61,841 bases of DNA, from contig JAFUOP010000011.1 of assembly GCA_017481875.1 (NCBI GenBank), positions 1 through 61,841 on the forward strand, written 5' to 3'. Below the pieces are notes generated by a model. The model did no database searches, was not told the DNA's origin, and worked only from the letters and a program-made list of their open reading frames with translations. Below, piece after piece: positions 1 through 61,841 of this stretch; positions within the stretch are counted from its first letter, which is position 1, and each line of letters opens with the position of its first letter. A program made the translations under genes and the position numbers. This stretch comes from Bacteroidaceae bacterium. Its GTDB lineage: Bacteria; Bacteroidota; Bacteroidia; Bacteroidales; Bacteroidaceae.

Positions 1-35
1 CAAGGCTGGTTTGCATTCTCTTTTTCAACACATTG

Positions 36-118
36 TGGGCAAAGATGGATTCGAACCACCGAAGTCGAAAGACAGCAGATTTACAGTCTGCCCCATTTGG
101 CCACTCTGGAATTTGCCC
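36..118 (-). tRNA. tRNA-Tyr (GTA)
   Basis: Read leftward this is an 83-nt tRNA with a GGGCAAA/TTTGCCC acceptor stem, an anticodon loop CTGTAAA (anticodon GTA, Tyr), the long variable arm expected of bacterial tRNA-Tyr, and a GGTTCGAATCC T arm. CCA is not encoded. It follows tRNA-Thr by 62 nt in the same direction and probably shares its transcript. In related genomes this cluster continues with tRNA-Gly, another tRNA-Thr and tuf, which would lie beyond the left edge. Confidence 0.95.
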
Positions 119-180
119 TGTCACTATTTCAGAAAACGCATTTGCGACAGCTTTAAACTTCAACACTTGCTTTTCTTTTG

Positions 181-254
181 AGCCTCTTGTCGGATTCGAA
201 CCAACGACCCCGAGATTACAAATCACGTGCTCTGGCCAACTGAGCTAAAGAGGC
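181..254 (-). tRNA. tRNA-Thr (TGT)
   Basis: A 74-nt leftward tRNA with acceptor stem GCCTCTT/AAGAGGC, D arm TTTAGCTCAGTTGG, anticodon loop TTTGTAA (anticodon TGT, Thr) and T arm GGTTCGAATCC. The CCA end is not encoded. It is the first RNA gene after the promoter at 295-323. Confidence 0.95.
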
Positions 255-257
255 ATT

Positions 258-303
258 GTACATTTGCAGTGCTGTTACCGTTGTAAAGCGAGTGCAAATG
301 TAC
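258..303. repeat. 11-bp inverted repeat over the tRNA promoter
   Basis: Arms GTACATTTGCA (258-268) and TGCAAATGTAC (293-303) are perfect inverted copies separated by 24 nt. The right arm contains the leftward -10-like box TACATTTG and the left arm contains the same box facing right. It may be an operator, or an RNA hairpin at the start of the tRNA transcript. Confidence 0.6.
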
Positions 304-323
304 GAGTTTTTTTTTAATCACAA
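295..323 (-). promoter_or_regulatory. promoter of the tRNA-Thr/tRNA-Tyr transcript
   Basis: On the minus strand TTG (321-323), an 18-nt spacer and TACATTTG (295-302) match the Bacteroidota consensus TTG / TAnnTTTG. It lies just after the hpf stop codon and about 40 nt before tRNA-Thr, so the tRNA genes need not depend on hpf transcription. Confidence 0.7.
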
Positions 324-349
324 AACTTTTTCGATGTTTTTTTCACGAT

Positions 350-643
350 TTACTTCATTTTTTCGCGTTTTTTCTCTATTTGCGCCTTTAAAGCATCTAT
401 TGCGTCCAACAAAGCGTCCTCGAAAGTGTCGGATATTTTAGAAGCAAACATATCACCTGCGCCCGACAAAAGGCGCAATGCCACCTCTTTATTCATTGCA
501 GTTTCGGGTTTAACCAGCTTCATTGTAACCTCCAACGATGTAGCCCCCTCGCACAACTTTTCTATTTTAGCGACTTTCTTCTCTACATACTCCAACAACT
601 GTGCTGATGCATCGAAATGAACCGATTGAATTCTTGTCTCCAT
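350..643 (-). CDS. hpf: ribosome hibernation promoting factor, short HPF/RaiA family
   Basis: A 97-residue protein of the HPF/YfiA (sigma-54 modulation protein) family. It opens with METRIQSVHFDAS and has the compact beta-alpha-beta pattern with a basic C-terminal tail (EKKREKMK). The family binds the 30S decoding centre in stationary phase and blocks tRNA and mRNA binding; short forms promote inactive ribosome dimers together with RMF, while long forms carry an extra dimerisation domain, which is absent here. It lies 21 nt after xerC and upstream of the tRNA genes, as in other Bacteroidales. Assignment is from sequence pattern and gene order. Confidence 0.88.
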   Translation of the reverse strand: METRIQSVHFDASAQLLEYVEKKVAKIEKLCEGATSLEVTMKLVKPETAMNKEVALRLLSGAGDMFASKISDTFEDALLDAIDALKAQIEKKREKMK

Positions 644-664
644 AATAAATCCTCCTTTATTTTA

Positions 665-1555
665 TTAATTATTACCGGCTCTGGGGTGAGCCTTGTCATA
701 AGAACGTTTTAATTCTTCAAATGTTAAATGAGTATATATCTCTGTCGTTGCCAGACGCTTGTGCCCAAGAAGTTCCTTAACAGCCATCAGTTCCGCATCG
801 TTGTTAAGCATTGCTGTTGCAAAGCTATGGCGCAGCACGTGCGGGCTCTTCTTTTTCACACCAGTAGCACCGGCCAGACGCTTATTAACAACCCTGTAAA
901 CCTGCTGCTGGTTTACACGCATGCCGTTTTTTGACAAAAACAAAGCCTGTTCATCAGCGGCAGCCACTTTTGCGCGTTCTGCTATATAAAAGCAAAGTTC
1001 CCCGCGCAACTCGTCAGCAAACGGAATAATTCGTTCCCTATTACGCTTTCCAAGCACTTTCAACTGCTTTTGCTCCAAGTCCACGCTATCAAGATTAAGC
1101 CCGACTAATTCAGAAAGACGTATTCCCGTTTCATAGAAGCAGAGTATTATCGCTCTATCGCGACAAGCCAAAAAGCCTTCACCAAAAGAGATTTCATCTA
1201 TAAGCTCGTCCATCTCTTCGGCTTTAACAAATGCAGGCAACGATTTCGGGCACTTTGGAGCGCAAACCAACAGCGCGGGATTTGTATTCATATTACCTTC
1301 GGAGCACATATACGCATAAAAAGAGCGCAACGAGCTCAGTTTTCTACAAACAGAGCTTGCCGCACTACCATTGTCCACGAGCGACGCCACCCACAAGCGC
1401 AACAAATCGACATCAACAGTAATAAGAGAGAGAGATTCCTCTACATTCTGCAAAAACTCTTCAAAGGCACGAAGGTCTTTTGCATACGCTCTTAACGTAT
1501 GCAACGAGTATTTTCTCTCGTTCTTCAAATGCCGTATGAATGAGTCTATAAACAT
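665..1555 (-). CDS. xerC: tyrosine recombinase XerC/XerD family
   Basis: Integrase-family site-specific recombinase of 296 residues, likely one of the Xer pair that resolves chromosome dimers at dif. The N-terminal SAM-like core-binding domain starts IDSFIRHLKNERKYSLHT. The catalytic domain shows the family residues: Arg in ETGIRLSEL, the HxLR pair in SPHVLRHSFA, His in LLGHKRLATT and the nucleophilic Tyr in EIYTH. I chose the ATG at 1555 because the protein then begins like other Bacteroidales XerC; an in-frame ATG at 1576 would add seven residues. A perfect 12-bp inverted repeat covers this start. Downstream of rpsU and upstream of hpf. Confidence 0.9.
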   Translation of the reverse strand: MFIDSFIRHLKNERKYSLHTLRAYAKDLRAFEEFLQNVEESLSLITVDVDLLRLWVASLVDNGSAASSVCRKLSSLRSFYAYMCSEGNMNTNPALLVCAPKCPKSLPAFVKAEEMDELIDEISFGEGFLACRDRAIILCFYETGIRLSELVGLNLDSVDLEQKQLKVLGKRNRERIIPFADELRGELCFYIAERAKVAAADEQALFLSKNGMRVNQQQVYRVVNKRLAGATGVKKKSPHVLRHSFATAMLNNDAELMAVKELLGHKRLATTEIYTHLTFEELKRSYDKAHPRAGNN

Positions 1556-1593
1556 ATTCGTTGCCACAAGAATCATCTTACGGCAACGAATAT
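1554..1593. repeat. 12-bp perfect inverted repeat at the xerC start
   Basis: ATATTCGTTGCC (1554-1565) and GGCAACGAATAT (1582-1593) are exact inverted copies with a 16-nt spacer. In the leftward mRNA the second arm runs into the preferred xerC ATG, so a hairpin would partly hide the start codon; a protein operator is the alternative. Confidence 0.7.
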
Positions 1594-1634
1594 ATATCAG
1601 ATTAAATTAAAAAACAAGAAAAGATGCAAGTTTT

Positions 1635-1826
1635 TTATTCCTCGTTTGCACGAAGTTTCTGAACGTAGATAGCATGCTCCATCTTCAATCTCTTGATTAC
1701 AGAAGGCTTGTCAAACTGCTGACGAGCACGCAACTCTTTTACTACACCGGTTTTCTCGAATTTTCTCTTGAATTTTTTAAGAGCTCTCTCAATGTTCTCT
1801 TTTTCATTAACAGGTACTACAATCAT
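1635..1826 (-). CDS. rpsU: 30S ribosomal protein S21
   Basis: A 63-residue basic protein starting MIVVPVNEKENIERALKKFK, the typical S21 opening. S21 joins the 30S platform near the 3' end of 16S rRNA and helps initiation. Length fits bacterial S21. It is the first gene of the leftward set rpsU-xerC-hpf and has its own consensus promoter at 1879-1908. Confidence 0.97.
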   Translation of the reverse strand: MIVVPVNEKENIERALKKFKRKFEKTGVVKELRARQQFDKPSVIKRLKMEHAIYVQKLRANEE

Positions 1827-1878
1827 TTCCTATCTATATTTTTAGTTTATATTATTATCAACTGAACAAAATGTGGCG

Positions 1879-1908
1879 CAAAAGTAGATACAATTTCTTA
1901 ATTGGCAA
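1879..1908 (-). promoter_or_regulatory. rpsU promoter
   Basis: Minus-strand TTG (1906-1908), exactly 19 nt, then TACTTTTG (1879-1886): a full match to the Bacteroidota sigma-A consensus, about 50 nt before the rpsU ATG. Confidence 0.8.
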
Positions 1909-1930
1909 AACTTTTAACAACTTTTTTGCT

Positions 1931-1973
1931 CAAAAAAATAAGGAGGCAAGGATTAAAATGCCCCTGCCACCTT
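1931..1973 (-). terminator. terminator after mdh
   Basis: Leftward RNA forms a 12-bp stem (AAGGTGGCAGGG with CCTTGCCTCCTT, one mismatch and one G-U pair) around an 8-10 nt loop, followed by TATTTTTTTG. It separates mdh from the rpsU promoter. Confidence 0.8.
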
Positions 1974-1995
1974 ATTTATATTATATAAAAGTATA

Positions 1996-2988
1996 TTAGA
2001 GATTGGGATTAAGAGTATTCCACTCCTCAACTGCGGGAATAATACCAAGAGCGATAATCTCATCGCGCATCTTGCCCAAATGCTCTACAGAAGATTGCAA
2101 TGCTGCCATCTCCTCGGCAGTACCGGTAGGTGCAACATAGTGAACGCCATCGGCATCAATTGTAGTAGGCATAGCCATCATTACGTTCTTGTAGCCCAGC
2201 TCTGCGTTGTTCACATAGCAGCCGGCAGGCAAAGTGTAAGGAGCACCGCCCATAGCTGCCTCAATCATCTTAATTGCGCAATATGAAGGGCTCTGGAAAG
2301 AAGAGCGTCCGCGTAGTTTAATGATATTTGAACCACCCTGAACAGTGTTGTGCTTAATTTCGGCCCAACGCTCTTCGGACAATCCCATTTCAGCCAAAGG
2401 CTTGCCATCAATCTTCACCTGTGAAGCAAATACAGCCATCTGCTCACCGTGGCCACCGTATGTATTGGCACCGGTTACTTTGTCCTGCTGAACACCAAAC
2501 TCCTTGGCAAGAGCCTGCTGCAAGCGAGTAGAATCGAGAGCTGCCAACGAAGTCAATTGGTTGGGTTTCAAACCAGAGTGGATAAGTGCGGTAAGAGCTG
2601 TTACATCGGCAGGGTTGAAGATTACCACTACATGCTTAACATCGGGACAATACTTTTTAATGAAATCGCCGAATTCAGCAGCAATCTGGCAATTGCCCTT
2701 CAGCAAATCCTCACGAGTCATACCCTCTTTACGTGGAGCACCACCCGATGAAACAATGTATTTAGCACCTGTAAAAGCCTCTTCGGGGTTTGTTGTCCAT
2801 GTGATGTTTGCACCGGGGAATCCACAATGAGCCATCTCATCGGCAACACCATGAACACCGGGCTCAAAGATATCATACAAGCAGATGTTAGGTGTCAAAC
2901 CAAGCATCAATGCACACTGCACCATATTGGAACCAATCATACCACCGGCACCAACGATTGTCAATTTCTCATTAGTCAAATACTGCAT
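1996..2988 (-). CDS. mdh: malate dehydrogenase
   Basis: NAD-dependent malate dehydrogenase (malate to oxaloacetate) of 330 residues, cytoplasmic, in the reductive or partial TCA branch used by Bacteroidales for succinate formation. The N-terminal Rossmann motif is VGAGGMIGSN, unlike the usual GxGxxG of LDH-like MDH but typical of the Bacteroidales form. Substrate-site segments are visible: SGGAPRKEGMTREDLL (mobile loop with Arg), FNPADV, and NTYGGHGEQM carrying the catalytic His. Monocistronic, with its own -7 box and terminator. Confidence 0.93.
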   Translation of the reverse strand: MQYLTNEKLTIVGAGGMIGSNMVQCALMLGLTPNICLYDIFEPGVHGVADEMAHCGFPGANITWTTNPEEAFTGAKYIVSSGGAPRKEGMTREDLLKGNCQIAAEFGDFIKKYCPDVKHVVVIFNPADVTALTALIHSGLKPNQLTSLAALDSTRLQQALAKEFGVQQDKVTGANTYGGHGEQMAVFASQVKIDGKPLAEMGLSEERWAEIKHNTVQGGSNIIKLRGRSSFQSPSYCAIKMIEAAMGGAPYTLPAGCYVNNAELGYKNVMMAMPTTIDADGVHYVAPTGTAEEMAALQSSVEHLGKMRDEIIALGIIPAVEEWNTLNPNL

Positions 2989-3042
2989 AGTTCTAAAAAT
3001 TTAATAGTTATAATCAATCCTTTATTTATCTTTCATACAATG

Positions 3043-3050
3043 CGAAGATA
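3043..3050 (-). promoter_or_regulatory. mdh promoter -7 box
   Basis: Minus-strand TATCTTCG, a variant -7 box seen several times in this window, lies 55 nt before the mdh ATG. No clear TTG is found at the usual distance upstream. Confidence 0.5.
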
Positions 3051-3099
3051 GCAATTTTCTTAATATATGCTATGAAATCCACATTGTTTTACACAAAAA

Positions 3100-4323
3100 T
3101 CACAAACCAAGCTTTTTAAATATTTTTGCCGACGCACCTGCATTCTGCAGAACATAGCTACCGGCAGCCTCACCGGCTTTTTTTGCAGCTGCAGCATCAT
3201 TGTCGAGAACAGACATCTTCTGCTCAAAATCCTCGCACGACACCACTTCTATGCCACCACCGCACGCTTTCAGGTGCTGTGCCTCCTGGAATTTCTTATT
3301 ATTGGGGCCAAAGAACACCGGAATACCATAAACTGCCGCTTCGAGCACATTATGAATACCAACGCCAAAACCACCACCCACATATGCAACATTTCCATAT
3401 CTATAAATAGAGGAAAGCAGCCCAAAGCAGTCTATTATCAAACATTTTGCCGAGCGCACCTCTTCTATGGTAGCCTGTGTATAGCGCACACACAACCCGC
3501 GCACGCGCTCTTCAATTGCGGATATACGTTCTTCGTTAACCTCGTGCGACGCAATTATAAGCTTCCACCCCGCGTGGGTATTAAAATAGGGAGCATACAC
3601 AGCCTCATCGGGCCCCCAAGAGCTACCGGCTATAAAAACCTTTTTACCATCTTCGATAAACGCCTCAACAAGGGGCAACAGGTGAGCCTGTTCCGATATT
3701 TTCGCAACCCTGTCAAAACGAGTATCACCAACTACCGTAACCGCATTGACGCCTATACTCTCCAACAAGTCCTTAGATTGTTCATTTTGCACAAAAAGAT
3801 GCGTAAAACAGTGCAAGGCTTTACGATAGTAAAAGCCCCACCAATGGAAAAAGGCCTGCTCTGCACGGAAAATGGAAGAAACGCTATAAGTTGCTATTCC
3901 ACGTTTTTTCAATGCGAAAAGAAAATTCAGCCAGAATTCATACTTGATAAAAAACACCATTTTAGGGTTTACAATATCAAGGAAACGCTTCACATTACAA
4001 GGCGTGTCAAATGGCAGATAACAAACAACATCGGCCTGCTGGTAATTGCGAGCAGAACGATAGCCCGAAGGTGAAAAGAAAGTAAGAACCACGCGGAACT
4101 CGGGGTGCTCGGCACGGAATTTCTCAATCATTGGACGGCCTTGCTCAAACTCACCAAGCGAGGAGGCGTGGAACCAAACATAATCGGCACCGACACTCAC
4201 CCTCTCTTTAAGCGTTGAAAAAATATCATTATGCCCTTCAAGCATAAACTTTGCCTTTTTATGCCCGAATAGTGCAGCAATCTTTACAATTGCTATATAT
4301 ATGTATATTCCTATAGTGTACAT
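3100..4323 (-). CDS. waaA: 3-deoxy-D-manno-octulosonic acid (Kdo) transferase
   Basis: Membrane-associated glycosyltransferase, GT30 family, that adds Kdo from CMP-Kdo to the lipid A precursor at the cytoplasmic face. The N-terminal hydrophobic anchor (MYTIGIYIYIAIVKIAALFG) is followed by the Kdo transferase motif WFHASSLGEFEQGRP with the expected catalytic Glu, then a C-terminal GT-B half with GSSWGPDE, YVGGGFGVGIHNVLEAA and a UDP-sugar-like site. I take the ATG at 4323, giving 407 residues, because the N terminus then matches relatives; an upstream ATG at 4353 would overlap gltX. It follows gltX by 13 nt. Confidence 0.92.
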   Translation of the reverse strand: MYTIGIYIYIAIVKIAALFGHKKAKFMLEGHNDIFSTLKERVSVGADYVWFHASSLGEFEQGRPMIEKFRAEHPEFRVVLTFFSPSGYRSARNYQQADVVCYLPFDTPCNVKRFLDIVNPKMVFFIKYEFWLNFLFALKKRGIATYSVSSIFRAEQAFFHWWGFYYRKALHCFTHLFVQNEQSKDLLESIGVNAVTVVGDTRFDRVAKISEQAHLLPLVEAFIEDGKKVFIAGSSWGPDEAVYAPYFNTHAGWKLIIASHEVNEERISAIEERVRGLCVRYTQATIEEVRSAKCLIIDCFGLLSSIYRYGNVAYVGGGFGVGIHNVLEAAVYGIPVFFGPNNKKFQEAQHLKACGGGIEVVSCEDFEQKMSVLDNDAAAAKKAGEAAGSYVLQNAGASAKIFKKLGL

Positions 4324-4336
4324 TTTGCCTACCGTA

Positions 4337-5854
4337 TTATCCCAAAACAGCAATAGCTCTGCGCAAACGAGCCAATGTCTCCTCTTTTCCTATCAACCCG
4401 GAGATGTCAAACATCTGCGGACCTTTGCCTTCACCCACCAGAGCCAAGCGGAAAGCATTCATTATTTCGCCCATTCCATAGCCTTTAGCCTCAATCCATT
4501 CATGAACAGCCTTGTCTTGATTTTCTATTGAGAAATCATCAAGGCTCTCCAACAACGCAGCTAGCTCCGCCATCTTCACAGCCGAATCCTCTTTCCAGCG
4601 TTTCTTTACAGTTTTTTCATCATATTCAACAGGAGCAACAAAATAAAAACTGCAAGCCTCCCACAATTCATGAACAAAATTAACGCGGCCCTTCATCAAA
4701 GAAACAATCTTTGTGAGCATCTCCATACTGGTTTCAACACCGTGCGACTGCACAACCGGCATAAATATTGCAGCAATTTCTTCGTCGTTTTTTTGCAATA
4801 TATACTCGTGGTTAAACCAAATCATCTTCTTATAATCGAAACGCGCACCGGCCTTACTGCACTTCGACAAGTCGAATTTATTGATAAGGTCATTCATTGA
4901 CATCATCTCCACATCATCACCGGGGTTCCAACCAAGTAGGGCAAGAAAATTTATAACAGCCTCGGGCAGATAATCGCTCTCGCGAAAGCCTGAAGAGACA
5001 GCACCGCTTTTGGGATCGTGCCATTCAAGAGGGAACACAGGGAAGCCTAAACGGTCGCCGTCGCGCTTGCTTAGCTTTCCATTGCCCTCAGGCTTTAAAA
5101 GGAGCGACAAGTGGGCAAACTGTGGCATTGTGCTTTCCCAACCAAACGCGCGATAAAGAAGCACATGCAAAGGTGCCGAAGGCAACCACTCCTCACCTCT
5201 AATGACATGAGAGATATTCATCAAGTGGTCATCGACAATGTTTGCAAGGTGATAGGTGGGCAATTCGTCGGCAGACTTGTACAGAACTTTGTCGTCGAGT
5301 ATTGAAGAGTCGATGGTAACAATACCGCGAATAAGGTCGTTTACAACAACCTTCTCACCCGGCTCCACTTTAAAACGAACAACATACTGATGCCCGCTTT
5401 CTATGAGTTCGTTAACCTCCGATGCCGACAACGCCAGCGAGTTACGCATTGAAAGACGTGTTGATGCATCGTACTGGAAGTTTTCCACCTCGGCACGCTT
5501 AGCTTCAAGTTCCTCGGGTGTGTCAAATGCAATATAAGCCTTGCCATTGTCGAGCAATTGCTGAACATATTTTTTATATATAGCACGACGCTCCGATTGA
5601 CGGTACGGGCCACACTCCCCACCAAAAGTAACTCCCTCATCAAACTTTATGCCCAGCCAGCGGAAAGATTCCAAAATATACTCCTCGGCACCGGGCACAA
5701 AACGGTTTGAATCGGTATCTTCTATGCGGAATATGAGCTCGCCGCCATGTTGCTTGGCAAACAGGTAGTTATACAACGCAGTTCTAACACCGCCAATATG
5801 TAGAGGCCCTGTAGGGCTTGGTGCAAAGCGCACTCTCACTTTTCTTTCATTCAT
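4337..5854 (-). CDS. gltX: glutamyl-tRNA synthetase
   Basis: Class I aminoacyl-tRNA synthetase of 505 residues that charges tRNA-Glu. The HIGH-type signature is [19 protein letters not shown] near residue 18 and the KMSKS-type loop is KLSKRDGD near residue 260. The C-terminal anticodon-binding helical domain is complete. The gene starts the unit gltX-waaA and has a full consensus promoter 100 nt upstream. Confidence 0.96.
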
Positions 5855-5952
5855 CTTACTAATTATTTTATTGCAACAGCCTGCACTAATGACATTTACA
5901 TTACAGTGCCCAAAATAATGGAGAATGCAGATTATTGCATATTACAACCTTA

Positions 5953-5982
5953 CAAAAGTAGTACAACTTGCTTTCTTAACAA
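5953..5982 (-). promoter_or_regulatory. gltX promoter
   Basis: Minus-strand TTG (5980-5982), 19-nt spacer, TACTTTTG (5953-5960): full consensus, about 100 nt before the gltX ATG. Confidence 0.8.
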
Positions 5983-6045
5983 AATAAATCAATTGATTTT
6001 TCTTTCAAGCACCACACAATGGGAACAAGAAAAAGTATTTAACCT

Positions 6046-6074
6046 TTGATTTTTGTTATTTTTTTGTACATTTG
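6046..6074 (+). promoter_or_regulatory. promoter of the 7TM-HD gene
   Basis: TTG (6046-6048), 18-nt spacer, TACATTTG (6067-6074), 54 nt before the ATG at 6129. With the gltX promoter it forms a divergent control region. Confidence 0.7.
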
Positions 6075-6128
6075 TATAAACAAGCTTGCATAGTGCAAAG
6101 CACTACTTGAAACTTAATAATATACACC

Positions 6129-8183
6129 ATGAAAGAGAGCCTAAAAAAAATACTAAACAAGCGTATGAGATTATTGTTCCAGGCAACAACCACGTTGTTG
6201 TGTATGGGATTGATAATATATTTCATGCCACGCAACAATGTTTTCAATTACAATTACAGTGAGGCAGCACCGTGGAATTACGGGCAGATAATTGCACCAT
6301 TCGACTTCCCGGTTTACAAAAGCGAGGCTCAGCTAAAAAAAGAGAAGGACAGTATATGCGAGCACTTCAAGCTCTACTTTACAAAAGACTCCACTATTGC
6401 CGTGCAGTCTTTACGTCAATTAAGGAACCGCTTCTACCGCAATGCCAGCGAAGAGATTCCACGCGAGGCATACATTAATTATTACAATGCACTTATCGGG
6501 CTCTACAACAAAGGAATAATTTCACAGAACGACAAAGAAATTATGGCAAGCAACAGAGCCGAGAACATAAACCTGGTTACCGACCATATTTCACACACTA
6601 TTGACAAAGAACAATTTGTTACACCCGACAAAGCATATAAAATAGTACTCGCCGCCGACACCTTCCCGGCAAACACAATTGCAGCATACAAGCTAAACGA
6701 CTTTATAAAGCCTAACATTGCGTACGACTCCACCAAAACCGCGTTACTTCTCGAGGAGGAGCTAACATTGCTACCCATAAGCGAAGGAATTGTGCAGAAC
6801 GGGCAGAAAATAGTGAGCCGCGGAGACATTGTAGATGCAAAGACCTATCAGATTTTAAAATCGTATCAATATGAAATAGACAAGAGGCAGGACAACAACT
6901 ACAAAACAACAACAATGCTTCTTGGGCAGGTTCTCTTTGTAATAATAACATTCTCGCTATTGCTGTCGTACATATATATATATAACCCCGACATTAAAAA
7001 CAACAGCAACAAATTTATACTGACAATATTGTCAACAACCATTTTTCCTATAATTGTAGGGATTATGATGGAGGCACGCTTCGGCAATGTGTTTATGCTG
7101 CCGTTCGCATTGGTACCTATGATGTTATGCCTTTTCACCACACCGCGCACAGCATTTATTACACACACAATAAATATTATACTTTGCTCTATAATGTTAA
7201 ACTCGCCCTACGAGTTTGCATTGTTGCAGATATTGGCCGGGTATGCCGCAATTTTAAGTTTAAAAGAGCTTTCGGCACGCTCACAAATGTTCCGCACGTC
7301 ATTCATTGTTCTTGTAACCTACTGCGCCACATTCCTTGCCTATGAACTTATAGTGGAGAATGACATCACAAAAATGAACCTCATAATGTATATCTATTTT
7401 GTGATAAGTGCAGCACTTATACTTTTTGCATATCCCACAATGTTTATTATAGAAAAACTCTTGGGATTCGTGTCAAACATCACACTTATAGAATTGTCCA
7501 ACCTAAACAACCCCCTACTGCAAAAGCTGTCGCAACAAGCACCGGGCACATTCCAACACTCTATGCAGGTAGCAAACCTTGCAGCAGAGGCGGCACGTGC
7601 CATAGGAGCCAACAGTTTGGAAGTGCGCACCGGTGCACTCTACCACGATATAGGAAAGACAAGCAACCCAATATATTTTACCGAAAACCAAAGTGGAGGC
7701 AAAAACCCGCATAACGAGCTTGAGCCACAAGAGAGTGCGCAAATAATCATAAGACACGTAATTGAAGGAGCCGCAATTGCCGAACGCAATCACCTGCCTC
7801 AAAAGATAAGAAACTTCATCGCAACACACCATGGGCTTTCCAAAACCGGATATTTCTACATCACCTACAAAAACGCCCACCCCGACGAGAAAATTAATGA
7901 AGCAATATTCACCTACCCCGGCCCCAGACCAACCACACAAGAGCAAGGAATACTTATGCTTGCCGATTGTGTAGAGGCAGCCTCACACAGCATAAGCGAA
8001 TACACTGCAGCAAACATTGAAGAAAAAGTAGATAGTATAGTAGATTCAATTGTTGCCAATGGAGAACTATCCATGTGCCCATTGACATTCCAAGACATCT
8101 ACACCATAAAAGAGATATTTAAAGAGAGGCTGAAAGCTATATACCACACACGCATCAGCTACCCCGAAGAGAAAAAAGAGTAA
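6129..8183 (+). CDS. 7TM-HD domain phosphodiesterase, PgpH/YqfF-like
   Basis: Integral membrane protein of 684 residues. A single TM (about residues 15-35) precedes a roughly 230-residue extracytoplasmic domain typical of 7TMR-HDED receptors, then seven TM helices between about residues 265 and 450. The C-terminal cytoplasmic HD domain shows HSMQVANLAAEAA, the metal-binding LYHDIGK near residue 506, HHG and a later LADCVEAAS. Characterised relatives (Listeria PgpH) hydrolyse cyclic di-AMP to pApA; the same activity here is inferred from the HD motifs and architecture. No ligand-binding residue can be read for the external domain. The DUF2851-like gene follows after 36 nt. Confidence 0.87.
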   Translation: MKESLKKILNKRMRLLFQATTTLLCMGLIIYFMPRNNVFNYNYSEAAPWNYGQIIAPFDFPVYKSEAQLKKEKDSICEHFKLYFTKDSTIAVQSLRQLRNRFYRNASEEIPREAYINYYNALIGLYNKGIISQNDKEIMASNRAENINLVTDHISHTIDKEQFVTPDKAYKIVLAADTFPANTIAAYKLNDFIKPNIAYDSTKTALLLEEELTLLPISEGIVQNGQKIVSRGDIVDAKTYQILKSYQYEIDKRQDNNYKTTTMLLGQVLFVIITFSLLLSYIYIYNPDIKNNSNKFILTILSTTIFPIIVGIMMEARFGNVFMLPFALVPMMLCLFTTPRTAFITHTINIILCSIMLNSPYEFALLQILAGYAAILSLKELSARSQMFRTSFIVLVTYCATFLAYELIVENDITKMNLIMYIYFVISAALILFAYPTMFIIEKLLGFVSNITLIELSNLNNPLLQKLSQQAPGTFQHSMQVANLAAEAARAIGANSLEVRTGALYHDIGKTSNPIYFTENQSGGKNPHNELEPQESAQIIIRHVIEGAAIAERNHLPQKIRNFIATHHGLSKTGYFYITYKNAHPDEKINEAIFTYPGPRPTTQEQGILMLADCVEAASHSISEYTAANIEEKVDSIVDSIVANGELSMCPLTFQDIYTIKEIFKERLKAIYHTRISYPEEKKE

Positions 8184-8219
8184 AAACTCTAAAGACAACA
8201 CACACAACAACAATATAAA

Positions 8220-9131
8220 ATGCAGAAAAAAGACTTCGCACAACCCTGCATTGAGACTATTCCAAGATGCAACGACACTGAGCTACGCAATAGTTTATCA
8301 CGTCTGCTGGCAGAACGTATTGAAGAGAAGTGTGAAAGACTCACCAAGCTATACAACAGTTGCGGGAAAAGGTGGAACGACGCACTTTTCAAGCTGCTTG
8401 CCCGCAGTTTCGGATTCGGCATACAAGGCAACGCCTTCGAGGAGTGGGCCTCGCTTCTCAACATGCAAGCTCTCGGGAAGCACAATGATAATATAGACCA
8501 GATTGAGGCTATATTCTTTGGGCAAGCAGGCCTGCTTAGCGAGGAGAGTATTCCACAATACTACAAGAACGACGCTTTAGCCGGCGAATACTACAACAGA
8601 CTGCTACGCGAATACAAGTTCCTAAAAAGCAAATTCGAGCTACAAGAAATGGATTACAACAAGTGGAATGGAAACGCAACACCACACATACGCATTGCAC
8701 GTATGGCCACGTTGCTACAACGCGGTTGCGTAAGCATTGACCGCATAGCGGAATGCAACACAATAACCGAACTTCACAAACTGTTTCAAGCATATCCCAG
8801 CTATTATTGGCAGCACCACACGCAATTCGGCGGAACTGCAACCGTAGGTACCGGAGACTTAAAAAACAAACAACTAGATGTACTTATTATAAACACTGTG
8901 ATACCAATGCTGTATTGCTACGGAAAGCACCGCCTAAACGCCGGCCTATGCACCAAAGCCGAGGATTATTTACACGAGATAAACAGCGAAGACAATAGTA
9001 TAATACGCCGCTGGGCCGAACGTGGAGTTTGCGCAAGCAGCGCAGCTGACTCTCAAGCCTTGATACAACTGAACAATGCCTATTGCACAAAGCATCGATG
9101 CACTGAGTGCCCGCTTGCAAACATCGGCTGA
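8220..9131 (+). CDS. DUF2851-like protein, apparently short at the N terminus
   Basis: A 303-residue protein resembling the C-terminal two thirds of the DUF2851 family of Bacteroidota: the segments WNDALFKLLARSFGFG, EEWASLLNMQAL, IEAIFFGQAGLL, PHIRIARMATLL and a Cys-containing end (YCTKHRCTECPLANIG). From memory, family members usually have about 425 residues, with an N-terminal part ahead of this region. Here only 36 nt separate it from the upstream stop, so that part cannot be present in any frame. It could be a natural short form or a degraded copy; the remaining frame is intact for 900 nt. Function of the family is unknown. Confidence 0.7.
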   Translation: MQKKDFAQPCIETIPRCNDTELRNSLSRLLAERIEEKCERLTKLYNSCGKRWNDALFKLLARSFGFGIQGNAFEEWASLLNMQALGKHNDNIDQIEAIFFGQAGLLSEESIPQYYKNDALAGEYYNRLLREYKFLKSKFELQEMDYNKWNGNATPHIRIARMATLLQRGCVSIDRIAECNTITELHKLFQAYPSYYWQHHTQFGGTATVGTGDLKNKQLDVLIINTVIPMLYCYGKHRLNAGLCTKAEDYLHEINSEDNSIIRRWAERGVCASSAADSQALIQLNNAYCTKHRCTECPLANIG

Positions 9132-9143
9132 CAGTGCACTTAA

Positions 9144-9190
9144 CAAACAAAAAATCTCCGGCTTCAATGAAGCCGGAGATTTTTTGTTTG
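9144..9190. terminator. bidirectional terminator between the DUF2851-like gene and secDF
   Basis: A perfect 22-bp inverted repeat (9144-9165 and 9169-9190) with a 3-nt loop: a GC-rich centre (CTCCGGCTTC) flanked by A and T runs, so it yields a U-tract in both directions between two convergent genes. Confidence 0.92.
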
Positions 9191-9207
9191 TCTTATATCT
9201 TAAATTA

Positions 9208-12183
9208 TTATTTCTTTCCTTTAGAAATAATGCTATAAGCAACAGGAGCAGCTATGAACAATGAAGAGAGTGTACCAAAGATTACACCAAGAATCATTGC
9301 AAATGAGAAGCTGCGAATGCTATCACCACCCAAGATAAAGATTGCGAGCAACACCACCAATGTACTGAATGATGTGTTAATAGTACGAGCAAGTGTTGTG
9401 TTCAAAGAGTCGTTAAACAAAGTATATTTATCGCGTTTGGGATAGAGGTAAGCAAACTCACGTACACGGTCGAAGATAACCACCTTATCGTTGATAGAGT
9501 ATCCGATAGCGGTAAGAATTGCGCCAATGAATACCTGGTCAACCTCCAACGAGATGGGCAACCAGCCATAGCATAGTGAATAGCAACCAATGATGAGCAA
9601 CACGTCGCAAGCCAAAGCTACAATAGAGCCCACGCTGTATGCCACATTGCGGAAACGTACAAGGATATAAAGGAATATTGCCACAAGAGCCAATATCACA
9701 GAAATGATAGCACTGTCTTTAATATCCTCAGCAATGCTGGGACCAACCTTCTGAGAACTGATTATAGAGCCTCCCGCACGGTTATCATAATCAACAAATG
9801 TCTCAAATGTAAGACCTTCGCTCAACAAGCCCTTCTCCATAAATGCATCGTAGAGGAACTTCTCAATTTCTGCATCTACAGTCTCCGAAGGATCGGTTAT
9901 ACGATAGTTGGTTGTTATACGGATAGTCTTGCCATCAGTACCAAGGGCAATAGCCTGAACATTGTCCTCGGTAATCTTCTCGCGAAGAACCTCACGAACG
10001 GTTTCGGGCTCCACCTGCTGCTCAAACTGAACAACGAAGTTACGGCCACCGGTGAAATCAATACTTTGGCTCAAACCACGAACTGCAAACGATACCACAA
10101 CAGCCACAATAGCCACTGCAAGACCAATTCCAAAGTTCTTTGACTTTTTGAGGAAATCGAACTTTGTGCCAACCATCATCTTCTTTGATATATTGGTAAC
10201 AAAAGTGAGACCAAGCCACTTGTTCTTGTTCATAAAGTGCTCATAAACAACACGTGTGAGGAACACTGCTGTGAAGAACGAACATAGCAAGCCGATGATA
10301 AGTGTTGTAGCAAAACCACGAATGGGGCCTGTACCAAAGTAGAACAGAATGACACCGGTGATAATTGATGTGAAGTTCGAGTCGAAGATTGCAGAGAAGG
10401 CATTCTTGTAACCATCGGCAAGGGCTGCACGTGTATTCTTACCTGCAGCAAGCTCCTCTTTTGTACGCTCGTATATGAGCACGTTGGCATCAACGGCCAT
10501 ACCCAATGTGAGCACAATACCTGCAACACCCGACATAGTGAGGGCAGCCTGGAACGAAGCCAACACACCGAGTGTAAAGAAGAGGTTCATCAACAGAGCT
10601 GCATTGGAAACCATACCGGGGATAACACCATAGATAGCGCACATATAAACCATAAGCAATATGAATGCCACGATAAACGACATCATACCCTGGTTAATTG
10701 ACTCCTGACCAAGTGAAGGACCTACTATATCCTCTTGTACAATACGCGCGGGCGCGGGCATTTTACCCGAACGAAGCACGTTTGCCAAGTCCTTTGTTGT
10801 TTCAATAGTGAAGTTACCTGTAATTTCAGAACGGCCACCGGTAATTTCGTTGCTTACCATGGGAGCACTGTAAACAAAACCGTCGAGCACAATGGCAATA
10901 GCCTTACCGATATTTGCTTTAGTAAGCTGCGCCCAACGACGAGCACCATCGCTGTTCATCGCCATTGTTACACAAGGACGACCGTGCTGGTCGAATGTGT
11001 CGGCAGCATCTACAACAACATCACCCTCAATGGGCGCACGACCATTGCGCTGTACACATTTAATTGCATAAAGTTCATATATTTGATTTGTTGTTTCACG
11101 GTCAACAGCCTCAACACCCCAATAGAGACGAAGCTCACGAGGCATAGTGCTCTTGAACTCGGGTGTAGCGGTAAGAGCGTTAATAGCTGCAGTGTCATTG
11201 TAATGAGCATAACCAATTACGCTTCCTGTTGCATTGCTCTGCACTGTCTGCAAACGAGACAATAGAGGGTGCTGCTTTTTCAAAGCCTCAACATCTACCT
11301 TCTCCTCTGCACCGGCCTCGCCTGTAATGGCGGCCTCAATGTCTGCGTCGGCAGCCTCGGCTTTCTCCTCTGTTGCAGGAGCAGTTTCAGCAGGTACTTC
11401 TTCTGTGGCTACAGTTTCTGTGGCTTGTGCAACTGCAGCAAGCTTGGCATCGGCAGCCATAAGAGCAGGAACGATTTCTGCGGCATTATATGTATCCCAG
11501 AACTCCAAGTTTGCTGAACCCTGCAACAATTTACGTACACGCTCGGGCTCTTTAACACCGGGAAGTTCAATCATTATACGGCCCATAGAACCTTCGAGAG
11601 CCTGAATATTGGGCTGAACAACACCGAAGCGGTCGATACGGGTGCGCAACACATTGAATGAGTTATCGATTGCGGCCTGTACCTCTTCGCGAAGAACTGC
11701 AACTACTTCACTATCGGTTGAACGGGTATTTACCTTGTCCTTCAACTGCTGTGTAGCAAAAATCGCTGCAAGGCTACCATCGGGAACCAATTTCTTATAC
11801 TCATCGACAAACAGAGTGATATAATCGCTCTGGCTTGTGATTGATGCTACGCGAGCTGCTTCAACCGCCTGATTAAATGCTGCATCGCTCTTGTGGTCTG
11901 CAAGTGCCTTGATAATATCGGGAACCGATACTTCCATAATGACATTCATACCACCTTTGAGGTCCAAACCAAGACCAATCTCCATCTCGCGGCACTGCTT
12001 TAATGTATAAACACCAAGCCATACTTTCTCATTCTGCATTGAATCGAGATAATGTTGCTCACCTTTGGGATCATTTGCAGCCTTGTTCATGTGTGAACTG
12101 GTTACAAACGAGAATGAAAGATAGAACAAACACACTAATGTAAGCAGTAGCGCAAAAACTTTTACAAATCCTTTGTTCTGCAT
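9208..12183 (-). CDS. secDF: protein translocase subunit SecDF (fused SecD-SecF)
   Basis: A 991-residue fusion of SecD and SecF, which uses the proton motive force to pull exported proteins through SecYEG at the outer face of the inner membrane. An N-terminal TM is followed by the SecD motif LGLDLKGGMNVIMEV, the large periplasmic P1 region, and six TM helices with GMAVDANVLIYERTKEEL. The SecF half begins near residue 650, with DFTGGRN and TAIGYSINDKVVIFDRVRE. Within P1 (about residues 240-300) there is an Ala/Glu/Thr-rich acidic insertion. Complete; monocistronic. Confidence 0.96.
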   Translation of the reverse strand: MQNKGFVKVFALLLTLVCLFYLSFSFVTSSHMNKAANDPKGEQHYLDSMQNEKVWLGVYTLKQCREMEIGLGLDLKGGMNVIMEVSVPDIIKALADHKSDAAFNQAVEAARVASITSQSDYITLFVDEYKKLVPDGSLAAIFATQQLKDKVNTRSTDSEVVAVLREEVQAAIDNSFNVLRTRIDRFGVVQPNIQALEGSMGRIMIELPGVKEPERVRKLLQGSANLEFWDTYNAAEIVPALMAADAKLAAVAQATETVATEEVPAETAPATEEKAEAADADIEAAITGEAGAEEKVDVEALKKQHPLLSRLQTVQSNATGSVIGYAHYNDTAAINALTATPEFKSTMPRELRLYWGVEAVDRETTNQIYELYAIKCVQRNGRAPIEGDVVVDAADTFDQHGRPCVTMAMNSDGARRWAQLTKANIGKAIAIVLDGFVYSAPMVSNEITGGRSEITGNFTIETTKDLANVLRSGKMPAPARIVQEDIVGPSLGQESINQGMMSFIVAFILLMVYMCAIYGVIPGMVSNAALLMNLFFTLGVLASFQAALTMSGVAGIVLTLGMAVDANVLIYERTKEELAAGKNTRAALADGYKNAFSAIFDSNFTSIITGVILFYFGTGPIRGFATTLIIGLLCSFFTAVFLTRVVYEHFMNKNKWLGLTFVTNISKKMMVGTKFDFLKKSKNFGIGLAVAIVAVVVSFAVRGLSQSIDFTGGRNFVVQFEQQVEPETVREVLREKITEDNVQAIALGTDGKTIRITTNYRITDPSETVDAEIEKFLYDAFMEKGLLSEGLTFETFVDYDNRAGGSIISSQKVGPSIAEDIKDSAIISVILALVAIFLYILVRFRNVAYSVGSIVALACDVLLIIGCYSLCYGWLPISLEVDQVFIGAILTAIGYSINDKVVIFDRVREFAYLYPKRDKYTLFNDSLNTTLARTINTSFSTLVVLLAIFILGGDSIRSFSFAMILGVIFGTLSSLFIAAPVAYSIISKGKK

Positions 12184-12234
12184 TTTAATTAAATTTTATT
12201 TATGATTTATTCGTTTCGCTTCGTTAAATGCGCG

Positions 12235-12242
12235 CAAATATA
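12235..12242 (-). promoter_or_regulatory. secDF promoter -7 box
   Basis: Minus-strand TATATTTG, 52 nt before the secDF ATG. The upstream half is A/T-rich without a clean TTG. Confidence 0.5.
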
Positions 12243-12304
12243 GCGTTTTTTTCTTAATTAATTATAATTTAGCGCGATTTATTTGCAGCCACAGCTACAA
12301 ATTT

Positions 12305-12343
12305 AATAAAAACAGGGCACTTGTGCCACAAACACAAATGCCC
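12305..12343 (-). terminator. terminator after the rhomboid pair
   Basis: Leftward RNA pairs GGGCATTTGTG with CACAAGTGCCC (11 bp, one G-U) and is followed by TGTTTTTATT, 26-60 nt after the stop of the downstream rhomboid gene. Confidence 0.78.
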
Positions 12344-12368
12344 ATCACACCATTTTCACAAAATGTAT

Positions 12369-13268
12369 TTACTTGCGTGATGCATCGAACAATTGCTTTT
12401 TTTCATCTTCCGAGAGTGATGCATAACCATTTGCTTTCAGTTTCTCGAGAATTTTATTTATCTGAGCCTCATCTTCTTTTTTACGCGCATTGTATTCATA
12501 GTCGGCCACACGAGAACTTCTTTGATATGTGAATTTCGCTTTTTTAGCCGCAGAGCGACGCTTAAAGAGTGTAGCAAGGGAGTCTATCGCCTTGTTAATA
12601 AACAGCGTTGCATCGGTCCCTTTGTTCAACAAAAAAGCAAACAGCCAACCCGCGAACGCACCGCCAAGGTGCGCAAAGTTCCCACCGGCATTTTCCGATG
12701 CCAACAATAGCAGTGATATAACAACGGTTACCACAGCCACCGTAACCAACCTGATACTGCCAAAAAACATTAAGTTCACCACATAATTGGGGCGACGCAC
12801 GGCCGATGCCACAACAATTGCAAGCACAGAAGCCGACGCCCCTATCAAATAGGAATTATCGACAATTCTGTCAAAATGAGGGAACAAGTTGTAGGCCAAC
12901 ATAAAAAAGGCACCACCCATTATACCGCCCAGGAGATAAACTCCCACAAAATGGCGCACAGAAAAGAACGACAGGAATATGCGCCCAAAGCCGTAGAGTG
13001 CAAGCATATTCCACAAAATATGCATCACTCTTTCGTGCAGGAACATATAAGAAATTATTGTCCAAGGTTGGCATATAAAGCGGTTCAGCGAGGCAGGCAG
13101 TTCAAACCAATGCATGAAAGAATCCACCTTGTAGCCAAACTCAAAAAGCGTGGCAAAAACCCCGATGAAAGCGACAATTATATACACCGCAACATTCACA
13201 TAAATGAAACGGCCCACTATATTTTCATCACAAAATCTCTGATACAAATTCTTAAACATAAGGGCCAC
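12369..13268 (-). CDS. rhomboid-family intramembrane serine protease with C-terminal cytoplasmic tail
   Basis: A 299-residue polytopic membrane protein. Six TM helices fill about residues 20-215. The catalytic dyad is visible as Ser in GASASVLAI (TM4) and His in GNFAHLGGAFAGW (TM6); HILWNMLALYGFG in TM2 carries the family His/Asn. A charged tail of about 80 residues ends in a helical segment (NKILEKLKANGYASLSEDEK) found in several Bacteroidales rhomboids. It follows the other rhomboid gene with a 17-nt overlap; ATGs at 13268 or 13259 could serve as the start. Substrates are unknown. Confidence 0.88.
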   Translation of the reverse strand: MALMFKNLYQRFCDENIVGRFIYVNVAVYIIVAFIGVFATLFEFGYKVDSFMHWFELPASLNRFICQPWTIISYMFLHERVMHILWNMLALYGFGRIFLSFFSVRHFVGVYLLGGIMGGAFFMLAYNLFPHFDRIVDNSYLIGASASVLAIVVASAVRRPNYVVNLMFFGSIRLVTVAVVTVVISLLLLASENAGGNFAHLGGAFAGWLFAFLLNKGTDATLFINKAIDSLATLFKRRSAAKKAKFTYQRSSRVADYEYNARKKEDEAQINKILEKLKANGYASLSEDEKKQLFDASRK

Positions 13269-13935
13269 TTATTTTACCGTTTTTACGCCAAAAAAGAATG
13301 AGCAGGAAACCAAAAAGCATACCGCCCAAATGAGCAAAATGAGCCACGTTGTCGCCCGCATTATTGCTCACGCCAAGCAATAATTCCAAAATACAGAATA
13401 TTATTACAAAATATTTTGCCTTTATGGGGAAGGGAAAAGGAATAACAAACATACGCTCGTTGGGGAACATCATTGCAAAAGCCAATAAAATGCCATAAAC
13501 AGCACCGGAGGCACCCACAGTGTTCCACATATTCAGATACTGCGACATAGGGATAAGCGCATCGGTGGCAAAGCGCACATATTCATACTGCGCAAGGTAA
13601 GCTGCATAGTAGCCATATTGCACCAGTTCCTGAATAACGGCAGCACCAATACCCGTTACAAAATAGTATGTGAGAAAACGTTTGGCCCCCCATACACGTT
13701 CGAGCAGGCCGCCAAACATATAAAGGGCAAACATATTGAAAAACAAGTGGGTAAAACCACCATGCATAAACATATATGTTACAAACTGATAGGGGTGGAA
13801 ATCGCCAGCCAGAAACAGGTGCAGCCCCAAATAGTTATTGAGGTCTATGCCATACTTTTCGGCTGCGAGAAGTGCGAGAAACATCAACACATTAATCGCT
13901 ATCAAGTTCTTGGTTACTACCGGCAATTGATTCAT
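13252..13935 (-). CDS. rhomboid-family intramembrane serine protease
   Basis: A 227-residue six-TM rhomboid. The active-site Ser is in GASGAVYG and the His in NVAHFAHLGGMLFG; the TM2 motif is HLFFNMFALYMFGG. It lacks the long C-terminal tail of its neighbour. Upstream gene of the two-gene rhomboid operon, with a promoter 25-55 nt before its start. The two proteins differ enough in loops to suggest an old duplication rather than a recent one. Confidence 0.9.
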   Translation of the reverse strand: MNQLPVVTKNLIAINVLMFLALLAAEKYGIDLNNYLGLHLFLAGDFHPYQFVTYMFMHGGFTHLFFNMFALYMFGGLLERVWGAKRFLTYYFVTGIGAAVIQELVQYGYYAAYLAQYEYVRFATDALIPMSQYLNMWNTVGASGAVYGILLAFAMMFPNERMFVIPFPFPIKAKYFVIIFCILELLLGVSNNAGDNVAHFAHLGGMLFGFLLILFWRKNGKISGPYV

Positions 13936-13959
13936 TTTTTACTCTTTTGAAAAACAGCG

Positions 13960-13990
13960 CGAAGATAATACAAACTGCCGACAGAAACAA
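13960..13990 (-). promoter_or_regulatory. rhomboid operon promoter
   Basis: Minus-strand TTG (13988-13990), 20-nt spacer, TATCTTCG (13960-13967), 25 nt before the ATG at 13935. Confidence 0.65.
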
Positions 13991-14159
13991 ATGAGAAAAA
14001 AGGCGCATAGCTCTTTTAATTGCAATAAAAGCACGCTAAACCCAATTTTTCACTTTATTTAACCCAATTTTTAGTTTACGCAACAATAAAAACAGTAATA
14101 AAAGCCTCGCGCGCACACAATTTACGCGCACGCAAGACTGAAAAATCACATATATTTTG

Positions 14160-14167
14160 TATCTTCG
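14160..14167 (+). promoter_or_regulatory. argS promoter -7 box
   Basis: TATCTTCG lies 65 nt before the argS ATG; CTG rather than TTG sits 19 nt upstream. The rest of the divergent interval 13991-14159 shows only A/T-rich sequence and two AACCCAATTTTT repeats. Confidence 0.55.
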
Positions 14168-14231
14168 CGAAATATTTGCAGGCTTCCTTGCTTGCAAAGA
14201 AGTATTTAACATTGAACTAAAACATTAAACA

Positions 14232-16025
14232 ATGAGCATAGAAACCATTTTGAACGAGAGTGTCATTGCAGCCATAAAAGAGTTGTATGGACAAGAAATT
14301 GCAACAGAGAAAATACAATTGCAGAAAACACGCAAAGAGTTTGAAGGAGATTTCACACTTGTAGTTTTCCCATTTCTGCAAATGTCTAAAAAACGCCCCG
14401 AGGAGACAGCACAGGAGATTGGTGAGAAGATTGCTGCAACACAGCCGTTGGTAGCAAGCTACAATGTTATAAAGGGCTTTTTAAACTTAAGCATTGCTAC
14501 ATCGTATTGGATTGATTTACTACAAAAAATAGATACCACAGACAAGTGGGGAACAACAAAAGCCGATGAAAATTCGCCACTTGTAATGGTAGAGTATTCT
14601 TCACCCAACACAAACAAGCCCCTTCACCTGGGACACATTCGCAACAACCTTCTTGGCTATGCACTTTCAAATATTATTGCCGCAAATGGCAACAAAGTTG
14701 TCAAAACAAACATTGTAAACGACCGTGGCATTCATATATGTAAATCGATGCTTGCTTGGCAGAAATGGGGCAACGGCGAGACACCCACAAGCAGCGGCAA
14801 GAAAGGCGACCACCTTATAGGCGACTACTATGTCGCCTTTGACAAGCACTACAAGGCTGAGTTGCAAGAACTTATGAACAAAGGAATGAGCAAAGAAGAA
14901 GCCGAAGCTGCATCGCCACTGATGGCAGAAGCTCGCGAGATGCTTGTAAAATGGGAAGCCGGCGACAAAGAGGTGCGCGCCCTTTGGAGCACCATGAACG
15001 GCTGGGTTTACGAAGGCTTTGATGAAACATACAAACGCTTGGGAGTAGATTTTGACAAGATTTACTACGAGTCGGACACATACCTCGAAGGAAAAGAGAC
15101 TGTGCTCGGTGGGTTGGAAAAAGGAATCTTCTACCGCCGCGACGACAACTCGGTATGGGCAGACCTCACAGCCGATGGCCTTGACGAAAAACTATTATTA
15201 CGCAGCGATGGTACATCGGTTTACATGACCCAGGACATTGGCACCGCGCAATTACGTTTCCGCGACTATCCCATCGATAAAATGGTATATGTAGTGGGCA
15301 ACGAGCAGAACTACCATTTCCAAGTACTTTCACTCTTGCTCGACAAATTGGGCTTTGCATGGGGCAAAGGGCTTGTGCACTTCTCTTACGGTATGGTGGA
15401 ACTGCCCGAAGGCAAGATGAAAAGTCGCGAGGGTACTGTTGTAGATGCCGATGACCTCATGGACGAGATGATAGCAACTGCACGTGAGACCTCGGAAGAG
15501 CTTGGTGGCAAACTCAACGGACTCACAGCCGAAGAGGCCGACGAGATTTATCGCATCATAGGCCTGGGCGCACTTAAATACTTTATGCTGAAGGTTGATG
15601 CCCGCAAAAATATGCTTTTCAACCCCAAAGAATCTATAGACTTCAATGGGAATACCGGCCCATTCATTCAATACACCTATGCCCGCACACGCTCTATTGA
15701 GCGCAAAGCAACAGAAGCCGGTGTAAACATAGACAACGCTGCTACACCTGCAAGCATCAGCGAGAAGGAGTGCTCAATTATACGCCTGCTCAACGACTTC
15801 CCCGCGGTAGTGCGCCAGGCAGGTACCGATTATTCACCATCGGGCATAGCCAACTATGCATACGACCTTGCAAAAGAGTATAACCAATTCTACCACGACT
15901 ACAGCATTCTGCGTGAAGAAGATTGCGCAACAAAAGCATTCCGCATACTACTTACACGCAACGTAGGCAAAGTAATAAAAACCGCTATGAACCTACTTGG
16001 TATAGAGGTTCCCGAAAGAATGTAA
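14232..16025 (+). CDS. argS: arginyl-tRNA synthetase
   Basis: Class I synthetase of 597 residues. The N-terminal Add-1 domain recognising the tRNA elbow is present, the HIGH motif is KPLHLGHIRNNLLG near residue 135, and the KMSKS position reads EGKMKSREGT. The C-terminal DALR anticodon-binding domain ends EVPERM. The stop codon overlaps the start of the RNase H gene by one base, pointing to translational coupling. Confidence 0.96.
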   Translation: MSIETILNESVIAAIKELYGQEIATEKIQLQKTRKEFEGDFTLVVFPFLQMSKKRPEETAQEIGEKIAATQPLVASYNVIKGFLNLSIATSYWIDLLQKIDTTDKWGTTKADENSPLVMVEYSSPNTNKPLHLGHIRNNLLGYALSNIIAANGNKVVKTNIVNDRGIHICKSMLAWQKWGNGETPTSSGKKGDHLIGDYYVAFDKHYKAELQELMNKGMSKEEAEAASPLMAEAREMLVKWEAGDKEVRALWSTMNGWVYEGFDETYKRLGVDFDKIYYESDTYLEGKETVLGGLEKGIFYRRDDNSVWADLTADGLDEKLLLRSDGTSVYMTQDIGTAQLRFRDYPIDKMVYVVGNEQNYHFQVLSLLLDKLGFAWGKGLVHFSYGMVELPEGKMKSREGTVVDADDLMDEMIATARETSEELGGKLNGLTAEEADEIYRIIGLGALKYFMLKVDARKNMLFNPKESIDFNGNTGPFIQYTYARTRSIERKATEAGVNIDNAATPASISEKECSIIRLLNDFPAVVRQAGTDYSPSGIANYAYDLAKEYNQFYHDYSILREEDCATKAFRILLTRNVGKVIKTAMNLLGIEVPERM

Positions 16026-16648
16026 TGGGCAAAAAGCGATACTACGTAGTGTGGAACGGCCTTGAGCCTGGGATTTATGGTTCGTGGGACGAGTGCCAAG
16101 CACAAATTAAAGGAGTGAAACAGGCTCTCTACAAATCTTTTGCAACACTCGACGAGGCTGAGCGTGCATACAGCTCAGCCCCACACCTATATATTGGAAA
16201 CAACACAACAAAGACCAAAGCAACAGAAACCGACCTACCGCTGAATGTGCAACGCGAAGCCCTTGCCGTTGATGCCGCTTGCAGTGGCAACCCCGGACAA
16301 ATGGAATACCGCGGAGTATATCTTGCCACAAAGCAAGAGATTTTCCACTTTGGCCCGGTCTATGGAACAAATAACATAGGCGAGTTTCTTGCCATAGTAC
16401 ACGCGCTTGCCTTGCTAAAGCAAAAAGGGAGCAACATACCTATATACAGCGACAGCCACAATGCCATTTTATGGGTAAAACAACGTTGTTGCAAGACAAA
16501 ACTACCACGCACTGCCGACACAGAAGAGCTTTTTGCACTTATAAACAGAGCCGAGCAGTGGTTGCAGAATAATAATTACAACAACCCCGTAATTAAATGG
16601 GAAACAAGCAAGTGGGGCGAAATTCCCGCCGACTTTGGCAGGAAATAA
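16025..16648 (+). CDS. rnhA: ribonuclease H1 with N-terminal viroplasmin-like domain
   Basis: A 207-residue RNase HI that cuts RNA in RNA-DNA hybrids. The first 50 residues (KRYYVVWNGLEPGIYGSWDE) form the hybrid-binding domain also found in eukaryotic RNase H1 and caulimovirus viroplasmin. The catalytic carboxylates are visible: Asp in AVDAACSGNPG, Glu in NNIGEFLAIVHAL, Asp in IYSDSHNAI, and a C-terminal Asp in PADFGRK. The ATG at 16025 shares a base with the argS stop (TAATG); a longer in-frame start at 15923 would lie inside argS and is unlikely. Confidence 0.9.
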   Translation: MGKKRYYVVWNGLEPGIYGSWDECQAQIKGVKQALYKSFATLDEAERAYSSAPHLYIGNNTTKTKATETDLPLNVQREALAVDAACSGNPGQMEYRGVYLATKQEIFHFGPVYGTNNIGEFLAIVHALALLKQKGSNIPIYSDSHNAILWVKQRCCKTKLPRTADTEELFALINRAEQWLQNNNYNNPVIKWETSKWGEIPADFGRK

Positions 16649-16700
16649 CAGCACACAGATTTGTTACAATTAGTAAGTACCAGAATAACATTAAATATTT

Positions 16701-17477
16701 ATGCCTACCGTCATCTACCCTTCGCCAATATTCGGCCCTGTACGCAGCCGTCGTTTAGGAATATCACTAGGAATAAATCTACTGCCCGATGACGGCAAGG
16801 TATGCACATTCGACTGCATTTATTGCGAATGCGGCCTTAACGCCACGCATCGCAGCCACAAGCCACTGCCCACACGCGAGGAGGTTGCCACGGCACTTGA
16901 AAAGAAATTAAAAGAGATGCAGAGCGAGGGCATAACACCCGACGTCTTAACCTTTGCCGGCAATGGAGAACCAACCATTCACCCACATTTTGCTGAGATA
17001 ATAACAGACACCATAGCACTGCGCAACAGATTCTGCCCCAATGCAAAAGTAAGTGTCCTCACCAATGCCACACTTATCACACGCGACAAGGTGTTCGAGG
17101 CTTTGAAACTTGTCGATAACAACATTCTGAAACTTGATACTATATGCACAGAATATATTCATAACATAGACCGCCCCGTTGGGAACTATGACCTGGAGGC
17201 TATTATCAGAAAGATGAAAGCATTCAGCGGGAAAGCGGTAATACAAACTATGTTTATGAAAGGTACTGCAAACGGAATAGATGTAAACAACACGGGTGAT
17301 GAATATGTTCTACCGTGGATTGCCACACTAAAAGAGATAGCACCACGCGAGGTTATGATATACACAATAGACCGCGAAACACCTACAGAGGGGCTGGAAA
17401 AAGCAACGCACGAAGAACTTGACAGAATTGTAAACTTGCTACAAGAAGAAGGGATTAAAGCAAGTGCATCGTATTGA
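16701..17477 (+). CDS. radical SAM protein, COG0731-like
   Basis: A 258-residue radical S-adenosylmethionine enzyme. The cluster-binding Cys triad is CTFDCIYCECG near residue 34, and the SAM-contact GNGEPT follows near residue 87. The opening IFGPVRSRRLGISLGINLLP is characteristic of the COG0731 group, which is related to the tRNA wybutosine enzyme TYW1 but lacks its flavodoxin domain. The substrate is unknown. It ends 10 nt before the convergent DedA-type gene, with no evident terminator between them. Confidence 0.8.
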   Translation: MPTVIYPSPIFGPVRSRRLGISLGINLLPDDGKVCTFDCIYCECGLNATHRSHKPLPTREEVATALEKKLKEMQSEGITPDVLTFAGNGEPTIHPHFAEIITDTIALRNRFCPNAKVSVLTNATLITRDKVFEALKLVDNNILKLDTICTEYIHNIDRPVGNYDLEAIIRKMKAFSGKAVIQTMFMKGTANGIDVNNTGDEYVLPWIATLKEIAPREVMIYTIDRETPTEGLEKATHEELDRIVNLLQEEGIKASASY

Positions 17478-17487
17478 GAAGCAGTAA

Positions 17488-17952
17488 TCAATCAATTGCA
17501 TGCATTACGCCGGCATAAGAAATAGTTATAAAGGAGTAGCGTATAAGCTTGCCCAGGAACATAACTAAAATTACTTTCCACCAAGAAGCACGCATTATAC
17601 CCAACAACACCAGCAAAGTCTCGCCAATGACAGGCACAAAAGATATAATAGCAGCCCAGTAACCATACTTTTGAATAATTCTATCGGCACGACGCATACG
17701 GTGGGGAGTAATCTTAAACAACTTCATCACTCGCTCCTTGTTGGCAAGCATTCCTATAAAAAAACAAGTTATGCCACCCAATGTATTCCCCACAGTGGCA
17801 ACGAGAGTGAGAGCCACAGCGTTAAGACCCAAGCTCAAGAACAGCACCAACAAAACCTCACTGGTAATAGGAACTATCGAGCCGGACAAAAAGGCCAACA
17901 CTCCCATACCCCAATAGCCATATTCTGAAAAGAAATTTACTATATAATCCAT
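17488..17952 (-). CDS. DedA-family (VTT domain) membrane protein, YqaA-like
   Basis: A 154-residue membrane protein of the DedA/SNARE-associated family. Motifs include FLSGSIVPITSEVLL near the N terminus and the conserved FVPVIGETLLVLLGI re-entrant segment in the second half. Relatives act as lipid scramblase-like or undecaprenyl-phosphate carriers and affect membrane homeostasis; this short YqaA branch has no defined substrate. I prefer the ATG at 17952, overlapping the upstream gene by 13 nt; an ATG at 17979 would add nine residues including two Cys. Confidence 0.83.
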   Translation of the reverse strand: MDYIVNFFSEYGYWGMGVLAFLSGSIVPITSEVLLVLFLSLGLNAVALTLVATVGNTLGGITCFFIGMLANKERVMKLFKITPHRMRRADRIIQKYGYWAAIISFVPVIGETLLVLLGIMRASWWKVILVMFLGKLIRYSFITISYAGVMHAID

Positions 17953-18914
17953 AAACAAGCCGCAGCTATTGCAAGCCACATAATATTAAGAGTAATAAAA
18001 TATATATTTGACAAACGCGTAATATTCATTGAAAACACGTAAGCAGCCATAACTGCAATTGTAGGCAACCGCCAAGCAAGCAACAATTTATAGTCTTGCG
18101 GCACAACAAAAGACAATAATAATAGATATATATCTATAATCAACATATACAACAAACGACGGCGTAACAAGGGCTTTGCCGGCAAGGCCGATGAAAAGAA
18201 GACAAACAGCGTAACAAGCAGCACCAATATTTCCATAGCCAACGTGAGCCACTGTTGCAAAGCAAAATCAATTACAGCCGGGGTTGTAATATTTAACAGC
18301 CCTATTTTTAATGGTATTAAAAACCCATCAAGCGAGGGAACGACAAACAAGGAACCCAGCAATAACCAATAGGGCGTAACGGTGCCAAGCAATGCCGCAA
18401 ACAGCCTCTTCACGCTGAATATATTACCAACCCACAAATAGGCTATAAAGAGGGGTAGCAGATAAACAAATTGCAGCAAAAACAGCGATGAAAAGGAGAG
18501 AATTGCAAATGCGACGAAAACAGCCCTCTCTTGCCCTGTCTCTTGACAACAAGAGATTAACTGCGCCACAGCCAGCAAAAAGAGCAAAAGAGCCACAGCG
18601 ATTACATAATCGGGTTGCAGAAAGAGATGAACCGACAGCAACCACAAAAAAAGGCTAAATAAATAAGGAACTCGCCGTTCAAACAGATAAAGATTATGCA
18701 GCACCAGCGCAGCACACACACAAGCAAGCAATGAAAGAGCCCGTGCAAACAACTCATCAATAAAGTTAAGCCCGACCGAGTCTAACAACGTGAAACCGCT
18801 GCCAATAGAGAACAAATAACCGGCAACCCACAAAAGCAACGACACAAAGAGCATTGCTGCCGCAGGATAACCTGTGGCAACAAAACGCCCCTGTAACGTA
18901 CTATTATAAGTCAA
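17940..18914 (-). CDS. multi-spanning membrane protein of unknown function
   Basis: A 324-residue, very hydrophobic protein with eight or nine predicted TM helices from about residue 15 to the end and almost no soluble domain. No catalytic motif is recognised. Overall form recalls the DUF6427 group of Bacteroidota membrane proteins, but I cannot confirm this from sequence alone. It overlaps purD by 11 nt and the DedA gene by 13 nt, so the three are co-translated; that placement does not by itself tie it to purine synthesis. Confidence 0.65.
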
Positions 18915-20172
18915 AGCCTATATCTCCTCTGAAATATTTTTTATTAAATTCTATTGCATTTGCTGCACGGAACGATTTTTCAAGAGCCTCCGCACGGTTG
19001 TTACCATAAGAGCAAGCTGCAATAACACGGCCACCGGCTGTAACAACTTTCCCATCTCTCATTGTTGTGCCGGCGTGGAACAAAATACTATCGCTCACAT
19101 TATCGAAGCCACTCATCTCAAAGCCTTTTTCGTAGGCTTCGGGGTAGCCACCGGAAACCAGCATTACACACACAGCCGTTCTGTCATCAAAATCCACAGT
19201 AGCACCGGCCAATGTACCCGCAGCAACCTTTTCAAACAGCTCCACTATGTCAGTTTTCAGGCGTAGCATTACCGATTCTGTTTCAGGGTCGCCCATGCGG
19301 ACATTGTACTCTATTACCATTGGCTCACCATCGACGTTTATGAGCCCAAAGAAAATAAATCCCTTGTATAGCAGGCCATCGGAAACAAGACCATTCACTG
19401 TAGGACGTATAATTCTATCCTCAACCTTTTTCAGCCACTCGGGAGTTGCAAAAGGCACTGGAGAGATTGAGCCCATACCACCGGTATTAAGGCCTGTATT
19501 GCCCTCACCTATACGTTTATAATCTTTAGCCTCGGGCAGAATAACATAGTCCTTGCCATCGGTGAGGACGAACACCGAACACTCTATACCATCGAGAAAC
19601 TCCTCTATCACCACCGTTGCCGAAGAAGAGCCGAACATACCATCGAACATCTCATCGAGGCTCTTTTTAGCCTCATCGAGGGAGGATAAAATAAGAACAC
19701 CTTTGCCGGCACACAAGCCATCGGCTTTAAGCACATAGGGAGCCTTAAGCCCTTCTAGGAAGGAATATGCTTGCTCTTTCTCTGCAGCAGTGAATGCACG
19801 ATAGGCTGCAGTAGGGATTTTATGACGCTGCATAAAATCTTTTGCAAAAGACTTGCTACCCTCCAGTTCGGCGGCTGCACGAGTGGGACCTATAACCGCA
19901 ACGTGCTGCAACCTCTCGTCGGCGGCAAAGAAGTCGTACACACCCTTAACCAATGGGTCTTCGGGGCCAACTACCACCATATCTACCTTGTTTTGCAACA
20001 CAAAAGTGGCAATAGCATCGAAATCACAAACAGAAATATTCACATTCTCGCCCACTTGTGATGTTCCGGCATTACCGGGTGCAATAAAAAGTTTCTCCAA
20101 TTTAGGACTTTGCGATATTTTCCAGGCAAGCGCGTGCTCACGGCCACCGCTACCCAACAGCAATATTCTCAT
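18904..20172 (-). CDS. purD: phosphoribosylamine-glycine ligase (GAR synthetase)
   Basis: ATP-grasp enzyme of 422 residues that joins glycine to phosphoribosylamine, the second step of de novo purine synthesis. It starts [19 protein letters not shown] and carries [50 protein letters not shown] and [13 protein letters not shown] (ATP-grasp metal site). Full length, in an operon with the THUMP methyltransferase 21 nt upstream. Confidence 0.96.
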
Positions 20173-20193
20173 ATATCTTTTTTTTAAAAATTA

Positions 20194-21717
20194 TTATCTT
20201 TTATTTCCTGTACCATTGCGACGTGGAGCACCGCCACGAGTACCCTTACCTGTTCCACGAGAAGGAGCACCACCACCCTTACGTGCTGCATAACCACCGC
20301 GTGCAGGGGCAGCAGCGCGATACTCACGTTTTTTATCACGGGGAGCACCTTCGGTTGCTTCACCGCCCTGTTTTCTTTTTATTTTTTGAACAGCGCGAGT
20401 ATTGAAATAGGACTCCAATTCTCTGCGGCGACGCTTTGAGTCATCACTCTCAAGCGAAGCAAAGTTATCGGCTTCACGTTCAGAACGTGAAGGACGCAAC
20501 TCGCCATCGAGCCCTGTAAGGCGCGATTTACGTTTCAATGGAGCAAAATCCTTTTTCAACGAATTGCCCTCCTCCCTGAAACCTTTGAACTTTCCTTGGA
20601 AAAGTTCAAATTTACGAAACTCACAATCGAGGTCGCCGTTATAAAGAGGAATACGTGCCGAGGCTTTTAGACCAATTTTATCGAAGCAGTCGTAACTACT
20701 GCTTATAACCCACGCCTCATTCCCTTGGAAAGCATGTTTAAGACGCGAACCAAGGTTCTCATATATCTGCAATAGCTTATCGGAAACAAGACGCTCGCCA
20801 TAAGGAGGATTAACCACCATAATCGCACGCTTCTCGGGTTGTTCAAAATCCTTTATATCGCGACACTCCACCTCTATTATATCGCCCATCATTGCAGATT
20901 TTATATTCTTACGGGCGCAAGCAACCATACGGCCATCTACATCGTAACCATAAATTTTATGGTTAAACTCACGTTCCAAGGAGTCGTCCTCGTAGATTGA
21001 GCGGAAAAGGTCGCTGTCAAAATCTCTCCATTTCTCAAAAGCATACCCTTGACGATATACACCTGGAGCTATATTACGAGCAATGAGGGCTGCCTCTATG
21101 GGCAAAGTGCCGGAGCCACACATTGGATCTATGAAATCACACTCGCCGTTCCAACCGGTAAGCATTATGAGACCGGCCGCAAGCACCTCGTTAATGGGAG
21201 CGGCACCCGTTTCTACACGATACCCACGACGGTGCAAACTTTCACCAGAGCTATCGAAGGCAAGTGTACAATCCTCCTGCGCTATATGTATGTGAAATAT
21301 AAGATCGGGGTTATTAAGGCGCACCGAAGGACGACGGCCTGTTTTTTCATTAAAATAATCGGCAATTGCATCTTTTACACGGTATGCAACAAACTTTGAA
21401 TGGCGAAAAACATCGCTATAAACAACGAAATCGACCGAAAATGTAGAGTTTGCATCGAGATAGTTATCCCACTCTATGCTCTTTATAACATTATACACCT
21501 GGTCGGCATCTGATGCTTTGAAATGAAGTATAGGCTTAAGAATGCGAACAGCTGTTCTTAAATGGAAATTGGCCTTATACATAAGAGCTTTATCACCTGT
21601 AAACGACACCATACGTCGCCCTATCTGCACATTATTGGCACCAAGTGCCACCAACTCCTTCGCCAAGACCTCTTCCAATCCTTGGAAGGTTTTTGCAATC
21701 AATTCAAATTCCTCCAT
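20194..21717 (-). CDS. THUMP-domain RNA methyltransferase, RlmL-like, with a basic Gly/Arg-rich tail
   Basis: A 507-residue SAM-dependent methyltransferase. N-terminal ferredoxin-like and THUMP regions (about residues 1-160) precede a Rossmann methyltransferase with DPMCGSGTLPIEAAL and the catalytic VNPPYGERL. This matches the RlmL/TrmN group that makes m2G in 23S rRNA or tRNA; the exact target is not decided. The last 60 residues are an Arg/Gly/Ala-rich tail (ARGGYAARKGGGAPSRG) that looks disordered and RNA-binding. The ATG at 21717 is chosen because the protein then begins MEEFELIAKTFQGLEEVLA; the further in-frame upstream stretch reads as non-coding. Confidence 0.85.
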   Translation of the reverse strand: MEEFELIAKTFQGLEEVLAKELVALGANNVQIGRRMVSFTGDKALMYKANFHLRTAVRILKPILHFKASDADQVYNVIKSIEWDNYLDANSTFSVDFVVYSDVFRHSKFVAYRVKDAIADYFNEKTGRRPSVRLNNPDLIFHIHIAQEDCTLAFDSSGESLHRRGYRVETGAAPINEVLAAGLIMLTGWNGECDFIDPMCGSGTLPIEAALIARNIAPGVYRQGYAFEKWRDFDSDLFRSIYEDDSLEREFNHKIYGYDVDGRMVACARKNIKSAMMGDIIEVECRDIKDFEQPEKRAIMVVNPPYGERLVSDKLLQIYENLGSRLKHAFQGNEAWVISSSYDCFDKIGLKASARIPLYNGDLDCEFRKFELFQGKFKGFREEGNSLKKDFAPLKRKSRLTGLDGELRPSRSEREADNFASLESDDSKRRRRELESYFNTRAVQKIKRKQGGEATEGAPRDKKREYRAAAPARGGYAARKGGGAPSRGTGKGTRGGAPRRNGTGNKR

Positions 21718-21813
21718 AATATTCAATATTCCTAAACCAACAAAAAAGTAAAAGCCAAGCACCGCTACCGGCAAGCAAAAAAGGCACTCCTCTTTGCAAC
21801 TGCTTTGCTTTTG

Positions 21814-21821
21814 CAAATTTA
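21814..21821 (-). promoter_or_regulatory. possible promoter of the THUMP methyltransferase-purD operon
   Basis: Minus-strand TAAATTTG, 96 nt before the ATG, at the edge of the palindromic repeats. A TTG lies 22 nt further upstream, slightly too far, so this is tentative. Confidence 0.4.
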
Positions 21822-21825
21822 CGGC

Positions 21826-22016
21826 AAAAATTCCACAAACGAGCAAGATATATAAAGTTTACTTTAATATTTTACAGCGAGCGCAGTTAATTTTCACGCA
21901 CAAGCGTAAAAATTCCACAAACGAGCAAGATATATAAAGTTTACTTTAATATTTTACAGCGAGTGCAGTTAATTTTCACGCATAAGCGTAAAAATTCCAC
22001 AAACGAGAGCGTAGTC
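21826..22016. repeat. 82-bp modular palindromic repeats, two full copies and a diverged third
   Basis: Copies start at 21826 and 21908 and differ at two positions; a third begins at 21990 and diverges after ACAAACGAG. Each holds core 1 ACAAACGAGC, a palindrome TAAAGT-TT-ACTTTA, core 2 ACAGCGAGYGCAG and a second palindrome (AATTTT-ACGC-loop-GCGT-AAAATT). Cores and layout match the repeats at 41781-42170 while the stem sequences differ. Confidence 0.88.
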
Positions 22017-22037
22017 AAGCTCTAAAAAACAGGAAGG

Positions 22038-22159
22038 CATTGTGGCGTAAGTGCAGTAAGGCGTGGGCCCGTGGCCATGTGAACGGAAGGAGCCCAAAGC
22101 GAAGCGATGGGGGGATAGCACCCACAGGGGGTATACCTTAAGACACTTATGCCACAATG
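22038..22159. repeat. 122-nt element bounded by 16-bp inverted repeats
   Basis: CATTGTGGCGTAAGTG (22038-22053) pairs with CACTTATGCCACAATG (22144-22159), 15 perfect pairs and one G-T. Inside, TAAGG and GTGGG near the left arm can pair with CCTTA and CCCAC near the right arm. The interior is GC-rich compared with its surroundings. It could be a structured RNA or a small mobile (MITE-like) element; it starts right beside the third 82-bp repeat. Confidence 0.6.
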
Positions 22160-22246
22160 GCTACAAGAAGCACCACCAAGTAGCAAAAAAATGAACATAT
22201 AAATATAAGTTCCACAAAGAGAACAAGACAAAAGAGACGGACCGGC

Positions 22247-22277
22247 TTGATTTTTGCGATGAAAAGAGCTATTTTTG
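22247..22277 (+). promoter_or_regulatory. lytic transglycosylase promoter
   Basis: TTG (22247-22249), 20-nt spacer, TATTTTTG (22270-22277), 46 nt before the ATG at 22323. Confidence 0.72.
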
Positions 22278-22322
22278 CAATATAATAGAGAACATTTATT
22301 ACACAACGAGCGAACCAAACAG

Positions 22323-23300
22323 ATGAAATTTTTAAATAAGAAATTAACAATATGCGCGCTCACGATTGCCACAACAGCAACCATAGTGGCAATACTTGGT
22401 AACAGCGCAACAAATAAGTTCAACGTGCCATACTCGCAAATACCCTATTGCGCAGTTTCACCGCTGGTACCAAGCAGCATAACATTTGCCAACGAGGAGA
22501 TTGCACTGACACAGCAAGACAGACGCGAGCGTATGGACCGTGAGATTCTTGCATTCACATATTCTCACATAAACACCCTGCTACAGATAAAACGGGCCAA
22601 TCGGTTATTCCCTATTGTAGAACCAATACTGAAGAAATGCGGCATACCGGACGACTTCAAATATCTTATGATTATAGAGAGCAATGGAGATATTTATGCA
22701 CGCTCCACAGTGGGAGCTGCCGGTTTATGGCAATTTATGGACAAAACAGCCAGACAATACGGGTTGGAGGTAAACAACAACATAGACGAAAGATACCACA
22801 TTGAAAAGGCCACCTATGCCGCTTGCAAATATTTAAAAGAATCGTACGAGGAATACAAAGACTGGCTCACAGTGGCAGCAAGCTACAATGCAGGGCGCAA
22901 CAACATAAGCAAGCGCATTGAAAAGCAAAAAGAAGAGAAAGCTATAAACCTACAACTTGTTCCGGAAACATCACGTTACCTATTCCGCCTGCTGGCCGCA
23001 AAAGAGATTTTCAGCGACCCCATTAAGTATGGGTTTATAATACAGCATCGCGACCTCTACCCCACACTACCTATTGCAAAAACGATAACAGTAAATAAAA
23101 AAATCATAAACTGGCCCTCAATAGCCAAGAAACACGGCCTTACATACCTGCAGTTGCGCGAAGCCAATCCGTGGATACGAGAAGCGGAACTACCCAACAA
23201 AACCGGTAAAGAATACACCATACTTATACCGGACTCTTCTCGCCTGCACTACAACCCCGAAGATACAAAGGCACACAATAGCAAATGGGTTATAAAATAA
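22323..23300 (+). CDS. lytic murein transglycosylase, MltD-like, with a LysM-like C terminus
   Basis: A 325-residue exported SLT-domain protein that cleaves peptidoglycan glycan strands to 1,6-anhydro-muropeptides. An N-terminal signal or anchor (LTICALTIATTATIVAI) is followed by the SLT core: the catalytic Glu in YLMIIESNGD, then STVGAAGLWQFM and AASYNAGRNN. The C-terminal 50 residues (IAKKHGLTYLQLREANPWI) resemble a LysM peptidoglycan-binding repeat. I start at the ATG at 22323, downstream of the promoter; the longer reading frame from 22275 begins at the probable transcription start. Confidence 0.87.
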   Translation: MKFLNKKLTICALTIATTATIVAILGNSATNKFNVPYSQIPYCAVSPLVPSSITFANEEIALTQQDRRERMDREILAFTYSHINTLLQIKRANRLFPIVEPILKKCGIPDDFKYLMIIESNGDIYARSTVGAAGLWQFMDKTARQYGLEVNNNIDERYHIEKATYAACKYLKESYEEYKDWLTVAASYNAGRNNISKRIEKQKEEKAINLQLVPETSRYLFRLLAAKEIFSDPIKYGFIIQHRDLYPTLPIAKTITVNKKIINWPSIAKKHGLTYLQLREANPWIREAELPNKTGKEYTILIPDSSRLHYNPEDTKAHNSKWVIK

Positions 23301-23324
23301 CAAAAGGGGCCACAGCCCCTTTTG
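23301..23324. terminator. bidirectional terminator between the transglycosylase and manC
   Basis: CAAAAGGGGC and GCCCCTTTTG pair perfectly (10 bp) around CACA, directly after the stop codon and between convergent genes. Confidence 0.8.
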
Positions 23325-23332
23325 TATATCTT

Positions 23333-24418
23333 CTATAAATAATCCTCTCCAAGCTTCATACGCACATCGTTAAGGAATTTGCGTATATTCTGTTCACTGC
23401 CCTTTCGACACACCATTAGCACGTTGCCACTATCTACCACCAATAGGTCATCGACATCTTGCAGAACAACCAATTTCCCTTTGGGAACAGAAATTATATT
23501 ATTTTTACTATCGTATTTAAGGCAACGCGAATGCATTACGACATTCCCCTCGTTGTCTTTAGGCAGGGTACCATATAAAGTATCCCATGTACCAATATCG
23601 GCCCAACCAAATTCCCCAACAAGCAAGCAAACATTGTCGGCACGCTCCATCACGCTCATATCCATTGAGGCATTAGGGAAAGATGTGTAAATCTCATAAC
23701 CGCGTTTACGCCGTTCGGCACGCACTGGTATTTCATTAAACAGGCGTTCGAGCTCACCCATCATATCGGGAAGGAATGTTCGCATAGTCTCTATAAGAGT
23801 ATTTACATTCCATATATATATGCCTGAGTTCCAATAGAACTCACCACTTTCCATAAAAACACGTGCAAATTCAAGCTCCGGTTTCTCTGTAAAAGTGCGC
23901 ACATTGTATAGCGAGTTCTCCCCGTCTATGGGCTGGTCGGCCTGTATATATCCATAGCGTGTTTCGGGACAAGTAGGTTTTATACCTACTACAACAAGTT
24001 TATCATTACCTGCCACAAAATCGAGCCCTCGCCCTATTGTATTAACAAAAGACTCCTCATTAAGCACTAACTGGTCGGCCTGAGCAACTACAATGTTGGC
24101 ATTGGGGTTGAGCTGTCTTATGTGGCAAGCAACATAGGCAATACTGGGAGCCGTACCACGAAAAGCAGGCTCGTGAAGTACCTGTTCGCCGGGTAACTCG
24201 GGTAATTGTTCACGTACAAGGTCGGTGTAATCGACGTGAGTAGATATTATGATATTCTCCTTGGGAACAACGCGACTATACCTGTCAAAGGTTTGCTGCA
24301 GCAGAGTGCGGCCACACCCCAGCAGGTCGTGAAATTGTTTAGGACACTCCTTACGGCTGAGAGGCCATAGGCGTGAGCCTATGCCTCCTGCCATTATCAC
24401 ACAATATCGGTTGTTCAT
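23333..24418 (-). CDS. manC: mannose-1-phosphate guanylyltransferase
   Basis: A 361-residue nucleotidyltransferase making GDP-mannose from mannose-1-phosphate and GTP, feeding fucose- and mannose-containing surface glycans. The signature AGGIGSRLWPLSRKECPKQF near residue 10 binds GTP; FTEKPELEFA and YWNSGIYIWN are the sugar-phosphate site. It is the single-domain form, without the fused phosphomannose isomerase of longer ManC proteins. Last gene of purB-rluB-asnS-manC, 10 nt after asnS. Confidence 0.92.
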   Translation of the reverse strand: MNNRYCVIMAGGIGSRLWPLSRKECPKQFHDLLGCGRTLLQQTFDRYSRVVPKENIIISTHVDYTDLVREQLPELPGEQVLHEPAFRGTAPSIAYVACHIRQLNPNANIVVAQADQLVLNEESFVNTIGRGLDFVAGNDKLVVVGIKPTCPETRYGYIQADQPIDGENSLYNVRTFTEKPELEFARVFMESGEFYWNSGIYIWNVNTLIETMRTFLPDMMGELERLFNEIPVRAERRKRGYEIYTSFPNASMDMSVMERADNVCLLVGEFGWADIGTWDTLYGTLPKDNEGNVVMHSRCLKYDSKNNIISVPKGKLVVLQDVDDLLVVDSGNVLMVCRKGSEQNIRKFLNDVRMKLGEDYL

Positions 24419-24428
24419 AGTATCGTTC

Positions 24429-25832
24429 TTAGAATTCAGCGTTGTTTGGTGTACGTGGGAAAGGTATCACGTCGCGGATATTAGCCATACCGGTTACAAA
24501 GAGCAACAGACGCTCAAAGCCCAAGCCAAAGCCCGAGTGGGGGCAAGAACCATAGCGACGAGTGTCGAGGTACCACCACATATCCTTCATAGGAATATTC
24601 ATTTCCTCAATACGGGTAAGCAGCTTGTTGTAATCGGCCTCACGCTCGGAACCACCAATTATTTCACCGATTTTGGGGAAGAGCACGTCCATAGCACGAA
24701 CAGTCTTGCCATCTTCGTTCTGCTTCATATAAAAAGCCTTTATCTCTTTGGGATAGTCGGTGAGAATTACAGGACGCTTAAAGTGTGTTTCAACCAAATA
24801 ACGCTCGTGTTCCGATGCAAGATCTACACCCCAATAAACGGGGAATTCAAATTTATGTCCACCGGCAACCGCCTCTTCAAGGATTTTTATACCGTCGGTG
24901 TAGCTCAAACGAACAAACTCTGTATTAACAATTGAACGCAGACGCTCTATAAGCTCTTTGTCAATCATATTATTGAGGAATGTTATATCGTCCATACAAT
25001 TGTCGAGAGCCCACTGCACACAGTATTTTATAAACTCTTCGGCAAGCTCCATATTGTCGTATATGTCGTTGAATGCAACCTCGGGCTCAATCATCCAAAA
25101 CTCGGCCAAGTGGCGGGGAGTGTTTGAGTTTTCGGCACGGAATGTAGGGCCGAATGTATATATTGCACCAAGGGCTGTTGCAGCGAGCTCACCCTCGAGC
25201 TGACCAGACACTGTGAGGCTGGCTTGCTTACCAAAGAAATCGTTATCGTATATGATGCTGCCATTCTCGTCCTTCTTAAGGTCGTAGAGGTTCATTGTCG
25301 TAACCTGGAACATTTGGCCTGCACCCTCGCAATCCGAGGCTGTGATGAGCGGAGTGTGGAAGTAGTAGAAGCCCTTGTCGTGGAAGAACTTATGAATTGC
25401 ATAGGCCATATTATGGCGTATGCGGAACACAGCACCGAAGGTGTTTGTACGGGGGCGTAAGTGTGCCACGGTGCGCATATATTCCATTGTCTGGCCCTTC
25501 TTCTGCAGGGGATAAGTGCTGTCGCAAGCACCCAGGAGCTCAATCTCCGTAGCTTGAATCTCTACAGCCTGGCCACCACCTATAGATTCTACCAATGTAC
25601 CGTTTACACTGAGGCAAGCACCTGTTGTAAACTGCTTCACAAGCTCCTCGTCGAATTTTTCTACATCTATAACAACCTGCACGTTTTTAATGGTTGAACC
25701 GTCGTTCAACGCAACGAATGCAACCTGTTTACTACTGCGACGGGTGCGTACCCAGCCTTTTACATTTACTGTTGCTCCATACTCCTTGCTACCAAGCAAG
25801 TCCGATATTTTTGTTCGTTTTATTGTTTCCAT
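24429..25832 (-). CDS. asnS: asparaginyl-tRNA synthetase
   Basis: Class IIb synthetase of 467 residues. The N-terminal OB-fold anticodon domain ([20 protein letters not shown]) is followed by a class II core with motif 2 ([19 protein letters not shown]) and motif 3 ([15 protein letters not shown]). AsnRS rather than AspRS is supported by the [11 protein letters not shown] context and the [13 protein letters not shown] segment. It sits 23 nt after rluB. Confidence 0.95.
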
Positions 25833-25855
25833 TTGGTTATGTTTGTGCTTATTAA

Positions 25856-27019
25856 TTATTCATACGCGCCCATACGCAACATATTAATCTCTTTATCTGT
25901 GAGATAACGCCAATCGCCACGCTTTAGGTTCTTTTTTGTCAAACCGGCAAAAAGCACGCGGTCGAGTTTCTGAACCTTGTAACCGAGGTGCTCGAGCATA
26001 CGACGTACAATACGGTTCTTGCCGGAGTGAATCTCAATGCCTATCTGCGAACGGTCGGCATCGTTGACATATGTAACCTCGTCGGCATAAACATTGCCGT
26101 CCTCTAGTTCTATTCCATTCACCAGCAAATCCATATCACTCATTGCAACATTCTTATCGCAAGTAACGTGATATATTTTCTTCTTCATAAACTTGGGGTG
26201 AGTGAGCTTCGATGCAAGGTCGCCATCGTTGGTGAGCAACAGCACACCTGTGGTATTGCGGTCGAGACGCCCTACGGGGTATATTCTCTCCTTGCCGATG
26301 CCACGCAAGCAGTCGAGCACGGTTTTGCGCTCCTGCGGGTCATCGACGGTTGTTACACAATCTTTGGGCTTGTTAAGCAGAACATACACCTTACGTTCGG
26401 GGTTGATACGCTCTGCATTGAAACGCACATCATCTGTGGGAGCAACCTTGGTTCCCAGCTCTGTTACCACAACGCCATTCACGGTTACCAGGCCAGCTTC
26501 TATATAGTTATCGGCCTCGCGACGCGAACAGATACCTGCATTGGCAAGAAATTTATTCAAGCGCACAGGAGCATTGGGGTCAATCATTGCCTCTTTATAA
26601 GCAATACGTTTCTTTGCGCTGTACTTTGCATCGGGGTTATATGCTGTACGGCTGCCACGCTTGCCGTATGTGCTACGTTGCTCACCTGAATACACCCCTT
26701 GCGATGCCGGGCGATAGGCGGGAGCACCTTGCTGAGAAGCATAACGACCAGTACGGCTGTCGGCACCATAACGCCCACGAACTGGCCTTTCGCCATCAAA
26801 ATCGCGACTTGTTCTGTTGTAAGACTTGTAGCGGCCAAACTCACCAGCATACTCATTGTCTCGACGCTCATTGCGCGCAAACTGCGGGCGACTTTCATTT
26901 TTATTGTATCGAGAACGATTCAAACGGTTCTCACTGTTGAAATTGGGATTGAACGATACACGTTCTCTTCTTTCTCCTCGAGATTTGTTATCCGAGCGTC
27001 TTTCTTTAAAATTGTCCAT
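25856..27019 (-). CDS. rluB: pseudouridine synthase, RluB/RsuA family, with a long basic N-terminal extension
   Basis: A 387-residue rRNA pseudouridine synthase. The S4 RNA-binding domain ([19 protein letters not shown]) starts near residue 150 and the catalytic domain has the Asp in [20 protein letters not shown]. RluB makes pseudouridine at 23S position 2605 in E. coli. The first 140 residues are rich in Arg, Ser, Tyr, Asn and Gly and look disordered, like an RNA-binding tail. RsuA or RluE specificity cannot be excluded. Between purB and asnS in an operon. Confidence 0.87.
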
Positions 27020-27055
27020 TTATTATATTATTTACGAACCTCACGGTCCAATTTT

Positions 27056-28402
27056 CTAACGTCCTGTATATGTATGAGGAGTAATGCTACGCAACTCCTC
27101 CTTCACACGCTCATCGACATTGAGACTGTCGATAAATTGCAACAAAGTATTCTGATTGATACCCTCGTTTGTGCGTGTAAGAGCTTTCAATGCTTCATAA
27201 GGGTTGGGGTAGGCTTCGCGACGGAGAATTGTTTGTATTCCTTCGGCACAGACACTCCAGCAATTATCCAATTCATTATATATTGCAGCCTCATTAAGCA
27301 ATAGTTTGCGCAAACCAACTAACGAGCTCTTTATTGCAATCATCATATGCCCCATAGGCACACCCACGTTGCGCAACACGGTTGAGTCGGTAAGGTCGCG
27401 CTGCAAACGAGATATTGGGAGTTTCATTGAAAGATGGTCAAGTATCGCATTAGCTATTCCTAAATTTCCCTCGCTATTTTCAAAATCAATAGGATTCACT
27501 TTGTGGGGCATTGCACTTGAGCCCACCTCACCTGCTTTAATCTTTTGCTTAAAGAACTCCATTGATATATACTGCCAGAAATCTTTATCCATATCCATTA
27601 TGATAATGTTTATGCGGCGCATTGCATCGAACAGAGCAGCAAGATTATCATAATTAGATATTTGTGTTGTGTATTGTTCACGTTGCAGACCAAGATTTTC
27701 TGCGACAAATTTATTGGCAAACGCAACCCAATCTATTGAGGGGTATGCCACGCTATGAGCATTAAAGTTGCCGGTTGCTCCACCAAACTTTGCGGAAATA
27801 ACGCAACGCTTAAGCTCGGCAAGCTGCGTCTCCAAACGATACACAAACACCATAATTTCCTTGCCCAAGCGAGTGGGAGAAGCCGGCTGCCCGTGTGTGC
27901 GTGCAAGCATTGGAATTTCCTTCCAAGCCTCGGCATACTCTTTAAGTTGCGCAATAAGCTCTTCTATTGCAGGGTAATACACCTGTGATAGAGCATCTTT
28001 AATGGAGCAAGGTATTGACGTGTTGTTTATATCCTGTGATGTAAGACCAAAATGCACAAACTCTTTATATGCGTCAAGGCCGCCTATCGCATCAAATTTC
28101 TCCTTTATGAAGTACTCAACCGCTTTTACATCGTGATTAGTTGTTCTTTCAATCTCTTTTATGCGGGTGGCATCGGCTGCCGTAAAAGCAGAATATATTT
28201 CACGCAAACGAGGGAAGAGAGCCTTATCAACACCGGTCAACTGCGGAATTGGCAATTCACACAAAGCAATGTAATACTCAATTTCAACAAATACGCGATA
28301 TTTCATCAATGCATATTCTGAAAAATACTCGGCAAGAGCCTCTGTTTTCCCCCTATAACGTCCATCAATAGGTGAAACTGCGGTCAATATACTTAACTCC
28401 AT
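27056..28402 (-). CDS. purB: adenylosuccinate lyase
   Basis: A 448-residue lyase of the fumarase/argininosuccinase superfamily. It releases fumarate from SAICAR and from adenylosuccinate in purine synthesis. The opening MELSILTAVSPIDGRY is nearly that of E. coli PurB; the catalytic flexible-loop signature GSSAMPHKVNPIDFENSEGN contains the active Ser, and TSQDINNTS and RTHGQPASP are conserved contact regions. It heads the operon purB-rluB-asnS-manC. Confidence 0.96.
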   Translation of the reverse strand: MELSILTAVSPIDGRYRGKTEALAEYFSEYALMKYRVFVEIEYYIALCELPIPQLTGVDKALFPRLREIYSAFTAADATRIKEIERTTNHDVKAVEYFIKEKFDAIGGLDAYKEFVHFGLTSQDINNTSIPCSIKDALSQVYYPAIEELIAQLKEYAEAWKEIPMLARTHGQPASPTRLGKEIMVFVYRLETQLAELKRCVISAKFGGATGNFNAHSVAYPSIDWVAFANKFVAENLGLQREQYTTQISNYDNLAALFDAMRRINIIIMDMDKDFWQYISMEFFKQKIKAGEVGSSAMPHKVNPIDFENSEGNLGIANAILDHLSMKLPISRLQRDLTDSTVLRNVGVPMGHMMIAIKSSLVGLRKLLLNEAAIYNELDNCWSVCAEGIQTILRREAYPNPYEALKALTRTNEGINQNTLLQFIDSLNVDERVKEELRSITPHTYTGR

Positions 28403-28514
28403 AATTATGTGTTTATTTTGTTTTTTCTTTTACAATATAACATACAATGTGCTGACACCGGCACAGGTTCCATTCCATGGCAACGCACACAATTGTTGCA
28501 GCGCAAAGTCTTTG

Positions 28515-28522
28515 CAAAAATA
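28515..28522 (-). promoter_or_regulatory. purB operon promoter -7 box
   Basis: Minus-strand TATTTTTG, 113 nt before the purB ATG, with GTG instead of TTG 18 nt upstream. The leader 28403-28514 has no recognisable riboswitch. Confidence 0.5.
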
Positions 28523-28611
28523 GCACTTTTTAAGCATAAACACTCACAGTTACAACAAAGTTTATTAAAATTATTGCTAAAAAGAGAAAGATTATGTAAA
28601 AATGAATATTT

Positions 28612-28649
28612 ATATAAAAAAAACAAACCTGAGCAGACTTGCGCAGGTT
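28612..28649 (-). terminator. terminator after the tRNA-Val pair
   Basis: AACCTG and CAGGTT pair with an inner GCA/TGC stem (28626-28649), followed in the leftward RNA by TGTTTTTTTTATATAA. Confidence 0.82.
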
Positions 28650-28654
28650 CTTTG

Positions 28655-28729
28655 TGGACGTTGACGGATTCGAACCGCCGACCCTCTGCTTGTAAGGCAG
28701 ATGCTCTAAACCAGCTGAGCTAAACGTCC
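28655..28729 (-). tRNA. tRNA-Val (TAC), copy 2
   Basis: A 75-nt tRNA with GGACGTT/AACGTCC acceptor stem, anticodon loop TTACAAG (anticodon TAC) and GGTTCGAATCC T arm. It is identical to the copy at 28746-28820 and lies 16 nt after it. No encoded CCA. Confidence 0.96.
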
Positions 28730-28745
28730 GATAGTTATATTTTTG

Positions 28746-28820
28746 TGGACGTTGACGGATTCGAACCGCCGACCCTCTGCTTGTAAGGCAGATGCTCTAA
28801 ACCAGCTGAGCTAAACGTCC
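28746..28820 (-). tRNA. tRNA-Val (TAC), copy 1
   Basis: First of two identical tandem tRNA-Val genes: acceptor GGACGTT/AACGTCC, anticodon TAC. The promoter at 28848-28878 and the terminator at 28612-28649 make the pair a compact transcription unit. Confidence 0.96.
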
Positions 28821-28847
28821 AATAAAGCGCAATTCCTAATTGCGATG

Positions 28848-28878
28848 CAAAAGTAGCTCTTTTTTTTATAGCCACCAA
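28848..28878 (-). promoter_or_regulatory. tRNA-Val promoter
   Basis: Minus-strand TTG (28876-28878), 20-nt spacer, TACTTTTG (28848-28855), 28 nt before the first tRNA-Val. Confidence 0.82.
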
Positions 28879-28961
28879 ATTTTTCTCCATTTATTTTGCA
28901 AAAAGTTTACGACCGACATTCACAAATGCAGTAGCAAAAGAACCAAAGTACAGAACTGCAC

Positions 28962-28994
28962 AAAAAAAGCGAGCAGGCGCGCCTGCTCGCTTTT
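28962..28994 (-). terminator. ompA terminator
   Basis: A perfect 15-bp palindrome (28965-28979 with 28980-28994) with GC-rich centre GAGCAGGCG-CGCCTGCTC and flanking A/T runs, 19 nt after the ompA stop, followed by a run of U in the leftward RNA. Confidence 0.88.
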
Positions 28995-29012
28995 ATATCA
29001 ATTATCCCAATA

Positions 29013-30155
29013 TTATTCAACAATTGAAACAATTACACGACGGTTCAAACGAGCGGGTTTCTCTGTATCAACACCACCCTTGCCCTCTGCAACAATCTTA
29101 TCTTTGGGAACGCCCAATTCAACAAGCTTGTCAATTACTGCAAGTGCACGAGCCTCAGAAAGCTTGAAGTTGTACTCTGCAGAACCTGTTGCACTGTCTG
29201 CATAACCAACTACAGAGAGTCTTGCATGAGAGTTCTTAACTGCATCGGCCAAAGCCTGCAAGTTAATAATCTCTTTCTTGCTAGAGATCTTAGAAGAGTC
29301 AAATGCAAAGAACACAGACTGAGAAACGCTCAACACCTTACCCTGCTCTGCCTTCAAAGCTTCCTGAGCCTGTATCAAGCTAGCCTTAGCAGCAGCCAAC
29401 TGATTTTTCAAACCTGCATTCTCAGCCTCTTTTGCCTGCAACTGAGCGTTAAGCTCTGCAAGAGCCGCAGCATTCATTGCCATAATAGCATCAACATCAG
29501 CAGCCTGCTCCCAACCTACCTTGTTGAATTTATATGTTACACCTGCAAGAGCCGAGAACATAACATCGTGGCCTGAATCACCGGGGCAGCCATTGAAACC
29601 ATTGCGAAGAACAGTTGCAGCAAGCTCAAAGTTAATTGCCCAGTGTTTAGAAATACGGAAAGTATTCATAATACCGGTATTAAGGCTAAGAGAACCTGCA
29701 AGATCTGAAGAATCGTACTCTTTTCTTGCACCCCAACCAGCACCGATATAAGGTATTACATTCCACACGCGCTCCTCATTGTATCCGCAGATAAGGTTGC
29801 TGAGGTTAAACATTGCATCGAAATGGAAATTCAAGTAGGTCTTATGAGGCGCGTCCTCAAAAGCCTGAATATTAACTCCATTGTAAGCAACTCTCCAACC
29901 AAAACCGGGTGTATGCCATTTTCCGGCATAAACCTGAACTGCAGGAGAAATGTGCTTAAACATACTCTCGCCGTTAGTTTCAACACCGTTGTAAAGGTTT
30001 ACACCACCGTTTACACCCATAAACCAGTTGCTACCAAAGGTATTGGTAATGTACTGGTTCTTCAAAGTAGGAACTACGACCTCGCTAACAGTCTCCTGTG
30101 CAAAAGAAACCATTGCAATACTAGCAATTGCTAGTGAAATCATAAACTTTTTCAT
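29013..30155 (-). CDS. OmpA-family outer membrane protein
   Basis: A 380-residue exported protein with signal peptide MKKFMISLAIASIAMVSFA. Residues of about 25-225 are rich in alternating aromatic strands, consistent with a beta barrel. An Ala/Gln/Lys coiled coil (LNAQLQAKEAENAGLKNQL) follows, then a C-terminal OmpA peptidoglycan-binding domain, FFAFDSSKISSKKE through LSEARALAVIDKLVELGV and LNRRVIVSI. This layout matches the major OmpA-like proteins of Bacteroides and Porphyromonas, which tether the outer membrane to the wall. Monocistronic with a strong terminator and a leader of roughly 140 nt. Confidence 0.9.
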   Translation of the reverse strand: MKKFMISLAIASIAMVSFAQETVSEVVVPTLKNQYITNTFGSNWFMGVNGGVNLYNGVETNGESMFKHISPAVQVYAGKWHTPGFGWRVAYNGVNIQAFEDAPHKTYLNFHFDAMFNLSNLICGYNEERVWNVIPYIGAGWGARKEYDSSDLAGSLSLNTGIMNTFRISKHWAINFELAATVLRNGFNGCPGDSGHDVMFSALAGVTYKFNKVGWEQAADVDAIMAMNAAALAELNAQLQAKEAENAGLKNQLAAAKASLIQAQEALKAEQGKVLSVSQSVFFAFDSSKISSKKEIINLQALADAVKNSHARLSVVGYADSATGSAEYNFKLSEARALAVIDKLVELGVPKDKIVAEGKGGVDTEKPARLNRRVIVSIVE

Positions 30156-30300
30156 ACTTAAACTAATTAAATTCTATAATAAATTATTTCTCGTTCAAAC
30201 TCACTCAATGTAAAAACAATAGTACCGACTAATTGTTTGATTACGCCCACAGGAGCTCCACAATATTAACAAAAACCGATACACGGAGTATTTCACTTTG

Positions 30301-30308
30301 CAAATTTA
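30301..30308 (-). promoter_or_regulatory. possible ompA promoter -7 box
   Basis: Minus-strand TAAATTTG, 146 nt before the ompA ATG. No TTG at the expected distance; the long A/T-rich leader could carry post-transcriptional control but shows no clear fold. Confidence 0.4.
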
Positions 30309-30390
30309 CATATTTTTTACAAAGAGATATTAAACGATTATACAAAAGAATAAAATATTAACGTTTTTTAACCACAAATAACGCGAAAAT

Positions 30391-32253
30391 TTATTTTTTA
30401 GCAAAAAAACGAGCTATTTCACTATCACTAATTGTATATACAATTAACGCGCCATCGGGGGTATGCAATGGCAATTCCGTAGCAAACAGTTCATTAACAA
30501 GAACGCACATTTCTTCGTGTTGCAGCACCTGCCCCACGACTACTGCCATTTGTTTTGCCATTGAAAGAGCCAATTTCTCGTACAGTTTTTCTTTTGCATC
30601 GGTGGGCTGTTCGAGCACAGAACGAACAACCTCGGTGAGCAAGGTTACAGGATTCAAGCCATCGAGACCGGCAGGAACACCCTGCAACGCAAAAGTTCCG
30701 CCACCAAGTGATGAGATGTCAAAACCTAAGTAAGAGAGTTCGTCCATTATTGTTTCAAGAGTAAGACTTTCTGTTACCGACAGCTCTACTCGCTCCGGGA
30801 AAAGCAGCCCTTGTATAGCACCACGTTTATCGTATAATTGCTTGCGGTACTTTTCAAAAAGAACCCTTATATGGGCTCTGCGTTGATGAATCCACATCAA
30901 TCCCGAATCTTTAGCAACCAGAATATACTGCCCTTTATACTGAACAAGCGGCTCCGCAACAAACCCACCTTGGCTATGCAATTCATTCAATGTGTCATTG
31001 CAAGGAGCAACGAACTCTTCAAATTGATTAACCTTTGCCGGTTCTTGTATATCACCCGGATATTTTTCTACACCTTCATAGAGTTTTTCCCAATATGAAT
31101 TATCGGTTTTTCTATACTCGGGAGCAACCTTTTTAAATGGGTTATATGTAGGGTCGTATGTAACTTTGGGTGCAGAAACCGAAGCACGCTCTTCACCTGC
31201 GGAAAAATCCATCGTAGGTATCTCGGGAATATCTTCGGAGCCGAAATCCAAACCGGGAGCAACATTAAACCGGCCAAGAGACTCACGCACGGCTGCGAGT
31301 ATTATTTTCCACAAGCTGGGCTCATCTTCAAATTTAATTTCTGTCTTTGTGGGGTGAATATTTACATCTATGCGAGAAGGTTCTACATTAAGGCACAGAA
31401 AAAACGGCACTTGCTCACCTGCCGGCACTATGTTTACAAAAGCCTCCTGCACGGCCTTTGCAAAATATGAATGGCGCATATAACGGCCATTTACAAAGAA
31501 ATATTGCAGTACTCCCTTTTTACGTGCACTTTCCGGAGCCCCCACAAAACCCTTTATTCTAATGAGCGTACTATCTACCGAAACCTCCACAAGATGTGTA
31601 TTGATTTTCTTGCCAAAGATATTTACAATTCTTTGACGGAATGAAGAGACCGGCAGTTGCAAAATTTCTACACCGTTGTGCATAAGCAGAAATTCCACGT
31701 CGCAATTAATTAATGCTACGCGCTCAAACTCTGCGACAATATTATTTAGTTCCGTTTGGGTGGACTTTAGGAACTTTCTACGGGCCGGAATATTAAAAAA
31801 CAGATTCTTCACCTTGAAGTTACTGCCCACCGGTGCCGCTACAACATCTTGCGACTGCAATTCCGAACCCGAGAAAACGATTTGTGTCCCCAGCTCATCG
31901 TCGGCACGACGGGTTATGAGCTCTACCTGCGCTACCGCAACAATTGAGGCCAGGGCCTCACCACGGAAACCCATTGTATTCAGCGCAAAGAGGTCCTCCG
32001 CTTTTCTTATTTTTGAGGTTGCATGACGTTCAAATGCTAAACGAGCGTCTGTTTCCGACATTCCCACGCCATTATCGATAACCTGAATAAGAGTGCGGCC
32101 TCCGTCGTTCACAAGCACCTGCACTTTGGTGGCCCCCGCATCTATTGCATTCTCCATCAACTCCTTAACCACAGAAGAGGGGCGTTGCACAACCTCTCCC
32201 GCAGCTATTTGATTGGCAACGGAATCGGGTAATAAATGTATAATATCTTGCAT
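30391..32253 (-). CDS. mutL: DNA mismatch repair protein MutL
   Basis: A 620-residue GHKL ATPase that couples MutS mismatch recognition to strand incision. N-terminal motifs are intact: VVKELMENAIDAGA (motif I), DNGVGM (motif II) and TMGFRGEALASI (motif III). The C-terminal dimerisation domain is present, but where nuclease-active MutL proteins have DQHA(x)2E, this protein reads IHQRRAHIRVLFEKY from residue 455, so the metal-binding Asp is His456 and the His of the motif is Arg458. Its nicking activity is therefore in doubt. Last gene of the recQ-mutL run. Confidence 0.93.
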   Translation of the reverse strand: MQDIIHLLPDSVANQIAAGEVVQRPSSVVKELMENAIDAGATKVQVLVNDGGRTLIQVIDNGVGMSETDARLAFERHATSKIRKAEDLFALNTMGFRGEALASIVAVAQVELITRRADDELGTQIVFSGSELQSQDVVAAPVGSNFKVKNLFFNIPARRKFLKSTQTELNNIVAEFERVALINCDVEFLLMHNGVEILQLPVSSFRQRIVNIFGKKINTHLVEVSVDSTLIRIKGFVGAPESARKKGVLQYFFVNGRYMRHSYFAKAVQEAFVNIVPAGEQVPFFLCLNVEPSRIDVNIHPTKTEIKFEDEPSLWKIILAAVRESLGRFNVAPGLDFGSEDIPEIPTMDFSAGEERASVSAPKVTYDPTYNPFKKVAPEYRKTDNSYWEKLYEGVEKYPGDIQEPAKVNQFEEFVAPCNDTLNELHSQGGFVAEPLVQYKGQYILVAKDSGLMWIHQRRAHIRVLFEKYRKQLYDKRGAIQGLLFPERVELSVTESLTLETIMDELSYLGFDISSLGGGTFALQGVPAGLDGLNPVTLLTEVVRSVLEQPTDAKEKLYEKLALSMAKQMAVVVGQVLQHEEMCVLVNELFATELPLHTPDGALIVYTISDSEIARFFAKK

Positions 32254-32275
32254 CGTATATTTCTTAGAAGTTATT

Positions 32276-32572
32276 TCAGAAACTCCAAGAGCCTGTCAAT
32301 AGATAATGTAACACAAAGATTGCTATCAAAAGCATTACAATTATTGTTTGTGTTTTCAGATAGCCTCTATTTTGTTTGCGTCGCCGGAGGTGTGTGGTAG
32401 AATTCACAAAAGCCCCTTGTATGCGCTCTTTATATGAAAGTTCTTCGGGCGGAAGAAGCCCCAAATCGCGTTTTGCATTACTTTCAATTTTTTCAAGCTT
32501 CTCGCGACGTTCATCAACATATATATATTTGTGCTCAAACTTACGGGGAGCACGCATCTTAAAAAAGGCCAT
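32276..32572 (-). CDS. small membrane protein of unknown function
   Basis: A 98-residue protein with a charged N-terminal 70 residues (KYIYVDERREKLEKIESNAKR) and one C-terminal TM (TQTIIVMLLIAIFVLHYLL), so probably tail-anchored. No family is recognised with confidence. It lies 5 nt after the OstA-like gene and 22 nt before mutL, a position that I recall as conserved in Bacteroidales, which supports it as a real gene. Confidence 0.72.
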   Translation of the reverse strand: MAFFKMRAPRKFEHKYIYVDERREKLEKIESNAKRDLGLLPPEELSYKERIQGAFVNSTTHLRRRKQNRGYLKTQTIIVMLLIAIFVLHYLLTGSWSF

Positions 32573-32577
32573 CGCTA

Positions 32578-34224
32578 CTAATCTTTTTTATTAAACCTTT
32601 CGAGCGAAGGCAAAGGTATGCGGTCGTGTTGTATAACTTTCAACAGCATATCCCGGCTCTTGCTTCTTTTGTTAAATATATCCTCTTTACTGAGTGGACG
32701 CACATAGTCGAACCAAACAAAATTATCCAAATGCTTGGCATTGTCGGGAGCTTTGCTCAATGGATAAAAAACGCCCTTGGACTGATTGGGGATAACAATT
32801 TTGTCCATTTGCCCATCTTTCATATATGCCGAAATTTTACCGGCAACTGTCGTATTCATTCCCACGATTGTGCTATCTTCGTCTATGGGAAAATAGATAA
32901 TATTCGCACCACCAATAACATGCATCTCATTTAATGCTCCATCGACGAAATAGAATTTCATCTCCTTGCCATTGATTTGGTTATAATTGACAGAATCCAC
33001 GGCTTCTGCATACAGAGTCTGATTTATAACGTGCACCCAATCGATAGATGTGCTATCCATATACATTTTTATCTCCTCACCAAGCAACTGAATACCCTCA
33101 TTCCAAAGAATAGGATCTTTATACATTGTCATACACGAGTCGGCGGAGTTGAACACTAATGAATCGCAAGAAGCTTGCAAACTTTTGCTGTATGTTCTCA
33201 CTCCATTATATGCCCTTACTTGATGATAGAGCGAGTCGGTATCTACATTTTCGGAAACAGCCCAGATTGTATCGGCATGAATGAATAGCGAATCTTTTTG
33301 TGAGAAATCGACCACCATGGCTCTGCCTGTAACATATGCAGAATCTACGCCTTCGTTTATGTAACAATAGTTGCCACTGAGCATATTGCTATTTTCAGGG
33401 TCGTTGTAAAGGATATCACCAAACAACTCGCTAACACCCCGAGCCACATCATAAAAAATGGAATCGGCAGTTACGTTTTTCACTCCATTCTTTAACATAG
33501 AACGCTTGAGCAAGGTGGCCTGGCGACTTTGTGTATTGTAGCGGCCAAGCTCGGAATATATATAATTTTCTGCACCGTTATATATCTCAGTGGGCCCTAC
33601 GATTGAGGCCTCTTTTGTTGCTGTACTATAGACCAAAGTATCGGAGTGCAGATTAAATTGCGGATTAGTAAGGCTCACCAGGTCTTTGAACACTGCCTCC
33701 TTTGTGTTAATACTGTATTCGCCCCACATAGACTCCAGCGTGCTTTCACCATCGAAGAGCGAGCCGCCATCGAAATAATACCCTAAATTCAATTCACGAT
33801 TAAAGTTAAGGCTATCGGTTTCAAGAACTGTCTCCTTGTCTATAAGACGCACATTGTCACGCACACGGGCAAGGTTCGTATTTCCATCGTAATCGAGATA
33901 ATCGCCATAGAGAAAGAGAGTGTCGCCCTGCTCCATTTTCACATTGCCGAATGCGCGTACCGAGTTTTGCTTTGTATAGAAATAGGCACTATCGCAATAC
34001 ATATACATACTATCGCGACGAAAAGAGACATCGCCGACCAGTATAAAGGCATCGGGCACACGCGCTTTGTCAAACTTTGTAGAGTCGGCGTGCAACATAT
34101 ACACATATTTTGGGTTATTTCTTGCTGTGCTGTCGGCAACCTCACGCGACGAATCATTTTGCGCCCGCAATGCCGGCACAGACAACAGAAAAAGCAATAT
34201 GAATAAATCTATTTTTCTCATCAT
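32578..34224 (-). CDS. OstA-like (LptA/LptD N-terminal type) periplasmic protein
   Basis: A 548-residue exported protein with signal peptide IDLFILLFLLSVPALRA. The first 200 residues have the repeating OstA pattern: ILVGDVSFRRDSMYMYCDSAYFY, then VRAFGNVKMEQGDTLFLYGD, as in LptA-type proteins that carry lipopolysaccharide across the periplasm. The remainder repeats similar strands. A bridge role in LPS export is inferred from the fold and from surA immediately upstream, whose product assists LptD folding in Proteobacteria. Its ATG directly follows the surA stop. Confidence 0.82.
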   Translation of the reverse strand: MMRKIDLFILLFLLSVPALRAQNDSSREVADSTARNNPKYVYMLHADSTKFDKARVPDAFILVGDVSFRRDSMYMYCDSAYFYTKQNSVRAFGNVKMEQGDTLFLYGDYLDYDGNTNLARVRDNVRLIDKETVLETDSLNFNRELNLGYYFDGGSLFDGESTLESMWGEYSINTKEAVFKDLVSLTNPQFNLHSDTLVYSTATKEASIVGPTEIYNGAENYIYSELGRYNTQSRQATLLKRSMLKNGVKNVTADSIFYDVARGVSELFGDILYNDPENSNMLSGNYCYINEGVDSAYVTGRAMVVDFSQKDSLFIHADTIWAVSENVDTDSLYHQVRAYNGVRTYSKSLQASCDSLVFNSADSCMTMYKDPILWNEGIQLLGEEIKMYMDSTSIDWVHVINQTLYAEAVDSVNYNQINGKEMKFYFVDGALNEMHVIGGANIIYFPIDEDSTIVGMNTTVAGKISAYMKDGQMDKIVIPNQSKGVFYPLSKAPDNAKHLDNFVWFDYVRPLSKEDIFNKRSKSRDMLLKVIQHDRIPLPSLERFNKKD

Positions 34225-35595
34225 TTACTTTTTATCGTCATAAAATACCCAACCCTTGAATTTAAAATCCTCTGTTTTTGCGTCGCCATTCAAACGCACG
34301 TAAGTTGTTTTCTGTTTTTCACGTATCCACTCGGCTGTGCGCTCCTCGCTCAACTTGTTTTTATATAAATCTTGCAGAATCTCATAATCATCTTTTATGT
34401 TGGCTTTGTGCGCTTCTATTTTCGCCCTCAGCTTAACGATAGCACATATTGTTTTACCATTATCGAGCAACATTGTGAACGAAGGAGATACCTCGCCCAC
34501 CTTTAAACCATCAACAACACGTGCCACGTCCACAGGCAATTCATGTAGCTGGAAACGAGAAGACCCCGTCTCTTTATTGTACATAATACCGTAATTATTG
34601 TGAGTATCCTTATCGAAAGAACAAGCAAGCACAGCTTCCTCAAATGTTACAGAATCATTTCTTATATCAGTTGCTATGGAGTCGAGCGATGCCAACATTG
34701 TCTTTATATTGGCCGAAGATACCCTCGGCTTGCGCAGTATGTGGCGCACCTTTATGCGGTCGCCTCTTTTATCTACCAACTGTATAATGTGAAAACCATA
34801 CTCGGTTTCTACTATTTTTGAAACCTTGTTAGGGTCGGTAAGATTAAATGCCACGGTAGCAAATTCGGGAACAAACTGGCCACGACCTCTATAATCGAGC
34901 TCACCGCCCAAACGCGCCGAGCCCGGGTCCTCAGAATAGAGCAACGCCATTGTAGAGAAGCTCGTTTCGCCACTCATAATGCGGTCGGAATAGCCACGCA
35001 GTTCTTCTTTCACACGGTCCACCTCTTCCATATCTACCGGCGGTTCCATTGTTATAATTTGAACCTCCACCTGCTGCTGCACAAAGGGTATGCTATCTTC
35101 GGGCAAGGATTCACAGAAACGACGAACAAGTGCCGGGGATACTTTTATATCACCGACTATTCTGTTTTTCATTTCAGACATTGTAAAATAGTTGTTCAAG
35201 TTTTCGTAGAGCATCTCGCGTATTTTGCTTATAGGCATTTTATGATACTCCTCAAGTTTCTCCTTTGAACCGGCTCTTTGAATATAAACATCTATCTGCG
35301 AATCTACTTGACGCAGAAGCTTTGTTTCGGGAATCTCAACACTATCGATAGCTGCCTGGTGCAAAAACAATTGCTGCACGGCCAAGTCCTCACCTACCAC
35401 ACTGTAAGGGTCTCCATCGAATTTACGCCCTTCGAGGGTCCAATACTTTATAGCCTCTTCAATATCGGAGCGCAAAATAGACTTATCACCGACAACCCAC
35501 TCAACACGGTCTATAACATTATCTTGTGCAGCAACCGTGTTCCTTGCCGAGAACAGTACCACGGCACACAACATACATAAAATATATCTGTTCAT
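34225..35595 (-). CDS. surA: periplasmic peptidyl-prolyl isomerase, SurA-like
   Basis: A 456-residue exported chaperone. A signal peptide (YILCMLCAVVLFSARNTVAA) precedes a SurA N-terminal domain, then two parvulin domains: the first around SEDPGSARLGGELDYRGRGQFVPEF with FGFHIIQL-like TEYGFHIIQLVDKRG, the second more diverged. SurA escorts outer-membrane beta barrels to the BAM complex. It is the second of three SurA/PpiC-related genes in a row. Confidence 0.87.
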   Translation of the reverse strand: MNRYILCMLCAVVLFSARNTVAAQDNVIDRVEWVVGDKSILRSDIEEAIKYWTLEGRKFDGDPYSVVGEDLAVQQLFLHQAAIDSVEIPETKLLRQVDSQIDVYIQRAGSKEKLEEYHKMPISKIREMLYENLNNYFTMSEMKNRIVGDIKVSPALVRRFCESLPEDSIPFVQQQVEVQIITMEPPVDMEEVDRVKEELRGYSDRIMSGETSFSTMALLYSEDPGSARLGGELDYRGRGQFVPEFATVAFNLTDPNKVSKIVETEYGFHIIQLVDKRGDRIKVRHILRKPRVSSANIKTMLASLDSIATDIRNDSVTFEEAVLACSFDKDTHNNYGIMYNKETGSSRFQLHELPVDVARVVDGLKVGEVSPSFTMLLDNGKTICAIVKLRAKIEAHKANIKDDYEILQDLYKNKLSEERTAEWIREKQKTTYVRLNGDAKTEDFKFKGWVFYDDKK

Positions 35596-35644
35596 AACTC
35601 TCTTTCATTTATGAAATAATGGCGACAAGGTTGCCGCCACACCT

Positions 35645-36508
35645 TTATTCACTATAATATTTTATATCTCCCCGCTTTACAGCCTCATCGAGAAGAACCC
35701 GTTTTTTATTTTTTATAAAATCGGCCTTTTTCGTGTTTACCAACAACACGCGTATTTCATCACTCACCAGCTCCACGGGCTTCAGTTCTCCGCGGTTTAT
35801 TATGGAATCGGCAGAGACAAAATATACATATTCATTATCGCTAAATTCTACAGCACTGCTATGCAACAAGCGTTGCAATAAATCGGCATCGGTTATAGGC
35901 ATTTTTGCCGCCACATCGGAAATTCTATTCCATGTCTCTGCAAAGTAATCGTACAGCACATTGTTTGTAAAACTGTATTTTTCAAGTTTTTCAAGGTCCT
36001 CTATTGCGCGGCTTTTGTACCACTTGCGCAACGATGACAGCTTTGGAGCATCTTTGCTTACCTTCAAGAAAAGACCTCTCATTATGGGCTCATCTACCTC
36101 AAACATCGGGCTGTTAGCTTCATAAAAAGCCTGAATTTCTTCGGACGAGGTATTGCTGCGCAAGTGCTGTTCAATCAAGCCCTCTTGATATATATTCAGC
36201 ACAAGACTACGCTTGTAGCTCTCCACAAGCTTATTAATTTCTCGCGACGAAGGTACATTACGCAGTGCCACATTATAAAAAACAGCCTCTTCTATCCACC
36301 TGTTTACATACTCTTCGACGTAGCGGGCACTGTCGGCTTGAGGATTGGCTGCGTAGAAACGTTGTACATCTTCAACATACAAGAACTCATTATTCACACT
36401 CACAAGCGGAGTTCTTCCTCTGTGCATAATCTCTTCCTCGCACGACACAAAGATAGCCGTGCAAAGAACTATTAATACCGGAAAGACAACAGTTACAGCT
36501 TGCTTCAT
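35645..36508 (-). CDS. SurA-N-like putative lipoprotein
   Basis: A 287-residue protein whose N terminus (VVFPVLIVLCTAIFVSC) ends in a lipobox Cys near residue 23. The body resembles the SurA N-terminal chaperone helices (VNNEFLYVEDVQRFY, then VNRWIEEAVFYNVALRN) but no complete parvulin catalytic domain is visible. It may be a non-catalytic, membrane-anchored partner of the two flanking isomerases. Spacing is 104 nt from the upstream gene and 49 nt to surA. Confidence 0.72.
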   Translation of the reverse strand: MKQAVTVVFPVLIVLCTAIFVSCEEEIMHRGRTPLVSVNNEFLYVEDVQRFYAANPQADSARYVEEYVNRWIEEAVFYNVALRNVPSSREINKLVESYKRSLVLNIYQEGLIEQHLRSNTSSEEIQAFYEANSPMFEVDEPIMRGLFLKVSKDAPKLSSLRKWYKSRAIEDLEKLEKYSFTNNVLYDYFAETWNRISDVAAKMPITDADLLQRLLHSSAVEFSDNEYVYFVSADSIINRGELKPVELVSDEIRVLLVNTKKADFIKNKKRVLLDEAVKRGDIKYYSE

Positions 36509-36590
36509 TAGTGGTTCTTATGGGTTGCAAACAATATAAAACCCGAATATATTATGGATAAAACGAGTGTTTTGCATATTTGCGATACCA

Positions 36591-36598
36591 CAAATATA
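36591..36598 (-). promoter_or_regulatory. possible internal promoter before the SurA-N-like lipoprotein
   Basis: Minus-strand TATATTTG lies in the only larger gap of the recQ-mutL run, 83 nt before the lipoprotein ATG. No properly spaced TTG is seen. Confidence 0.35.
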
Positions 36599-36612
36599 CA
36601 AAACATTTCTCA

Positions 36613-38028
36613 TCAATCGTGATTATTAACTGTTTTTAGTACCTCTTTATTTATTATAACTTTGTACTTCTTACGCAGTTTCTTCACCCACTTTTTCTCT
36701 TTGTACTTGTTATAGTCATCAACAACAGCCCCCTTCACATCGGTATAGGCCTCGGGAGCGTTAATAAACTTTCCTACAACGTCGGTAAAAGGAAGGCTCT
36801 TCATTGCTCTTCCACCTTCACCTTGCCCAAAAGCAAACTTATCTACCCACTTGTTATCACCGGCAGCATAGACACCAAGTTCCAACCTTACTACGCGCAC
36901 CGAGTCGTTGAGAAAATATTTTTCAACAATGGCACGATATTCGTCGGTATTCTTGCCATCAAGATGTTTCTTTACACTATCCAACATCTCTTGGCTTACA
37001 GCATGAACAACCGCGCCTTTGAAACGGGGAGCATCGAACTTATATTTTTTCTTGTTCTTTTTAAAGAACTTGGCATAAAGTTCATCGGCATTATCCTCGC
37101 TGTTCCACACCTCGCGATTGGATATCTCAAAGAAAAGCAAGCCTTCGTAATATTCATGCATAAGACGCCCAAACTCGGGATATTTTTCCTCAAGCAAGCT
37201 ATCTTCCCTGGCCAAAGCCTGTTCCGGGGTAAGCCCGCCACCCATCTCTTGCGCAAGAGCAAATCCTTTTTTCATTTGAGCAGCCTTACGAATATTTTGC
37301 TGCTCAAGCATTTTAATAATGCTTTCTTTGTATTGCTCAAATGAGCCGAAAGGACGCACTGACAAACGTTTTACAATATGATAAGCCGCAGGAGAACGGA
37401 AGGGTGCCGAATATGCACCATCGACAAGAGCAAATGCAGCCTCCTCAAATTCGGTATAAGCCTGGCCTCTCACAATCTCCACAGGACGCAAAGAACTTGC
37501 AGGAATACCAATAGAAGCACCGGCCTCCTCAAATGTAGCACCGGCCTGCAACAAACTATAAACAGAATCGATGCGAGCTTTTATAGCAGCCACAGCCTCT
37601 TCTGTCGCATTTTGCGGCACTCTGATGGCTATTTGCGCCACCTGGAGAATACCGTCATGGCCAATACTGGCAGAATCCTTTGAATATATGCGATAGGCCT
37701 CTTCCTCTATGAAATCTTTATCGGTAAGATAATCTTCGGCAAGAGCATCACGGTCCTTTTTATACTCCTTCTTAAAAGAAGTGAGTGTGTCGAGCTTTTG
37801 TGCCAAAGCCTCTGCTACCTTCAACTTAAAATTGACAAATAAAGGAAGATACTCATCAACAGTTTGCCCATCGCTCACATTGTTTTTGTTAAACGCATAC
37901 TCAAATTCAGATCGAGTAACATCATTGCCGGCGACAGTCATTATTACAGGATCACTATCTTGCGCCAGCAAAGAAACCGCAGAGAGAGAGACTGCAAACA
38001 GAGTTAAAAATATTTTGCCTATCTTCAT
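36613..38028 (-). CDS. PpiC/SurA-type peptidyl-prolyl isomerase
   Basis: A 471-residue exported protein (signal IFLTLFAVSLSAVSLLAQ). N-terminal residues match the SurA/PpiD chaperone helix (GNDVTRSEFEYAFNKNN). A parvulin-like domain spans about residues 120-230 (LQVAQIAIRVPQ, then FRSPAAYHIVKRL), and the C terminus is a second charged domain (WVKKLRKKYKVIINKEVL). Likely an outer-membrane protein chaperone. It follows guaB by 9 nt. Confidence 0.83.
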   Translation of the reverse strand: MKIGKIFLTLFAVSLSAVSLLAQDSDPVIMTVAGNDVTRSEFEYAFNKNNVSDGQTVDEYLPLFVNFKLKVAEALAQKLDTLTSFKKEYKKDRDALAEDYLTDKDFIEEEAYRIYSKDSASIGHDGILQVAQIAIRVPQNATEEAVAAIKARIDSVYSLLQAGATFEEAGASIGIPASSLRPVEIVRGQAYTEFEEAAFALVDGAYSAPFRSPAAYHIVKRLSVRPFGSFEQYKESIIKMLEQQNIRKAAQMKKGFALAQEMGGGLTPEQALAREDSLLEEKYPEFGRLMHEYYEGLLFFEISNREVWNSEDNADELYAKFFKKNKKKYKFDAPRFKGAVVHAVSQEMLDSVKKHLDGKNTDEYRAIVEKYFLNDSVRVVRLELGVYAAGDNKWVDKFAFGQGEGGRAMKSLPFTDVVGKFINAPEAYTDVKGAVVDDYNKYKEKKWVKKLRKKYKVIINKEVLKTVNNHD

Positions 38029-38037
38029 AAAATTCTA

Positions 38038-39516
<1,479 letters not shown>

Positions 39517-39530
39517 CTATATTTGTTTTA

Positions 39531-41705
39531 TTAGTTACCCATTTCAGAAATAAACTTTACGCGTACCAAGCGTATCTCCTCCTCGCTATAGTCGGCACCA
39601 AGTTTGTCCATCGCAGCATCTATGTTATCGGTATCGGAGCTTTTGAAATAATCATATATTTCCTGAACATTTTCTTCGTCCATTATCTCCTCAAGGAAAT
39701 AATCGATATTCAACTTAGTACCCGAATAAACGATTGTTTCAACATCTTCCAACAAGTCCTCGAATTCCACACCAAGGCTTATTGCAAGATCGTCGAGAGC
39801 CACTTTACGGTCTATTGCATTTATAAGCCCTACTTTTAATTTTGATTTGTTGGCAACAGTGCGTACACGAAAATCTTCGGGACGGTCGATTTCATTCTCT
39901 TCGCAATGGCGTTTTATGAGTTTGCAGAACTCATCACCATAGCGTTTAGCCTTGCCCTCACCCACACCGGGAATATTTTTAAGTTCCTCAAATGTAATGG
40001 GATATGTTGTAGCCATAGCTTCCAACGAAGGATCTTGGAATATCACATAGGGTGGAAGCTCCAGCTGATTTGCAATCTTTTTACGCAAATTCTTAAGCAT
40101 TGCATACAACTCAGGATCTACAACAAACGTTCCACCGGTCTGCACAATTGTCTCCTCCTCGGTAAAATCCCTGTCTTCAACAATTTTGAATGACTGAGGA
40201 TTGTCCAAGAACTTGCGACCGGCCTTTGTTGCTTTCAAAAGGCCATAATTCTCTACATCTTTTTCGAGATACCCGGCTATAAGTGCCTGACGGATTACCG
40301 CATTCCAGCGTTTTACATCTTCATCGACACCACAACCAAAACACTCAAGCTCGTCGTGCATATGGGACTGTATATCGGCAGTCTCCTTGCCCATGAGCAC
40401 ATCTATAACATATTCTGTTTTAAAATTTTCTTTTAAAGCAAGAACTGCCTCAATAACCGTTTCAAGCAATTCCTTTGCCTCTACCTGTTTTTTGGGAGAG
40501 AGGCAGTTATCACAATTTCCACAATTTTCCACTTCGTAATTTTCACCAAAATAATGTAACAACAACTTTCTACGGCAAACCGACGATTCTGCATAAGCAG
40601 TAGTCTCGTGCAATAGCTGACGGCCGATGTACTGCTCTGCCAACGGCTTGCCTTCTAAGAATTTTTCAAGCTTTTGTAAATCTTTACTGTTATAATATGC
40701 AATACACTGGCCCTCGCCACCATCGCGGCCGGCACGGCCCGTTTCTTGGTAATAGCCCTCAAGGCTTTTGGGAATATCGTAGTGTATCACATAACGAACA
40801 TCTGGTTTGTCTATACCCATTCCGAATGCAATAGTAGCAACTATCACATCTATTTTTTCCATAATAAAATCGTCCTGTGTTTGCGACCTTACCACAGAAT
40901 CCATTCCGGCGTGATAAGCCTTGGCCGATATTTCATTGGCTTGCAGCACCTCGGCAAGCTCCTCAACTTTTTTACGGCTCAAGCAGTAAATTATACCGGA
41001 CTTGCCGGAATTGGCTTTTATATATTTAATAATATCTTTATCTACATTCTTTGTTTTGGGGCGTACCTCATAATAGAGATTGGGACGATTGAACGAGGAT
41101 TTAAAATCGGGGGCGTCCTGTATTCCAAGATTCTTTTTTATATCATCGCGCACCTTTGTAGTTGCAGTAGCTGTTAAAGCTATAACCGGCGCCTTCCCTA
41201 TCTCGTTTATAATGGGACGTATGCGACGGTATTCAGGGCGGAAATCGTGCCCCCACTCAGATATACAGTGAGCCTCATCTATTGCGTAGAAAGAAATCTT
41301 TATACTTTTTAGGAACTCCACATTTTCTTCTTTAGTCAGCGACTCCGGAGCTACATACAGTAATTTTGTCTTTCCCGACAACACATCGGCCTTAACCTCT
41401 TCTATCGCCTGCTTGGTGAGAGAGGAATTCAAAAAATGAGCGACACCATCTTCCTCGTTCAAGTTTCTAATGGCATCAACCTGGTTTTTCATCAAAGCTA
41501 TCAAAGGCGAAATAACTATGGCAGTGCCCTCCATTATGAGAGACGGCAACTGATAGCATAGCGATTTTCCCCCACCGGTAGGCATCAGTACAAAGGCATC
41601 ATTTCCTGCAAGGAGGTTTTTGATGACCGCTTCCTGATCCCCCTTAAATGTGTCAAAACCGAAGTTCTCTTTTAGAACCTCTGTCAATTTGTACTTCTTC
41701 GTCAT
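39531..41705 (-). CDS. recQ: ATP-dependent DNA helicase RecQ
   Basis: A 724-residue superfamily 2 helicase working 3' to 5' in recombinational repair. Walker A is MPTGGGKSLCYQLP, the DEAH box is AIDEAHCISEWGHDFRPEYR, and motif VI is QETGRAGRDGG. A zinc-binding set of Cys (CRRKLLLHYFGE, then CGNCDNC) and a winged helix follow, then an HRDC domain near residues 530-610. The C-terminal 110 residues extend past the E. coli form, as in other Bacteroidota RecQ. First gene of the eight-gene run. Confidence 0.94.
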   Translation of the reverse strand: MTKKYKLTEVLKENFGFDTFKGDQEAVIKNLLAGNDAFVLMPTGGGKSLCYQLPSLIMEGTAIVISPLIALMKNQVDAIRNLNEEDGVAHFLNSSLTKQAIEEVKADVLSGKTKLLYVAPESLTKEENVEFLKSIKISFYAIDEAHCISEWGHDFRPEYRRIRPIINEIGKAPVIALTATATTKVRDDIKKNLGIQDAPDFKSSFNRPNLYYEVRPKTKNVDKDIIKYIKANSGKSGIIYCLSRKKVEELAEVLQANEISAKAYHAGMDSVVRSQTQDDFIMEKIDVIVATIAFGMGIDKPDVRYVIHYDIPKSLEGYYQETGRAGRDGGEGQCIAYYNSKDLQKLEKFLEGKPLAEQYIGRQLLHETTAYAESSVCRRKLLLHYFGENYEVENCGNCDNCLSPKKQVEAKELLETVIEAVLALKENFKTEYVIDVLMGKETADIQSHMHDELECFGCGVDEDVKRWNAVIRQALIAGYLEKDVENYGLLKATKAGRKFLDNPQSFKIVEDRDFTEEETIVQTGGTFVVDPELYAMLKNLRKKIANQLELPPYVIFQDPSLEAMATTYPITFEELKNIPGVGEGKAKRYGDEFCKLIKRHCEENEIDRPEDFRVRTVANKSKLKVGLINAIDRKVALDDLAISLGVEFEDLLEDVETIVYSGTKLNIDYFLEEIMDEENVQEIYDYFKSSDTDNIDAAMDKLGADYSEEEIRLVRVKFISEMGN

Positions 41706-41729
41706 TTTACAATATGCCTATTTGCAAAC

Positions 41730-41761
41730 AAAGTTATAAATATCTCTATAAAACCGCCAAA
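41730..41761 (-). promoter_or_regulatory. recQ promoter
   Basis: Minus-strand TTG (41759-41761), 21-nt spacer, TAACTTTG (41730-41737), 25 nt before the recQ ATG, adjacent to the palindromic repeats. Confidence 0.68.
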
Positions 41762-41780
41762 TTTTCCAATATATTTTTTT

Positions 41781-42170
41781 CAAATATACATACAAACGAG
41801 CGGAAAATATGAAGTTACTTCAATTTTTACAAAGTGAGTGCAGGAAATATTCGAGATTTATCTCAAATATACAATATATATATTCACTTTAATCTCCGGC
41901 AGCGGTTCTCAAATATAGGAACAAACGAGCGAGAAATATCAAGCTTGCTTGGATATTTTTCACAGCGAGTGCAGAATATATTCGAGGTTTACCTCAAATA
42001 TAGGAACAAACGAGCGAGAAATATCAAGCTTGCTTGGATATTTTTCACAGCGAGTGCAGAATATATTCGAGGTTTACCTCAAATATAGGAACAAACGAGC
42101 GATATAAGCAAAGCTTGCTTTGATATTTTACAGCGAGTGCAGTCTTTTTTCGCGGGTTACTTCAAATATA
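41781..42170. repeat. modular palindromic repeats, four copies
   Basis: Cores lie at 41792-41843, 41921-41974, 42006-42059 and 42091-42132; the middle two belong to 85-bp units. Each has ACAAACGAGC, a palindrome of the type AAGYTTRCTT, then a GTGAGTGCAG or GCGAGTGCAG core, then a second palindrome. The palindromes vary but stay self-complementary: GAGAT/ATCTC in copy 1, GAGGT/ACCTC in copies 2 and 3. Each unit also has CAAATATA, a TATATTTG -7-like box on the minus strand. The interval holds no gene. Confidence 0.9.
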
Positions 42171-42192
42171 CAAAAAACTTTTAACGACAAAA

Positions 42193-42240
42193 ACATATAG
42201 TAAAATACCCTCTCGCTCGAGAGGGTATTTTACTATATGT
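42193..42240 (-). terminator. tig-clpP-clpX terminator
   Basis: A perfect 23-bp inverted repeat (42193-42215 with 42218-42240) with a CCCTCTCG/CGAGAGGG centre, 9 nt after the clpX stop; the leftward RNA continues with TTTTTG. Confidence 0.9.
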
Positions 42241-42248
42241 AGATATTT

Positions 42249-43472
42249 TTATGCCATTGCTTTGAGAGCACCGCTTTTTGCCATTTGTGCCTCTGCATAG
42301 GATTTTGAAATTACGCAAGTTTTTTCGCCACTCGAAGGAATTTCAAACATTTTGTCCTGCATAATAGCTTCAACTATTGAACGCAAGCCACGCGCTCCCA
42401 ACTTATATTCTATTGCCATATCAACTATATAATCGAGAGCATCATTGTCGAAAGTAAGCTCCACACCGTCCATTTCCATGAGCCTTATATACTGCTTTAT
42501 TATGGAGTTTTTGGGCTCGGTGAGAATATTGCGCAGTGCACTACGGTCGAGCGGACGCAAAGAGGTGAGAATGGGTAAACGCCCCACAATTTCGGGTATA
42601 AGACCAAATGAACGCAAATCTTGCGGTGTTACATATTGCATCATATCACCCTTGTCTATCTTGAAATTGTTCTGCACAGAGTTGTAGCCCACAATGTGAG
42701 TGTTCAATCTTTGTGCAATTTTTTTCTCTATTCCATCGAACGCTCCACCACAAATAAACAATATGTGCTTGGTGTTCACTGGAATCATTTTTTGGTCGGG
42801 GTGTTTGCGCCCGCCCTGTGGCGGCACGTTCACAACCGAGCCTTCGAGCAGTTTTAAAAGCCCCTGCTGAACTCCCTCGCCACTTACATCGCGGGTAATA
42901 GAGGGATTGTCGCTCTTGCGTGCAATTTTGTCTATTTCATCAATAAACACTATGCCACGCTCGGCCTCCTCTACCTTATAATCAGCAACCTGCAACAAGC
43001 GAGTGAGAATACTCTCGATATCTTCGCCCACATAACCGGCCTCGGTGAGCACCGTTGCATCTACTATGGTGAAAGGCACCTTGAGCAGACGGGCAATGGT
43101 ACGGGCCAGAAGGGTTTTACCCGTTCCGGTGCTGCCAACCATCACAATATTGCTCTTTTCTATTTCTACATCGTCGCCACTGTCGCGTTGCAAAAGACGC
43201 TTGTAGTGGTTATATACCGACACCGCCAATGCACACTTTGCCGCGTCCTGCCCTATCACATATTCGTCGAGGAAAGCCTTTATCTCTTTGGGCTTGGGCA
43301 GCTCCTTCATCTCAAAATCATTTTTGGGCAAGAGAGACTCTTCGCGCAGAATGTTATGCGCCTGCTCCACGCAGTCGTTGCAGATGTAACCGGTCATTCC
43401 GGTCATGAGCAACGCCACCTGGTCTTCCGTTCTGCCACAAAAACTACAACGTTTTTTGTTCTTTTCCGCCAT
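42249..43472 (-). CDS. clpX: ATP-dependent Clp protease ATP-binding subunit ClpX
   Basis: A 407-residue AAA+ unfoldase that feeds substrates to ClpP. The N-terminal zinc-binding domain is [10 protein letters not shown] with a second pair in ICNDCVEQ. Walker A is [11 protein letters not shown], Walker B is [11 protein letters not shown], the pore loop is AGYVGED, and the ClpP-docking loop lies in [12 protein letters not shown] or nearby. Last gene of the operon, 3 nt after clpP. Confidence 0.96.
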
Positions 43473-43475
43473 TTT

Positions 43476-44144
43476 TTACTTTTTGCGTGAAAGCACATTG
43501 TCTATCATACCATAAGCCTTTGCCTCCTCGGCAGTCATCCAATAGTCGCGGTCGCTATCGGCCCACACTTTATCAAATGGCTGGTGGCTATGGTCGGCAA
43601 TAATTGTGTATAGCTCGTTTTTCAATTTCTGTATTTCGCGAGCTGTAATCTCAATATCACTTGCCTGGCCCTGCACGCCTCCAAGGGGCTGGTGAATCAT
43701 CACACGGCTATGTGTGAGTGCAGAACGCTTGCCTTCGGTTCCCGACACCAGCAGCACAGCAGCCATGCTTGCAGCCATACCTGTACAAATGGTTGCAACG
43801 TCGCTGCCAATAAACTGCATTGTGTCGTAAATGCCCAAGCCTGCATACACAGAGCCACCGGGCGAGTTTATGTAGATAGAGATATCTTTGCTGTTATCTA
43901 CCGAGTCGAGGTAGAGCAGCTGTGCCTGCAAAGTATTTGCAGTGTAGTCGTCAATCTGTGTTCCAAGAAAGATGATTCTATCCATCATCAAACGCGAGAA
44001 TACGTCCATTTGGGTAACATTCAACTGACGTTCTTCCAAAATGTAGGGGTTAAGATACTGCGACTGCGCTTTAAGCACATCATCGAGCACCATACTGCTC
44101 ATTCCCAAATGCTTGGTGGCATATTTTCTAAAATCATCTTTCAT
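43476..44144 (-). CDS. clpP: ATP-dependent Clp protease proteolytic subunit ClpP
   Basis: A 222-residue serine peptidase. The catalytic Ser is in GMAASMAAVLL, the His in RVMIHQPLGG, and the Asp follows in the C-terminal third (KVWADSDRDYWM). The N-terminal 30 residues include a short propeptide. It assembles as a double heptamer with ClpX, encoded next. The upstream gene is tig, 27 nt away. Confidence 0.96.
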   Translation of the reverse strand: MKDDFRKYATKHLGMSSMVLDDVLKAQSQYLNPYILEERQLNVTQMDVFSRLMMDRIIFLGTQIDDYTANTLQAQLLYLDSVDNSKDISIYINSPGGSVYAGLGIYDTMQFIGSDVATICTGMAASMAAVLLVSGTEGKRSALTHSRVMIHQPLGGVQGQASDIEITAREIQKLKNELYTIIADHSHQPFDKVWADSDRDYWMTAEEAKAYGMIDNVLSRKK

Positions 44145-44171
44145 AACACACAGTTTTATATTCTTACTTTA

Positions 44172-45521
44172 TTATTTATCGTTCTCGGCGAGCTTTTTGT
44201 TGAAATCCTCAACAGAAATTTGCTCCTCGTTCAATGTAACAATGCCCTTGATAGCCTCTATGAGTTTGATATCAACGGCACGGTTTATAAGAGCCTCGCG
44301 TGTCTTCTCCTGCTTAAGCATGCCTGTTGCATAGTTCTCCAAGAGATCCTCGGGAACATTGCCCATACCATACTGCATAAACTGGTCGCGTGTGACAGCT
44401 TTTGCTACAGAAAGCACGTCGTTGTCATCGATTTTAACCTCGAATTTCTTGGCAAGCTGCTCCTTGATAAGATGCCAAGAAAGCTCTGTGATGCTTTTCT
44501 GGAAATCCTCCTCGCTAATGCTCTCTGCACCCTCGGCTTTGTTCATCTCCATAATGCGTCGCAAGAGAGCCTCGGGGAACTCCAGCTTGCCAATGCGCTC
44601 CATAAGATAACTGCGTGTGTCGAGCAAAAGTTTATAATCGCTATCCACAGCAAAACGCTCGGCAAACTGCTCACTGATTTTTGCACGGAACTCCTCCTCG
44701 CTCTTAACAGTGTCCTTGCCAAATGCTGCATCGAACACGTTCTGGTTCAACTCACTTGCAACAAAACGGGTAATTTCGGAGATTGTGAAAGTGAACTCAC
44801 CTGTGTGAGCTGCAACCTCGCTCTTCTCTATCTTCAAAAGAGATGCAAGCTCAGCCTCGCTACCATCGAATGCGGTTGTGGGGTTGAATGTGATAACATC
44901 ACCCACCTTTGCACCAGCAAAAAGAGCCTTCTGCTCGTCGTTCTTCATATATGTAGGCATCATAACGGCATCTTTCACACTTATACCCTCTTCGGCAGCC
45001 TCAACCAAAGAACCTTTGAGCATATCTTTGTCTTCGTAACTTTCAACCTGCTTGTACTCGCCACAACGCTGCGCATAAGCCTGTACTTGAGAATCAATCA
45101 TCTCATCAGTGGGCTGTATCTTGTAGTATGCGAGTTTGTCGTCTGCTGTGAGTGTGGCATCGAACTTGGGAGCAAGAGCAATCTCAAACTCAAAAGTAAA
45201 ATCCTTGTCGTTTACCATGTCAATAGCAGCCTGTTGCTCCTCAATGGGGAGGGGCTCGCCAAGCATATCAACTTTGTTCTCTTTGATATATTCAAAGATT
45301 TTTGTCTGCAAGAGTTTGTTTATCTCCTCGGCCTTAACAGCAGTACCATACTGTTTTTTCACCAGCCCCATAGGAACCATGCCGGGACGAAAACCGGGGA
45401 TATTAGCCTTTTGGCGAATGTTTTTCAGTTGTTTCTCAACCAAAGAGGCATAGTCGGCCTCCTGAATTTTCACTGACAGAATTGCGCTTGTAGCGTCCGA
45501 ATTTTTAAATGTAAATTCCAT
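44172..45521 (-). CDS. tig: trigger factor
   Basis: Ribosome-bound chaperone of 449 residues. The N-terminal ribosome-binding domain has a PGFRPGMVPMGLVKKQYG signature loop; the PPIase domain is weak, as in other Bacteroidota; the C-terminal helical domain has the two arms. The ATG at 45521 is used since the protein then begins MEFTFKNSDATSA; the alternative at 45554 lies in the leader. The operon tig-clpP-clpX joins folding of nascent chains and proteolysis, an arrangement found across bacteria. Confidence 0.93.
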   Translation of the reverse strand: MEFTFKNSDATSAILSVKIQEADYASLVEKQLKNIRQKANIPGFRPGMVPMGLVKKQYGTAVKAEEINKLLQTKIFEYIKENKVDMLGEPLPIEEQQAAIDMVNDKDFTFEFEIALAPKFDATLTADDKLAYYKIQPTDEMIDSQVQAYAQRCGEYKQVESYEDKDMLKGSLVEAAEEGISVKDAVMMPTYMKNDEQKALFAGAKVGDVITFNPTTAFDGSEAELASLLKIEKSEVAAHTGEFTFTISEITRFVASELNQNVFDAAFGKDTVKSEEEFRAKISEQFAERFAVDSDYKLLLDTRSYLMERIGKLEFPEALLRRIMEMNKAEGAESISEEDFQKSITELSWHLIKEQLAKKFEVKIDDNDVLSVAKAVTRDQFMQYGMGNVPEDLLENYATGMLKQEKTREALINRAVDIKLIEAIKGIVTLNEEQISVEDFNKKLAENDK

Positions 45522-45564
45522 ATATATAATTTTATAATAATATACTAAACCCAAATTAGGCCTG

Positions 45565-45595
45565 CAAAATTACAACTTATTGGGGAGATTATCAA
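45565..45595 (-). promoter_or_regulatory. tig-clpP-clpX promoter
   Basis: Minus-strand TTG (45593-45595), 20-nt spacer, TAATTTTG (45565-45572), 44 nt before the tig ATG. No heat-shock-type element was recognised. Confidence 0.75.
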
Positions 45596-45682
45596 AAAAA
45601 AACTCCTTTTTGCTCGTTTTTAACTCAAAAAAAGAATTGTTCAATACACAGAAGCGCACAAAATTACGTAACACAACAGAAA

Positions 45683-45716
45683 GTGAGGTTGCAATTTCAA
45701 CAAATTGCAACCTCAC
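45683..45716 (-). terminator. hairpin after lptB
   Basis: GTGAGGTTGCAATTT and AAATTGCAACCTCAC pair perfectly (15 bp, 4-nt loop), 23 nt after the lptB stop. The tail in the leftward direction is only moderately U-rich. Confidence 0.65.
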
Positions 45717-45738
45717 AGTTTTACCTTTTTATTTAGAA

Positions 45739-46530
45739 TCAGTCTATCTGAAATTCACGTTTGCGGAGCACAAAATCGCGACCAAGATACTTTTCTCGCA
45801 CCACAGGATTCTCGGCAAGCACCTCGGGCGTTCCTTCAAAGAGGATTCGCCCCTCAAAGAGCAGATAAGCACGGTCGGTTATGCTCAAAGTCTCTTGCAC
45901 GTTGTGGTCGGTAATGAGAATACCGATATTTTTATCCTTTAACTTCCACACAATATATTGGATATCCTCAACAGCAATGGGGTCGACACCGGCAAAAGGC
46001 TCGTCGAGCATTATAAATTTAGGGTCTATGGCCAAGCAGCGGGCAATCTCGGTACGACGACGCTCACCGCCCGAGAGGCGGTCGCCAAGGTTTTTACGCA
46101 CCTTTTGAAGACGGAACTCCTCTATGAGGCTCTCGAGTTTCTCCTTTTGATACTCCTTGGGCTTGTTTGTGAGTTCAAGCACCGATGCAATATTGTCTTC
46201 CACAGTCATTTTGCGGAACACACTTGCCTCCTGTGCCAAGTAGCCAACACCTATGCGTGCACGCTTATACACAGGGTAATCGGTAATCTCGGTGTCGTTC
46301 AAGAAAATTTTACCGTCATTGGGCACAACAAGCCCTGTGGTCATATAGAACGACGTAGTTTTACCGGCACCGTTGGGCCCTAGGAGCCCCACAATCTCCC
46401 CTTGCTTCACATCGAAAGATACATTGTTCACCACAGTGCGCTTACCATAGCGTTTCACAAGATTCTCGGTGCGCAACACCATACGCTCGGGAGCTGCGGA
46501 TATATTCTCATTTTCAGCAAATGCAACCAT
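45739..46530 (-). CDS. lptB: LPS export ABC transporter ATP-binding protein
   Basis: A 263-residue ABC ATPase that powers extraction of lipopolysaccharide from the inner membrane with LptF and LptG. Walker [12 protein letters not shown]-loop [13 protein letters not shown], signature [12 protein letters not shown], Walker [13 protein letters not shown] and H-loop [10 protein letters not shown] are all present. [10 protein letters not shown] is characteristic of LptB within the ABC family. The ATG at 46530 lies 20 nt after the promoter's -7 box; an upstream ATG at 46563 would precede the probable transcription start. Confidence 0.92.
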
Positions 46531-46549
46531 TTTCTTACATATTTTGTGG

Positions 46550-46580
46550 CGAAGATAATGCAATTTTAGTTTACACCCAA
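46550..46580 (-). promoter_or_regulatory. lptB promoter
   Basis: Minus-strand TTG (46578-46580), 20-nt spacer, TATCTTCG (46550-46557), giving a very short leader to the ATG at 46530. Confidence 0.7.
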
Positions 46581-46728
46581 CATTTGTGCGCGAGTTTTAA
46601 GTACTGCCTTTAATTTTGAACAGCCAATGCAACAATATTACACTGGTTTACACTTTCAACAAGATATTTTCTAAGCTAAAAAAGCATAAAACAGTGGGCG
46701 ACAAGTGTTATTGACAGATAAAAATTGT

Positions 46729-46736
46729 ATCTTCGC
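46729..46736 (+). promoter_or_regulatory. mlaE promoter -7 box
   Basis: TATCTTCG, 20 nt before the mlaE ATG; the upstream half is TTATTG without correct spacing. It is divergent from lptB. Confidence 0.5.
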
Positions 46737-46756
46737 ACATTGAAAACAGAATAGAG

Positions 46757-47506
46757 ATGTTTATTACAAAATCCATAAAGACTTTTGGCAACTACCTTAT
46801 ACTTATGCGCCGAGTATTTGCCCGCCCCGAAAGCGGAAGAATATTTATGCGTCAAACCATGCGCGAGATATTCCAGTTAGGAATAGACTCAATACCCATT
46901 GTACTGCTCATTTCATTCTTCATCGGTGCAGTGATATGCATTCAGATGAAATTGAACATAGAGAACGCGTGGATGCCTAAGTTTGTAGCCGGATACGCCA
47001 CACGTGAGATTTTGCTACTTGAATTCTCCTCATCTATAATGTGCCTTATTCTTGCCGGCAAGGTAGGCTCTAACATTACATCGGAGATAGGCACAATGCG
47101 TGTTACACAACAGATTGATGCTTTGGAAATTATGGGTGTAAACTCGGCCAATTTTCTTATATTGCCTAAGATATCTGCCCTCATAGCAATGATACCCTCA
47201 TTGGTTATATTCAGCATTGTGGCAGGCATTGTAGGAGCATACGCCATTGGATTTTTCACAGGCATTATGACACCCGACGACCTCACTTGCGGCCTGCAAT
47301 ACGAGTTCCAGCAGTGGTATATATGGTGCAGCATCATAAAAGCAATCTTTTTTGCATACATAATAACTTCGGTAGCTTCGTTCTATGGCTACACTGTAGA
47401 AGGAGGCTCAATTGAGGTGGGAAAAGCCAGCACCGATTCTGTTGTGAGCTGCAGTGCGCTCATACTGTTTGCAGACATTGTATTAACCCAACTACTGATG
47501 CAATGA
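46757..47506 (+). CDS. mlaE: MlaE-type phospholipid ABC transporter permease
   Basis: A 249-residue permease with five or six TM helices. Typical MlaE/YrbE segments are seen: IPIVLLISFFIGAVICIQM, LILAGKVGSNITSEIGTMRVTEQ-like TSEIGTMRVTQQIDALEIMG, and FYGYTVEGGSIEVGKAST. It works with the ATPase encoded next to move phospholipids between inner and outer membranes and keep lipid asymmetry. The stop codon overlaps the mlaF ATG by 4 nt. No substrate-binding MlaD gene follows in this window. Confidence 0.9.
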   Translation: MFITKSIKTFGNYLILMRRVFARPESGRIFMRQTMREIFQLGIDSIPIVLLISFFIGAVICIQMKLNIENAWMPKFVAGYATREILLLEFSSSIMCLILAGKVGSNITSEIGTMRVTQQIDALEIMGVNSANFLILPKISALIAMIPSLVIFSIVAGIVGAYAIGFFTGIMTPDDLTCGLQYEFQQWYIWCSIIKAIFFAYIITSVASFYGYTVEGGSIEVGKASTDSVVSCSALILFADIVLTQLLMQ

Positions 47507-48255
47507 TAGATATAAAGAACATACACAAGCAGTTTGGCAACCAAACGGTGCTTAACGACATAAGCGCAACTTTTGAAGATGGCAAGGCCAGCCTTATTAT
47601 AGGACAGAGCGGTGCAGGAAAGACCGTATTACTTAAATGCATTGTCGGATTACTGGACCCGGACAAGGGCAAAGTTCTATACGACGGGCGCAATGCACTT
47701 GCTTTCAACAAGAAAGAACGGCACCTGCTACGCCGTGAAATGGGTATGCTGTTCCAGAGTGCGGCACTGTTCGACTCTATGAGCGTGTTGGAAAATGTAA
47801 TGTTCCCACTCGATATGTTCTCCACGAAAACATACAACGAGCGACTCAAACGCGCCCGTTTCTGCCTTGAACGTGTAAACCTGCTCGAGGCACAAGACAA
47901 AAGCCCCGAAGAGTTGTCGGGCGGAATGCAGAAGCGTGCAGCCATAGCCCGTGCCATAGCCCTTGAGCCACGCTACCTCTTTTGCGACGAGCCCAATTCC
48001 GGGCTCGACCCCAAGACCTCACTGATAATTGATGAGCTTATACACGGTATTACAAAAGAGTATAATATAACCACTATTGTAAACACACACGACATGAACT
48101 CGGTAATGAATATAGGCGACAACATATTATTCCTTGCCAATGGAGAGATTTCGTGGGAGGGCAACAAAGAGGATATACTGCACACCGACAATAAGTTGCT
48201 AAACGACTTTCTATTCTCGAGCGAGATACTGCGACGGGTAGCAAGTGAGAAATAA
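47503..48255 (+). CDS. mlaF: MlaF-type phospholipid ABC transporter ATP-binding protein
   Basis: A 250-residue ABC ATPase: Walker A IGQSGAGKTVLLK, signature ELSGGMQKRAAIARAIA, Walker B YLFCDEPNSGLDP, H-loop VNTHDMNSV. GGMQKR is typical of the MlaF group. Translation is coupled to mlaE through the ATGA overlap. A strong terminator follows directly, so any MlaD partner must be elsewhere. Confidence 0.9.
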   Translation: MIDIKNIHKQFGNQTVLNDISATFEDGKASLIIGQSGAGKTVLLKCIVGLLDPDKGKVLYDGRNALAFNKKERHLLRREMGMLFQSAALFDSMSVLENVMFPLDMFSTKTYNERLKRARFCLERVNLLEAQDKSPEELSGGMQKRAAIARAIALEPRYLFCDEPNSGLDPKTSLIIDELIHGITKEYNITTIVNTHDMNSVMNIGDNILFLANGEISWEGNKEDILHTDNKLLNDFLFSSEILRRVASEK

Positions 48256-48295
48256 AAAAGGTTGCTGAAATTAATTTCAGCAACCTTTTTTATTT
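48250..48295. terminator. bidirectional terminator between mlaF and paaK
   Basis: A perfect 23-bp palindrome (48250-48272 with 48273-48295) with GGTTGCTGAAATT centre and A/T flanks, overlapping the mlaF stop codon and preceding the convergent paaK stop. Confidence 0.92.
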
Positions 48296-48303
48296 CATAT
48301 CTA

Positions 48304-49623
48304 TTATTTTCCCTTCTCCCAGTCCGAGAAATCGCGTTTGTCAAGCACGTGTTTTGCCTTGCCCATAGAACGTTCAATGGTTCCAGGCGGCTGAATGTGG
48401 ATATTGGGTTTAATACCGGTAACAGACACCAAGCGGTCGTAGAGATACTTGATAAAAGGCATCTGCCGTGCAGGGTTGGGCGAGAAGAGGTCGGGGCGCA
48501 ACTCCACATCAAGGTCAAAGGTATCTTCGTTGTGCTTTCTATCCACAGTAATGAAATACTGGGGTGTAAACGCAGGGAACTCTGTGAGTATCGCCTCAAT
48601 CTGGCTGGGGAAGACATTCACACCGCGAATGATGAGCATATCGTCGCTGCGGCCGAGTATCTTACCAATACGCACGCTTGTGCGGCCGCAACGGCACTTT
48701 TCATAAATAAGATGCGTGAGGTCGCGTGTGCGGTAACGCAAAATGGGCATTGCTTCCTTGCACAATGAAGTAAACACCAGCTCACCACGTTCACCCGGGG
48801 CCACAGGCTCCAAAGTATCGGGGTTTATAATCTCGGGGTAGAACATATCTTCCCACACGTGTGTACCGTCTTGATACTGACACTCGCCACCCACACCGGG
48901 GCCCGACATTTCAGTCAAACCATAAATATCAATGGCTTTAATGCCGAATTTGCTCTCCAGCTCACGACGTATACCCCATGTCCAGGGCTCCGCGCCAAAG
49001 AAACCGACACGTAGTTTAAGATCCTCTTTTTTAATGCCGCATTTTTCCATAACCTCGGCCAAGTGAAGAGCATAAGAAGGTGTGCAACAGAGTGCTGTGG
49101 TGCCAAAGTCTTGCATAAGCATCACTTGTTTTTCGGAATTACCCGATGAGGTAGGCAGCTGCACAGCACCAAGCTTGGCAGCACCGTCGTGCGCGCCCAA
49201 ACCACCGGTAAAGAGACCGTAGCCATAAGATACCTGCACCACGTCGCCGGGGCCGACATCGCCCACAGCAAGCACGCGTGCCACACACTCAGCCCAGTTA
49301 TCGAGGTCGTTTTGTGTGTACGTTCCCACCACAGGCTTTCCTGTTGTACCCGATGATGCGTGGATACGCTTTATCTCGGTCATAGGCACAGCGTTCAAGC
49401 CGAAAGGATATTCGTCGCGCAAGTCGTGTTTTGTGGTAAAAGGTAATTTTGTAATGTCGTCGATGGATTTAATATCTTCGGGGCGAACACCCTTCTGGTC
49501 CATCTTTTTCTTGTAAAAAGGAACATTCTCATAGCAACGCTTTACGGTAGCGATAAGACGCTCTGTCTGCAATGCCCGCATCTGTTCGCGAGACATACAT
49601 TCTATTTCGGGATTAAATATCAT
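48304..49623 (-). CDS. paaK: phenylacetate-CoA ligase family protein
   Basis: A 439-residue adenylate-forming enzyme that makes aryl-acetyl-CoA from an aryl acetate, ATP and CoA. The P-loop-like motif is HASSGTTGKPVVGTYT, the A5-type motif IYGLTEMSGPGVGGEC, and the hinge region RGVNVFPSQIEAIL. A Cys pair (YEKCRCGRTSVRIG) matches the metal-site seen in this family. One of two related ligases here; substrate difference (phenyl-, indolyl- or hydroxyphenyl-acetate) cannot be decided. Last gene of the ior-paaK cluster. Confidence 0.9.
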   Translation of the reverse strand: MIFNPEIECMSREQMRALQTERLIATVKRCYENVPFYKKKMDQKGVRPEDIKSIDDITKLPFTTKHDLRDEYPFGLNAVPMTEIKRIHASSGTTGKPVVGTYTQNDLDNWAECVARVLAVGDVGPGDVVQVSYGYGLFTGGLGAHDGAAKLGAVQLPTSSGNSEKQVMLMQDFGTTALCCTPSYALHLAEVMEKCGIKKEDLKLRVGFFGAEPWTWGIRRELESKFGIKAIDIYGLTEMSGPGVGGECQYQDGTHVWEDMFYPEIINPDTLEPVAPGERGELVFTSLCKEAMPILRYRTRDLTHLIYEKCRCGRTSVRIGKILGRSDDMLIIRGVNVFPSQIEAILTEFPAFTPQYFITVDRKHNEDTFDLDVELRPDLFSPNPARQMPFIKYLYDRLVSVTGIKPNIHIQPPGTIERSMGKAKHVLDKRDFSDWEKGK

Positions 49624-49628
49624 GGTAA

Positions 49629-50057
49629 TTAAATTTTAAAATCGTTTTCACTTAAGAGGTTCATATCTTTTTCGGCTATCACCTCCATAGCCTTTTCACT
49701 CTTGTCGGTACGCATAACCAAAACACCCCTGCCCTGCCATAGGAAAGAGTACATATAAAGGATATTTACACCGGCCTCGGACAATGCATTTATTGCTATG
49801 GCAGCTTTCCCCGGCTCATTCTCTATGGCAATAGCCAAGACATCGGTAAGTTGCACATTTATTCCATTCTCTTTGAGTATGGTAAATGCCTCGCATGGTG
49901 CCGAACAGAGCACTCTGTATATGCCATAATCCTGTGTATCGGCTATAGTAGATGCTATTATCTGAATTTTAGCCTTACTGAAGAGGTCGAGCACCTTTAT
50001 AAGCGTGCCACTTTTATTCTCTATGAATATTGATAATTGTTTTATAGTCGTTGTCAT
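49629..50057 (-). CDS. ACT-domain protein
   Basis: A 142-residue protein of two consecutive ACT domains (KQLSIFIENKSGTLIKVLDL, then VLAIAIENEPGKAAIAINAL). ACT domains bind amino acids and control enzymes. Its place between two phenylacetate-CoA ligase genes suggests sensing of aromatic amino acids or their products; this is inference from context. Spacing 5 nt to the next gene and 28 nt from the previous. Confidence 0.87.
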   Translation of the reverse strand: MTTTIKQLSIFIENKSGTLIKVLDLFSKAKIQIIASTIADTQDYGIYRVLCSAPCEAFTILKENGINVQLTDVLAIAIENEPGKAAIAINALSEAGVNILYMYSFLWQGRGVLVMRTDKSEKAMEVIAEKDMNLLSENDFKI

Positions 50058-50085
50058 TGCCTGTTTTCTTTTTTATTTATGGGAA

Positions 50086-51417
50086 TTATTGATACACGGT
50101 ACGTTTATCTACCACACGCACGGCCTTTCCTTCGGAAACGGGCAGTGTACCTTTGGGCAGTAGCTTCACAACGGGTGTAAGCAGAATTTCGTCTTTCAAG
50201 GCACGCTGTATGCGCTTGGTAAGTTCTTGTAAACGGTGGAAATCGTCGGTAAAGAGCTCTTCCAACTCCACCTCCACAGTCATATTGTCATTTTCCTTGT
50301 CGGTGGTGAGAGTGATGAGATAGTTACTTGCCAATTCGGTAAATGTCATAAGTATCTTTTCTATCTGTATGGGGAAGATGTTCACTCCGCGCAACACCAT
50401 CATATCGTCGCTGCGCCCGCGCATACGGTCGAGGCGCACGTGGTTGCGCCCGCAAGGGCAACTCCTGCCAAGCACGCGGGTGAGGTCGCGGGTGCGATAG
50501 CGCAAGAGAGGCATTGCCTCGCGACAGAGGCTTGTGAGCACCAATTCACCTATCTCACCGTCGGGCACAGGCTCCAAGGTTTCGGGGTTCACTATCTCCA
50601 CAATATAGTAATCCTCCCAAAAATGCAGACCGTTCTGTTCTTGGCATTCAAAACCCACGCCGGGGCCACACATCTCACTCATACCAAAAGAGTTATAGGC
50701 CTTCACGCCCATCATCTCCTCTATGCGTCGGCGTTGCTCCTCGGAATGCGGCTCGGCACCTATGGCGAGCACCTTTAACTTGGTGTCGCGACGCGGGTCA
50801 ATATCCATGCTGCGCATTACCTCATAGAGACGGGTAACGTATGAGGGCACGGCGTGCAGGGCTGTAGTGCCAAAATCGGTAATGAATTTTATCTGACGCA
50901 CAGAATTACCCGCAGCAGCAGGCACGGTGAGCATACCCATGCGCTCGGCACCATATTGGAAACCAAGACCGCCGGTGAACATTCCATAGCCGCTGGAATT
51001 CTGGAACACGTCGTCGGGGCGCAGACCAACCATCCACAAGTTACGTGCCACCTGTGCAGCCCACTCCTCAAGGTCTTTTTGTGTGTGAAGAATAACGGTA
51101 GGGGTGCCTGTCGTGCCACTGGAAGAATGGAGCCTTGTGCACTCCCTCAAAGGCACGCTTGCCATACCAAAGGGATAGGTATCGCGCAAATCTTGCTTGG
51201 TGGTAAACGGGATACGCTTTAAATCGTCGAGGCTTTTTATATCTTCGGGCGCGATGCCGGCCTCTTGAAAACGCTTTTTGTAGAACGAAGAGTTCATACA
51301 GTGGCGCACCGTGGCCTGCAAGCGTTTAAGTTGCAAGGTTTCAATCTCGGCACGTGTCATAGTCTCCATCTTCTCATTGAAGAAGGGGCAATTATCGTTT
51401 GGAAAAATATTACTCAT
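50086..51417 (-). CDS. paaK: phenylacetate-CoA ligase family protein, second copy
   Basis: A 443-residue paralogue of the ligase at 48304-49623, with LHSSSGTTGTPTVILHT, SFGMSEMCGPGVGFECQE, GRSCPCGRNHVRL and RGVNIFPIQIEKIL. It starts at the ATG at 51417, 19 nt after iorB; a start at 51453 would overlap iorB. Two clearly different ligases in one cluster suggest different aryl acetates. The pathway order is aromatic keto acid, IorAB oxidative decarboxylation, then CoA ester handling in either direction. Confidence 0.9.
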   Translation of the reverse strand: MSNIFPNDNCPFFNEKMETMTRAEIETLQLKRLQATVRHCMNSSFYKKRFQEAGIAPEDIKSLDDLKRIPFTTKQDLRDTYPFGMASVPLRECTRLHSSSGTTGTPTVILHTQKDLEEWAAQVARNLWMVGLRPDDVFQNSSGYGMFTGGLGFQYGAERMGMLTVPAAAGNSVRQIKFITDFGTTALHAVPSYVTRLYEVMRSMDIDPRRDTKLKVLAIGAEPHSEEQRRRIEEMMGVKAYNSFGMSEMCGPGVGFECQEQNGLHFWEDYYIVEIVNPETLEPVPDGEIGELVLTSLCREAMPLLRYRTRDLTRVLGRSCPCGRNHVRLDRMRGRSDDMMVLRGVNIFPIQIEKILMTFTELASNYLITLTTDKENDNMTVEVELEELFTDDFHRLQELTKRIQRALKDEILLTPVVKLLPKGTLPVSEGKAVRVVDKRTVYQ

Positions 51418-51436
51418 ACCATTAACATTTATAGAA

Positions 51437-52015
51437 TCACTCTTGCACACCATTGAAGCCGGCCTGGAAAGCTTTAAGATTAGCCTCTACCACGCTCTCT
51501 CCCTTACGTGCAAAAATTGTACGAATTGCATCTTGCAATTGCTCTGCCGACAATATTTGAATGTGGCGTGCTGCCATACCAAGCAGCACCATATTGGCTC
51601 CACGGAGGTTACCAACACTCTTAGCTACAGCATCTATGTCCATTATATCCACAGCATGCAAAGCACCAAGCTCTTTCTGTACAGACTCCATTTCGGGGTA
51701 GTTGGGAATATTCACAAATGGCTCGCTACCGGTAACAATTTTACCATCTTTGGCCAGATACGGCAAATAGCGAAGGCTTTCCATTGGCTCCATACTGATA
51801 ATCATATCAGCACTACCCTGTGCTATCAAATCGCTGTATATAGCCTCGTCGGAGAGACGCAGATGGCTCTGTACATCACCGCCGCGCTGGCTCATACCAT
51901 GCACCTCGGCTTGTTTAAGATTAAGCCCGGCTTTTGTGGCAGCCTCACCTATAATGGTGGCGATGGAGAGGATTCCTTGCCCTCCCACACCGCATAATAT
52001 AATATCTATTTTCAT
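51437..52015 (-). CDS. iorB: indolepyruvate oxidoreductase subunit beta
   Basis: A 192-residue gamma-type pyruvate-oxidoreductase domain (IDIILCGVGGQGILSIATIIGEAA), with AEVHGMSQRGGDVQSHLR. With IorA it converts aryl pyruvates to aryl-acetyl-CoA and reduces ferredoxin. Normal family length; 27 nt after iorA. Confidence 0.93.
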   Translation of the reverse strand: MKIDIILCGVGGQGILSIATIIGEAATKAGLNLKQAEVHGMSQRGGDVQSHLRLSDEAIYSDLIAQGSADMIISMEPMESLRYLPYLAKDGKIVTGSEPFVNIPNYPEMESVQKELGALHAVDIMDIDAVAKSVGNLRGANMVLLGMAARHIQILSAEQLQDAIRTIFARKGESVVEANLKAFQAGFNGVQE

Positions 52016-52042
52016 AATGTTTATTGCTTTAAAATACAGGCA

Positions 52043-53635
52043 TTAGGCATTTTCCTTTGCCTTGCGTGCCTCACGCGCTTTGCGTGCCGCAGTCTGGATA
52101 CACTCACGACGAGGAATTACAACCGATACACCGGGGTAGTCTATCTCCTCCTTCAATATCTGTTTTATCTCTTCCATATTTTTGGGAAGCGGAACAACCA
52201 CGCGCACGTGCTCCGGCTCCACACCAAGAGCTACGCAAATAGCTTCAAACTTGCTGGTGCCGGCAGAATCCTGGCCACCGGTCATACCAGTAGTGAGGTT
52301 GTCCGATATTACCACAGTGATATTACTCTTGTCGTTCACAGCATCGAGGAGGCCTGTCATACCGCTATGCGTGAAGGTGGAATCTCCTATAATGGCCACG
52401 GATGGGAAGAAGCCTGCATCGGCAGCACCCTTGGCCATGGTAATAGATGCACCCATATCTACGCAGCTTGCCAGAGCCTTGAAAGGAGGCAACGCACCCA
52501 AAGTATAGCAACCAATGTCGCCAAAAATACGATAATCGGGGTATGTTGCCAGCACCTGATTCAATGCAGCATATACATCTCTATGCCCGCAACCCTGGCA
52601 CAACTGAGGCGGGCGTGGCGCAACAATAGCCGAGGCAGCGTGCGCAGGTTTCTGCTCCACGCCAAGGGCCTGTGCCACATTGTCGGGGGTAAGCTCACCT
52701 GCACGTGGCAAGTCGCCTGTAAGGCGGCCCTTCAATGGATATTCGGCACCAAGCAAGGCCTTTACTTGCTGCTCCACAACGGGCTGGCCATCTTCAACCA
52801 CGATAATAGAACTATTCTCACTCGCCAAGCGACGTATTGCCTTCTCGGGCAAAGGATACTGGCTCACTTTAAGTATATTGGCACTGCTCCCAACAGCCTC
52901 TTTTACATAATTATAACCTATTCCACAAGCAATTATGCCCAAAGAGCCACCGCCACATTCCTGTTTGTTATAAACAGAAGCCTCCGAAGCCGCCAACATA
53001 TCGGCTTGCTTGTCAATCAGGGCTGCATAACGTGCACGTGCTATTCCGGGCAACAACACCCAACGCTCCTGGCATACACCCAGGTTCTGCACATCGACTG
53101 CTTCGTGCACCTCCACTGCCGCACGGCTGTGTGCCAAGCGGGTAACCACGCGCACAATAACAGGCTCGCGCAGTTTTTCCGACAACTCAAACGCACTCTG
53201 CATCATATTGTACGCTTCTTGCTGGTTCGAAGGCTCCATTATAGGCACCATAGCAAAAGCTCCATAAAAACGGCTGTCCTGCTCATTTTGGCTGGAGTGC
53301 ATCGAGGGGTCGTCGGCGGCAACCACCACCAAGCCAGCGTGAACACCGGTAATTGCAGAATTCACAAAAGCGTCGGCAGCCACGTTCATACCAACGTGTT
53401 TCATACACACCAGCGCACGACGGCCGGCATAAGACATACCCAAGGCGGCCTCCATTGCGGTCTTCTCATTGGTACACCAACGACTGTGCACACCACGTTC
53501 ACGGGCCAAAGCATCGGCCTGTATAAATTCAGTTATTTCAGTTGATGGAGTTCCGGGATAAGCATACACGCCACCCAAGCCGGCGTGTATGGCACCAAGT
53601 GCTATGGCTTCGTCTCCAAGTAATAGTTTTTTCAT
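52043..53635 (-). CDS. iorA: indolepyruvate oxidoreductase subunit alpha, without the ferredoxin domain
   Basis: A 530-residue thiamine-diphosphate enzyme subunit. Domain I/II: GVYAYPGTPSTEITEF, KTAMEAALGMSYAG and VVAADDPSMHSSQNEQDSR. The ThDP site: CQGCGHRDVYAALNQ, GDIGCYTLG and IGDSTFTHSGMTGL. Archaeal IorA ends with a domain binding two [4Fe-4S] clusters; here the protein stops after IPRRECIQTAARKAREARK, so no such Cys sets exist. Electron transfer must use another carrier. The ATG at 53635 is preferred over 53650. First gene of the cluster. Confidence 0.92.
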   Translation of the reverse strand: MKKLLLGDEAIALGAIHAGLGGVYAYPGTPSTEITEFIQADALARERGVHSRWCTNEKTAMEAALGMSYAGRRALVCMKHVGMNVAADAFVNSAITGVHAGLVVVAADDPSMHSSQNEQDSRFYGAFAMVPIMEPSNQQEAYNMMQSAFELSEKLREPVIVRVVTRLAHSRAAVEVHEAVDVQNLGVCQERWVLLPGIARARYAALIDKQADMLAASEASVYNKQECGGGSLGIIACGIGYNYVKEAVGSSANILKVSQYPLPEKAIRRLASENSSIIVVEDGQPVVEQQVKALLGAEYPLKGRLTGDLPRAGELTPDNVAQALGVEQKPAHAASAIVAPRPPQLCQGCGHRDVYAALNQVLATYPDYRIFGDIGCYTLGALPPFKALASCVDMGASITMAKGAADAGFFPSVAIIGDSTFTHSGMTGLLDAVNDKSNITVVISDNLTTGMTGGQDSAGTSKFEAICVALGVEPEHVRVVVPLPKNMEEIKQILKEEIDYPGVSVVIPRRECIQTAARKAREARKAKENA

Positions 53636-53731
53636 ATTTTTTATCGTCATACTTTTATTTTGCTATTGAATTTCGTAAAGTTATATAAAAATATTTGTTT
53701 CAGAACTTATATCTTGAAAAAAAACACAAAT

Positions 53732-53783
53732 AATACACCGAAACCCTCAAAGTTTGTCAAAACTTTGAGGGTTTCGGTGTATT
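53732..53783 (-). terminator. der terminator
   Basis: A perfect 24-bp inverted repeat (53732-53755 with 53760-53783) around GTCA, with CCGAAACCCTC centre, 12 nt after the der stop; the leftward RNA continues with TATTTGTGTTTTTTTTC. Confidence 0.9.
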
Positions 53784-53794
53784 GCAAGCCATAA

Positions 53795-55108
53795 TTACTT
53801 CTGTCTTATGAATATGTTTATGGGAACTCCCGTGAATTTCCAATTATCACGTATTTTGTTTTCTAAGAAACGTTTATAGGGCTCGCGCACATACTGTGGC
53901 AGATTGGCAAAAAAGAGGAACGACGGAACGCGTGTCTCGTGCAACTGCATACAATACTTTATTTTTATATACTTGCCCTTGATAGATGGGGGTGGGAATG
54001 CCTCAATTATAGGCAGCATTGTTTCGTTGAACTTTGCTGTGGATATCTTTGTCTTTGAATTGAGATATACCTCTTTAGCTGTTTCGAGCACCTTGAACAC
54101 ACGCTGCTTGGTTACTGCCGATGTAAAGATTATGGGGAAATCGACAAAGGGAGCTACGCGCTGGCGTATTGCATTCTCAAAGAACTTCTGCACCTTCTCG
54201 CTCTTGTCCTCTACAAGGTCCCACTTGTTCACAACCACAACAAGGCTTTTTTGGTTGCGCTGTATAATGGAGAAGATATTCAGATCCTGCGACTCAATAC
54301 CGCGGGTTGCATCTATCATAAGAATGCAGACGTCGGAGTTTTCTATTGCCCTAATTGAGCGCAACACCGAGTAGTACTCAATATCTTCGTTCACTTTGCC
54401 TTTTTTGCGAATACCGGCGGTATCTACCAAATAAAAATCAAAACCGAATTTTGTATAACGGGTGAGAATGGAATCGCGGGTGGTGCCGGCTATATTTGTA
54501 ACAATATTGCGTTCCTCTCCCAAAAAGACATTAATAATGGAACTTTTGCCTGCATTGGGGCGGCCCACAACAGCAAAACGTGGAATATTCTCTTCGGGCG
54601 TCTCATCGGCCTCTTTAGTAAACTTGGATATGATTAAGTCGAGCAAGTCGCCTGTGCCACTACCGTTGGCAGCCGATATACAGTGCATATCGCCCAAGCC
54701 CATACTATAGAACTCTGCTGCTGCATACTGCATCTCATAAGTATCTACCTTGTTGGCAACCACAAGCACCGGTTTCTTTGTGCGACGCAACATTGAGGCC
54801 AGCTCGCTGTCGAGGTCGGTGAGACCATTCATTGCATCTACCACAAAGAGTATCACGTCGGCCTCTTCCATTGCAAGCGTTACCTGCTCGCATATAGCCT
54901 CTTCAAAAACGTCATCGGAGTTTTTTACCCAGCCACCTGTATCTACAAGCGAGAATTCCTTGCCACACCACAGACAACGGCCATACTGACGGTCGCGGGT
55001 AGTGCCCGCCTCGTCCGATATTATCGCTTGTTTTGTTTCGGTAAGGCGGTTGAAGAGTGTCGATTTTCCCACATTGGGACGCCCTACTATTGCTACTAAA
55101 TTTCCCAT
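53795..55108 (-). CDS. der: GTPase Der (EngA)
   Basis: A 437-residue tandem GTPase for 50S ribosome assembly. G1 motifs are GRPNVGKST and [10 protein letters not shown]4 motifs are NKVD and NKWD; both G2/G3 segments (GTTRD, DTGG and DTAG) are present. The KH-like C-terminal domain ends [11 protein letters not shown]. It follows era by 5 nt. Confidence 0.96.
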
Positions 55109-55113
55109 ATTTA

Positions 55114-55998
55114 TCAGTCTTTTTGGTCGTAACCAAACCTGCGCAACTGTTTATTGCTGTTGCGCCAGTCTTTATCTACTTTCACGTATATTTCCAGGAA
55201 AATCTTTTTCCCGAAGAATTTCTCAAGCTCGCGACGGGCATCGGTGGCCACACGCTTCAAAGCTGCACCCTCGTGCCCTATGATGATTCCTTTTTGCGAG
55301 TCGCGCTCTACATATATAATGGATTTTATATATATGCTACCCTCTTTTTCTTTAAAGTATTCGCACTCGGCCTCGCACACATAAGGAATCTCCTTGTCGT
55401 AGTGCAAGAGTATCTTTTCGCGTATTATTTCCGTTACAAAGAAACGCGCAGGTTTATCGGTGAGCTGGTCCTTGTCGAAATAGGGTGGCGAGGGTGGCAG
55501 CAGCTCCATAATGCGCTTCATAACCACATCTACGCCAAATTTTGCTATTGCCGAGATGGGCATTATCTCCGCCTCGGGCAACAAACTGTGCCACAACTCA
55601 ACTTTTTTTATAAGCTCTTGCTGGTTTGCAAGGTCTATTTTGTTTATAAGCACAATGATTGGCACATCGAGCTTGCGCACCTCATCTATAAACTCAACGT
55701 TTTTCTCGGGTGTCTCCACCATATCTGTAACATAGAGCAGCACGTCGGCATCGCGCAAGGCTGAACGCGAAAAACGCAACATAGCCTCTTGCAGTTTATA
55801 GTTTGGTTTTAGAACGCCGGGGGTGTCGGAAAATACTATCTGCGCATCATCGGTATTCAATATACCCATAATACGGTGGCGCGTTGTCTGCGCCTTGAAT
55901 GTTGCTATAGATATACGCTCGCCAACAAGAAGATTCATAAGGGTAGATTTACCCACATTGGGATTGCCCACAATATTTACAAAACCTGCTTTATGCAT
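55114..55998 (-). CDS. era: GTPase Era
   Basis: A 294-residue GTPase that binds the 3' end of 16S rRNA in 30S maturation. G1 [10 protein letters not shown]2 TTRHRIMG, G3 [11 protein letters not shown]4 NKID; the KH domain shows [20 protein letters not shown] choose the ATG at 55998; an ATG at 56022 would add eight residues. In several relatives fabH sits between rpmF and era; it is absent here. Confidence 0.95.
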
Positions 55999-56041
55999 AA
56001 AATGTTCCCCGAGTTTATACAATGATAATAATTAAAAAGGC

Positions 56042-56076
56042 AAAAACGCACCTTTGCTATGCAAGGTGCGTTTTTT
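56042..56076 (-). terminator. terminator between rpmF and era
   Basis: AAAAACGCACCTT pairs with AAGGTGCGTTTTT, with one bulged base near the loop, about 60 nt after rpmF. Era and der may thus depend on read-through or on another promoter. The rest of 56077-56133 is a short GC-rich stretch with CCGCGG and no gene. Confidence 0.72.
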
Positions 56077-56133
56077 ACTTACTTACAAAAACTACCCGCA
56101 CCGACCATCGGAGGGCGCGGCTCCGCGGTTATA

Positions 56134-56319
56134 TTAGATTGCAGCCTCTTTCTCGATAGCCAACTTACCTCTGTAATAACCACACGCACCGCATACGGTG
56201 TGATAAACGTGCCACTCACCGCAGTTGGGGCAAATAGCCAATGTAGGAGCTACTGCCTTGTCGTGAGTTCTTCTCTTGGCAGTTCTTGTCTTAGATTGTC
56301 TTCTTTTAGGATGTGCCAT
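56134..56319 (-). CDS. rpmF: 50S ribosomal protein L32
   Basis: A 61-residue basic protein beginning MAHPKRRQSKTRTAKRRTHD, with the zinc-ribbon pairs CPNCGE and CGACGY. Full length. It sits 12 nt after the DUF177 gene, the classical yceD-rpmF pair. Confidence 0.97.
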   Translation of the reverse strand: MAHPKRRQSKTRTAKRRTHDKAVAPTLAICPNCGEWHVYHTVCGACGYYRGKLAIEKEAAI

Positions 56320-56331
56320 TTTTCTAACTTT

Positions 56332-56859
56332 TTAATTATCTTCTTCAATTTGTATATTCTTCAAAACCTCCCAACGTGGGTCCATCTCGGGTTGTTCGTC
56401 ATCGTACTCACCAAGGAGGTGCTTTCTTAACTTGCCGGTCATTGCCTTGTTACACTTGCCGGGAGCGTGTACTCTCCTCATTGGCATAGCCAATGCAATA
56501 AACTCGTAGAGATACCACGCGATGTTAATATCACCGTCATGCTCGGGAACCACAACAATGTCGCCATCGTCGGCAAAATCGTCGCCAAGCCTCACGCGCA
56601 AGGAGTTTGTGGTCTCTATTTCAAGCTCAAGGTCGTCAAGACAACGGTTGCAAGGAACTATCACAATACCCGACAGCGAAAATGCAATGTCGAACACATC
56701 GCGGTTCTTTTTTGCTGTAACCACAGCCTTAACCTTTCCTCTGCGGAATTCTTCCCCCTCGATATCACCAAAAAATGCATCGTCGAGAATAAACTCCAAA
56801 TTTAGTGGCTCGGCTTTCAGACCTTTAAGGTCAATATTGTATTTATCAAATCTTCCCAT
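56332..56859 (-). CDS. DUF177/YceD-family protein
   Basis: A 175-residue protein of the YceD (DUF177) family, linked to 23S rRNA accumulation in E. coli and plants. Family features: KVKAVVTAKKNRDVFDIAFSLSGIVIVPCNRCLDDL with the conserved Cys pair region, and a C-terminal acidic DPRWEVLKNI. The ATG at 56859 or 56862 begins it. Upstream of rpmF, as expected for the family. Confidence 0.88.
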   Translation of the reverse strand: MGRFDKYNIDLKGLKAEPLNLEFILDDAFFGDIEGEEFRRGKVKAVVTAKKNRDVFDIAFSLSGIVIVPCNRCLDDLELEIETTNSLRVRLGDDFADDGDIVVVPEHDGDINIAWYLYEFIALAMPMRRVHAPGKCNKAMTGKLRKHLLGEYDDEQPEMDPRWEVLKNIQIEEDN

Positions 56860-56938
56860 CACAACTATTTATCACCAGTTCAACAACTTAACCAACTAAA
56901 AGCAGTGCCTTTTATCCGTATTATCCGAATTTAGGACA

Positions 56939-56946
56939 CAAAGATA
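56939..56946 (-). promoter_or_regulatory. DUF177-rpmF promoter -7 box
   Basis: Minus-strand TATCTTTG, the exact -7 consensus, 80 nt before the DUF177 ATG. The TTG element is not clear. Confidence 0.6.
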
Positions 56947-57025
56947 CAAATAAAATTCTTTATTGGCACCCAAATTATGAGAAAAATATTGTTTTAACCT
57001 ATTTTTATTGGTTTTTTATTGGGTT

Positions 57026-57069
57026 AAATAAAATCTTGGCAGGGTTGCAACCCTGCCAAGATTTTATTT
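57026..57069 (-). terminator. histidine kinase terminator
   Basis: A perfect 22-bp palindrome (57026-57047 with 57048-57069) with CTTGGCAGGGTTG centre, overlapping the stop codon of the kinase gene. Confidence 0.88.
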
Positions 57070-58221
57070 TTTCAGTTCTATTCGGAAAGTAGTCCCCTTC
57101 CCCGGTGCCGACTGCTTTACAAAGATGCGCCCTTTGTGGTACTGCTCCATAATGCGCTTGGCAAGAGAGAGTCCAAGACCCCACCCGCGTTTCTTCGTTG
57201 TATAGCCCGGCTCAAAAACACGTTTATGCTTAGATTTTGGTATTCCCTTGCCCGTGTCAGATATCTCCACAAAGGCTTTGCTCTCGCTCTGTGATATTGT
57301 TATAGAAATACTACCACTGCCATTCATTGCATCAATAGCATTCTTGCACAAATTCTCAACCACCCACTCAATCAAAGGAGCGTTCATACGCACCAGCAAT
57401 GGTCGTTTAGGAAAATCCATTGTGTATGTAACCTGTGTGGGGCTACGACGTTTTACATACTCCACAGCACGGTCTATAACCTCCACTAAATCTTCCGATG
57501 TGGGCTCGGGCAGGGAGCCTATCTTAGAAAAACGCTCGGCCACACGCTGCAGGCGGGCCACGTCGCGCTCCATTTCAGGGAGCAATTCATCGGTGGGATA
57601 TTTCTCCTTGAGCACCGTGGTCCACGCCATAAGCGAAGATATTGGTGTCCCTAGCTGGTGCGCAGTCTCTTTAGAGAGGCCCACCCACACACGGTTCTGC
57701 TCGGCACGCTTGCTGCTGAGAATGGCCACAAAGCAAATAGCAAAGAAAAGCAGCACCACGGCCAACTGCACATAGGGGTAATAGGCAAGCTGTTTAAGAA
57801 TGAGTGAATCGGAGTAGCACACCTCCAAATAGTCGCTCCCCTCCTCAGTACCCAAATCCACACGAATCTTTTGGTCGCGAAGGCGCATATCGGCCACCAT
57901 TTGCATAAGCACGGCAAGGGAATCGGCCCCACTGCTAAATTCTATATTCCTGTGTAGCGTGATAGCTCCATTGCTGTCGGTAACCACCACGGGAATTGTG
58001 GTGTTGCCGTTGAGCACGGTGAGCACAAGCGCAAGGTCGGTATTCGCATCGGCACGGTTCAGGGAGTTCATAGCCTCGGCCCATATCTCCATTTTCTTCT
58101 CTTCTTCGGCCTTCAGGTCCTTCACCAGAGAATTGGACACAAGGAGCGACACAGCAGCTATCACAGCCGCTATTGTTATGAGTATGTATTTTATACCTCT
58201 AAAATTGGATAGTAGTTTCAT
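57064..58221 (-). CDS. sensor histidine kinase
   Basis: A 385-residue membrane kinase. TM1 (YILITIAAVIAAVSLLV) and TM2 (VQLAVVLLFFAICFVAIL) enclose a periplasmic sensor of about 125 residues. The H-box is LSKETAHQLGTPISSLMAW with the phosphoacceptor His near residue 190; the ATPase has the N-box NLCKNAIDAM, G1 DTGKGIPKS and G2 KRGWGLGLSLAKRI. No response regulator gene is adjacent, so it is an orphan here. The ATG at 58221 is chosen because the upstream extension to 58359 runs through the previous gene's terminator. Confidence 0.9.
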   Translation of the reverse strand: MKLLSNFRGIKYILITIAAVIAAVSLLVSNSLVKDLKAEEEKKMEIWAEAMNSLNRADANTDLALVLTVLNGNTTIPVVVTDSNGAITLHRNIEFSSGADSLAVLMQMVADMRLRDQKIRVDLGTEEGSDYLEVCYSDSLILKQLAYYPYVQLAVVLLFFAICFVAILSSKRAEQNRVWVGLSKETAHQLGTPISSLMAWTTVLKEKYPTDELLPEMERDVARLQRVAERFSKIGSLPEPTSEDLVEVIDRAVEYVKRRSPTQVTYTMDFPKRPLLVRMNAPLIEWVVENLCKNAIDAMNGSGSISITISQSESKAFVEISDTGKGIPKSKHKRVFEPGYTTKKRGWGLGLSLAKRIMEQYHKGRIFVKQSAPGKGTTFRIELKK

Positions 58222-58311
58222 TTCCTGCAATTTTACAAAATAAAAACGCCAAAAAAGCACATTTATTATAATGCATTGCAATAAATCGGCCAATGTTGTA
58301 CAAAGGGCCCA

Positions 58312-58345
58312 AAAACAAGCCCCCTGCACTGTTTGTGCAGGGGGC
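58312..58345 (-). terminator. terminator after the exported 640-residue protein gene
   Basis: GCCCCCTGCAC pairs with GTGCAGGGGGC (11 bp, 58319-58345) around a 5-nt loop, followed in the leftward RNA by TTGTTTTTGG; it lies 79 nt after the stop. Confidence 0.85.
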
Positions 58346-58423
58346 CACCAAAATATCAATACTAATAATTACCTGATGCTGTTTAAGCATCGCACATTGT
58401 TAAGTCAATGGCAACTACCGGTT

Positions 58424-60346
58424 TTAGTAATACCAAACCAGCGTGGTAATGGTATCGTTTTCAACCCAAATATATCCCAGTTTCTTTCCTCCATTAGTTT
58501 CAAGATCATAGCATTGAGAGGTTCCATAATCTATCATCAGTTCTTCCCAGAACGGAGAGAATGCTCGCACAAGACCAAATTTAGCACCAACACGGTAGAA
58601 CTCACCGGCCTTTTTATATTTACGCACTCGTTCTACATTCTCCTTGCCATATTTTTGGTACAACGCCTCCAATGCAGCTTTGTGGCGAGCAAGTCGTTCC
58701 TGTTCTGCTTTTCTAGCTTCTTCTTTAGCCTTTTGCTGCGCCTCACGAGATGCCTTTTGCTGCTGATTATAGGTCATAGACTCAATTTCGTCAACCTCGC
58801 CTTCGATATAAACCTGAGCATCAAGATTCTTATTATTGAACATATATCCATTCCAGATTACAGCAATATCGCTGAGTTTCTTTGCCTTTGCAAATCTCTC
58901 AATATAATGCTGATCCTCCATCGTTTTATTTTCGCCATTCGTTGCTACATAGGTGGTTGATTTGAATTTCAATTCTCCTTCGAATCGCTCACCATTGGGA
59001 TAATTAACTATATACTTATTTCCTTTGACGAAACTCAAAACAACACTGTCTTCGAATTCTTTACAAATATTAGAATAATAGAAATCATATCCCTCTCCAT
59101 TTCGAATGCTAATGAAGCTATTACAATATTTGACAAAACCCTTTTTATCATTAACAGTTATATAACCTATTGGTAATGACTCATTAATTTTTAATCGCCA
59201 TATTTCATACTGGTCACTTTCTCCAAGAACAGTAAAATTGTAACCATCAATTTTCATCTCTTCTAGTAAATATAGCAATTGAGTACCGCGAGGTTGAAAT
59301 GCAGCTATAGTTTCCCAATAATCGGCATCGGCACTTACAAGAGCAGAGTCCAAACTATTAATCAAAGCAGTAAGCAACTTATGAAGTCCTCTATCATCAC
59401 CAGTAGCCCATATTCGCATTACAATCTTTCCGCCATTCAAATCGGTCAATGAGAAAGTACCTCTATTGTTTGTACCAGAAGCCCCCAATGTTTGTTTATA
59501 GTTAAATACAAGCAAGTTGGGAAGCACTTTCCTAACATTTGTGTAATATTTGTTAAGACCGGTTTCAACAACATCGGCAGCCTTCATTTCGGCATATTTG
59601 GCCGCTCTCTCTTCGGCCGTGAGGGCCAATGCGGGGTTTTTACAAATACCAGGAATATCTTTAATATTTCTAATTGGCATAAACTCCGATTTAATTGCCG
59701 TAGTAATAACGCGTAGTGGACTTAAACGATAACCGCTTTTATCAGTATACATTTGGGCTGCACCTACTGCCAATGTGTGATTGCGCGGAATTGTTAGAGT
59801 AAGATTCTGAGTTTTTAGAACTGTATAATCACAATCTCTAAGAGTAAATCCACTATTGGTGAACGCAAGCGGAAAACCGCCATCTTTATCATAAGCCGAT
59901 GGAGAAGAAGTTACTTTATAATAGATACACTCCCCCTCTCTAACAGAAATTGTTACATTTATGCTATCACCTTCTACATAAAGTTCATTACCACCTTTGT
60001 ACTCAACAGTAGCAGGATCAACAGTTATAGTCGGTGCATACTTTAAGTATTCTTTGCCTTCTGAATTTGTTAATATTTGTTGAGCACCTTCCTGAGCAAT
60101 TATTCGCATACCTTCACCTGCTGCAACTTGATCGATGGCCCCACCGGCAGACAAGAAGGGAATTTGCACTTTTGTTGTCTGCGTTTCTTGTTGCCCTGCT
60201 TGCTGTTGATTTGGCCACTGAGTTTGCTGCTGAACCTCTTTAAGCGTTTTTTTGAACTCCTTTCCCAAGTTCTTAAAGAACTGTGCGTGCGCAGGTTGCA
60301 ACGACAAAGCGCACACCATCAACAAATAAAATAATTTTGTTCGCAT
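58424..60346 (-). CDS. exported protein of unknown function with a C-terminal coiled coil
   Basis: A 640-residue protein with a clear signal peptide (LFYLLMVCALSLQPAHAQ) and no TM beyond it. Gln-rich stretch near residues 35-55, then a long globular region with no recognised domain. Around residue 450 one MORN-like strand appears (YPNGERFEGELKF). Residues of about 535-585 form a charged coiled coil (REAQQKAKEEARKAEQERLA), followed by a compact end that resumes strand character. I do not recognise the family. Its promoter array 320-380 nt upstream and its own terminator make it a single-gene unit between the rRNA operon and the histidine kinase. Confidence 0.75.
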   Translation of the reverse strand: MRTKLFYLLMVCALSLQPAHAQFFKNLGKEFKKTLKEVQQQTQWPNQQQAGQQETQTTKVQIPFLSAGGAIDQVAAGEGMRIIAQEGAQQILTNSEGKEYLKYAPTITVDPATVEYKGGNELYVEGDSINVTISVREGECIYYKVTSSPSAYDKDGGFPLAFTNSGFTLRDCDYTVLKTQNLTLTIPRNHTLAVGAAQMYTDKSGYRLSPLRVITTAIKSEFMPIRNIKDIPGICKNPALALTAEERAAKYAEMKAADVVETGLNKYYTNVRKVLPNLLVFNYKQTLGASGTNNRGTFSLTDLNGGKIVMRIWATGDDRGLHKLLTALINSLDSALVSADADYWETIAAFQPRGTQLLYLLEEMKIDGYNFTVLGESDQYEIWRLKINESLPIGYITVNDKKGFVKYCNSFISIRNGEGYDFYYSNICKEFEDSVVLSFVKGNKYIVNYPNGERFEGELKFKSTTYVATNGENKTMEDQHYIERFAKAKKLSDIAVIWNGYMFNNKNLDAQVYIEGEVDEIESMTYNQQQKASREAQQKAKEEARKAEQERLARHKAALEALYQKYGKENVERVRKYKKAGEFYRVGAKFGLVRAFSPFWEELMIDYGTSQCYDLETNGGKKLGYIWVENDTITTLVWYY

Positions 60347-60441
60347 TGTTTTAATTAATTTATGTTCCCTACTCCCTTCTAAGCGTTTCGGTATTCTCTT
60401 ATTTTATAGAATCTAGTTCATTTTAAGTTACTACACACAAA

Positions 60442-60645
60442 TCAACAGAAGTATGTGCACCACATTGGCACATACAACAAATGTGTTATACCCCGCAAAG
60501 CGGTGCACAACACATAACCTATTAAATATGAGCTTATTAGCAGTTTGGGGGGGTAATTCCTGCACGCACAGCTGCAATGAACGATGCACAGTTGTATCTC
60601 ATCTGCGCACCGATAGCCGATTTATTTTTTGCTGCGTGTGTCATA
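60442..60645 (-). CDS. possible small open reading frame in the leader of the exported protein gene
   Basis: A 67-codon frame opens at an ATG 19 nt after the last promoter box of the array and ends before the next gene. Composition (MTHAAKNKSAIGAQ, later Cys-rich) is not protein-like and no family is seen, so it may be chance. The surrounding leader 60347-60660 also has a hairpin GTATGTGC/GCACATAC (60451-60475). Confidence 0.2.
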
Positions 60646-60656
60646 GTAAAAGATAT

Positions 60657-60733
60657 TTTTTACAAAAGTATAGTAAAAATTATTTTTTACAAAAGTATAG
60701 TAAAAATTATTTTTTACAAAAGTATAATAAAAA
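60657..60733 (-). repeat. 27-bp tandem repeat
   Basis: About 2.9 copies of a 27-bp unit (TTTTTTACAAAAGTATAG then TAAAAATTA), nearly exact. A degenerate start of another unit lies to the left (AGTAAAAGATA). Confidence 0.9.
60664..60725 (-). promoter_or_regulatory. head-to-tail array of consensus promoters
   Basis: Minus-strand boxes TACTTTTG at 60664-60671, 60691-60698 and 60718-60725. The TTG inside each box lies exactly 19 nt upstream of the next box, so it can serve as its -33 element. Two boxes have perfect -33/-7 pairs; the third lacks TTG. All point at the exported protein gene. Confidence 0.7.
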
Positions 60734-60822
60734 AAACGTTAAAAAACGACTCCTTCCGGTTCTTCTTGGTTCTTCTTTGCAGTTGATGAAAAGTTCTTTC
60801 TAAAAGAGTGAGAAAATGGGCA

Positions 60823-60959
60823 ATTACCGGGAGAGGAGGTCGATGCCATATATAAAAAAAAAGACACTCGATTGAGTGTCTTTCTAAAAAAAACGGCGAT
60901 GGCAACGCGGAGCCACAGCGTTGCTTGCGACGACGGAACATTTATGTTCCCAAAGGAGT
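60823..60959 (-). ncRNA. structured element downstream of 5S, copy A
   Basis: In the leftward direction: GGAACATAAATGTTCC palindrome, a stem GCAACGC/GCGTTGC around TGTGGCTCC, CATCGCCG as at the 5S 3' end, then a terminator-like stem AAAGACACTC/GAGTGTCTTT (60860-60883) with a U run. It is 90 percent or more identical to copy B. RNA status is inferred, not shown. Confidence 0.5.
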
Positions 60960-61074
60960 GCGAAGCCTCTACTTCTCCCACAAAGCAGCCGAAGACTGGT
61001 TCGTTAATGCGAGCAGCAGGTGGTCGCGCGATGCTACGGCGAAGATGTAGCCGCGCGGGGTGCGACAGGTGAGC

Positions 61075-61210
61075 ATTACCGGGAGAGGAGGTCGATGCCA
61101 TATATAAAAAAAAGACACTCGATTGAGTGTCTTTCTAAAAAAAACGGCGATGGCAGTGCGGAGCCACAGCACTGCTTGCGACGACGGAACATTTATGTTC
61201 CCAAAGGAGT
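61075..61210 (-). ncRNA. structured element downstream of 5S, copy B
   Basis: Same element as copy A, 252 nt away. Its stem reads GCAGTGC/GCACTGC with the identical 9-nt loop, a compensatory double change relative to copy A. Terminator-like stem at 61111-61134. Confidence 0.5.
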
Positions 61211-61240
61211 CCATCGCCCATAACTTAAAGAACTGCATAA

Positions 61241-61276
61241 AACAAAAAGAACTCCCTTAAATTAAGGAAGTTCTTT
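61241..61276 (-). terminator. rRNA operon terminator
   Basis: AAAGAACTTCCTTAA and TTAAGGGAGTTCTTT pair in the leftward RNA (15 bp, one G-U), 10 nt after the 5S gene, followed by TTTTGTTTTATGC. Confidence 0.85.
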
Positions 61277-61286
61277 CTAATAAAAA

Positions 61287-61395
<109 letters not shown>

Positions 61396-61549
61396 AAATA
61401 TCGGTGTTCGTCTTTGAACAATGTACAAAAAAAGTAAGATTTTAACTGAAGTCCTATTGAAACAAGTAATATTTCTTGTAGTGTAGAACTTGGAGGTATC
61501 GCTCAGAACTATACCTGTCGTCGCCTTTTTTGTTCAAGGCGGCGAAAAG

Positions 61550-61841
61550 AAAAGCTCTCGGGCAATTAGTACTGCTCGACTAAACATATTACTATGCTTA
61601 CATCTACAGCCTATCAACGTCGTCGTCTGCAACGACCCTCAAGGGAAATCTAATCTTGTGGCGGGCTTCGCACTTAGATGCTTTCAGCGCTTATCCCTTC
61701 CCGACGCGGATACCCAGCGATGCGCCTGGCGGCACAACTGGTACACCGGAGGTCAGTCCATCACGGTCCTCTCGTACTAGTGACAGCTCCACGCAAATTT
61801 CCTACGCCCATGATAGATAGAGACCGAACTGTCTCACGACG
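61550..61841 (-). rRNA. rrl: 23S ribosomal RNA, 3' end (partial)
   Basis: Leftward; the window contains only the last roughly 290 nt. The sarcin-ricin neighbourhood and domain VI are recognisable: AGTACGAGAGGACCGTGATG, then CCGGTGTACCAGTTGTGCCG. The 3' end is set near 61550 by analogy and is approximate. The 155-nt spacer to 5S holds a CGCC/GGCG hairpin that could be a processing stem and no tRNA. Confidence 0.93.

Follow-up and report, generated by a model that had tools for sequence, protein, structure and literature searches.

The repeats that lie between a recQ-like and a clpX-like gene in the DNA examined here probably belong to a family of short, non-coding, non-autonomous and structured mobile elements, which would target the −7 boxes of σABfr promoters, insert in one orientation and leave a box on each side. 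We observed a common anatomy, covariation in the stems, a bias in orientation relative to genes, orthologous sites free of the element (half of those compared having a box where the junction falls), arrays of mixed subtypes and a patchy distribution. The starting point was a 61.8-kb contig (the window, meaning the whole stretch of DNA analysed) from a 2.0-Mb genome that is 76% complete. A first-pass annotation of the window had described constant cores with co-changing palindromes, and read them as selection on a fold or as a mobile palindrome family of REP/RAYT type. That reading of fold and mobility is broadly correct but mistaken about RAYT, and it did not contain the flanking −7-like box, the orientation relative to genes or the third helix, in which the left box pairs with the right arm.

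The seven copies counted at that time were all found, four in the gap between ORFs 39531..41705 and 42249..43472, which we take to be recQ-like and clpX-like respectively, and three (one truncated) in a second array, giving six complete units and one truncated unit in the window (41781-42170 and 21825-22010; Table 1). Unit 1 stands as a separate single element (41781-41871), 38 bp from the array formed by units 2–4 (41910-42170). The palindromes quoted previously (GAAGTTACTTC, CAAGCTTGCTTG (twice), CAAAGCTTGCTTTG, GAGATTTATCTC and GAGGTTTACCTC) are present, but the counts of CAAGCTTGCTTG in units 2 and 3 are not independent because these units are identical across 85 nt. In its own genome the pattern ACAAACGAGC gave 20 matches against 0 for the reversed pattern, and the repeat family is therefore not a product of chance; a looser two-core pattern gave 34 against 0, several of the 34 being chance-like by inspection. 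Units also lay within about 100 bp of the ends of contigs C7, C23, C37 and C42 of this genome, so that the family has probably contributed to breaks in the assembly. Rfam gave no match at gathering score over the window arrays; between 41700 and 42260 there were sub-threshold matches only, mostly across a palindrome at 42193-42240. This palindrome, right past the clpX stop, is a perfect 23-bp inverted repeat with a 2-nt loop, is not of the repeat family and is probably a terminator.

The anatomy of the unit was determined from an alignment (A1) of 82 diverse units picked out of 229 distinct ones. The order is a left box (LA; TGCAAA[G/T]ATA), 2–3 nt, ACAA, ACGAGC, hairpin H1, GCGAGT, GCAG, a right arm (RA), a short stem-loop and a further LA. 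We refer to ACAA-ACGAGC, the variable hairpin H1 and GCGAGT plus its tail as U, and a unit U-RA-LA is approximately 72-86 bp long. H1 has a two-T loop, varying closing pairs and a bulge of about 3 nt, and both 1-nt and 3-nt bulges are common among the 82 units. RA is TATNTTCG, and is followed by a variable short stem whose loop is often TTTA; RA, loop and LA together make up hairpin H2, the 3′ arm of which (LA, CAAA[G/T]ATA) is the complement of the −7 box. A third helix can form between the left LA box and RA. Invariance of the cores is partly circular, because the search expression fixed the core letters and these motifs are part of the patterns or model that retrieved the units. In two other Bacteroidales families (f22 and f29), where units were matched by a covariance model, LA and ACGAGC/GCGAGT are kept in most units and the right core often ends in GTGCAC, GTGCGC, GTGAAA or GTGGAA. 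The first-pass annotation had spoken of fixed single-stranded recognition sequences, a description that is only partly right: ACGAGC and GCGAGT can pair in a 6-bp helix with tandem G.A pairs, and in many f22/f29 units the GCGAGTG of the right core does not continue with CAG. A second subtype, with another H1 (GGCGAGTG...CCGAGCC) and the same LA, RA and CGAG/CGAG pair, occurs together with the first in single arrays (L131, close to its unit; L136:1880-2200; L144:1700-2420).

Table 1. Features of the two arrays in the window and of the neighbouring genes.
Feature	Position	Strand	Basis
LA of unit 1, CAAATATA (− strand TATATTTG, TAnnTTTG box)	41781..41788	+	Sequence; LA logo
Unit 1 core and H1, ACGAGC...GTGAGTGCAG	41796..41843	+	Model R1, 83.7 bits (unit itself in the model)
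Unit 1 RA and H2, closing on the LA copy CAAATATA at 41864-41871	41844..41871	+	Sequence
First LA of the three-unit array	41910..41917	+	Sequence
Unit 2 core and H1	41925..41974	+	Sequence; pattern match
H2 joining units 2 and 3: RA, GAGGTTTACCTC, LA at 41995-42002	41975..42002	+	Sequence; DNA fold
Unit 3 core and H1, identical to unit 2	42010..42059	+	Sequence; pattern match
LA preceding unit 4	42080..42087	+	Sequence
Unit 4 core and H1	42095..42142	+	Sequence; pattern match
Distal LA CAAATATA, extra copy closing the array	42163..42170	+	Sequence; distal CAAANNTA in 100/161 arrays
CAAATTTA, −7-like box (TAAATTTG on − strand) adjoining the second array, possibly of the RlmL-like gene	21814..21821	+	Sequence; putative assignment
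Second array: cores 21839-21886 and 21921-21968, truncated third from ~22003	21825..22010	+	Sequence
recQ-like gene (presumed); first array upstream of it, antisense	39531..41705	−	Name from sequence, also in first-pass annotation
clpX-like gene (presumed)	42249..43472	−	Name from sequence, also in first-pass annotation
RlmL-like rRNA methyltransferase ORF; second array upstream	20194..21846	−	Pfam UPF0020, THUMP, RlmL_1st
SLT transglycosylase gene, opposite flank of second array	22275..23300	+	Pfam SLT

The RlmL-like ORF given in Table 1 is the longest frame and overlaps the second array; the true start of the gene is probably lower. The third unit of this array is broken after ACGAGA by about 200 bp (22003-22200), a segment that is absent at the corresponding site of genome G014; in G010 a different and shorter segment is present.

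Both hairpins were found to covary above shuffled and tree-based nulls in the 82 units, bearing out the earlier description of constant cores with co-changing stems. Pairing was present in 86.0% of 2181 cells of H1 and H2, and their joint covariation score was 0.285, against 0.145 ± 0.007 when the 3′ letters were shuffled (0/500 as high) and at most 0.119 with slid partners. With the tree-based null the scores were 0.251 against 0.109 ± 0.021 for H1 and 0.408 against 0.142 ± 0.032 for H2 (0/200 for each), and the helix of the left LA with RA scored 0.211 against 0.098 ± 0.035, with 1/200 as high. Changes on both sides were seen in 18 of 28 pairs, a count that alone says little because one slid version likewise gave 18. 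RNAalifold predicted no consensus pairs for the unit alignment. Folded as DNA, the H2 between units 2 and 3 had z scores of −2.98 on the + strand and −6.04 on the − strand, whereas H1 of one unit folded no better than shuffles (z −0.44 and −0.52). On the + strand H1 contained 76 G.T against 33 A.C combinations, where 134 and 84 were expected by chance from column make-up; C.A in H2 corresponds to a G.T wobble on the − strand, so that the two hairpins do not agree on a strand of action. GC skew was positive in 57 of 153 arrays, a figure confounded with gene orientation.

On the opposite strand LA reads TATNTTTGCA, and CAAA[G/T]ATA is the reverse complement of the Bacteroidetes −7 box TAnnTTTG. 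The σABfr consensus of B. fragilis consists of TAnnTTTG at −7 and TTTG near −33, as given in PMC7366714. Most units carry CAAA[G/T]ATA on both flanks, and the flank logo over 161 distinct arrays (112 of them single-unit) was TGCAAA[G/T]ATA. The motif CAAANNTA or its variant GAAGATA occurred no more than 16 nt before the first unit in 123/161 arrays, and CAAANNTA lay past the last unit in 100/161, beginning 19-21 nt after GCAG in 84 of these; letter shuffles of the distal flank, which serve as a control for that side only, contained it in 5.8%. The −33 spacing was counted in 76 arrays, those with a further ACGAG close by having been dropped. CAA (the −33 TTG) was found 18, 19 and 20 nt beyond the distal box, the expected −33 spacing, in 6, 7 and 10 of the 76, compared with a mean of 1.75 and a maximum of 6 at the remaining offsets between 5 and 39. 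It was also raised at offsets 0-4 (12, 7, 6, 5 and 7 of 76), perhaps because partial units, and not clean host flank, follow the box there. Inspection of the spacing by eye revealed no constant TTG such as a unit-borne promoter with its own −33 would have. Judged by motif, the flanking boxes would be working promoters.

The two boxes and the right arm of a unit are matched to one another. Among single-unit arrays the two LA copies were alike at the variable base in 41 of the 45 with readable boxes, and RA was complementary to the two copies, with G-T counted, in 38/44 and 30/36. Where RA reads TATNTT[C/T][G/A], it has TTCG in 107 of 111 cases. In a looser count of 149, the RA letter opposite the second letter of LA was C 111 times, A 28 times, T 7 times and G 3 times; the rarity of the pairing T suggests that RA may thereby be kept from being a promoter box, and hence a target, itself. 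LA and RA pair, as the terminal inverted repeats of a MITE would, yet LA is also the repeated target box.

The gene context of 153 arrays was obtained by simple ORF calling; some of the arrays are orthologous, so they are partly non-independent. Only three lay inside ORFs longer than 600 nt, as expected of multi-copy intergenic palindromes. In codirectional gene gaps 44 arrays were antisense and 10 sense (p 3e-6), and in divergent gaps the antisense gene was the nearer in 58/65 (median 77 against 256 nt, p 4e-11). The f22 and f29 arrays behaved similarly: the upstream gene was antisense in 20 of the 21 with a gene called, and a first LA was present in 22/22 and a distal LA in 15/22, although the latter counts are not fully independent since the model includes LA.

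The suggestion of a mobile family was strengthened by orthologous sites without the element, 16 of which were compared with their filled counterparts. A −7-like box was found at the junction in 8/16 (two exact and six positional, including one imperfect); the other eight (recQ, L135, L148, L153, L155, L100, L249 and L266) disagree or are ambiguous. Both exact junctions came from genome G024 compared with G041 (record RGIG7298). In the first, the two-unit locus L130 was set against L290, with a flanking gene 97% identical: ..tttgCAAATATAatgaatctttt.. becomes CAAATATA-[U-RA-CAAATATA]x2-atgaatctttt, the CAAATATA of the empty site being followed in the filled one by two U-RA-CAAATATA steps. In the second, L136 (three units of two subtypes) was set against L334 of G041, where the empty site holds CAAAGTTA. 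At the six positional sites just one of the two junctions aligns; these comprise two L144 arrays compared with G041, where the aligned boxes are CAAAATTA for the first LA and CAAATATA for the distal LA, as well as L106 vs L122, L108 vs L202, L120 vs L163 and L122 vs L106, where the box is imperfect (CGAATATA). A box on both sides would fit the target-site duplication of a MITE, but the inner box copies of L106 are CAAAGATA, whereas the distal copy is the CAAAGTTA of the empty ortholog, which suggests that the unit brings its own box. At L155/L114 the LA is out of line with the native CAAAGGTA and the distal LA is missing. An automated search for further empty sites returned mostly repeat-driven matches and added no usable site.

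The two window arrays differ in what they contribute. Units were present in the recQ-clpX gap of the window's genome and of G004, and absent from 15 of the 17 genomes compared. The −7-like box CAAAGTTA close to recQ (here 41729-41736), by its sequence the probable −7 box of that gene, was kept in 17/17, and the first LA of the array (CAAATATA) lies about 45 bp beyond it, farther from recQ. The two nearest relatives have no more than CAATATAT at the array position, and the flanks differ by about 100 nt. The recQ site shows mobility, not an exact target, and is the window site that fits the model least well. The second window array is common to the window's genome (G000), G014 and G010, with 2, 5 and 1 full units respectively. 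Arrays in which subtypes are mixed argue for the stacking of separate insertions over slippage alone.

The extent of the family proved larger than had been noted, and further copies were found both in the window's genome and in its relatives. The two-core pattern matched in 25/25 genomes of the genus (G000-G024), with reversed controls lower in each; the closest margin was 20 against 12 (G008). In 16 other genomes of the order the pattern gave 0-4 matches and the controls 0-2. At least 80 loci in named records have both cores; the matches listed were mostly from ruminant-hindgut Bacteroidales assemblies, and the few from distant phyla among them were chance-like. Of 295 genomes sampled from the order, model R1 matched in 5, namely the window's own, two of genus g24 and two of g31, in a search with stricter filters and at most 14 candidates scored per genome that may miss weak carriers; it gave no match in three genomes of other genera of the same family. 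Genus g24 had 6-29 matches in eight of nine genomes and none in the ninth (G046), which is 99% complete. In f22 and f29 the covariance model found 28 units in 22 arrays, compared with 6 arrays by the pattern alone. A literature search within a limited collection and set of terms returned no description of the hairpin family or of a palindromic unit targeting a −7 box, and the hairpin family is not described in the available portions of PMC7366714, PMC3733652, PMC6006769, PMC4596501, PMC5771137 and PMC12306157.

The enzymes that usually move palindromes were looked for in the carriers. A Y1_Tnp domain was detected by Pfam in only 2 of the 25 genus genomes (55-98% complete), and a protein search with the genus's own RAYT as query again gave 2/25. 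Both RAYT genes (G004 and G018; L069 and L070) are flanked by different palindromes; they encode about 180 aa, have flanks of the type GGCGGATA..TATCCGCC, GGGTC..GACCC, and appear to belong to a REP-like system of this genus that is independent of the present family. The tetranucleotide GTAG was absent from the invariant or nearly invariant columns of alignment A1. For reverse transcriptase (PF00078), 9 of 16 genus genomes gave no match, one of them (G007) being 94% complete, and reverse transcription was rejected as a general mechanism. Carriage by phages or plasmids was likewise rejected, as 286 bases of window array gave no match to either and the exact pattern none in viral contigs. Among 423 nearby ORFs no recurrent neighbour emerged as a partner; the most frequent groups were BspA-like repeat proteins, at 6 loci, and the RlmL-like gene, at 5, and ten neighbour genes scanned with profiles were mostly of unrelated families.

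Several other accounts of the family were weighed against these results. REP/REPIN elements mobilised by RAYT, a Y1 tyrosine transposase, are also small intergenic palindromes with many copies, single or clustered, with bulges, strong orientation and mobile behaviour, and a Bacteroidetes RAYT subclass with atypical structures is reported in PMC6006769. However, the scarcity of Y1, the other palindromes beside the two RAYT genes, the lack of a GTAG foot, the promoter-box target and the box at both ends all set the present family apart; RAYT was rejected as the mover, and we regard this account as very improbable. Spread could also need no dedicated enzyme, if template switching during replication or repair used the −7 boxes as 8-nt microhomologies and copied box-bounded units whole. 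The whole U-RA-LA steps at the exact sites, the mixing of subtypes and the carriers in which neither Y1 nor RT was detected would agree with this, but it leaves the retention of both hairpins and of the ACGAGC/GCGAGT cores unexplained, and gives no reason why this family spread and not other box-bounded stretches. Template switching between boxes and a single-stranded cassette recombining via the 8-nt box would both fit. We consider enzyme-free spread unlikely.

The two remaining accounts do without a mobile element or without selection on its fold. The units could be a selected cis-regulatory module, acting as tandem promoters or as leader hairpins bound by a protein or RNA, and multiplied by ordinary duplication. 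Their position and orientation at probable promoters, the covariation and the persistence of one site in three species (G000, G014 and G010) speak for such a role; their absence at recQ from most of the genomes compared, the unrelated families of most scanned neighbours and the g24 genome without a match speak against it, so that we think it rather unlikely. Alternatively, the co-changing stems might be the product of mutation bias, through quasi-palindrome correction by strand switching, in place of selection on a fold. Both hairpins are near-palindromes, and neither RNAalifold nor the DNA folding of H1 gave a signal. Such correction would, however, erase the common bulges of H1 and the mismatch in RA, where a pairing T is rare, and would not be expected to make the first LA and RA covary across the H1 that separates them; we judge this account to be unlikely as well.

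Some likeness to other known systems is evident. CGTC-tagged REPs, palindromes without a dedicated transposase whose hosts include Bacteroidetes (PMC3733652), resemble the family in lacking such an enzyme; unlike them, it has no CGTC in invariant columns, and has 72-86 bp two-hairpin units, a promoter-box target and a bias in orientation. BrickBuilt and other MITEs of Porphyromonas gingivalis are intergenic miniature elements of the Bacteroidales with internal tandem repeats and a link to promoters, but the BrickBuilt repeats are of 23 nt, the promoters are carried by the element and a −7-box target is not described in the part of PMC4596501 available. Two further classes share features with the family. 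Non-autonomous derivatives of IS200/IS605 (PATE-like) have hairpins near their ends and a fixed short target, which is retained at one side and has its counterpart at the opposite end, and insert in one orientation, all of which the present units share; the differences are that Y1 was not found in most carriers, that the box lies inside an H2 arm and that the target is a promoter box. Integron cassette arrays stack mixed units unidirectionally at one short site through a folded attC with a kept mismatch, again as seen here, but no cassette genes were seen, and the box CAAA[G/T]ATA is not the attC core.

For the reading that we favour, insertion at −7 boxes by a structured mobile element, the following steps would account for the sites. 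A unit would insert in a single orientation directly against a −7 box, after which the box would flank it on both sides and RA would be complementary to both copies. Provided that the outer box kept its native distance to the −33 region, the promoter could stay active and the unit would join the 5′ leader. Insertion might proceed via a folded single-stranded intermediate, or via a circle that uses the 8-nt box to pair or recombine, and would be carried out by a recombinase of the host or one acting in trans, for which the searches gave no candidate enzyme. Each new LA would be a fresh target, and therefore subtypes could stack in cassette fashion and arrays could grow or shrink. A more far-reaching version, which we put forward tentatively and with some doubt, is that the units represent a new, promoter-reading kind of mobile DNA: a cassette folded as a single strand would use boxes matched by RA, likely melted in open complexes, and recombinase or host machinery would rebuild the box, so that the promoter survives and the next target is supplied. 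Insertion into a core promoter box normally breaks the gene, and an element that rebuilds the box would explain how dozens are tolerated in a dense genome. If so, it would amount to a natural system for rewriting 5′ leaders in gut Bacteroidales, and transcripts would start a few nt past the distal TATNTTTG, inside the unit. With the usual palindrome enzymes not found in most carriers, what moves the element is a clear genetic question.

Related hairpins were also encountered in other settings. In L098, L099, L103 and L200 a longer, near-identical repeat is present in several copies, with one ACGAGC...GCGAGTGCAG unit enclosed by outer arms, which begin close to AAGATG and finish close to CATCTT; this is perhaps another mobile element built around the hairpin of the unit. 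Tandem palindromic repeats with CCGAGTGAGCG...GCCGAGCGAG occur at L104:5000-5300 and L204:16700-17118, and are apparently another member of a wider CGAG hairpin group.
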